Positions 1-30,360 of a DNA stretch of 30,360 nucleotides are shown here, in pieces (the stretch's first letter is position 1; each line of letters opens with the position of its first letter). The notes beneath the pieces are model-generated. The model worked only from the letters and a program-made list of their open reading frames with translations, was not told where the DNA came from and did not search any database. The position numbers and the translations under genes were made by a program. The DNA comes from a virus, in IMG/VR virus record IMGVR_UViG_3300017967_000126, positions 1-30,360 of that record. One strand, 5' to 3'.

Positions 1-375
1 CGTGACATGCCAACCTCAGATTTCGCGTCCGGTAACGTGCTGGTGTTTGATTCGCCTGTGCGTGCCGGGAGTGTCCGTGTGATCTATAAGGCACCGTACG
101 GCCAGTTCTCGGCCGAGTCGGACACGGTCGCCTCGGTCGGTGGCACCGACACGTTGGATGATCTGTTGGCTATCGGAGCGCAGATGCGTCTTGTTGCCCC
201 GCGTGAGGTGAAACGGAACTTCACCGAGTCGCAGGGTGACACTCGTCGTGCGGAAGAAGTGCCGTCTGGTGCGGTTGCTAACTCGATGATTCAGTTGCAG
301 CGTTTGCGTCGTGACCGCATCCAAGCCGAGGCGGCACGGTTGAACCGTCAACACCCGATCCGTATTCGGAAGTAG
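1..375 (+). CDS. Virion-associated protein, C-terminal part (5' end outside window)
   Basis: The frame is open to the left edge, so this is probably the end of a longer gene; an internal ATG at 7 would give 122 residues. The first visible part is beta-strand-like (VLVFDSPVRAGSVRVIYKAPYG). It is followed by a polar segment with APREVKRNFTESQGDTRRAEEVP and a basic alpha-helical tail rich in Arg and Gln. I recall similar segments at the ends of tail or head-completion proteins of environmental tailed phages, but cannot name the family. It sits 6 bases before a probable tail gene in the same direction, which supports a structural role. No catalytic motif is seen. Confidence 0.6.
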   Translation, partial: RDMPTSDFASGNVLVFDSPVRAGSVRVIYKAPYGQFSAESDTVASVGGTDTLDDLLAIGAQMRLVAPREVKRNFTESQGDTRRAEEVPSGAVANSMIQLQRLRRDRIQAEAARLNRQHPIRIRK

Positions 376-381
376 GCGGCT

Positions 382-2223
382 ATGTCGCTGACCACGTTCA
401 CCACCGCTTATACGGGTGGCCCGACGTTTTACACAGGTAACCCTGGTAACTCGGATCTGGTGCCGGACATTTTCCCGGTTGCTATTGCGGGTCGTGCGTA
501 CGCTTTAGATATGGCGTCTGGCAGGTATGCCCGCACGTTTGAGGCGCGTCTGCGTGAGTCCAGCGACTTCTCTGATATTCCTGGTGAGGCTGCGATCAAC
601 CCGCAGGGGTTGTGGCGTCGAGGCCAAACGTCGTGGCATTTCGGTATGAACCAGCCGTATGGTGATTTGCCGGATTCGTTCCCGCAACGGTTCTATCAGT
701 CGTTGGGTGTGGACGTGTGGACAGACGGCGAAGTGTCGTTGTTGAAGAACACGTTCCTCGCGCAGACCCATACCGGCACGAACATGTATCTAGAGCTGGC
801 TGGCGGGGAACTGTGGTACACGGACGGCAGCAACATCTATTACACCGACGACCCGTTCGCCGGCACCCCTACCGCGATTTCGTTGGGTGCGACAGTCCGG
901 CATACCACTTCTGACGGCGTCAACGTGTACGCCACGGTTGCCGGCACGGGAGCGACACAAGGTTTGTTGAAGGTGTCATCTGCGACGCATACGTCATCGG
1001 TTGCCAGTTACGGACATGAGTACGGTGTGGTCGAGTTTGTGAAAGGCCGGCTGTTTGTCGGCGGAAACTCCACGAACGAACTGTGGGTTGACCCGACTGG
1101 GAACAGCCCGCCCGCCGACTACGACTCTTTCCCTGACGATCTCCGCTGGGTTGATTTCGCTGCCGGCCAGAACGCGATCTACTGTGCCGCGAACATCGGC
1201 GACAAAGCCCTCATCTACAAAATCACTATCGCGTCTGACGGCACTCTCGACACGCCTGTCGTCGCAGCAGAACTACCTAAGGGCGAAACGATCTACTCGA
1301 TGTCCGCATACCTCGGGTATGTGCTGATCGGCACGAACGAAGGACTTCGGTACGCGACATCTGACACGCAAGCGAACCTGGTGCTTGGCCCGACAATCCC
1401 GTCGCCGAACCCGATTCTGTGCGCCCACGGCTACGACCAGTATGTTTGGGTGGGGGTCACCGATTACACCAGCGAGTACACCGGCACCGGACGTGTTGAT
1501 CTTGGTCAGCTCGTAGATGCCGGTCTTCCCGCGCACGCACCCGATCTGATGTATGCCGGTCAGGGCGACGTGCTGTCAATCATCACGTTCAACGGTCGCC
1601 GGCTGTTCACCGTGTCAGGCGTCGGCATTGTTGCCGAACATGCGAGCGAACTGATGCCATCCGGTTACATCGATACGGGTGTGTGGCGGTGGGGTATCCC
1701 CGACAACAAATTCTTGGCGTTCTTCGACCTTGACTTTGAACCGTTGAAAGGCACCATCGAAGCCGAATTTGAGTTCGATTCCGGCACACGCACCTCGTTG
1801 GGCACAGCGAACCGTCAAGGCACCACCTCGTTCACAATGACAGGTGTTGACGATTCGTTCCGTGAGGCGCGTTTCATTGTGACGTTGAACCGTGACGCCG
1901 ATACCGCGTCTGAAGGGCCGGTGTTGTGGCGTTGGCAAGCCCGCGCTGTGCCTGCCCCGACACGGTCAGAACTGTTCCAAATCCCGATCCTGTTGCACTC
2001 CCGGTTGTATTGGAAACACCGCGAATACTTCTTCGATGTGGATAACGAACTGGAGTTCTTGCGTGGCCTTATCCACAACCCTCGGATTGTTACGTTTCAG
2101 GAAGGCCCACGCACCTACAAGGTGATTGCTGAGAGTGTAGAATGGGTTCCTGTAGATTCGCCGAATGACAGTTATGTGTTCGATGGCACCGCCACCGTCA
2201 CGTTACGGTCGCTAGTGGAGTAA
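382..2223 (+). CDS. Probable tail or baseplate structural protein, beta-propeller-like
   Basis: A 613-residue protein with no signal peptide or membrane segment. Residues about 130-430 are a series of short beta-strand blocks with repeated aromatic/glycine turns (for example YLELAGGELWYTDGSNIYY, GRLFVGGNSTNELWVDP, YLGYVLIGTNEGLRYA, GYDQYVWVGVTDY), the pattern of beta-propeller or receptor-binding virion proteins. The C-terminal third is a mixed beta domain with many Trp and Phe residues. It lies between a virion protein fragment and a fibre-like protein, close to the lysis genes, a usual place for minor tail genes. ATG at 382 follows the upstream stop by 6 bases; the ribosome-binding site is weak. 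The exact function is unknown and the structural assignment rests on composition and context. Confidence 0.6.
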   Translation: MSLTTFTTAYTGGPTFYTGNPGNSDLVPDIFPVAIAGRAYALDMASGRYARTFEARLRESSDFSDIPGEAAINPQGLWRRGQTSWHFGMNQPYGDLPDSFPQRFYQSLGVDVWTDGEVSLLKNTFLAQTHTGTNMYLELAGGELWYTDGSNIYYTDDPFAGTPTAISLGATVRHTTSDGVNVYATVAGTGATQGLLKVSSATHTSSVASYGHEYGVVEFVKGRLFVGGNSTNELWVDPTGNSPPADYDSFPDDLRWVDFAAGQNAIYCAANIGDKALIYKITIASDGTLDTPVVAAELPKGETIYSMSAYLGYVLIGTNEGLRYATSDTQANLVLGPTIPSPNPILCAHGYDQYVWVGVTDYTSEYTGTGRVDLGQLVDAGLPAHAPDLMYAGQGDVLSIITFNGRRLFTVSGVGIVAEHASELMPSGYIDTGVWRWGIPDNKFLAFFDLDFEPLKGTIEAEFEFDSGTRTSLGTANRQGTTSFTMTGVDDSFREARFIVTLNRDADTASEGPVLWRWQARAVPAPTRSELFQIPILLHSRLYWKHREYFFDVDNELEFLRGLIHNPRIVTFQEGPRTYKVIAESVEWVPVDSPNDSYVFDGTATVTLRSLVE

Positions 2224-2226
2224 ACG

Positions 2227-3705
2227 ATGGCTAAGACCCGCAGAGCATATGAAGGCGCAGGCGCGTCAACGACGTTGGACGGCGATTTCGTTGCCGGTGC
2301 TACGAATTTGACGGTTGCTGCTGCTACCGGCTGGCCGTACGGTTCTGACCCGTTCTTCATTGTTGTTGAGCCGGGAACGGCGAACGAGGAAAAGATTCTC
2401 GTTACCCGCACTAACTCAGGTGATTTGTCTTTGTCGGTGTCTGGTTCGCGTGGCGCGGACGGCACGACAGATGTGAGTCATGCTGATAATTCAACTGTGT
2501 ATCCGGTGTTCACCGCTGCTGACGCTGATGAGGCGAACGAACTGGCGTCGACGTGGACAACGAAGGGCGACATTGTTACGCATGGCGCATCCACGTTTGA
2601 GCGTTTGGCTGTCGGCACCGATGGCTACGTTTTGACTGCCGATTCTGCTGCTTCTGGCGGTTTGGCGTGGGGTTTGGTGGATGACGCTATCGCGGACGGG
2701 GCGATCACGGCAGCGAAGATCGCTACTGGTGCTGTCGGAACTTCTGAACTTGCTGATGATGCGGTCACGAACGAGAAGATTGGTGTTGGCGCGGTTGGCA
2801 CAACGGAACTTGCTGATGATGCGGTCACGAACGAGAAGATTGGTGTTGGCGCGGTTGGCACAACGGAACTTGCTGCTGACGCGGTCAATGGCGACAAGAT
2901 CGCTGATGATGCGATCGGTAGCGAACACATCGCCTCTGGCGCAGTCGGCACCGCAGAGATAGCGACCGGGGCGGTCGGTAGCGACGAGATTGGTACTGAC
3001 GCGGTTAGCACAGACAAAATCGCTGACAATGCGGTTACTTATGCGAAACTTGAAAACGCTGCTGGGCATACCGTGTTGGCGCGTGTCGGCGGGACGGCTG
3101 GTGATCTATCAGAAATTGTTGCGGGTACGAACAGCGTTCTGCGGAGGGACGGGACAGGCAACTTAGCGTTCGGCACAATCGACGGCGGTCACATCGCTAA
3201 CAATTCTATTGACTCCGGTCATTACGTTGACGGCTCAATCGACCGGGAGCATCTCGCAGCCGACATTGTCAATGGCGACAAGATTGCTGACAACTCGATC
3301 AACTCTGAGCATTACGTTGACGGATCAATTGATGCCGAGCATCTGTCTAGCAACTCTGTGGAGACAGCAAAAATTGCCGACAACGCGGTCACTACAGACA
3401 AGCTGGCGTCTGGGCAGCGTTTGAAAACCGGATATCAGAACGTCACTTTGGACGGCCAAGGAGAAGCCAGCATCGCGCACGGTCTTGGTTCCGCAGCGTT
3501 GAGCAAACCTGTTTTCGTCAACACTTATGGGGAACAATCAAACAGCAACGACACGCTTCTCGTCGCTGTCGTCCATAGTGTTGATTCAAACTACATCAAC
3601 ATCCGCATGTATGAAACGGACGGCTCCACAACGAGCAACAGCGGGCACACCGTCAGCAGCGTCACAAGCGCGATCGCGGCTGTTAGTTGGATGATTATTT
3701 ACTGA
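2227..3705 (+). CDS. Repeat-rich tail fibre-like protein
   Basis: A 492-residue protein. Residues about 1-90 form an N-terminal domain that includes an LSVSGSRGADGTT segment, typical of the attachment end of phage fibres. Residues about 155-400 are a long run of short repeats of the type A-[IV]-x3-K-I-x2-x-A-V-x-[ST]-x-E-[LI], seen in trimeric fibre shafts and chaperoned fibre proteins. The last 90 residues (from about VTLDGQGEASIAHGLG) look like a globular distal domain. Start ATG at 2227 has GGAG 5 bases upstream within the end of the previous gene. The stop overlaps the endolysin ATG by one base (TGATG). The protein probably contacts the host surface. The fibre call is from the repeat pattern and its place next to the lysis cassette. 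Confidence 0.7.
   Translation: MAKTRRAYEGAGASTTLDGDFVAGATNLTVAAATGWPYGSDPFFIVVEPGTANEEKILVTRTNSGDLSLSVSGSRGADGTTDVSHADNSTVYPVFTAADADEANELASTWTTKGDIVTHGASTFERLAVGTDGYVLTADSAASGGLAWGLVDDAIADGAITAAKIATGAVGTSELADDAVTNEKIGVGAVGTTELADDAVTNEKIGVGAVGTTELAADAVNGDKIADDAIGSEHIASGAVGTAEIATGAVGSDEIGTDAVSTDKIADNAVTYAKLENAAGHTVLARVGGTAGDLSEIVAGTNSVLRRDGTGNLAFGTIDGGHIANNSIDSGHYVDGSIDREHLAADIVNGDKIADNSINSEHYVDGSIDAEHLSSNSVETAKIADNAVTTDKLASGQRLKTGYQNVTLDGQGEASIAHGLGSAALSKPVFVNTYGEQSNSNDTLLVAVVHSVDSNYINIRMYETDGSTTSNSGHTVSSVTSAIAAVSWMIIY
2746..2875. repeat. 60-bp tandem duplication inside the fibre gene
   Basis: Bases 2746-2805 and 2806-2865 are identical, and the first ten bases of a third unit follow. The unit is in frame (20 codons) and encodes the shaft repeat containing AVTNEKIGVGAVGTTEL. 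Exact identity at DNA level, in contrast to the diverged repeats around it, implies a recent duplication that could expand or contract by recombination. Confidence 0.95.
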
Positions 3706-4571
3706 TGGCTACCTACAAGTACGGGTACGGATCGGCACGTCGCAGCCTCGCCGAACTAGAAACCAACCCCAAATGGAACAAACTGCACCCCGAGTTCCGT
3801 CGTCGTCTCGTCGCCCTGTTCGACACAGCCCGCGAAGAAGGCACCGACGTAGGGATCGGCGGCGGCTACCGCTCCAGCGAACGCCAGAAAGCCATGTTCC
3901 TCTCACGGTACGTCCAAGACCCAAACGGACGCACCCGATGGGACGGCAAACGGTGGACAAAGAAACGCGGAGTCGCATCCGCTGCCCCTCCTGGCCGTTC
4001 CTACCATGAACCCACCGACAGCAAAGGCTGGTGCTACGCAGCAGACCTCGTCGGCGACCTCAAATGGGCGAACGCGAACGCACATCGTTTCGACCTGCTG
4101 CATTTCGCCAACGTCAACTCGGAGCCGTGGCATTTCCAACCGATCGAACTACCCAAGTCACGGTTCCGGTACACCGGCCAAGTTCTAGAAGTGTGGAACC
4201 CGCCGGCACCCCCGAACAATTTCACCCCCGACCCCGTCCGACACATCACGAAGGATCTCGACATGCGTCTTGTCAAGCCTGCCCGACTTTACGACTCCCG
4301 CCAGAAAGACGGCCCGTTCAAAGCGAACGAGACACGTCGTATCCGTATCGCCGATGTGTCAGCAGCGTTCGTGAACATCACAGTTGTTCCGTACGGCGGT
4401 GGTCATGTGACAGCGTGGGATGGTGGCGACATGCCGAACGTCAGCAACGTCAACTTCTGCGACGAGGCTGTGTGTAACACGTCGTGGGTGCCGGTGTCCG
4501 ACGGGCACATCATGGTGCATGTTGCCAACGCGAAAGCCGACGTAATCATCGACCTTCAAGCGACCGCGTAG
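3705..4571 (+). CDS. Endolysin, M15-type L,D/D,D-peptidase with C-terminal wall-binding-like domain
   Basis: A 288-residue protein that should cut peptide cross-bridges in host peptidoglycan at lysis. The M15 (VanY/D-Ala-D-Ala carboxypeptidase) zinc site is readable: GGYRSSERQ near residue 54, H101 and D114 in the SxHxxxxxxGxxxAxD-type stretch, and E140 with H143 in EPWHF. Residues about 187-288 form a beta domain beginning MRLVKPARLYDSR, resembling the 'RLLDTR' modules of actinobacterial surface proteins, and may bind the cell wall. I choose the ATG at 3705, which overlaps the upstream TGA by one base; an in-frame TTG at 3687 is less likely. The holin genes follow directly. No signal peptide is present, consistent with holin-dependent release. 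Confidence 0.85.
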   Translation: MATYKYGYGSARRSLAELETNPKWNKLHPEFRRRLVALFDTAREEGTDVGIGGGYRSSERQKAMFLSRYVQDPNGRTRWDGKRWTKKRGVASAAPPGRSYHEPTDSKGWCYAADLVGDLKWANANAHRFDLLHFANVNSEPWHFQPIELPKSRFRYTGQVLEVWNPPAPPNNFTPDPVRHITKDLDMRLVKPARLYDSRQKDGPFKANETRRIRIADVSAAFVNITVVPYGGGHVTAWDGGDMPNVSNVNFCDEAVCNTSWVPVSDGHIMVHVANAKADVIIDLQATA

Positions 4572-4579
4572 GAGCTGCC

Positions 4580-4798
4580 ATGAACCCCACCAAAATTGTT
4601 GCCCGTCTCGCCGCCACCTTCGTTGCAGCGTGCATCCCGAACGGTGCTGTCGGCATCGCCCTCGACGTGGAACTGTGGAAGGCTGCTGCCATGTCCGGCG
4701 CGGTCGCTGTCCTCGGTGTCGTGCAGGCTCTCGCCCAGTCATACCGTGACGGCGACCTGACGATCGAAGAAATCGAACAGGCTTTCGGAGAAAAGTGA
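4580..4798 (+). CDS. Holin, phage r1t-like
   Basis: A 72-residue membrane protein. Two hydrophobic stretches (about residues 8-26 and 34-52) are separated by DVELWKAA, and the tail is charged (YRDGDLTIEEIEQAFGEK). The order and the D-x-x-x-W/L-K-A-A-A-x-S/A-G pattern between the helices resemble the r1t holin family common in mycobacteriophages and other actinophages. It would form membrane lesions that release the endolysin encoded 9 bases upstream. ATG at 4580 is preceded by AGGAG at good spacing; an upstream in-frame GTG at 4484 would run inside the endolysin gene and is rejected. Confidence 0.75.
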   Translation: MNPTKIVARLAATFVAACIPNGAVGIALDVELWKAAAMSGAVAVLGVVQALAQSYRDGDLTIEEIEQAFGEK

Positions 4799-4805
4799 GT
4801 CTCCG

Positions 4806-5003
4806 ATGCCAGTTTGGCTGACGATCATCCTCGCCATACTGGCACCCGGTGGTATCCTTGTCACCCTTGTTCAGTTGAAGAAGGAAAACGCGAGGGATCA
4901 CGCCGCGAACTCTGCGAAGCTGGATCGAGTCATTGAGGTTTCCGAAGACACTCGGGAACGACTCAACGATCACATCGATTACCACTTGAAGCACGGCCGC
5001 TGA
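4806..5003 (+). CDS. Small one-helix membrane protein, possible second holin or holin regulator
   Basis: A 65-residue protein with one N-terminal transmembrane segment (about residues 2-24, WLTIILAILAPGGILVTLVQL). It is followed by a charged helix with heptad-like spacing (KLDRVIEVSEDTRERLNDHIDYHLK) that could form a coiled coil. It follows the putative holin by 7 bases. Actinophage lysis cassettes often carry such a second small membrane protein, in some cases of the DUF2746 type. Whether it forms pores, acts as an antiholin or plays another role cannot be told from sequence. Its own ribosome-binding site is weak, so translation may be coupled to the upstream gene. Confidence 0.65.
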   Translation: MPVWLTIILAILAPGGILVTLVQLKKENARDHAANSAKLDRVIEVSEDTRERLNDHIDYHLKHGR

Positions 5004-5020
5004 TTCCTCCCAAAGAGGAA
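5004..5020 (+). promoter_or_regulatory. Short hairpin overlapping the ribosome-binding site of the next gene
   Basis: TTCCTC (5004-5009) and GAGGAA (5015-5020) form a perfect 6-bp stem with a 5-base loop. The right arm is most of the GAGGAAGG Shine-Dalgarno sequence before the ATG at 5029, so folding would hide it. It lies just after the lysis cassette. It may tune translation or be a chance structure; there is no U-tract to support a terminator. Confidence 0.4.
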
Positions 5021-5028
5021 GGCGACCC

Positions 5029-5214
5029 ATGCCCCAAGATGTATACCTTGACGCAGCCCATTTCTTGACTAGAGTTGTGCCCAGAGGCGCAGACGAAGCG
5101 CAGCGTCTCTGTCACATCATCAAGATATTGGAGGGACATGGGACTCGCGGAAGCACTACAGGCCGTACCGGAACCAGAACCGCTGGTGCGGTGCAGGATC
5201 TACTATCTGCGTGA
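5029..5214 (+). CDS. Hypothetical small protein
   Basis: A 61-residue reading frame with a strong GAGGAAGG ribosome-binding site 5 bases before the ATG. The first 37 residues (to about IIKILEGHG) look like a normal folded helix. The rest (RGSTTGRTGTRTAG) lies in the 77-base overlap with the next gene and looks like a frame shadow. It may be a real short gene, or the ribosome-binding site and N-terminus of a gene whose end has drifted. No family recognised. Without it, 5004-5137 would be empty in an otherwise tightly packed region. Confidence 0.45.
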   Translation: MPQDVYLDAAHFLTRVVPRGADEAQRLCHIIKILEGHGTRGSTTGRTGTRTAGAVQDLLSA

Positions 5215-5416
5215 AACGCTAGAAGGCGAAGACCTTCAGGTTTTCAACGACACACTCACCAAACTGGTGTCTATTCCTGGCAATGACCGTAAGAACGGCA
5301 AGTCGGGTTTGACGGCACGCTGGTTGTCGGACGTGTTGAAAGCGAACGGGCACGACATTTCGTCGTCCACGATTCAACGCCACACCGCTGGGAGGTGTAC
5401 TTGTGGCGTTATCTGA
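5138..5416 (+). CDS. Small HTH-like protein with SxxTIxRHxxGxCxC ending
   Basis: A 92-residue protein. The C-terminal half, from about residue 54 (KSGLTARWLSDVLKANGHDISSSTIQRH) to the end (AGRCTCGVI), matches a pattern common in short actinophage proteins: W-L-x3-L-x3-G-x2-[IV]-S-x2-T-I-x-R-H-x3-x-C-x-C. The helix-turn-helix-like segment suggests DNA binding, possibly as a regulator or a small-terminase-like protein. Start at 5138 is chosen because GGAGG precedes it closely and the protein looks native from there; an in-frame GTG at 5075 gives an implausible leader. The end overlaps the metallophosphoesterase start by 14 bases. Confidence 0.6.
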   Translation: MGLAEALQAVPEPEPLVRCRIYYLRETLEGEDLQVFNDTLTKLVSIPGNDRKNGKSGLTARWLSDVLKANGHDISSSTIQRHTAGRCTCGVI

Positions 5417-6575
5417 CGACATGAAAGCCGGCCCTCCCCCTCCGAAGAAAGAGGTGTTGGGGAAGATCGCTCACCTGTTGGAACGCAACGGGATCGATGT
5501 CGAGGAAGTCGGCAAGATTCAACGTGTCAACGTGTGGCAGGGTTTCTACAAAGATGACGAGGGGGAGGCGCACACGGTCGATATGGCTGGGTTGTCGTTC
5601 TCTCCGTCGTGGGAGGACGGCCCCGAGTGGAACCCAGTGTCCCAGTCACCGCCTGTCAAATGCTCTGTAAGGCCTCTGAAAGGCGTTGTACGCCCCGAAG
5701 GCTACAAGACCGCTGTGATTGTCCCCGACGTACAGATCGGCTATTACAGGGCTACTGACGGCGAACTTGTCCCAACCCACGACGAGGCAGCGGTGTCGCT
5801 CTGCCTGTCAGTAATGCGGGATATCAGCCCTGACCTTGTTGTTCTTGTCGGCGACAACATCGACCTACCCGAGTTAGGTAAATACCGTACAAGCCCCGCG
5901 TTCTCTCTCACCACCCAAGCGTCCATTGACCGGGCTGCTGTCTTCGCTGCTGAACTGCGTGCCTGCGCCCCAAACGCCGAAATCGTCTGGCTAGCCGGCA
6001 ACCATGAAGAAAGGCTAGTCAACTATGTACTCGACAACGCGAAAGCTGCGTTCGGTATCCGTCGAGGCAACACTCCAGATTCTTGGCCTGTTATTAGTGT
6101 GCCTTATCTCTGCCGTTTTGACGATCATGGCATCGAGTATCTGGCTGGCTACCCTGCATCCAGCTTTTGGATCAACAACAAACTCAAAGTCATCCACGGC
6201 AACCGTGTCAAATCGAACGGGTCAACGGCGCATCAGTATCTCAACAGCGAAAGCAAGGTATCTGTTATCTACGGTCATATCCATCGCCGTGAGTGGGCTG
6301 AGAAAACCCGTGAAGATTGGGATGGCCCCAAGACGATCCTTGCGGCGTCGCCTGGAACCCTTGCCCGAACGGACGGGGCTGTCCCTTCGACTCGCGGCGG
6401 GATTGACCTCGACGGTCGCCCGTTGACGGTGGTGGAGGACTGGCAGCAAGGTTTCGCTGTCGTGTCGTATGGGGAAGGCGACGGCCAGTTCTGGTACGAA
6501 CAGATCCCAATTCACCACGGACAGACCTTCTGGCGTGGCAAACTATATAACTATGGCCCCACCGAAGGTTCCTAA
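5403..6575 (+). CDS. Calcineurin-like metallophosphoesterase
   Basis: A 390-residue protein with the metallophosphoesterase motifs in order: PDVQIG (D109, Q111 where most members have D-x-H), VGDNID (G150-D151-N152), AGNHEE (G199-N200-H201-E202), VIHGN (H265) and YGHIHR (G291-H292-x-H294). It should bind two metal ions and cleave phosphate esters or phosphodiesters; phage members of this type are often found among DNA-metabolism genes, but the substrate is unknown. The replacement of the first motif's His by Gln is the one deviation. The first 95 residues form a separate N-terminal region with no recognised domain. Start is GTG at 5403, 5 bases after GGGAGGTG; ATG at 5421 is an alternative. 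Confidence 0.85.
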   Translation: MALSDDMKAGPPPPKKEVLGKIAHLLERNGIDVEEVGKIQRVNVWQGFYKDDEGEAHTVDMAGLSFSPSWEDGPEWNPVSQSPPVKCSVRPLKGVVRPEGYKTAVIVPDVQIGYYRATDGELVPTHDEAAVSLCLSVMRDISPDLVVLVGDNIDLPELGKYRTSPAFSLTTQASIDRAAVFAAELRACAPNAEIVWLAGNHEERLVNYVLDNAKAAFGIRRGNTPDSWPVISVPYLCRFDDHGIEYLAGYPASSFWINNKLKVIHGNRVKSNGSTAHQYLNSESKVSVIYGHIHRREWAEKTREDWDGPKTILAASPGTLARTDGAVPSTRGGIDLDGRPLTVVEDWQQGFAVVSYGEGDGQFWYEQIPIHHGQTFWRGKLYNYGPTEGS

Positions 6576-6816
6576 GCCGAAACGCTCCGCGAAGTACTAC
6601 CGGGACAACCCAGAAGCACGACGTAAGAAAGCGGAGTACGACACAAAGTTCCAGTCGAAGCCGTCTCAGAAGAAGGCGAAACGGGAACGCGCCAAGTTCC
6701 GTCGCGAGAAGGGTGTGATGGGCAAGGGCGGTAAGGATGCGTCGCATACACGATCCGGTGGGATGGTGTTGGAGAACGCATCGAAGAACCGTGCCCGCAA
6801 CAGGGGGAAGAAATGA
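6553..6816 (+). CDS. Small basic conserved phage protein (KYYRxNPEA type)
   Basis: An 87-residue, very Lys/Arg-rich protein. It has KYYRDNPEARRKKAEYDTKF near the N-terminus, a KKAKRERAKFRRE helix, a GKDASHT segment and a final NRARNRGKK. The same layout (KYYR-NPEA, then D-x-SH, then SKNRGRN) occurs in small proteins of many marine and freshwater phages, including cyanophages; their function is not known. The charge suggests binding to nucleic acid, possibly packaged DNA, but this is inference. ATG at 6553 overlaps the end of the metallophosphoesterase by 23 bases; an upstream in-frame start at 6469 would lie deep inside that gene. Confidence 0.75.
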   Translation: MAPPKVPKPKRSAKYYRDNPEARRKKAEYDTKFQSKPSQKKAKRERAKFRREKGVMGKGGKDASHTRSGGMVLENASKNRARNRGKK

Positions 6817-6917
6817 GCGAGGCTGTGTACGAGTGCGTGCGGTGCGGTGCCATCGTTGTTGGTGGCCGTAAATGCTCTGCGTGTGGCGGCAAACTGATCC
6901 CGTACGAGCCGTTCTGA
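6813..6917 (+). CDS. 34-residue zinc-ribbon microprotein
   Basis: It reads MSEAVYECVRCGAIVVGGRK followed by CSACGGKLIPYEPF. Two CxxC pairs (C8/C11 and C21/C24) are spaced as in a rubredoxin-like zinc ribbon, so it probably binds one zinc ion. It overlaps the previous stop by ATGA and the next ATG by TGATG, and this tight junction pattern on both sides is the main evidence that it is translated. GGGGG precedes the start. The function is unknown; similar zinc-ribbon microproteins appear elsewhere in this genome. Confidence 0.75.
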   Translation: MSEAVYECVRCGAIVVGGRKCSACGGKLIPYEPF

Positions 6918-7234
6918 TGGGCGAATCTGTCTACGACGAAGACGACGAGACGTGGCCGATTGTCGTTTGTCAATGGCGTGACGCTGCATCGGGTGGCGAG
7001 GGTGGCTGGGTCGACACCGCTACCTACGACCCCCAAGAAACCCATGTGTTGACGGTCGGCTGGGTGTGGCCTCAATGCTTAGAAGGTCACCTGACGATCG
7101 TGTCGTCCGTTATCGGCATCCCGAACGATCCTGACACCGTCGGCGAGATCACCCATGTGCCGCTGGAGAACGTCTGCTCGGTGTACTCGCTCGCAGCTCA
7201 CCTGCCGGTCAACTGGTTTGACGAGAACTTTTAG
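6917..7234 (+). CDS. Hypothetical protein, small acidic beta-rich
   Basis: A 105-residue acidic protein (MGESVYDEDDETWPIVVCQW...), predicted mostly beta from alternating hydrophobics (HVLTVGWVWPQCLEGHLTIVSSVIG) and with a conserved-looking VPLENVCSVYSL ending. Actinophages often carry small proteins of this style near regulatory genes, but I cannot name a family. ATG at 6917 shares a base with the preceding TGA, which decides the start over upstream alternatives. It is the last gene before a strong promoter, so it probably ends a transcription unit, although no terminator is seen. Confidence 0.6.
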   Translation: MGESVYDEDDETWPIVVCQWRDAASGGEGGWVDTATYDPQETHVLTVGWVWPQCLEGHLTIVSSVIGIPNDPDTVGEITHVPLENVCSVYSLAAHLPVNWFDENF

Positions 7235-7236
7235 AC

Positions 7237-7266
7237 TTGACACGCTGTCACACCCTCCTGTAATAC
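7237..7266 (+). promoter_or_regulatory. Sigma-70-type promoter for the exonuclease operon
   Basis: A perfect -35 TTGACA (7237-7242) is followed after 18 bases by TAATAC (7261-7266), a near-consensus -10. Transcription would start near 7273, about 24 bases before the ATG at 7297, leaving only a short leader that includes the AGGAGG ribosome-binding site. It would serve the exonuclease, annealing protein, SSB and following genes. Confidence 0.75.
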
Positions 7267-7291
7267 TGTAGCCAACCCGCTACACAGGAGG
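7254..7291 (+). promoter_or_regulatory. Hairpin that would sequester the exonuclease ribosome-binding site in read-through mRNA
   Basis: CCTCCTG (7254-7260) pairs with CAGGAGG (7285-7291), and inside it TGTAG (7267-7271) pairs with CTACA (7280-7284) around an 8-base loop. The right arm contains the whole AGGAGG Shine-Dalgarno sequence. The left arms overlap the -10 element and lie upstream of the predicted start near 7273. A transcript from the local promoter therefore lacks them and leaves the site open, while a transcript reading through from upstream genes can fold and block translation. The same logic is known for the phage T4 lysozyme gene. Confidence 0.6.
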
Positions 7292-7296
7292 AACCT

Positions 7297-8262
7297 ATGG
7301 GTGCAACCATCATCAAACCGCTGCACGGCAGCATGGAATGGCTGAAGCTCCGCCACCGGGACGACACCGGCTGGCCGGTCGTGTCCGCATCAGACGCAGC
7401 AGCAGTCCACGGCGAGCACCGTTTCAAAACGAAATACGGCCTCGGCATCGACAAGCTGGCCGACGAACCAACGGTCACCGAAACGAACCGTGCGATGGAA
7501 CGCGGCAACCGCCTAGAAGCCACCCTGCTGAACTGGGTTGGCGACGAAATCGGCGAACGAGTGTTCCACCCTGACCGCATGTACGTCTTCCAAGAACGCG
7601 GCGCGTCAATGGTCGCCACCCTCGACGGGTACATCGGCAACAACCCGTTCCTACCCGACGCCATCGTAGAAATCAAAACCTACTCCGGTGTGTTCGACCC
7701 TGACGGCGACTACGGCGACGGATACGGCCCCCTGCCGGCCTACTGGCATTGGCAAGGCGTACAGCAGTCGTTGTGCTGCGACACCGACGAGGTGATCTGG
7801 GGCGTGTTCGACAGCACCCTCGATCTAAAGATCTACCGTCAGTACGTCACCGAGGTAGATCGTGGACGGCACATCGCAGCGGTCGCAGATTTCTGCCGGA
7901 ACATCGCTGTCGGGTTCCTTCCCGATGATTGGCAGGCGAACTACAACGACTTCGCATCGAAGCCTGTCAGCGAACATGTTGCTGATCTAACCGATCTGTC
8001 ATCGGTAATCGCCCAGTTGCGCGAGGTACAGGCAGAGAAGCGTGAACTCAACGAACGTGAGGACGAGCTGAAAGCCAATTTGGCGGCAGCGATGGATGGT
8101 GCTACTGTTGGCACCGTAGACGGCCAGGAGGTGGTCACATGGAAGCAACAGTCACGGATCTCCTTCGACGCGAAGCGGTTCGCCTCGGAGCATCCCGATC
8201 TACACAAGCAATACCAAACCAGCAGCACCTACAGGGTGATGCGAACGAAAGGAACCAAGTAA
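7297..8262 (+). CDS. YqaJ-type (lambda-exonuclease-like) recombination nuclease
   Basis: A 321-residue protein, expected to degrade one strand of double-stranded DNA ends to feed the annealing protein encoded next. Motifs of the PD-(D/E)XK YqaJ fold are in order: SASDAAAVHG (residues 30-39), RGNRLEATLL with E74, ATLDGY with D110, VEIKT with E125 and K127, and YWHWQGVQQ with Q153/Q156. Residues about 240-275 are a charged coiled-coil-like helix (REVQAEKRELNEREDELKANL), followed by a small beta tail (VGTVDGQEVVTWKQQ) found in many phage YqaJ proteins. ATG at 7297 has AGGAGG 5 bases upstream. The stop overlaps the next ATG (TAATG). It is transcribed from the promoter at 7237. Confidence 0.88.
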   Translation: MGATIIKPLHGSMEWLKLRHRDDTGWPVVSASDAAAVHGEHRFKTKYGLGIDKLADEPTVTETNRAMERGNRLEATLLNWVGDEIGERVFHPDRMYVFQERGASMVATLDGYIGNNPFLPDAIVEIKTYSGVFDPDGDYGDGYGPLPAYWHWQGVQQSLCCDTDEVIWGVFDSTLDLKIYRQYVTEVDRGRHIAAVADFCRNIAVGFLPDDWQANYNDFASKPVSEHVADLTDLSSVIAQLREVQAEKRELNEREDELKANLAAAMDGATVGTVDGQEVVTWKQQSRISFDAKRFASEHPDLHKQYQTSSTYRVMRTKGTK

Positions 8263-8903
8263 TGGAAGACAAACTGGCAACCATCTTCGACAAGTACGGG
8301 TCACCTGACCCGAAGTACATCGAACATCTGCCGAAGGGCGGCACAACCCTGGACTTCATCGGTCATGCGCGTATCACGCAATGGCTGTTGGAGATCGACC
8401 CGCTGTGGACTATCGAGCCGGTCGCGTTCGATGAGGGCGGTCTGCCTGCCCGTGTGAAGCACGGCAACATGGTGCAAGCAGGGTTCTGGATGACTGTGTG
8501 CGGTCACCGCCGATACTGTGTCGGCTCTGTCGAGGATCGCAAACCAGACATCGGTAAAGAACTGTTGTCGGACGCGATCCGTAACGGCGCGATGCGTTTC
8601 GGACTGGCACTCGACCTATGGTCAAAGCTTCCTCTCGGTGAGGAACCTGCACAGCCCGCACCCGTCAAGAAGACCGTGAAGAAGACCGCAGCGAAGAAGA
8701 CTGCTGCACCAGCACCCGAGGTGTCCGACGACGAACTTGTCGATCCGGCCACCATCGGAAAATTCAAGGCAGCGTGTGACCTCAACGGTCTGTCACAAGA
8801 TGAGGTCGCCCAACACGCCGGCGTGAACCTCAACCACGTCACCCTCGGCGACATGGATGCCCTCCGTGCGTCGTTCAAAACCCTGAAGGAGCAACTGTCA
8901 TGA
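8262..8903 (+). CDS. Single-strand annealing protein, Rad52/ERF-like
   Basis: A 213-residue protein. The core (about residues 8-125) has the signature of phage annealing proteins: ARITQWLLEIDPLWTIEPV, then GGLPARVKHGNMVQAGFWMTVCGHRRYCVG, then KELLSDAIRNGAMRFGLALDLWSK. It should coat single strands made by the upstream nuclease and anneal them to complementary DNA. A Lys/Ala-rich linker (VKKTVKKTAAKKTAA, about 137-152) joins it to a small C-terminal helical domain (DPATIGKFKAACDLNGLSQDEVAQHAG). Start ATG at 8262 overlaps the exonuclease stop and has GAAAGGA upstream; an in-frame start at 8139 would lie inside the exonuclease gene. The exonuclease-annealing-SSB order is that of RecET-like phage systems. 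Confidence 0.82.
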   Translation: MEDKLATIFDKYGSPDPKYIEHLPKGGTTLDFIGHARITQWLLEIDPLWTIEPVAFDEGGLPARVKHGNMVQAGFWMTVCGHRRYCVGSVEDRKPDIGKELLSDAIRNGAMRFGLALDLWSKLPLGEEPAQPAPVKKTVKKTAAKKTAAPAPEVSDDELVDPATIGKFKAACDLNGLSQDEVAQHAGVNLNHVTLGDMDALRASFKTLKEQLS

Positions 8904-9295
8904 ACAACATCACGGTCACAGGCAACGTGGGGCGCGACCCCGAACTGAAGTACAGCAACGCCGGTATGGCAATCCTCAAGTTCTCTGTTGCGGACACCCG
9001 CAACAAGGGCGACGAGAAAGTCACCCAATGGTGGAATATTGTCTGTTTCAAGGAACTCGCAGAGAATGTTGCTGCGTCGATTGGTAAGGGCACCCGTGTC
9101 CAGGTGATCGGCAAGGTGCAACGCGAGAAGTACGAAGACAAGGAAGGTAACGAGCGTGAGCGCATCGAGATCCTTGCTGACGATGTTGGCATCTCGTTGC
9201 GTTGGGAACCTGCCGGCGAGTCCGCTCCTGTGCGGGGCGAGCCTGTGCTGCGTGGCGCACTCATCGTGACAGACCCGAGCGAGGAACCATTCTGA
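8900..9295 (+). CDS. ssb: Single-stranded DNA-binding protein
   Basis: A 131-residue OB-fold SSB. The N-terminus MNNITVTGNVGRDPELKYSN is a standard SSB opening, followed by ILKFSVADTR, VTQWWNIVCFKELAENVAASIGKGTRVQVIGKVQREKYEDKEG and a strand with ILADDVGISLRW. The C-terminus ends DPSEEPF, a short acidic tip like the DDDIPF end through which SSBs recruit partner proteins. It overlaps the annealing-protein stop by ATGA, with AAGGAG upstream. It should protect single strands during replication and recombination. It is shorter than host SSBs (about 160-180) because the Gly-rich linker is nearly absent. Confidence 0.92.
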   Translation: MNNITVTGNVGRDPELKYSNAGMAILKFSVADTRNKGDEKVTQWWNIVCFKELAENVAASIGKGTRVQVIGKVQREKYEDKEGNERERIEILADDVGISLRWEPAGESAPVRGEPVLRGALIVTDPSEEPF

Positions 9296-9298
9296 GCG

Positions 9299-9445
9299 AT
9301 GGGCAAAGACACCAAAGAATGGCATTGCGCCGTCTGCGGGCAACGCCTCACAACCCACCGCAAAATCATCGGCAAACCAGTCCACACCTGCGCGGCACGA
9401 CCGGGGAAACGCCGATGGGAACTTGATGAGGTGACCCATGTCTAA
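9299..9445 (+). CDS. 48-residue zinc-finger-like microprotein
   Basis: It begins MGKDTKEWHCAVCGQRLTTH and ends CAARPGKRRWELDEVTHV. C10 and C13 form a CxxC, with H20, H29 and C31 as further possible zinc ligands. It starts 3 bases after the ssb stop, at ATG 9299, and overlaps the resolvase-like gene by 8 bases. There is no clear ribosome-binding site (GAGCG only), so translation may be coupled to ssb. Function unknown; a role in nucleic acid binding is only suggested by the Cys/His pattern, basic composition and neighbours. Confidence 0.6.
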   Translation: MGKDTKEWHCAVCGQRLTTHRKIIGKPVHTCAARPGKRRWELDEVTHV

Positions 9446-9782
9446 GAACAAGGCCAAAGGCACAGCGTTTGAAACAGACATCGTCCGTTACCTGCGCGAG
9501 TTCGGGTTCCCGTATGCGGAACGTCGTGCCCTCTCGGGAGTCCACGATTTGGGTGACATCACGGGCACACCAGGACTCGTCTGGGAGTGCAAGAACCATC
9601 AGACCCTGAAACTGTCTGAATGGCTCACCGAAACAGAAGTGGAACGCTTCAACGCAGGAGCCGACTACGGGATACTTGTGGCGAAACGGCGTGGTAAAAG
9701 CTACCCCGGCGAACAGTATGCGATAATGACACTCAGTTCATTAGTCCAACTGTTAGTCGAGGCCGGCTATGGCGTACCGTGA
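9438..9782 (+). CDS. PD-(D/E)XK nuclease, Holliday-junction-resolvase-like
   Basis: A 114-residue protein with the small nuclease fold of archaeal-type resolvases: KGTAFETDIVRYLREFGFP with E12, AERRALSGVHDLGDI with D40, and LVWECKN with E50-x-K52, the last two being the D and ExK metal-binding residues. Proteins of this type in actinophages are thought to resolve branched recombination or replication intermediates. It follows the exonuclease, annealing protein and SSB, which fits recombination and DNA processing before packaging. ATG at 9438 has GAGGTG upstream. The stop overlaps the lipoprotein start (GTGA). Confidence 0.8.
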   Translation: MSKNKAKGTAFETDIVRYLREFGFPYAERRALSGVHDLGDITGTPGLVWECKNHQTLKLSEWLTETEVERFNAGADYGILVAKRRGKSYPGEQYAIMTLSSLVQLLVEAGYGVP

Positions 9783-9990
9783 AACCTATTACCCTGCTGG
9801 TGAGCATGGTCTCCATGTTTACCGTGGGTTGCGGTCAGGCTACGACGATCCCCTCATCGGCACCTGTGTGGACGCTCCCCGCGACGGAAGCAACTACGAC
9901 TACCTCTGCCCCACCTGTGGACGTTACAAACCCTGTAAACATCATTGCCCCAAGTGCGGTAGAAGACTCCCCTGCGTCTTCCACAACTAG
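9769..9990 (+). CDS. Possible overprinted zinc-ribbon protein
   Basis: A 73-residue frame that overlaps the end of the resolvase-like gene and then runs through the first 212 bases of the lipoprotein gene in another frame. Its C-terminal third is Cys/His rich: CPTCGRYKPCKHHCPKCGRRLPC, a layout convincing for a zinc ribbon. GAGGCCGG precedes the ATG. The lipoprotein frame here is a low-complexity Pro/Thr/Ser linker, which tolerates overprinting. Against it: the first 45 residues have no recognisable fold, and both frames share every base. It may be a real overlapping gene, a relic or chance. Confidence 0.35.
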   Translation: MAYRETYYPAGEHGLHVYRGLRSGYDDPLIGTCVDAPRDGSNYDYLCPTCGRYKPCKHHCPKCGRRLPCVFHN

Positions 9991-10342
9991 CACCACAACG
10001 ATTCCCGGTATCGACAATGCGCGATACCCGAGGCTACTCACCCTCGCGCACAGCATCGGCTGGCCTGCCGAATGGCTCCCCACCCTCGACACCATCATCC
10101 ACGGCGAATCCCGAGGCATCGCCGGACTCAACGGGTCAGGCGGGCTAGGCATCACCCAAGTCGAATGGATCATCTGGGGTGACCTCGCCAACGAACTCGG
10201 CCACAGCCGTGCCGACGTGCGCGACAACAACGCAGCCAATTTGGAGGTGGCACTCGCCATCGCCTACATTGCGTTAGACCATTACGACCATTGGTGCCAA
10301 CCCTGGTACCCATCACTTGGAAACTACAGGAACTACTGTTGA
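9779..10342 (+). CDS. Lipoprotein with lytic-transglycosylase-like domain
   Basis: A 187-residue protein. Residues 1-18 form a signal peptide (MKPITLLVSMVSMFTVGC) ending in a lipobox-like TVGC, so C18 would be lipidated and the protein anchored outside the membrane. Residues about 20-78 are a Thr/Ser/Pro linker. Residues about 82-187 resemble the lysozyme-like SLT fold: GESRG with the likely catalytic E110, then GSGGLGITQVEW, and NLEVALAIAYIALDHYDHW. It should act on host peptidoglycan glycan strands. It sits among recombination and regulatory genes, not in the lysis cassette, so it may protect against superinfection or remodel the wall; this is inference. GTG at 9779 overlaps the previous TGA. 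Confidence 0.75.
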   Translation: MKPITLLVSMVSMFTVGCGQATTIPSSAPVWTLPATEATTTTSAPPVDVTNPVNIIAPSAVEDSPASSTTSTTTIPGIDNARYPRLLTLAHSIGWPAEWLPTLDTIIHGESRGIAGLNGSGGLGITQVEWIIWGDLANELGHSRADVRDNNAANLEVALAIAYIALDHYDHWCQPWYPSLGNYRNYC

Positions 10343-10647
10343 ACGAACATCAAGTAACTCTGCCCTCTGCCCCTGAATACGACGAAAAAAATCAAGAGTG
10401 GCGAACCCGTGCAGCTTGCAAAGGTATGGACACCGAACTGTTCTTCCCTGAAAGAGGCGAAAATCTGAAGGTGAAGAAAGCCAAAGAGATATGCGCGAGC
10501 TGCCCAGTACAAACCGAATGCCTCGCCTACGCCCTGCAATGGTCAGACAACCAGATGCTTGGCATCTGGGGAGGCACCTCATGGAAAACCCGCAGAACAA
10601 TGCCTTCTAGCCCTGATGCTATCAAGAACACCTGGTCTCGATACTGA
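10339..10647 (+). CDS. whiB: WhiB-family transcription factor
   Basis: A 102-residue WhiB-like protein, a family found in actinobacteria and their phages. It shows WRTRAACKGMDTELFFPERG, then ICASCPVQTECLAYAL and GIWGGTS. The four iron-sulphur ligands are C27, C52, C55 and C61 in the standard C...CxxC-x5-C arrangement. It should bind a 4Fe-4S cluster and modulate transcription through the host principal sigma factor. The GxWGG turn is followed by KTRR, a basic segment for DNA contact. I choose the TTG at 10339, which overlaps the upstream TGA; no ATG is available before the conserved core. The stop overlaps the second WhiB-like gene. Confidence 0.88.
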   Translation: MNEHQVTLPSAPEYDEKNQEWRTRAACKGMDTELFFPERGENLKVKKAKEICASCPVQTECLAYALQWSDNQMLGIWGGTSWKTRRTMPSSPDAIKNTWSRY

Positions 10648-10928
10648 TGAACTGGTATGACAACGCCGACTGCAAAGACTTAGACACCGACCTGTTTTTC
10701 CCGTTGCGGGCAGGTTCATACGTCGATGCTTACAAGATATGCAACGGTGTTGTGCGAGGTAAGTCGGCTTGTCCGGTGCGTGCCGACTGTCTATTCTTCG
10801 CTTTGTCTTTCCCTGCCGAACTTGATAAGGACGGAATGTTTGGTGGTATGACACCGCCTGAGCGTGCGCGAATCCGCAAAGGGAAGCAAGTGGAAACACC
10901 GAAACCGTATCAAAGGAGAAAACAATGA
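10647..10928 (+). CDS. WhiB-like protein, divergent second copy
   Basis: A 93-residue protein directly after the first WhiB (TGATG overlap). It keeps ADCKDLDTDLFFP, CPVRADCLFFAL and GMFGGMTPPERARIRKGK. Candidate cluster ligands are C9, C32, C42 and C48, but C32 and C42 are separated by nine residues (NGVVRGKSA) rather than the usual two. The C-terminus is strongly basic (KPYQRRKQ), fitting DNA contact. It probably arose by duplication or separate capture. It may have a different cluster stability or act on different promoters; the two could also pair. Overlaps the methyltransferase start by ATGA. Confidence 0.78.
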   Translation: MNWYDNADCKDLDTDLFFPLRAGSYVDAYKICNGVVRGKSACPVRADCLFFALSFPAELDKDGMFGGMTPPERARIRKGKQVETPKPYQRRKQ

Positions 10929-12283
10929 ACCCCACATTCGGGTCGTTGTTCGCAGGAGTTGGCGGGTTCGACCTCGGCTTTGAGGCGGCAGGATACGACT
11001 GCAAGTTTCAGGTTGAATGGGACAAACATTGCCAACAGGTACTTGGCTACCATTGGCCGGACGTACCCCGCTGGGGCGACGTATCCGAAGTCAACGGTGC
11101 CGACCTACCACCCGCAGATGTCATCACCTACGGGTTCCCCTGCCAAGACCTGTCCGTCGCTGGGAAACGCGCTGGCCTCGACGGCGACCGATCCAACCTG
11201 TTCTTTGAAGCAATCCGAATCATCACAGAAATGAGAGAAGCAACTAATGGACTGGCACCAACTTTCGCTGTGGCAGAAAACGTCGTCGGACTCCTCAACG
11301 CCGACGGAGGATCTGCAATGGCCCGATGCCTTGACGCGCTGGCCGAAGCAGGGGCGGTGGCAATCGAATGGTGCGTGCTGGACGCGCAATGGTTCGGAGT
11401 TCCCCAACGACGGCGACGAGTGTTCCTCACAGCTTGTTTCGATCCTGCAACCGCCGAGCGATGTCCCAACCCGTTATTCCCTGTCGCAGAAAGCAGCGCA
11501 AGGAATCCTGCGGAGATCGAGCAGACGGGGCAAGAAGTTGCCTCAACTCTTGGAGGAGGCTCTGGAAGCCGTGGCTGGTCGCCAGACACCGACAGAATGA
11601 CGTTCGTGCCGTTCAGGCAACTCGGGTTTGGTCATTACACCGACGGCGACCAAGGGTCAGCGGTCAAAGCACGCGACTACAAAGACGCAACCGACCTAGT
11701 CGCGTACACCAAAGGCCGACGAGCTCAAACCACCGAAGACTACGAAACATGGGACGAAGACCGTCCAGCACCCACACTCAACGAGTTCGACAACGGCGAC
11801 ATACGCACCACCACAGCCGTCGTGTTCGACCCGTCACGGCGAGATGGGGCACGACCCCAACTAGACGGCACCTGCAACACTTTGACAGGGCACATGGGAA
11901 CCGGCGGCAACAACACACCAATGGTCGCCCAAACCAGAGCAATCGGCATCCAAGGTAAGAACATCGGCCGGCAAGACAAAAACACTACGAACGGGAAAGG
12001 CCACACCGAAGAAGGTGACCCGATGTTCACCCTCACATCCACCGACCAGCACGCAGTAGCCCAACACGACCTGTCAGTACGGCGGTTGACTCCTATCGAA
12101 TGTGAACGTCTTATGGGGTGGCCGGACAACCACACCCTCCACAGGGCAGACGGCAAAGAAGCATCCGACAGCCAACGGTACAAACAATGCGGCAACGGAG
12201 TAGCAGCACCAGTCGCCCAATGGATCGCCAAACACCTCAGAAACGCTGGATTGAGCGTGACTCAGCCCGCTAACACTCCGTGA
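10925..12283 (+). CDS. dcm: DNA (cytosine-5) methyltransferase
   Basis: A 452-residue C5-methyltransferase. Motif I is FGSLFAGVGGFDLGFEAAG (residues 5-23), motif IV GFPCQDLS with catalytic C73, motif VI AENV (117-120), motif VIII VPQRRRRVF (159-167), motif IX RRLTPIECERLMGWPD and motif X GNGVAAPVAQWIAKHL near the end. The region between motifs VIII and IX (about 170-380) should recognise the target, which cannot be predicted here. It would methylate phage DNA, probably against host restriction; no cognate restriction enzyme is seen. ATG at 10925 follows AAAGGAG. A second frame with a conserved-looking product lies within codons 108-225. The last 14 codons contain the first copy of a bipartite DNA repeat. 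Confidence 0.93.
   Translation: MNPTFGSLFAGVGGFDLGFEAAGYDCKFQVEWDKHCQQVLGYHWPDVPRWGDVSEVNGADLPPADVITYGFPCQDLSVAGKRAGLDGDRSNLFFEAIRIITEMREATNGLAPTFAVAENVVGLLNADGGSAMARCLDALAEAGAVAIEWCVLDAQWFGVPQRRRRVFLTACFDPATAERCPNPLFPVAESSARNPAEIEQTGQEVASTLGGGSGSRGWSPDTDRMTFVPFRQLGFGHYTDGDQGSAVKARDYKDATDLVAYTKGRRAQTTEDYETWDEDRPAPTLNEFDNGDIRTTTAVVFDPSRRDGARPQLDGTCNTLTGHMGTGGNNTPMVAQTRAIGIQGKNIGRQDKNTTNGKGHTEEGDPMFTLTSTDQHAVAQHDLSVRRLTPIECERLMGWPDNHTLHRADGKEASDSQRYKQCGNGVAAPVAQWIAKHLRNAGLSVTQPANTP
11247..11600 (+). CDS. Overprinted protein nested in the methyltransferase gene (GILRRxxxRGKxLP type)
   Basis: A 117-residue frame wholly inside the methyltransferase gene, in a different forward frame. Its product is not a typical shadow: LTRWPKQGRWQSNGACWTRNGSEFP is followed by SLSQKAAQGILRRSSRRGKK and LPQLLEEALEAVA. 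I recognise the pattern Y-x-L-S-x-[KR]-A-x2-G-I-L-R-R-x3-R-G-[KR]-x-L-P-x2-L-x2-A-L from proteins annotated next to, or overlapping, phage cytosine methyltransferase genes; this is memory, not a search. The ATG at 11247 has GAGAG upstream. The other frame carries motifs VI and VIII in the same stretch, so both frames appear constrained. Function unknown. Confidence 0.6.
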   Translation: MDWHQLSLWQKTSSDSSTPTEDLQWPDALTRWPKQGRWQSNGACWTRNGSEFPNDGDECSSQLVSILQPPSDVPTRYSLSQKAAQGILRRSSRRGKKLPQLLEEALEAVAGRQTPTE

Positions 12284-12316
12284 CGCTGGATTGAGCGTGA
12301 CCGTCACCACTAACAC
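12243..12316. repeat. Two copies of a bipartite repeat at the end of the methyltransferase gene
   Basis: ACGCTGGATTGAGCGTGAC occurs identically at 12243-12261 and 12283-12301. Each is followed after 8 unconserved bases by CTAACAC (12270-12276 and 12310-12316). The copies are exactly 40 bp apart. The same two blocks with the same spacing recur at 14061-14089. The first copy is inside the coding end of the methyltransferase; the second starts at its stop codon. A protein-binding site, such as an operator or stoperator, is the simplest reading. Confidence 0.8.
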
Positions 12317-12317
12317 G

Positions 12318-12342
12318 CCTGCCGGCCCCCCCGCCGGTCAGG
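12318..12342. other. Imperfect hairpin downstream of the methyltransferase
   Basis: CCTGCCGGC (12318-12326) pairs with GCCGG and CAGG (12333-12342, one T bulged) around six Cs. No U-tract follows on the + strand. It could help end rightward transcription after the methyltransferase or protect the mRNA 3' end, but a factor-independent terminator is not supported. Confidence 0.35.
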
Positions 12343-12393
12343 TCGTCAGCTCATCGCGCCTGGACGGCCAGGTCGTCACCCCCGAAACGCCAA

Positions 12394-12430
12394 ACGACCC
12401 GCCGTCTCGGGAGGTGAGACGACGGGTCGT
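12394..12430 (-). terminator. Hairpin terminator of the leftward operon 13970-12454
   Basis: A 15-bp stem (ACGACCCGCCGTCTC at 12394-12408 and GAGACGACGGGTCGT at 12416-12430, one mismatch) closes a 7-base loop. Read leftward, the stem is followed by TTTGGCGTTTC, a weak U-rich stretch, 24 bases after the last leftward stop codon. On the + strand no U-run follows, so it is mainly assigned to the leftward operon, though it could act in both directions between the converging units. Confidence 0.65.
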
Positions 12431-12453
12431 GTGACCGTGGTTAGGTTGTGGGG

Positions 12454-12522
12454 TTAGGTGTCAATCGCGAGTAGCAGCAGCACCAGCGTTGTCAGCCCGC
12501 CCATGAGCAGCCATTCTCTCAT
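12454..12522 (-). CDS. 22-residue membrane microprotein
   Basis: The frame reads MREWLLMGGLTTLVLLLLAI then DT and stop. Almost the whole peptide is one hydrophobic helix. The ATG overlaps the stop of the preceding leftward gene by ATGA, the junction used by the other genes of this operon, which is the main argument that it is translated. It is the last gene before the terminator. Function unknown; single-helix peptides of this size can modulate membrane proteins or holins. Confidence 0.5.
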   Translation of the reverse strand: MREWLLMGGLTTLVLLLLAIDT

Positions 12523-13034
12523 GGCATATCCGTCAACGTGTCGATGATGCCGATGATCTGCTCCGAGGTCGCACCGTCACGGAACTCGATCCAGATGTAC
12601 GGGGCTTCCGACACCTCGCCACCAACGACCGCGTACACGCCGAGCCGGATAGCACCGTCATCGATGTCGAGCATCATGTGGAAGCCGTCCCACTCAATAT
12701 GGGTGCAGCCCGCATGCTCGTACGAGTTCGGGAACGTCTGGCTGATGTCGGCGCGCACCAGAAACTCGGTAGCGCGCAGAACGAAATCGCTGTCGAACAC
12801 CTCCGCGTCCACCCGATCAAGTGCAACCGCGAGCATGTACTGAGCATCAGCCGAATCGTGTGCGGTTTCTGGCGACCCGAACTTCTCGCCGACATCGATC
12901 AGAAACGTGTTCGCATCGCACACGTCGTGAAGGTCGCCCCACGACCGGCATTGACCGTACCGTGATAGGTCAGCGTTCACCTCGGCGCGCACCATGCGAA
13001 CCAGAGCGTCCGCGTACTGTTCAACCTTGCTCAT
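12519..13034 (-). CDS. Hypothetical protein of leftward operon
   Basis: A 171-residue acidic protein, starting MSKVEQYADALVRMVRAEVN. The middle has FLIDVGEKFGSPETAHDSADAQYMLAVALDRVDAEVF, and the C-terminal part is beta-rich with HIEWDGFHMMLDIDDGAIRLGVYAVVGGEVSEAPYIWIEFRD. No signal peptide, membrane segment or catalytic motif is evident and I do not recognise the family. ATG at 13034 overlaps the stop of the upstream gene (ATGA) and has GGGAGG 7 bases before it; the longer frame to 13121 would run into that gene. It is co-transcribed with its neighbours from the promoter near 14050. Confidence 0.7.
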   Translation of the reverse strand: MSKVEQYADALVRMVRAEVNADLSRYGQCRSWGDLHDVCDANTFLIDVGEKFGSPETAHDSADAQYMLAVALDRVDAEVFDSDFVLRATEFLVRADISQTFPNSYEHAGCTHIEWDGFHMMLDIDDGAIRLGVYAVVGGEVSEAPYIWIEFRDGATSEQIIGIIDTLTDMP

Positions 13035-13351
13035 TGCGCGCCTCCCATCACAGCCTGCGCGTAAATCGACACACACATATGGGCAAACAGAGCCGATTGC
13101 ACATCGATGGGAGCGTCGCACATCGCGTGCTGGTACAAGGCATCCGCTGCCGAATCGTCAGAACAGCCAACGAACCGGTCAACCCAATCGCGAGCCACCG
13201 CGAACGTCGGTGCCAGCCCGTGAAAATGCAGCGCGTATGCGACGATCTCATCGGGTATGCACCCCAGCAGAAAATCGCTATCCCACGCGCCGTCTTCGTT
13301 TCCGTATTCGCGGATAATGTCCGCATACACCTCAGCCATGTTCATCATCAT
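13031..13351 (-). CDS. Hypothetical protein of leftward operon
   Basis: A 106-residue acidic, mostly helical protein (MAEVYADIIREYGNEDGAWDSDFLLGCIPDEIVAYALHFHG). It has three Cys residues and a C-terminal segment HMCVSIYAQAVMGGAQ. No family recognised. Four Met codons lie in the first five positions (MMMNM); the first, at 13351, overlaps the upstream stop by ATGA, and GAGGAG lies 3-6 bases before the first and second, so the start may be 13351 or 13348. It is one of four small genes joined by ATGA overlaps and probably translated by coupling. Confidence 0.7.
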   Translation of the reverse strand: MMMNMAEVYADIIREYGNEDGAWDSDFLLGCIPDEIVAYALHFHGLAPTFAVARDWVDRFVGCSDDSAADALYQHAMCDAPIDVQSALFAHMCVSIYAQAVMGGAQ

Positions 13352-13701
13352 GCACTCCTCACAACAGTTGTCTTCCAGTAATTGTTGAATTGGGCAGGTT
13401 CCAAGCCGAAGCCATCAACCCACCCGTCCTCGCCGAGCGCGAGCAGCACCGCGAGCCTGCCGACCGCAGCCGACAACGACGCGAACTCCTCGCACCAATC
13501 GTTCGCGACACCGTCAGTCCACCACAACCACGCCGTGTGCCCACGGTCAATGTCAGACGGATCACGTTCGACCGTCATCACACACGCCGTTGTGTCGAAC
13601 GCCGACACCTCGACTTGCGCGTAGAACCGCTCAATGCCTGCGCCGTACCCGTGCGACGGTGGGAACTCCCAATCGCCGTCAGTAACGATTCTCTTGCTCA
13701 T
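13348..13701 (-). CDS. Hypothetical protein of leftward operon
   Basis: A 117-residue acidic protein starting MSKRIVTDGDWEFPPSHGYG. It is rich in Trp and has a beta-like centre (AQVEVSAFDTTACVMTVERDPSDID, then AWLWWTDGVANDWCEEFASL) and a helical segment SAAVGRLAVLLALGEDGW. No known domain is recognised. Two GTG codons precede the ATG in frame, but the ATG at 13701 overlaps the upstream TGA and fits the operon's junction pattern; GGGGGTG precedes it. Likely an early or regulatory accessory protein, but this is only inferred from size and position. Confidence 0.68.
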   Translation of the reverse strand: MSKRIVTDGDWEFPPSHGYGAGIERFYAQVEVSAFDTTACVMTVERDPSDIDRGHTAWLWWTDGVANDWCEEFASLSAAVGRLAVLLALGEDGWVDGFGLEPAQFNNYWKTTVVRSA

Positions 13702-13970
13702 CACCACACCCCCATGTGCTCTAAATCTTCCAGCATCGCAGCAGCACCGTCGATGTCGTCACCAAGCAGGTCGTACATGAGCGCAGCACCCGACGCACGG
13801 GCGCGGTCACGATCAGTCGCACGCGGGTTACACCGCGCATGCACCGCCTCGCAGCCATCCGCTTGGAATGCGTGCAACACCTCGGTGAACGTGCTGCCGT
13901 CATCATCGGCAATGTCATGCAGATAATCGAGTTCGATCGGCTCTGCACACTTCGGACAATAGATATCCAT
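13701..13970 (-). CDS. Zinc-binding protein, first gene of leftward operon
   Basis: An 89-residue protein beginning MDIYCPKCAEPIELDYLHDIADDDGSTF, followed by GCEAVHARCNP and a tail with LLGDDIDGAAAMLEDLEHMG. The CxxC at residues 5-8 and later Cys residues (in DGCEAVHARC) look like a zinc site. I recall the same layout (CPKC, LHDxAD, GCEA, CNP, LLGDDxDG) in small proteins of mycobacterium and streptomyces phages, with no assigned function. It has only a weak ribosome-binding site (GGGAACC). The promoter ends about 50 bases upstream, and the repeated GGACTGAGCGTGAT motif lies at its transcription start. Confidence 0.72.
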   Translation of the reverse strand: MDIYCPKCAEPIELDYLHDIADDDGSTFTEVLHAFQADGCEAVHARCNPRATDRDRARASGAALMYDLLGDDIDGAAAMLEDLEHMGVW

Positions 13971-14009
13971 TCTGGTTCCCTTCTAGGTTGCCGACGACCC
14001 CACGTCGCC

Positions 14010-14089
14010 GGACTGAGCGTGATTATTACACCGTCCGCAGGTGATGTCAAACACGACGACGGATTGAGCGTGACCCGAGCCACTAACAC
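14010..14089. repeat. Operator-like bipartite repeats flanking the leftward promoter
   Basis: The complete motif, GGATTGAGCGTGAC (14061-14074) and, 8 bases on, CTAACAC (14083-14089), lies just upstream of the leftward -35. A variant of the first block, GGACTGAGCGTGAT (14010-14023), lies at the -10 and transcription start. Spacing of the complete copy equals that of the two copies near 12.3 kb. Sites on both sides of a promoter suggest binding of a regulator, most simply a repressor. Confidence 0.7.
14023..14050 (-). promoter_or_regulatory. Leftward sigma-70-type promoter for operon 13970-12454
   Basis: Read on the minus strand, a perfect TTGACA (14050-14045) is followed after 16 bases by TAATAA (14028-14023). 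Transcription would begin near 14016, giving a leader of about 45 bases to the ATG at 13970. The bipartite repeat lies on both sides, which suggests regulation. Confidence 0.7.
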
Positions 14090-14100
14090 GCGCATGCGCG

Positions 14101-14177
14101 CCGACCCTCGCCGACCCCGCCTGGAATGTCCGGACAATTCCAGGACACCGACCCCTCACCGACCCCGCACCGACCCC
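14101..14177. repeat. Near-palindrome flanked by helically phased CCGACCC repeats
   Basis: Bases 14120-14144 form a 25-bp near-perfect inverted repeat: CCTGGAATGTCC on the left, GGACAATTCCAGG on the right, with one extra base. CCGACCC occurs at 14101 and 14111 on its left (10 bp apart) and at 14148, 14159 and 14170 on its right (11 bp apart), one per helical turn. The block is non-coding, between a leftward terminator and a leftward promoter. It looks like an assembly site for a DNA-binding protein. Confidence 0.65.
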
Positions 14178-14186
14178 GAAACACGC

Positions 14187-14225
14187 AAAAGGCGCGCGCC
14201 CCGAGGATCCCCCGAGACGCGCGCC
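14187..14225 (-). terminator. Terminator of the leftward operon 15705-14248
   Basis: GGCGCGCG (14191-14198) pairs with CGCGCGCC (14218-14225). Read leftward, the GC-rich stem is followed directly by TTTTGCGTGTTT. It lies 23 bases after the last stop codon of the operon. The loop can extend the pairing through CCGAGG and CCCCGAG segments. Confidence 0.75.
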
Positions 14226-14247
14226 CTAGCGCACTACACCGACCGCG

Positions 14248-14388
14248 CTACCGGTCGCGCCTAGCCCAGATAATGGCACCGATGACGACGCCGATAGCCC
14301 ATATCGACCACCACCCACCCGACGCGATGTCGGACGGTATCGCGCCGTCCGATAGCCGAGATGGAATGACGACTAGCGCGCCGATCAC
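14248..14388 (-). CDS. 46-residue membrane microprotein
   Basis: It starts MIGALVVIPSRLSDGAIPSD and ends with a clear transmembrane segment, WWSIWAIGVVIGAIIWA, followed by RRDR. The start is GTG at 14388, overlapping the stop of the preceding gene by GTGA; there is no other ribosome-binding site, so coupling is likely. The positive C-terminal end after the helix suggests an N-out, C-in orientation. It is the last gene before the terminator. Function unknown. Confidence 0.55.
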   Translation of the reverse strand: MIGALVVIPSRLSDGAIPSDIASGGWWSIWAIGVVIGAIIWARRDR

Positions 14389-14501
14389 CGAGGATCACCG
14401 AACCTGTCAACACCGTCGCGCCTATCCCGACGGTAGGACAACCACCACGCGCACGCTGTGGGCACCGCGAACATCGCCCAGATGAAAAGATCGGTGCCCA
14501 T
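14385..14501 (-). CDS. 38-residue membrane microprotein
   Basis: It starts MGTDLFIWAMFAVPTACAWW, one transmembrane helix, and ends in the charged LSYRRDRRDGVDRFGDPR. ATG at 14501 shares a base with the stop of the GP88-like gene (TGATG) and has GGGGG upstream; a longer frame to 14573 would lie inside that gene. Together with the next gene it makes a pair of single-helix proteins with basic cytoplasmic tails. Function unknown. Confidence 0.6.
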   Translation of the reverse strand: MGTDLFIWAMFAVPTACAWWLSYRRDRRDGVDRFGDPR

Positions 14502-15427
14502 CACGCGCCCCCATGCTTGCGAACGAACGACACACCCGCGCGACCCTCGACGCACACAGCGCACGAATCGCACGCGCCTCGCACCACGTCACCGCGCACC
14601 ATGTCACGACGACCGGACACGCCCGTGATGTACGACGCACCCTTACCGTCGCGCGCGTACTTGCCAGTAGCCGGACATGCCACCACGCGCCCGCTATAGC
14701 CGGTATCGGACAGCATCGCGCGCACATGTTCGGAGTCGTCTCCGAGGATCGCGAGACGCGCACCCCACCGATCAGCGGTAGCGGTAGCGCGCACCACATT
14801 GTCAGGATCCGCTGAGACGTACACCGCGAGGTGATCCGAGCCGACCAGATGGCGCACACGACCGAGCGACCGAGTATAGATCCACGCTCGCAAACCATGA
14901 GACGCGCCGAACTCCGACGACACCGCACGAATAGCACGCGCATACGCCTCAGACGACGCCCGATCGCCTAACCAGCAGTCACCGTCGGAATGCCACCGAA
15001 ACGTCGGCGCGAGACCGTCGCGCGTCTGATGTTCCACCGAATGCCCCACCAAAGCGCGCAGAGCGACGCGCAACCCATCACCACCCGCACACGCGTACAC
15101 ATGGCGCAACGTGTCGAGGTTCGCAACCGCGCCCGACCTAAACGCAACGAACCGCCGTTCCATCGCAGACGCGTAGCAATAGTGCAAGCAGTACGCCGTG
15201 GCACCATCGCACCCACCACCCTCGGACGGTAGCCCAGAGGGAAGATGAAACGCGTTCGCGTAGGTAGCCGTCGGCGCGGTACCCCACACACCGCGAGGCG
15301 CAGTCTTAGCATCCGCATGCAGTCGCAAAGTCTGAGACTCCCCACACGACGGACAGTCAAACGTCACAGCCCGCGCAGACGACGGCAACGACCGACGCAC
15401 CACGACACCGGTAGCGGTAGCCATCAT
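14501..15427 (-). CDS. GP88-like cysteine-rich protein
   Basis: A 308-residue protein. It begins near RRSLPSSARAVTFDCPSCGES (CxxC), then has NAFHLPSGLPSEGGGCDGA followed by TAYCLHYCYA (a C-x6-C-x3-C cluster), FRWHSDGDCW, WIYTRSL, YVSAD, ACPATGKYARDGKG and finally ACDSCAVCVEG. This order of features matches the phage 'gene product 88' family as I remember it, whose function is unknown. The grouped cysteines suggest bound metal, perhaps an iron-sulphur cluster. ATG at 15427 overlaps the upstream stop (ATGA); ATG at 15424 is the alternative. It is the main gene of a leftward operon that also encodes two single-helix membrane proteins. Confidence 0.7.
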   Translation of the reverse strand: MMATATGVVVRRSLPSSARAVTFDCPSCGESQTLRLHADAKTAPRGVWGTAPTATYANAFHLPSGLPSEGGGCDGATAYCLHYCYASAMERRFVAFRSGAVANLDTLRHVYACAGGDGLRVALRALVGHSVEHQTRDGLAPTFRWHSDGDCWLGDRASSEAYARAIRAVSSEFGASHGLRAWIYTRSLGRVRHLVGSDHLAVYVSADPDNVVRATATADRWGARLAILGDDSEHVRAMLSDTGYSGRVVACPATGKYARDGKGASYITGVSGRRDMVRGDVVRGACDSCAVCVEGRAGVSFVRKHGGA

Positions 15428-15705
15428 TCCACCACCCAATCGCACACCGCGAACAATGGCACGCGCAAATCTTCTACATCATCGTCATCGCCGAATATCG
15501 GTCGCACCACCACAAACAACACGCCCGTATCACCGACCGCCCATCCTCGGAAATCTCCCCAGAGAAGAACCTCGCGACCGAACAACTCGACGCGAAACTG
15601 CAACCGCAACCGCACACCGTCGGCAACATCACCGAACAGCCTGGACAAATGCCCCCACGTTCGAGCGCACAACACCGGCACGCCATCATCACGATCATCA
15701 CACAT
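15424..15705 (-). CDS. Hypothetical protein, first gene of leftward GP88 operon
   Basis: A 93-residue acidic protein with strong beta character (GVRLRLQFRVELFGREVLLW, GVLFVVVRPIFGDDDDVEDL, VPLFAVCDWVVE). No family recognised and no signal peptide or helix bundle. GGAGG lies about 11 bases before the ATG at 15705, a long spacing, but no better start is available. A weak possible promoter (TTGTGT, 18 bases, TAGTGT) lies leftward at 15790-15761. The gene's strand is G/T-rich, like the rest of this operon. Confidence 0.6.
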   Translation of the reverse strand: MCDDRDDGVPVLCARTWGHLSRLFGDVADGVRLRLQFRVELFGREVLLWGDFRGWAVGDTGVLFVVVRPIFGDDDDVEDLRVPLFAVCDWVVE

Positions 15706-15812
15706 AACTAACTACCTCCGAATAGTTGACGCGCCCGACCCCACGTCGAGCGACACCCGAACACTACACGCACACCACACCCAACACAAACACCACGCGC
15801 GGAGGTAACCAC

Positions 15813-15904
15813 TAACACACCCCGCGACGCGCTACGCGCGCCCTAGCACCCCACGCAACCACAACCCCGAGATGCCCAACCATCTCGCAAGCCGTCACTA
15901 ACAC
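15813..15904. repeat. Two CTAACACACC half-sites
   Basis: CACTAACACACC occurs at 15811-15822 and CACTAACACACC again at 15896-15907. The core CTAACAC (15813-15819, 15898-15904) is the second block of the bipartite repeat seen at 12.3 and 14.1 kb, but the first block (GGATTGAGCGTGAC) is absent here. They may be weaker sites for the same protein. Confidence 0.5.
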
Positions 15905-15924
15905 ACCAACCCACAACCCACAAC

Positions 15925-15941
15925 CCACGACCTAGGCGTGG
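15925..15941. other. Near-palindrome at the strand-composition switch
   Basis: CCACGACCTAGGCGTGG is symmetric except for one base pair on each side of the CCTAGG centre. Tandem CAACCCA units (15908-15927) precede it, and G/T-rich DNA follows. Its place exactly at the change from C/A-rich to G/T-rich + strand is the reason to record it. Confidence 0.5.
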
Positions 15942-16012
15942 TGCTGTCGGCAGCCCCCGCTCGCGCGCCGAGTGTGGTGTGGTAGTCGGTCGTCGCGACC
16001 TCGCGCCGAGGT

Positions 16013-16119
16013 GGGAGCTGGGGTGGGGTGGGAGTTCACTCTCGGGGTGGGGTGGGGTGCGAGGTTGGCCGGTCGGCGAGGATGGTGGGGTGGTCGGCTC
16101 GTGTTGGGGTGGGGTGGGG
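16013..16119 (+). repeat. G-tract arrays with G-quadruplex potential
   Basis: Runs of three or four Gs lie at 16013, 16020, 16025, 16030, 16044, 16049 and 16054, and again at 16087, 16106, 16111 and 16116, mostly as GGGGT units. Two sets satisfy the rule of four G-runs separated by short loops. All are on the + strand and non-coding. They could fold as DNA or, if transcribed rightward, as RNA. Confidence 0.65.
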
Positions 16120-16499
16120 TGGCACCGAGACGAAGAGGAGCCGAACCGGAGGTGTGCCGAGGCGCCTGGGGGTATGGATGGTTATTAGGTGTGTTCTAGA
16201 TGTGTGGTTTTGTTGTCCGGCTGTTGTGATTGCGCTGGTGTCGAGGTGTTCGCGCAGAGAGGTGTATGCCCCCCCCTCAGGGTGCCTCTGTTCCTGAGTC
16301 CCGCTCGTTGTCGTGGAGCTTCACGTTGTGTGTGTTGTCGTCGTTGCCGGTTCGTGCCTCCCCCGTTTTCGTGGCCGGCAAGAGTTCCTATGGTGTCGTT
16401 GTGGGCGCATGGGGGATCGACCACGTTCCCGTGGGTTCCGTCCCGCCCCGTGCAACTGGGGTACGACCGAGCGGTGCGTGCCGCGTGAGGTTCAGTATA

Positions 16500-17270
16500 T
16501 CAGTTGCATTGGGGGCATGGTGCGGCCCAGCTGCGTCCGTGTTCGTCTTCGGTGCTGATGTAGCGGGTTCCGTCACAGGTGTCGCATTGGGTGGGTTGGG
16601 TGTCGTAGGGTCGCACTTCTTTTTCTGGTGCAGGGAGGGGGGTGTGATCTTTCCAGCGTTCTTGGTTTAGCCAGGTGTATGGGTGCGGGATGTATCTGGG
16701 TTCGGTGTTGTCTTGTCGCCATTGTTTGGTGGCGGTGGTGGCTGCGTCGAGGATTTGGGATGCCATGTTTGTGGCATGTTTGTGCCACCATTGTTCGCAT
16801 TTTTTGCGGGCGATTTTCCGTGGGTAGATTTGCCAGAAGGTGTCGAACGGTGTCTGGTTTATTGGCTCTGGTTCTTTGACTATGGTTACTTCGTCACCAG
16901 CGGGAGGGGGTGTACTCACCAGCGGGAGGGGGGTATCGTCACCAGCGGGAGGGGTATAGTCACCAGCGGGAGGGGTGCTGTGGATAACGTACCTGCTTGA
17001 TAGGTGCCGTTTCGGGTTCTCTGGGTCGCGCCGATGATGGACTGTGACGAACCCTGCTTCAACGAGTTGTTGGACTGCTCGATCAACTGCGCTTGTGCTG
17101 ATCTTTGCTAGCGCGGCGATCCGTGACCGGCCAGGGTGACAGGTGTTGTCGTCTTTGTCGGCGTGCCGTCGCAGCACCCCGTAGACGCGAACTGCGTTAG
17201 AGCTGATGTCCGCGTACAGGACGGACTCGGGGATGATCGCGAAATACTCGGTCGCTGATGCCTGTGACAT
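16500..17270 (-). CDS. Replication initiator-like protein, winged-helix N-domain
   Basis: A 256-residue protein. Residues about 8-98 form a winged-helix domain (ISSNAVRVYGVLRRHADKDDNTCHPGRSRIAALAKISTSAVDRAVQQLVEAGFVTV), the type in phage replisome organisers. Residues 99-127 are a Pro/Ala/Gly/Asp linker. Residues about 140-210 match the common phage replication-protein segment PFDTFWQIYPRK...W...PRYIPHPYTWLNQERW. The C-terminus carries two CxxC pairs (C229/C232, C252/C255), a likely zinc site. It should bind the origin and recruit replication machinery. Four DNA iterons lie in the linker-coding part. ATG at 17270 has GGAAGG upstream. It is leftward, divergent from the terminase gene. Confidence 0.78.
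   Translation of the reverse strand: MSQASATEYFAIIPESVLYADISSNAVRVYGVLRRHADKDDNTCHPGRSRIAALAKISTSAVDRAVQQLVEAGFVTVHHRRDPENPKRHLSSRYVIHSTPPAGDYTPPAGDDTPLPLVSTPPPAGDEVTIVKEPEPINQTPFDTFWQIYPRKIARKKCEQWWHKHATNMASQILDAATTATKQWRQDNTEPRYIPHPYTWLNQERWKDHTPLPAPEKEVRPYDTQPTQCDTCDGTRYISTEDEHGRSWAAPCPQCN
16894..16975. repeat. Four iterons inside the initiator gene, candidate replication origin
   Basis: TCACCAGCGGGAGGGG occurs perfectly at 16894-16909, 16916-16931, 16939-16954 and 16960-16975, spaced 22, 23 and 21 bp, about two helical turns. Three copies encode PPAGD; the copy at 16916 is read in another frame and encodes PLPLVS. So the DNA sequence is kept where the peptide is not. The adjoining 16857-16893 is relatively AT-rich (TTTATTGG...TTCTTTGAC) for this genome. 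The layout is that of lambda, whose origin iterons lie in the middle of gene O. Confidence 0.8.
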
Positions 17271-17310
17271 ATTGTTTGCCTTCCGTTATGAATCGCCACC
17301 CCACAGCGGC

Positions 17311-17341
17311 TTGACTAGACCGTACCACAACGTGCTATGAT
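17311..17341 (+). promoter_or_regulatory. Rightward promoter for terminase and virion genes
   Basis: TTGACT (17311-17316) and TATGAT (17336-17341) are 19 bases apart, and TGC before the -10 makes an extended -10 element. Transcription would start near 17348, giving a leader of about 140 bases before the terminase ATG. The 19-base spacer is slightly long, which the extended -10 could offset. Confidence 0.65.
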
Positions 17342-17361
17342 GGTGCCAGCCCGGAGGTGTT

Positions 17362-17484
17362 TTGTTTGTCCTTCGCCTTCGGGTCAGGCGGTTATTCCTT
17401 TCCCGCCGATACCCCACAAGGGTTGAGCGCGCTGGGGGTTACCCACCTCCTGGCCCCCGGCGCAGCTCCCCTGTGTATCATTGA
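17362..17484 (+). CDS. Possible leader peptide upstream of the terminase gene
   Basis: A 40-codon frame from TTG at 17362, with CGGAGG 4 bases upstream, ends 6 bases before the terminase ATG. The product is Arg/Pro-rich (MFVLRLRVRRLFLSRRYPTR then VERAGGYPPPGPRRSSPVYH). The terminase gene itself has no good ribosome-binding site, so translation of this frame could be coupled to it. The composition may simply reflect GC-rich leader DNA; confidence is low. Confidence 0.25.
   Translation: MFVLRLRVRRLFLSRRYPTRVERAGGYPPPGPRRSSPVYH
17429..17463 (+). promoter_or_regulatory. Stable hairpin in the terminase leader
   Basis: GCGCTGGGGG (17429-17438) pairs with CCCCCGGCGC (17454-17463) with one G-U wobble; the loop is 15 bases. 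No U-tract follows, so it is not a simple terminator. It ends 27 bases before the terminase start and may control leader translation, mRNA stability or elongation. Confidence 0.5.
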
Positions 17485-17490
17485 GTCACG

Positions 17491-19479
17491 ATGGCAGGTA
17501 CAGACAGGTCAGGACGCCGTAACGTCCCACCCGAAGACAAAGCACGCTTCTGGGAAGCCCGCGCAGCCGGCATCTCGATCAAAGAAGCCTGCAAGATCGC
17601 CGGCATTCATTACAACACCGGCCAGAAATGGGATGCGAACCGCCGCAAGATCGAAGCTGAGACCCGTGCCGCCGATTTCGCGGTGAAGAAAGCAGGTGCG
17701 AACTCGGGTCGGGAACGCCGCGAACTCCGCACAATGATCGATGAGGCCGGCGACCTCCCACCAGTCATCCCTTATGAGCGGTTATCGGAACGAGCCAAGC
17801 AAGGATGGGACGATTTCGACTACTTCCGGCGGGTGTACCTCGGTCGAGTCCCGTCACCGTGGCAGGTTGACGCCGCCTACAAGATCGTTGAGTACCTGGA
17901 ATCGGAAGAAAAAGAGTTTCTGGTGCTGAACTGCCCGCCAGGTGCAGGCAAATCTACGCTTTTTCACGACGTGGCAGTCTGGTCAATCGTAAGAAACCGT
18001 GCCATCCGAGTACTCATCGGCTCAATCAGCCAAACATTGGCGAAACAATACTCCCGACGCATCCGCGAAACCTTAGAACGACCCGTCAGGTTCTCCCCCG
18101 ACCCAGAACAAGTACGCAAAGGACTTGTCATGGAACCAGAGGGCTGTTTGGCGCAGGATTACGGGCGGTTCAAACCGTTAGCGTCCGGTTCGTTGTGGCG
18201 CGCCGAAGAATTCGTGGTTGAACAGTACATTCCTGGCGGGTTGGACAACAAAGAACCGACCGTGTCGGCGTACGGCATCGATTCAGAGTTCATCGGTCAC
18301 CGTGCCGACCTCTGCCTGTTCGATGACGTGGCGTCACCGGAGAACGCGAAGGAATCTGTTGCCCGTGACCGTCTGTTGGAACGCTGGGATTCGATGGCCG
18401 AGGCACGTTGCGACCCTGGCGGTGTCGTCGCAGTAGTCGGGCAGCGGCTCGGCCCCGGCGACCTGTACAAACATTGCCTCAACAAAGTCACCTACGAAGA
18501 CGTAGACGACGACGATGACGGTGAAGACATGACTGTCGAAGAAGCACTCGCCGATCCGGTCATGGTGCCCAAATATCATCATCTGATCTACAAGGCGTAC
18601 TACGAGGAACTTGACACCGGCAAAAATTCGCGTAAGAAAACCGCTCCACCGTGGCCTGACGGCCCAATGCTCGACCCCGTGCGCCTCCCGTACAAAGACC
18701 TGTCGTTCATAAAACACAACCAGCCCCAGAAATTCCGTGTCGTCTACCAACAAGAAGACATTGATCTTGATTACCAGCTCGTAGAACGACCTATGTTGAC
18801 AGGCGGGATCGCGTCGGACGGCATCCAGTACACCGGCTGCATTGACAGGGAACGCCAACCAGGGTTCCTGCCACGCGGACTGTCAGCACCGTGGGTCAGC
18901 ATCGTGTCAGTCGACCCGTCACCCGCGAACTTTTGGGGTGTCATCTGGACTGTCATCCAACCCGATCTCGGCCTTTACCATGTGATCGACATTCTCAGGG
19001 TCAAACTGACCGCCGAAGAACTGTTGGGCTACACGATGGCAACAGGCACCTACTCCGGTGTCCTAGAAGACCTGATCGAACGCGGCGAAGACCTCGGCTA
19101 CCCGATCTCCCACATCGTTGTCGAGGTGAACGCGGCACAGCGGTTCCTGCTCGCACACGACTTTGTGCGTCGCTGGCAGGCGTTACGCGGCGTCCAAATC
19201 GTTCCGCACACCACAGCCCGCAACAAGATCGACCAGAACCTTGGTTTGGAAGCGTTGATCCCACCTGTTGTCCGTTCCGGTTCCCTACGTCTACCCACCC
19301 TGTCAGGGAACTGGAAGACGTTGGCGTTGGTGGACGAACTTGTCACCTGGACACGCGACAAAAAGAAAGGTACTGACCTTGCGATGGCGTTGTGGTTCAT
19401 GCTGTTGAACGCACCCAAGTTCACGCAGGCGAAACCGCCGCCCCGGTTGTGGCGACCATCATTCCTTTTGGATGGATAA
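17491..19479 (+). CDS. terL: Terminase large subunit with N-terminal HTH domain
   Basis: A 662-residue packaging motor. Residues about 11-52 are a helix-turn-helix (KARFWEARAAGISIKEACKIAGIHYNTGQKW), as normally found in small terminases. The ATPase has Walker A CPPGAGKST (148-156) and Walker B LCLFDD (274-279), with a VVGQRL motif III. The nuclease domain has VSVDPSP (D475), VVEVNAAQ (E545) and a late TDLAMALWF with the third acidic residue. An acidic insertion (DVDDDDDGED, about 338-347) separates the parts. It cuts concatemeric DNA and drives it into the prohead through the portal encoded next. No separate small terminase gene lies upstream, so the N-terminal domain may recognise the packaging site. 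The stop overlaps a microprotein start. Confidence 0.9.
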   Translation: MAGTDRSGRRNVPPEDKARFWEARAAGISIKEACKIAGIHYNTGQKWDANRRKIEAETRAADFAVKKAGANSGRERRELRTMIDEAGDLPPVIPYERLSERAKQGWDDFDYFRRVYLGRVPSPWQVDAAYKIVEYLESEEKEFLVLNCPPGAGKSTLFHDVAVWSIVRNRAIRVLIGSISQTLAKQYSRRIRETLERPVRFSPDPEQVRKGLVMEPEGCLAQDYGRFKPLASGSLWRAEEFVVEQYIPGGLDNKEPTVSAYGIDSEFIGHRADLCLFDDVASPENAKESVARDRLLERWDSMAEARCDPGGVVAVVGQRLGPGDLYKHCLNKVTYEDVDDDDDGEDMTVEEALADPVMVPKYHHLIYKAYYEELDTGKNSRKKTAPPWPDGPMLDPVRLPYKDLSFIKHNQPQKFRVVYQQEDIDLDYQLVERPMLTGGIASDGIQYTGCIDRERQPGFLPRGLSAPWVSIVSVDPSPANFWGVIWTVIQPDLGLYHVIDILRVKLTAEELLGYTMATGTYSGVLEDLIERGEDLGYPISHIVVEVNAAQRFLLAHDFVRRWQALRGVQIVPHTTARNKIDQNLGLEALIPPVVRSGSLRLPTLSGNWKTLALVDELVTWTRDKKKGTDLAMALWFMLLNAPKFTQAKPPPRLWRPSFLLDG

Positions 19480-19571
19480 TGATTTGCGAAAACTGTGAAA
19501 CCGTGTTTGATCCGGTGGCGACACGATGGAGATGCCCGTCGTGCGGTCTCAAACATCATTGCTGCGGATAA
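19479..19571 (+). CDS. 30-residue zinc-ribbon microprotein
   Basis: It starts MICENCETVFDPVATRWRCP and ends SCGLKHHCCG. Two CxxC pairs (C3/C6 and C19/C22), plus two His and two more Cys near the end, make a zinc site very likely. ATG at 19479 shares a base with the terminase stop (TAATG) and GGATGG precedes it. It lies between terminase and portal; function unknown. Confidence 0.65.
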   Translation: MICENCETVFDPVATRWRCPSCGLKHHCCG

Positions 19572-19612
19572 TGCTATCCTAGAGGCGAGAATGTCGGACG
19601 TTCGGAGCCTGT

Positions 19613-21373
19613 ATGCGGACTATTGAAGAAATCGTCGCCTTATATAACCATCGGCGTCGTATCCTTGGCCCAGTCCATGACCAGATGCAAGCGGTTCGTG
19701 AGCTTGCACGCGGCGACGTAATCGTCCCGCTCAACGAACTGGACGCGAACGCTCGCGCGTCCGTTGCTAACCTTCTCTCGATCGGCCTCGACCAGATGTC
19801 GATGCGGGTCGCATCCACCATGCCGACCCCGTACTTCCCGCCGATGAAAGAAGCATCGCAACGATCCAAAGACCTCGCGTCGCTTCGCAAAAAGACAATG
19901 ATCTCATTCTGGGATCACAACCGGATGAACATGAAGTTGCGTCGCCGCAGCCGACATCTGCTCGGCTACAGCACGTCACCTGTCATCGTGAAACCGTGTT
20001 TCCGTACAAACATGCCGAAATGGCATCTCCGCAACCCGCTCGACACCTACCCTGCACCGTCCGACGATCTTGACAATCCGGTGCCGGACGATGTGATCTT
20101 CACCTACCGCAAACCGTACCAATGGTTGGTCGCCATGTACGGCCCGATGATTGACGGCAAACTGCGTGTCGGCGACCCCGATCCCGATACCATGTTCACC
20201 CTTATCGAATACGTTGACGCGGAACACATGGTGATCGGTGTGCTGGGCGCACCCGACGACCCGATGCTTCCACCCGCGCAACGCGCCGGCATGGAAGTAA
20301 TGGAGTTGGAACGTGTCAACAACCGGACTGGGATGCCGATGGCGGTCGTTCCGCAACGCATCACGATCGATCAGCCACGCGGACAGTTCGATGACATGCT
20401 CGGCATGTTCTACACGCGGGCACGTTTGCAGGCACTCACCGAAATCGCTATCGAACGAGGAATCTTCCCTGACGAGTATCTTGTTGCACGTCCTGGCGAG
20501 AACCCCGAACTAATCCAGATCGCGGACGGCAAGACAGGTCAGCTCGGTATCGTCAAGGGCGGCGACCTTCAGATTCAGCAGGTCAACCCCGGTTACAAGA
20601 CTGAGCAGGCGTTGGACAGGATTGAACGCCAGGAGCGTTTGGAAGGTGCGATCCCTGCCGAGTTCGGCGGCGAGTCAGGCACGAACATTCGTACTGGCCG
20701 GCGAGGTGAGAACGTGCTGTCCGCAACGGTTGATTTCCGTGTGCAGGAAGCACAGGAGATTTTGGCGTCGTCGCTGCTCGAGGAAGACAAAGTTGCTATC
20801 GCTGTCGATAAAGCGTATTTCGGTAACCAGCAGAAGTCGTTCTTCATTCCTGGTCGCGCCAATGTTGACAAAGCGGATTATACGCCGAACAAACTGTGGG
20901 AAACCGATTTCCACCATGTGTCGTACTCCGCTGCCGGTTCCGACGTGAACAACCTCATTATCGGTTTGGGTCAGCGGATGGGCACCGGCATGATGTCGAA
21001 AGAGTCGGCACGCGAAGCCGACCCGTTGATTGACGATCCAGAGATGGAACACGACCGGATCACCTCCGAAGGTGTCGAGGCCGCGCTGCTCGCATCAATC
21101 CAGCAGCAGGCGTCACAGCCAGACGGCCCATACCAGCCTGCCGATCTTGCATCTCTTGTCCGCAAGGTAATGGTTGAAAACAAATCATTGTTTGACGCTG
21201 TCGCAGAGGTTGACCAGGAGGCACGCGAACGTCAAGCCACCGAAGCCGAAGCGATGGCACCGGAAACGATGCCTGGTTTGGCAATGCCCGGTATGGGCGC
21301 GGAACAACCGATGGCTGCACCTCCCCCCGGTGCTGGTGGCATCGAAGGTTTGCTTGCACAGTTGGGAGCGTAA
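19613..21373 (+). CDS. Portal protein
   Basis: A 586-residue protein directly after the terminase unit, the usual place for the portal. The N-terminal part has a helical start (MRTIEEIVALYNHRRRILGPVHDQMQAV), then a region with HLLGYSTSPVIVKPCF. The core contains YRKPYQWLVAMYG and FYTRARLQALTEIAIERGIFPDE. It continues with KTEQALDRIERQERLEGAIPAEFGGESGTNIRTGRRGENVLSA, a helix with the strings of polar residues typical of portal stem/crown regions. The last 60 residues are Met/Pro/Gly-rich. Twelve copies should form the vertex channel. ATG at 19613 has CGGAG 7 bases upstream. The family is inferred from order and pattern; no single diagnostic motif exists. Confidence 0.75.
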   Translation: MRTIEEIVALYNHRRRILGPVHDQMQAVRELARGDVIVPLNELDANARASVANLLSIGLDQMSMRVASTMPTPYFPPMKEASQRSKDLASLRKKTMISFWDHNRMNMKLRRRSRHLLGYSTSPVIVKPCFRTNMPKWHLRNPLDTYPAPSDDLDNPVPDDVIFTYRKPYQWLVAMYGPMIDGKLRVGDPDPDTMFTLIEYVDAEHMVIGVLGAPDDPMLPPAQRAGMEVMELERVNNRTGMPMAVVPQRITIDQPRGQFDDMLGMFYTRARLQALTEIAIERGIFPDEYLVARPGENPELIQIADGKTGQLGIVKGGDLQIQQVNPGYKTEQALDRIERQERLEGAIPAEFGGESGTNIRTGRRGENVLSATVDFRVQEAQEILASSLLEEDKVAIAVDKAYFGNQQKSFFIPGRANVDKADYTPNKLWETDFHHVSYSAAGSDVNNLIIGLGQRMGTGMMSKESAREADPLIDDPEMEHDRITSEGVEAALLASIQQQASQPDGPYQPADLASLVRKVMVENKSLFDAVAEVDQEARERQATEAEAMAPETMPGLAMPGMGAEQPMAAPPPGAGGIEGLLAQLGA

Positions 21374-21781
21374 ATGTCTGACACAGGCTCATACCCGAAT
21401 CGCAGCGATCTTCGTGATGCCGCTACCCGTCAGGTGCGGTTCACCGGCCAAACCTACGGCGAGGGTGCGTCGCAGGCACGCTCACAGCAGGCTGTCCCAC
21501 CGGGGGCACCTCCTGCTGTCGTGCAGGGTCAGCAGATGGGTGCACAGGCTCGTCCTCGCCCTGGCGGTAACGGCGCGTTGGGACGCCCAACGGAACGCCC
21601 AGACGAACCGATCACCGCTGGCGCAGATTTCGGGCCCGGCCCTAACTCGATGCAGGCTGGTATCCGACCGCGTTTCATCCGTGAAGATGAGGTTCAGCAA
21701 CGGTTGATCCAGTTGTATCGCAAACACCCAAATGAAGGGCTGCGTCTTCTGTTGCGCCGATACACGGATATGCAGTTCTGA
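21374..21781 (+). CDS. Hypothetical protein between portal and giant virion protein
   Basis: A 135-residue protein. The first 95 residues are disordered-looking, rich in Gln, Pro, Gly and Ala (QARSQQAVPPGAPPAVVQGQQ). The C-terminal 40 residues are a charged helix-like block (FIREDEVQQRLIQLYRKHPNEGLRLLLRRYTDMQF). It starts immediately after the portal stop and overlaps the next gene by TGATG. It could be an adaptor or scaffold-like assembly protein, but composition and position are the only evidence. The helical tail repeats an [LIV]-x2-[LIV]-x-R-x pattern suited to binding a partner. Confidence 0.6.
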   Translation: MSDTGSYPNRSDLRDAATRQVRFTGQTYGEGASQARSQQAVPPGAPPAVVQGQQMGAQARPRPGGNGALGRPTERPDEPITAGADFGPGPNSMQAGIRPRFIREDEVQQRLIQLYRKHPNEGLRLLLRRYTDMQF

Positions 21782-24700
21782 TGGGTGTTGAGGACTCGCT
21801 GTACGACGACGAGCAGCAGTTACGTCGCGAACTCGTTGAAGAAGAATACGACGTTTTGCGGTATGTCCGCGAAGCGAACGAACAGCAAGCTCAGATCATT
21901 GATGACATTGTCGCGTTCGCCCCGAATGCACCAGGAGAACTGATTTATCCGTTGGCGATGGAGGTGCAGCAGGGCACCATGTCGTTGGAGGACGCAAGCC
22001 AGATGGCTGTGGACAGCGTCCAGTTCATGGGGCAAACCGCGATCGAACGTCAACCAGAACCTAAGAACTGGTGGGACAAGATCACCGAAACAGGTTTTGA
22101 AGCGTTGAAGACCGGCACCAAGTGGGGTCTTGCCGGTTTAGAGTTTGTGCCTCAGACGTTGACGAACTTGGCGTCTCGCCAATATCAAGGGTTGCAAGCG
22201 GGTGTGAGCCAGATCCCCGGCCAAGATGGTTTCGGGTATGGCGACTACGAAGCACCAACTAAAGGTGTGTTCGATGGTTTGTTCGCTTCAACCGATCTGG
22301 GTGCGTTGTTGTCTGGCGCAGAGTCCGGCAACGGATATTTCATCGGTGAAGCAGCGAAAGAGTTCCAAGAGGAAAACGCCCGCGCATACCGTGGCACGAT
22401 CAACGGTGAAGCATGGACGTTAGGGCGCGGGTTCGCAAACAACTTCTTCAACCCAGATTCGCAGGCGTACAACATCACATCTGGGCTACTTGATGCTGCC
22501 GCTGCTATCGCTGTCCCGTCAATCCCCGGTTCTAAAGCGGTAACGAAAACTGCTCGCGGTGTTGGCCGTACGGTCGGCAAAGCTGATGAGGCTGCTGCCG
22601 CGACGGAACGTGTGTTGCGTGCCGGTCGTGGCATAGTCGCAATTCCGGGTTCTCGACGTGCCCGTCTAGCTGGCGTCACTTATTCCAGCCGTCCGCACAT
22701 TGATCGTTCTTCTGTTGGCCGTTGGTTGACTTCACGCCAAGGCGAGGCTGTCAAAGAACGCCTCGTCAACGTCAACAGCATCGAAGAAGCCAAAGACATG
22801 TTCCGCAACGCAGACGCCGACTTCTGGCTGCGTGTTGTCGAAGCCGACACCGTTGACAAAGTTGACGACTTGCTGAAAGACCGCCTCGGCCTAGAAGGTC
22901 TAGCACGCACCGACGACATCCGTATTGGACGTATGGCCGACCGCAGCCGCGCACGCCTCGGCATCCAAGACTCTCGCAGCATCGCCGGCAAAATCTTGCC
23001 TTCCCGAATCAAACAGGGCTACCAGTCGTGGTGGGCACGAAACTTTGCACCTGTCGCAGGCCGCGAAATGGTTGTCGTTTCGGACGACATCCGTGACCTA
23101 ACACAAACCATCGAGAACGCCAGCAACTATCTCCGCACGTTGCGTGTCGGCACCGCAGAACGCGACCAGATCCTTCGCACAATGACCCGCGCTTTGCTGT
23201 CACGCGGCGTTGACGGCAACATCCAAGACGCAATGAAAGCGTTAGACGACGCTGTGATCCGCGAACTCAGTTTGAAACGAGTTGGTCGTCGGGCACGCAA
23301 ACGTATTCAAGACGGCACAGCGACAGCAGAGGACACGGCTGCTCTGGCAGCGCAACAAAAGTTCCATCGTGACGTGTTCGGCAAGTTTCGTAGCGATGTC
23401 GGCGAATACGACCTGTTCGGCACCATTGACGAATCCGGCAACACCGCTGTCATCAAAGGTTTGAACTTCACCGAAGACGGCGCAGTCATTATCGACGCTA
23501 AAGGCGATCTGATATCTGCAACAGCACACCTCCCGTCAGAGATGCGTAAATTCGCTGGTTACATGCCTGACGCCCGTGCTGTCCGTCGCGCCAGCGCACG
23601 CTACGAATTTCTTTGGCAACGACGCATGAAAGACCCTGAGAAGTGGGGCGACCCGTACTTGTTGACAGCGTTGATGGACAAAATCCAGCAAGACATTTGG
23701 CGTCCCGCAACGCTGATGACCGGCGGGTACATGTTCCGCAACATGATCGAGTCCGTCATCCGGTCAATGGCAACACCTGGTATCAAGTCCGGCCCGTTGC
23801 ACCCGCTGCAATGGATGCGTGCCGTGTCCGGTCGCACATTCGCTGGTGATGTCAACGGTGCAGGATTCGCAGAAAACGCTGCTTTCGCAGGACGCCGAAC
23901 CAACCTCGACTTCATCGAAGCGACAAACGCGAAACCCCGTGAAGCCGTTGACATTGCCGACGTTGAAAAAGCAGGGTTCCGCAGCGGCCATTACCGTCTG
24001 ATCGCCCGCCCACGCGAAGCAGCACAAAACATGGATTATGTGCGTGGTGTCGCTAACGAACTTCGGTTGATGGCGAACACCCCGCTTGGACGCATCGCAG
24101 CAGACATCATGGAAATGGGTGGCAGCCGCGAAGAAGCCGTTGACGCGATGCGCCGCTGGCTGACCGGAGACGCCGCCACCGACTCCGATTTCGTGTTTCG
24201 TTACGGCACCCGCCCCGGTCAAGGCAAAGAAGAACTGAAACGCATCAACTCGCTGTGGCAAAACAAACGCATACGTCGCCAAGACACAGACGAAGTGGTA
24301 CGAGGCAGCATCAACTTTGTAGATGAAGCAGGCAACGTCGATCTGGAAAACCTGTCGGTGTACCTCAACGACGTGATCGTCACCCGTCTGGAGCAGGTGA
24401 CTGGCGGCAACAACGCGCTCATGTCGATGATCGCTAATTCGGTTCGTAATGGAACATTCTTGGATGAGGCCGGCGAAGTCAAGCCAGGGTTCTTGGACAG
24501 CACCGGCATCGGCGCGCTAGATGTGGACTCGTTCGACTATTCCGACGAAATGCTTGCCGAGATCGGCCGGCTCGTCAACGACCCCGACGCTGTCCTACCA
24601 AATCTGGTCAAAGCACCTGTCCCTGTTGACCAAGTGCGATTCGGGAAAACCGGAACAGTTGTTGGAGATGCATGGCGCAAAACGATTGACCATTTTTTTG

Positions 24701-26829
24701 GAAACGTGTTCGGCAAGAAAGAAGCGTTCCTCAACCGTTCCCCTGTGTTCCGCAAGTATTACTACCTGCGTATCAACGATCTGATCGGCGATAAGGGCGC
24801 GTGGGGCATCAAACAGGGCACCGCACGCGACATCATCGCCAATGTCCGTCAAGGAACTGTTGATCTTGCAGAACGCCGTGTCTACGCGTTGAAAGCAGCG
24901 AAGAAAAACAAGGAAGGTAAGCGTTTCTGGAACGGTGTCGAAATTGACGATGCCGAGTACAAACGCCTAGTTGACGAAGCCAACGATGAGCTTGCCAAAG
25001 CGGAAAAAATCTTTGACGATGAATATGCCGCAAGGTACGTCGGGTCGCGTGAACTGTGGGAAAAAATCAAAGCCCGTGCCGAAGACAACACCATTTTTGA
25101 CGACGCCCTCGACAACGACCAACTTGACATCGCAGCAAAAGCGTTCGCCCTAGAAGAAACCAAGAGTGTGTTCTTCAATGCTGCCGACAAAAACAACTTC
25201 GCGGACATCCTCCGCATCGCCGTACCGTTCGGCCCCGCATGGGCTGAAATGACAAAGTTGTACTACAAGCAGGTTCTGTTGAAACCGAACCGCATCAAGA
25301 ACATGGGTGTGTCAGCTCAAGGGTTCCGCGACATGGATCCCGACGGTGACGGCAAAGGTTTCGTGTACCCAGATCCTGTGACCGGCGAACTTGTGTTCAA
25401 CTATCCGTTCTCCGATTGGATGATCCCGTTTGTCGGCGCAGGTGCCGGCGCGGTTCTCGGCGAAACATTCTTGGGTCGTGCCAGCCCGGTACGAGGCGCG
25501 TTGGCTGGCGCAGCGATAGTCGGCGGTGCCGGTTTGCTGGCACGCGAACGCATCTCCGAGAACCTTGGTGATATCAAACCGGAACTTGTTGCTCCTGTCC
25601 GGTCGCTGTCAATGTCGTTCAACGTGCTGCCAGGGTTCGGGCCTGCTGTGCAGATCCCCGCCAAAGAATGGTTGGGCAACAAACCTCAATACGACCAGTT
25701 GATGGAACTTGTTTCGCCGTTCGGTACGGAAGACCTCGGCATCGGCACCATCGCCCCTGCCTGGTTGGAGAAAGTGTACGAAGCGTTCTCAGCTGACCCT
25801 GACAACGACCGTTTGTACCTCGACCTGAAAATGGACGCATACCGCGCCTTGTTCACGTCCGGTGATTACGACAACACCAACGAAGAAGACATGGCACGCC
25901 TCGACGCTGACGCCGACTCAGTCGCTGCGTACCTGCTCGCATACCGTGGTTTCGCCCAATACCTTGGCCCTGTGCGAGGCAGCATCCAGTTCAACATCCC
26001 CACCGAATTCGATGGAACGATCACCGTTGAAGATAAGCAGTACGACATCGAGGGTGATTACATCCCGAACGCGCTGCTTTCTGCGACGTTCCGCGCCATG
26101 CAGGAATCCGACTACGAAAACGCGGTAGTTGACTTCCTGCGGACGTTCGGCCCTGACATGATGATGTACACCGTCGGTAAAACCCGCACTAAAACCCAAG
26201 GTCTTGATGCTTCTGCACAGTTCGGCGACTGGGAACGACGCAACGGTGACATCATGCGGGCGCACAAAGACGTGTACGGGTACTTCGCTCCAATCGGCAC
26301 CGAGTTCGACCTGCAAACGTATCTGCGCCAAATCGAGAGCGGGACACGCGAGAAGATCACCGACCCAGCAGAAATCCGGCAAGATGCAGAAGCAGTCGTC
26401 GGCAAAGCCCTTTACATGGACGCCGTCCGCAACCTGCCCCAAAACCTGTCCGATGCAGCAGAAATCGAACTCGGCTTGTACCGCGACATGCTGGAACGCA
26501 ACCTTCCTGGTTTCGAGTTCGCCCCGATCAACATTCGGGAACGCGCACAAATCCTTGACCAAGTCATCAACGCAGCCCGAAGCCCTCTGCTTGACGGCAA
26601 CGAAGTCGCAGAACCCGCCCGCCTATACATCAACTACCGTGAACAAGTCCTCGCGGAAGCAATTCTGCGTAATAATGGTGTAGAGACACAAGGCTTGCTC
26701 GGACGTAAAGCAAATGCAGACCTCCGACAAGTTCTTAGACAATACGGCGATCAACTCGCCGGGAAATACCCAGAGTTCCAGCGCGTCTATACGCGAGTGT
26801 TCTACGACGAAGTGGATGTACTGCAATGA
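21781..26829 (+). CDS. Giant 1682-residue virion protein, possibly internal/ejected
   Basis: At 5 kb it is the longest gene here. The N-terminal 70 residues are acidic and helical (EDSLYDDEQQLRRELVEEEYDVLRY). Hydrophobic or Gly/Ala-rich patches lie near residues 236-258 (GLLDAAAAIAVPSIPGSKAV) and 1213-1256 (WMIPFVGAGAGAVLGETFLG, then GALAGAAIVGGAGLLA), which could insert into membrane. Much of the rest is long charged helices. No protease, lysozyme or nuclease motif was found. Large proteins encoded near the portal with such membrane-active segments can be internal virion proteins ejected with DNA, but this is inference. Overlaps both neighbours (TGATG before, ATGA after). No sign of a frameshift. 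Confidence 0.6.
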   Translation: MGVEDSLYDDEQQLRRELVEEEYDVLRYVREANEQQAQIIDDIVAFAPNAPGELIYPLAMEVQQGTMSLEDASQMAVDSVQFMGQTAIERQPEPKNWWDKITETGFEALKTGTKWGLAGLEFVPQTLTNLASRQYQGLQAGVSQIPGQDGFGYGDYEAPTKGVFDGLFASTDLGALLSGAESGNGYFIGEAAKEFQEENARAYRGTINGEAWTLGRGFANNFFNPDSQAYNITSGLLDAAAAIAVPSIPGSKAVTKTARGVGRTVGKADEAAAATERVLRAGRGIVAIPGSRRARLAGVTYSSRPHIDRSSVGRWLTSRQGEAVKERLVNVNSIEEAKDMFRNADADFWLRVVEADTVDKVDDLLKDRLGLEGLARTDDIRIGRMADRSRARLGIQDSRSIAGKILPSRIKQGYQSWWARNFAPVAGREMVVVSDDIRDLTQTIENASNYLRTLRVGTAERDQILRTMTRALLSRGVDGNIQDAMKALDDAVIRELSLKRVGRRARKRIQDGTATAEDTAALAAQQKFHRDVFGKFRSDVGEYDLFGTIDESGNTAVIKGLNFTEDGAVIIDAKGDLISATAHLPSEMRKFAGYMPDARAVRRASARYEFLWQRRMKDPEKWGDPYLLTALMDKIQQDIWRPATLMTGGYMFRNMIESVIRSMATPGIKSGPLHPLQWMRAVSGRTFAGDVNGAGFAENAAFAGRRTNLDFIEATNAKPREAVDIADVEKAGFRSGHYRLIARPREAAQNMDYVRGVANELRLMANTPLGRIAADIMEMGGSREEAVDAMRRWLTGDAATDSDFVFRYGTRPGQGKEELKRINSLWQNKRIRRQDTDEVVRGSINFVDEAGNVDLENLSVYLNDVIVTRLEQVTGGNNALMSMIANSVRNGTFLDEAGEVKPGFLDSTGIGALDVDSFDYSDEMLAEIGRLVNDPDAVLPNLVKAPVPVDQVRFGKTGTVVGDAWRKTIDHFFGNVFGKKEAFLNRSPVFRKYYYLRINDLIGDKGAWGIKQGTARDIIANVRQGTVDLAERRVYALKAAKKNKEGKRFWNGVEIDDAEYKRLVDEANDELAKAEKIFDDEYAARYVGSRELWEKIKARAEDNTIFDDALDNDQLDIAAKAFALEETKSVFFNAADKNNFADILRIAVPFGPAWAEMTKLYYKQVLLKPNRIKNMGVSAQGFRDMDPDGDGKGFVYPDPVTGELVFNYPFSDWMIPFVGAGAGAVLGETFLGRASPVRGALAGAAIVGGAGLLARERISENLGDIKPELVAPVRSLSMSFNVLPGFGPAVQIPAKEWLGNKPQYDQLMELVSPFGTEDLGIGTIAPAWLEKVYEAFSADPDNDRLYLDLKMDAYRALFTSGDYDNTNEEDMARLDADADSVAAYLLAYRGFAQYLGPVRGSIQFNIPTEFDGTITVEDKQYDIEGDYIPNALLSATFRAMQESDYENAVVDFLRTFGPDMMMYTVGKTRTKTQGLDASAQFGDWERRNGDIMRAHKDVYGYFAPIGTEFDLQTYLRQIESGTREKITDPAEIRQDAEAVVGKALYMDAVRNLPQNLSDAAEIELGLYRDMLERNLPGFEFAPINIRERAQILDQVINAARSPLLDGNEVAEPARLYINYREQVLAEAILRNNGVETQGLLGRKANADLRQVLRQYGDQLAGKYPEFQRVYTRVFYDEVDVLQ

Positions 26830-27584
26830 GTAACGACGACACCAACATCCCAGTAATCCAAACCGACGGCGAGCAGCCAGAAGAAGACATTCTTGCGCCG
26901 CCGTCAGTCCCGTCCGCGTACATCCAAGAAGATCCGTACAACCCCGATCCGCGTCCCGCATACGTCAACGGTGTGTACAACGCGTCGTACTCCGGCCCAG
27001 GCATTGTTGACCGCAACGGCCAACTTGTGATCGGCCCCGGCAACCAGCCGTACTACTACAACTTGAACAACGACCCGACGAAGACGTTTTTCGGAATGAG
27101 TGAGCAGCAACGCGCCACCATCCAAGACCGTATGGATGCACGCGGCATTTCGGTCAACACCCCCACCCAATACATCAACGCTCTCGGGTTCCTCATGGAA
27201 CTCGGCAACAACATCGGTCGTGACTGGGAAACCGCGTTGACGAAACTGGAATCGATGACGCCGTTGCAGGAAGAAAAGGTGTACGCGCCCCGTTATCGGG
27301 TTACGTCACCGGACGATATCCGTGCGGTCGCGGACGAATCAGCTCGGCGTGTGCTGGGACGCAAATTCACCGCCGACGAACTCAACCAGTTTGTCCAGTC
27401 GTATCAGCAGCAAGAAGTCGCATACCAGCAGGCGATGGAAGGTTCTGGTGTGGTCACTTCCGCACCGAGTGTTGGCACGGCAGCGCAGACGTTCGCGGAA
27501 CGTGTCGATCCGTCACAGGCGAACGCTTACCGTTTCCTTGGTTTCTTTGACCAGTTGGCCGGCAGTCTTAGGAGCAGAATCTGA
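26826..27584 (+). CDS. Probable virion protein
   Basis: A 252-residue protein. The first 90 residues are Pro/Asn/Tyr-rich and probably extended (DPYNPDPRPAYVNGVYNASY, PGNQPYYYNLNNDP). The remainder is helical. It includes ADESARRVLGRKFTADELNQFVQSYQQQEVAYQQAM, then SAPSVGTAAQTFAERVDPSQANAYRFLGFFDQLAGSL. I recall this GRxFTxxELxxFVxxYQ pattern from structural proteins of environmental phages, without a defined function. Its similarity in style to the next two gene products suggests they assemble together. ATGA overlap before, TGATG after. Confidence 0.6.
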   Translation: MSNDDTNIPVIQTDGEQPEEDILAPPSVPSAYIQEDPYNPDPRPAYVNGVYNASYSGPGIVDRNGQLVIGPGNQPYYYNLNNDPTKTFFGMSEQQRATIQDRMDARGISVNTPTQYINALGFLMELGNNIGRDWETALTKLESMTPLQEEKVYAPRYRVTSPDDIRAVADESARRVLGRKFTADELNQFVQSYQQQEVAYQQAMEGSGVVTSAPSVGTAAQTFAERVDPSQANAYRFLGFFDQLAGSLRSRI

Positions 27585-29851
27585 TGACCGACATTGAATA
27601 CCTTCGCCAGATAGCCAATCTTCTAAACGAAGACGCTGCCGCATACCTGCTGAACCCGCAAAATTTCGACAGAAACGATCTGCCGTTTACAAACGCTGTC
27701 CGCGACGCTCTCGACGCTGTCCGCAACAATCTTGGTGGCGCAGACCGTCAACGGCTAGGGCAACTTCGTTATGTCGTCAAAAACCCCAACGATTACGGCG
27801 ACGATCTCCGGGCTATCTATGGCATCCAAGGCGACGCCAAACAGAATCCTGAGCCGTCGCAACCCGAAGTTGCTGGGTTGCCAACCTACGCGCAGTATTC
27901 TCCGAACAATGCAGTCGGCACCGGAGCAGTTGGTGGCGGCCCAAGTTCCACCAATGACATCCCGCCGCGCCCCGGCAATAACTACCCAGACATTCTTCCA
28001 CCGGCTGACGGCTCCGCTATGCCAGTCGTCAGCCCCGCGATCGGCGCAACACTCAGCCTGTTCAACCAGCAATTCCAACGGTTTTACCGGACTGGCGGCG
28101 GTGGCCTCAATGAAGCCGACCGCAAAATCATCATGGACGCGCTCCGTGACCCGAACTCGCCAGATTTCACAGCGTTAGCAAAGTTTTCCGCAACCACCAC
28201 AGACCCGAGCAGGTTCGCAGCTCGCGCAGAACAAATCATCCAGCAACAAGGTTTGCTACCAGCAGAAGATTTCGGTCTTGACGAAGTCCGCGAATATACC
28301 GAGTTCGCAGAAGACATTTCTGTTTTCGAGGATTACAACTACAACCGGCGGTTGCGTCCTTACTACGACCCTGTCCAATCAACGATCATTTACATCTCAA
28401 AGGCTGAAGCGGAACGTCGCGGCCTCGCAGATGTGGAACTTGACGAAGACAAAGTTGACCAGTACGTCAAAAACTGGAGTGTGGTTCCACAGCAGATCAC
28501 GCCCGCACCGAAACCCGGCCAATATGCGGGTGCTGCCGGCGTAACAGGTGTTCCAGGTGCGACGGGCACGCGACCCAGTACCGATCCCGATTACAGCGCA
28601 TACGCAGGTGCAGCAGGAGTAGCCGGTGCAGCAGCAGCCCCTGCTGGAGCGACTTCTCCGTTCTTCATGGCCGCTGGTGTCGCTGGAATCCCTGGTAACA
28701 CGAACCTTCGGTACACCGCACCGCAGCAACCCCAGCAGGCTACACAAGCAGAACCCACAGCCATTCCTGTCGGCCTCAACGCCGTGTTCGCCTTGTTGCG
28801 CGAAGGCATAACCGGCATCGTTGACGAAGAAGCCGTAATGGAATACTACGGCGACAATCCTCCAGACGACCCAACGGTGCAGACAGACGGGTCTGTGACA
28901 GGTGGCGGTGTCACCGGAGGTTCCGTGTCGGGTGGTTTGGGCAGCGGGGTGCAGGCACCAACCGCGCTCGACCAGGCAATCCCCGAAGATTGGCGAGACG
29001 CAGCACGCGAGGCATACCCCGGCTACTACGCCATTGTCCGCAACATCCCCGAAATCGCCGAACTACTAGAAGACGCGATCGCTGAAGGATTCACCGAACA
29101 AGAATTCCAAGCACGGCTAGAACAAACAAACTGGTGGAAACAAACCACCGCATCAGCCCGCGAATGGGACATCAACGGTGAACGTGACCCCGCGTCACAA
29201 CAAACCCAGATTGACAACCGTGTCGCCCTCATCCGACAAGTCGCCCTCGACTCGTTCGGGGTACGGCTCGGCGCAGACTCCCTCAACGAACTCGCCAACG
29301 ACAGCCTCCGACTCGGATGGACACAACAGTTCCTACTCAACGCCATCGGCGACGTAGCAACCCAATCCACCGCAGGCGTATCCCAGCTCCGCGCCGGTTA
29401 CATCGGGCAACAACTACGTCAAACCGCGAACGACTACGGCATCGCCATATCTGACAACACGTTCAACAAATTCGTCAACCAGATCGCTGTCGGCCAAGAA
29501 ACACAAGATACGTTCCAACAGTACGCACTCACCCAAGCGAAAAACCTGTTCCCGTCTGTGTCTGATCGTCTCGACGCCGGCGAAACCTTCCAACAGATCG
29601 TTGACCCGTACCGTGAACAGGCGGCACGACTGCTGGAAATCGACCCTGACGAAATCGATTTCACCCAGTCCGAGTACGTCAAAGCGTTGACCTACCAGGA
29701 TGAACGCGGCGAGCAACGCCCGATGTCGTTCACAGAGTTCGGTGATTACATTCGGCAAACACGTTCGTTTGGTTACGAGTACACCGATCAAGCACGAAAC
29801 AAGGCGTACCAGGTTGCTAACGATCTGGCGAACTTGTTCGGGAAGGCGTAA
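27584..29851 (+). CDS. Large probable virion protein with Gly/Ala-rich linkers
   Basis: A 755-residue protein. Residues about 1-80 are a helical domain (MTDIEYLRQIANLLNEDAAAYLL), followed by a Pro/Gly-rich spacer and a helical domain to about 310. Two flexible segments follow: YAGAAGVTGVPGATGTRPST with further GAAGVAGAAAAPAGA (about 313-365), and a Gly/Ser/Val stretch with GSVTGGGVTGGSVSGG (about 432-457). The C-terminal 290 residues are helical, with EQTNWWKQTTASAREWDING and repeated [AG]-x-[QR]-Q units. No enzyme motif is seen. Domains strung on flexible linkers suit a virion-internal or tail-associated role. TGATG overlap with the previous gene. Confidence 0.58.
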   Translation: MTDIEYLRQIANLLNEDAAAYLLNPQNFDRNDLPFTNAVRDALDAVRNNLGGADRQRLGQLRYVVKNPNDYGDDLRAIYGIQGDAKQNPEPSQPEVAGLPTYAQYSPNNAVGTGAVGGGPSSTNDIPPRPGNNYPDILPPADGSAMPVVSPAIGATLSLFNQQFQRFYRTGGGGLNEADRKIIMDALRDPNSPDFTALAKFSATTTDPSRFAARAEQIIQQQGLLPAEDFGLDEVREYTEFAEDISVFEDYNYNRRLRPYYDPVQSTIIYISKAEAERRGLADVELDEDKVDQYVKNWSVVPQQITPAPKPGQYAGAAGVTGVPGATGTRPSTDPDYSAYAGAAGVAGAAAAPAGATSPFFMAAGVAGIPGNTNLRYTAPQQPQQATQAEPTAIPVGLNAVFALLREGITGIVDEEAVMEYYGDNPPDDPTVQTDGSVTGGGVTGGSVSGGLGSGVQAPTALDQAIPEDWRDAAREAYPGYYAIVRNIPEIAELLEDAIAEGFTEQEFQARLEQTNWWKQTTASAREWDINGERDPASQQTQIDNRVALIRQVALDSFGVRLGADSLNELANDSLRLGWTQQFLLNAIGDVATQSTAGVSQLRAGYIGQQLRQTANDYGIAISDNTFNKFVNQIAVGQETQDTFQQYALTQAKNLFPSVSDRLDAGETFQQIVDPYREQAARLLEIDPDEIDFTQSEYVKALTYQDERGEQRPMSFTEFGDYIRQTRSFGYEYTDQARNKAYQVANDLANLFGKA

Positions 29852-29853
29852 CA

Positions 29854-30360
29854 ATGAGCATGACAGAAACTCAACAGTCCGCGTACGACGTAATCAACGA
29901 TCTGCTCCGCATGTACGGGCTGGAAGAACTCACGACGTTTGTTGGGAACATCATCACTCAAAGGGATGTGGTTGACACGAACGTGTTGCTTGGCGAGATC
30001 CGTCAACAGCCCGAATACGAGCAACGGTTCTATGCGAACAAACTCCGACGTGACGCAGGACTCAACGTGTTGTCGGAACCTCAATACCTTCAACTAGAAA
30101 ACGACTACCGGCAGTACATGCGTGCGTCCGGTCTTCCGGCAGGTTTCTACGACAGTTACGAAGATTTCCAAAATCTGATCGCTGGCGACGTATCACGCGC
30201 AGAACTCGCTGAACGAGTCAACCAAGGCTACGAAGCTGTACGTTTCGCCGATCCGACCGTCATCGCCCAAATGCAAGAACTGTACGGGGTCAGCGAAGGC
30301 GACCTCGCCGCATACTTCCTCGACCCAGAGAAGGCCACCCCTGTTCTGCTGCAACGCGCA
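29854..30360 (+). CDS. Probable virion protein, N-terminal part (runs off the window)
   Basis: The frame is open from ATG 29854 to the right edge (169 codons). It starts MSMTETQQSAYDVINDLLRM and contains EIRQQPEYEQRFYANKLRR, ENDYRQYMRASGLPAGFYDS, YEDFQNLIAGDVSRAELAER and YGVSEGDLAAYFLDPEKATP. I recall this EYxxRF...YRQxMRxxGLPxGFYDSxEDF...GDLAAYFLDP pattern in structural proteins of many actinophages; the function is not known to me. GGAAGG lies before the start, 2 bases after the previous stop. It probably belongs with the preceding virion genes. Its C-terminus, and perhaps a capsid gene, lie beyond the window. Confidence 0.65.
   Translation, partial: MSMTETQQSAYDVINDLLRMYGLEELTTFVGNIITQRDVVDTNVLLGEIRQQPEYEQRFYANKLRRDAGLNVLSEPQYLQLENDYRQYMRASGLPAGFYDSYEDFQNLIAGDVSRAELAERVNQGYEAVRFADPTVIAQMQELYGVSEGDLAAYFLDPEKATPVLLQRA

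Follow-up and report, generated by a model that had tools for sequence, protein, structure and literature searches.

The window, as the whole 30,360-base virus record is called here, comes from an uncultured actinobacterial phage. Its rightward genes encode a RecE-like exonuclease, a single-strand annealing protein, a RusA-like resolvase, two WhiB-like proteins (PF02467; 10291-10647 and 10647-10928, plus strand) and a C5 cytosine DNA methylase (PF00145, E 8e-60; 10925-12283, plus strand), the last rightward gene; WhiB is the sole transcription-regulator family identified. Convergent to these genes is a leftward operon on the minus strand (12454-13970), comprising genes at 13970-13701, 13707-13348, 13351-13031 and 13034-12519 and ending in an ORF for a 22-aa hydrophobic peptide (12522-12454); the operon genes have no family matches at the thresholds used, bar a marginal PHROG match of the first gene. 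Hydrophobic peptides of ~20-25 aa are found near the operon end in the window (MREWLLMGGLTTLVLLLLAIDT) and in the relatives L056 (2854-2789), L046 (2402-2337), L221, L025 and L033. A strong hairpin at 12394-12432, between the operon end and a repeat array in and just beyond the methylase gene (array A), is a candidate two-way terminator; it folds at -29.1 and -35.0 kcal/mol (z -3.2 and -6.9), and is missing from the consensus terminator scan because it lacks a T-run.

The leftward promoter that the original prediction placed near 14.0 kb is present as sequence, in the form of a consensus match only: TTGACA-N17-AATAAT at 14050-14022 (minus strand), with 11/12 consensus positions. It is the sole sigma-70-type match in 7000-17600; shuffles give 3.3 such matches on average, and the match alone therefore proves nothing. 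Promoters are also predicted at the corresponding place in relatives. Within the predicted leader lies the element CGACGTGGGGTCG / CGACCCCACGTCG, a small hairpin at 13995-14007 (minus strand), which is also seen at 15736-15748 and near 4110 in L056; in the window CGACCCCACGTCG sits downstream of two leftward start regions.

L056, which was found among terminase relatives, is 89-97% identical to the window over most aligned stretches outside 10.9-16.1 kb; inside these limits the two are almost wholly different, which marks a hypervariable region between mostly conserved flanks. Beyond it, the rep gene (16500-17270) carries TCACCAGCGGGAGGGG four times at 16893-16975, with a spacing of 21-23 bp that is no multiple of 3, and other repeats occupy the same place in the rep genes of L056, L025, L059, L046, L029, L037 and L039; the repeats within the rep gene are likely a lambda-O-like origin inside the initiator gene.

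Repeat copies in the window

The two-block motif GGATTGAGCGTGAC-N8-CTAACAC occurs in three exact copies, all on the plus strand, at 12248-12276, 12288-12316 and 14061-14089, and the 8-base spacer is identical in all of them. The first two, which form array A, lie 40 bp apart, one within the 3'-terminal part of the methylase gene and the other directly after its stop codon; the third, array B, lies on the upstream side of the leftward promoter's -35 box. No further copy with up to 3 mismatches is present in the window, and the chance expectation from 100 dinucleotide shuffles is 0. The equally spaced full copies of the original prediction are thus real, and they do bracket the leftward operon, with 12248 and 12288 at its far end and 14061 at its promoter. 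Its variant first block at the promoter start (14010-14023, plus strand; 12/14 matches, without block 2, at the -10 and start) did not hold up as well: the site ranks 7 in the window and cannot be told from background in a scan with a leave-one-lineage-out model, and its CCGGACT half is part of a leader stretch also present in L056, for which reasons it is treated as a doubtful copy of the motif.

Nor is the bipartite unit what is conserved. Block 2, CACTAACAC, is found next to block 1 in the window and L056 only, and solitary copies without block 1 are seen upstream of the next leftward genes at 15810-15818 and 15896-15904, with four more in L056 and one in L046, all of them on the plus strand. 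It is an element in its own right, specific to lineages.

A model built from relatives only ranks the three window copies 1-2-3 (14061, 12288 and 12248, respectively), and leave-one-lineage-out models recover the copies of each left-out lineage; separation is weaker for L056, where the leave-out model fails to part all four copies cleanly from background. The leave-out scores of the window copies are 20.0, 18.3 and 14.9, compared with simulation maxima that average 13.8 and reach 23.4; since one in 100 simulated sequences can outscore the window copies, the weight rests on clustering and ranks and on no single score.

Arrays in related phages

The exact two-block motif has no match elsewhere in IMG/VR; the core ATTGAGCGYG is conserved in relatives as tandem direct repeats. 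A scan of IMG/VR with the tandem-core pattern returned 27 stretches, 11 of which are relatives by shared early genes (L046, L094, L106, L111, L150, L211, L216, L221, L222, L223 and L224, where L094 is a contig of L056 and L211 a contig of L039); L225 is a further relative on the same grounds. The array-bearing relatives have recombination, WhiB, replication and terminase genes in common with the window. Of the remaining stretches, most gave no match to those window genes that were searched; a looser tandem pattern gave mostly chance hits among the matches listed, and in bacterial genomes the tandem core gave scattered single matches in unrelated bacteria, again among the matches listed. No near relative of the region was found in INPHARED, where the portal is only 24% identical to two records. 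A GP88 query led to one distant locus, and L004-L009, reached by way of the first operon gene, are distant phages that lack the motif.

Two locations recur. Array A is found where the rightward early genes end, in most cases with a strong hairpin directly after it, and array B overlaps the leftward operon promoter or is placed upstream of it; both are present in L056, L046, L221, L039, L111, L106, L222 and L224. A perfect TTGACA box is found at B in the window, L056, L039, L111, L106, L222 and L224; the promoter matches at B in L046 and L221 are weak and were read by eye. Each phage carries its own version of the repeat: L056 has two copies of ATTGMGCGCGGG at each end of the leftward operon, L046 has two copies of AAGATTGAGCGCGAC at one end and two of AAGAGCGAGCGCGA at the other, and L039 has CAGTATTGAGCGCGAGC and variants at both ends. 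All core copies in the window and relatives are on one strand, which runs along transcription at the rightward-gene end and against it at the leftward promoter. The arrays are clusters of 2-5 sites, 1.5-3.7 kb apart from A to B, with 17 to 51 bp between copies and no clear helical phasing; B varies in its placement relative to the promoter and may cover the -10, lie on the spacer, or sit upstream by tens of bases. The window has 3 core matches in its 30 kb, and the 39 kb record G001 has 6; outside the arrays, core copies are almost lacking from near-complete relatives. Within one phage, A and B match each other in sequence better than in any re-pairing across five lineages (1 of 120); with the set widened to eight phages, including four close kin, the figure is 24 of 40,320 pairings.

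Random scatter of the motif, or its absence from orthologous promoters, would have spoken against regulatory sites; same-strand direct repeats of the core instead recur in relatives at both the leftward promoter and the operon far end, as operators or transcript-stopping sites predict. The exceptions are L150 and L037, which have array A without a recognisable array B, and L025, L033, L029, L050 and L059, relatives without the arrays. L225 has no B in the 2.3 kb beyond A; the L216 record ends just after A and the L223 record ends before any B could show. A second core copy in L037 at 6678, within apparent coding sequence, is probably due to chance, and a repeat in L025 (4538/7662) was judged so because its second copy is inside an ORF. 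In L150, L037 and L225 array copies lie in frame inside the WhiB reading frame, where they encode repeated IERE/IARE peptides in a linker before the C-terminal extension. Type II hammerhead ribozymes (RF02276) were seen in L033 (7404-7472), L050 (4713-4780), L059 (532-598 and 1154-1221), L004 and L005; they occur in none of the nine array-bearing loci searched and in three of the six array-less relatives searched.

Function, regulator and rival explanations

The repeats are probably binding sites of a regulator of the leftward operon, given that relatives have matched versions of their own at the two corresponding positions. The sites would be asymmetric operators of ~16 bp, with the core ATTGAGCGYGR, read by one sequence-specific DNA-binding regulator. 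At array B this regulator would most likely repress the leftward early promoter, whose -10 is covered by a copy in some relatives; at array A, between the last rightward gene and the convergent junction, the same regulator would most likely block or insulate transcription, as stoperators do. This arrangement of asymmetric operator arrays, with B repressing and A acting as a stoperator-like block under a single regulator, is considered somewhat more probable than otherwise. The operator reading of the original prediction is supported in part, by the core arrays at the leftward promoter and the operon far end, and not by the bipartite unit or the 14010 copy. Several observations sit poorly with operators: the variable placement of B does not fit one tight architecture, A occurs without B in L150 and L037, several relatives lack both arrays, some copies are coding and in frame, and the A-B matching could stem from copying between the arrays instead of a common protein.

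Simple copying is the strongest alternative, and the copies in frame inside WhiB reading frames keep it so; here non-regulatory repeats would be spread and kept alike by tandem duplication or gene conversion without a dedicated binding protein. Copies within one phage have 19-23 bp in common including their flanks (array A of L046 contains GACACGCAAGATTGAGCGCGACC twice), tandem copy numbers vary, the in-frame copies of L150, L037 and L225 are readily accommodated, and within-phage A-B matching would also be predicted. This explanation is rated rather unlikely, as core, strand and the two locations recur across lineages whose operons have no gene in common, near-complete relatives are almost without copies elsewhere, and random spread would not hit the leftward promoter repeatedly. 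Paired clusters at both operon ends at such distances would also suit looping, in which the regulator bridges A and B and closes the operon in a loop like that of lambda CI between OR and OL; the phages with A and no B, together with copy spacings that lack clear helical phasing, make it quite unlikely.

Regulation at the RNA level is very doubtful: array A in the 3' end of the rightward mRNA would pair with leftward transcripts bearing the complementary array B, since opposed transcripts make the array RNAs complementary, and the doubtful 14010 copy would fall in the leftward leader; however, B is mostly upstream of the predicted start and so is not transcribed by its own promoter, and the RNA of array A is not notably structured (z -1.7). 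The high variability of the operon and the direct repeats on both its flanks could point to recombination sites for exchange of the operon as a cassette, a reading that is very improbable and was rejected because homology breaks do not coincide with the arrays; L039 and L111 keep 94-97% identity through both arrays and on into the operon, the replacement between the window and L056 reaches well beyond both arrays (10.9-16.1 kb), and a search for integrase (PF00589) was empty in the window and in the relatives covered, all possibly incomplete records and three of them 39-40 kb long. One-orientation direct repeats do look iteron-like, but replication iterons or a partition site are the least credible of the explanations weighed: the arrays are 2-5 kb from the rep gene, which bears its own direct repeats as it does in relatives, for which reason the iteron reading was rejected, and ParB is absent from the window and the relatives searched (records that may be incomplete).

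If the repeats are operators, the regulator is sought outside the leftward operon: no gene is common to the operons of all array-bearing phages, so a binder encoded within the operon was rejected, and the protein would be encoded elsewhere or supplied by the host. No obvious repressor gene had been noted in the window from the sequence, and a search for HTH_3 repressors was empty both there and in seven relatives. Candidates are a WhiB-like protein of the phage and a host factor. WhiB is a possible binder judging by gene content; its genes turned up in every one of the eight records searched, array-bearing or not, and their presence does not track the arrays. A fuller proposal, considered unlikely, is that a WhiB-like iron-sulphur protein, alone or with a partner, reads the asymmetric site and serves both to repress the promoter and to block transcription or anchor a loop at the operon far end, in phages without detected lysogeny genes; if true, a stoperator-like system outside an immunity context would be new. 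A literature search found no report of such repeats together with WhiB in actinobacteriophages. The arrays, if operators, would offer a clean test for recognition of specific DNA sites by phage WhiB-like proteins. Were the arrays operators, uncultured actinobacterial phages would use paired-array control of a leftward early operon, of which no description was found in the literature searched; the arrays stay while the operon genes differ between phages, which suggests a control layer that is conserved and a cargo that is not.

Comparison with known repeat systems

Replication iterons are tandem asymmetric direct repeats, as are the arrays; the arrays differ in lying at a promoter and a convergent junction, with a separate repeat set inside the replication gene. 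Phage lambda OL and OR consist of near-palindromic sites to which a known repressor, CI, binds as a dimer; CI loops DNA between OR and OL. Both systems have two clusters of tandem sites ~2 kb apart, one of them over the leftward early promoter; the sites described here are instead asymmetric, and there are candidates only for the protein that would bind them. As in promoter operators generally, where sites overlap or adjoin a promoter, a predicted leftward promoter is found at B in the window and relatives.

The SAS/ESAS of Cluster K mycobacteriophages are conserved short repeats, nearly all in one orientation, whose function is not known (PMC3203893). The arrays share the conservation and single orientation; SAS accompany the translation starts of numerous genes and ESAS form inverted repeats, in contrast to the arrays, whose direct repeats lie at a single promoter and a single operon end. 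The closest parallel in logic is with the sites of Cluster A mycobacteriophages such as L5 and Bxb1, which are short, asymmetric and in one orientation, lie both at the early leftward promoter and away from promoters, and in each phage take a variant of a common consensus (PMC6550527). The window and its relatives likewise display an asymmetric core of ~13 bp in one orientation, sites at the leftward promoter and away from it, and phage-specific variants of one consensus. Cluster A genomes carry 20-30 sites throughout, as opposed to 3 to ~9 in two clusters here; their systems include a dedicated immunity repressor and an integrase or parABS, whereas searches for HTH_3, integrase and ParB matches were empty in the window and relatives searched, and the strand here is fixed and does not follow the direction of transcription. 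Because site number, orientation rule and the lysogeny genes tested do not match, the arrays are not filed as a Cluster A immunity system; they are most likely operators, with the array at the operon far end resembling a stoperator.
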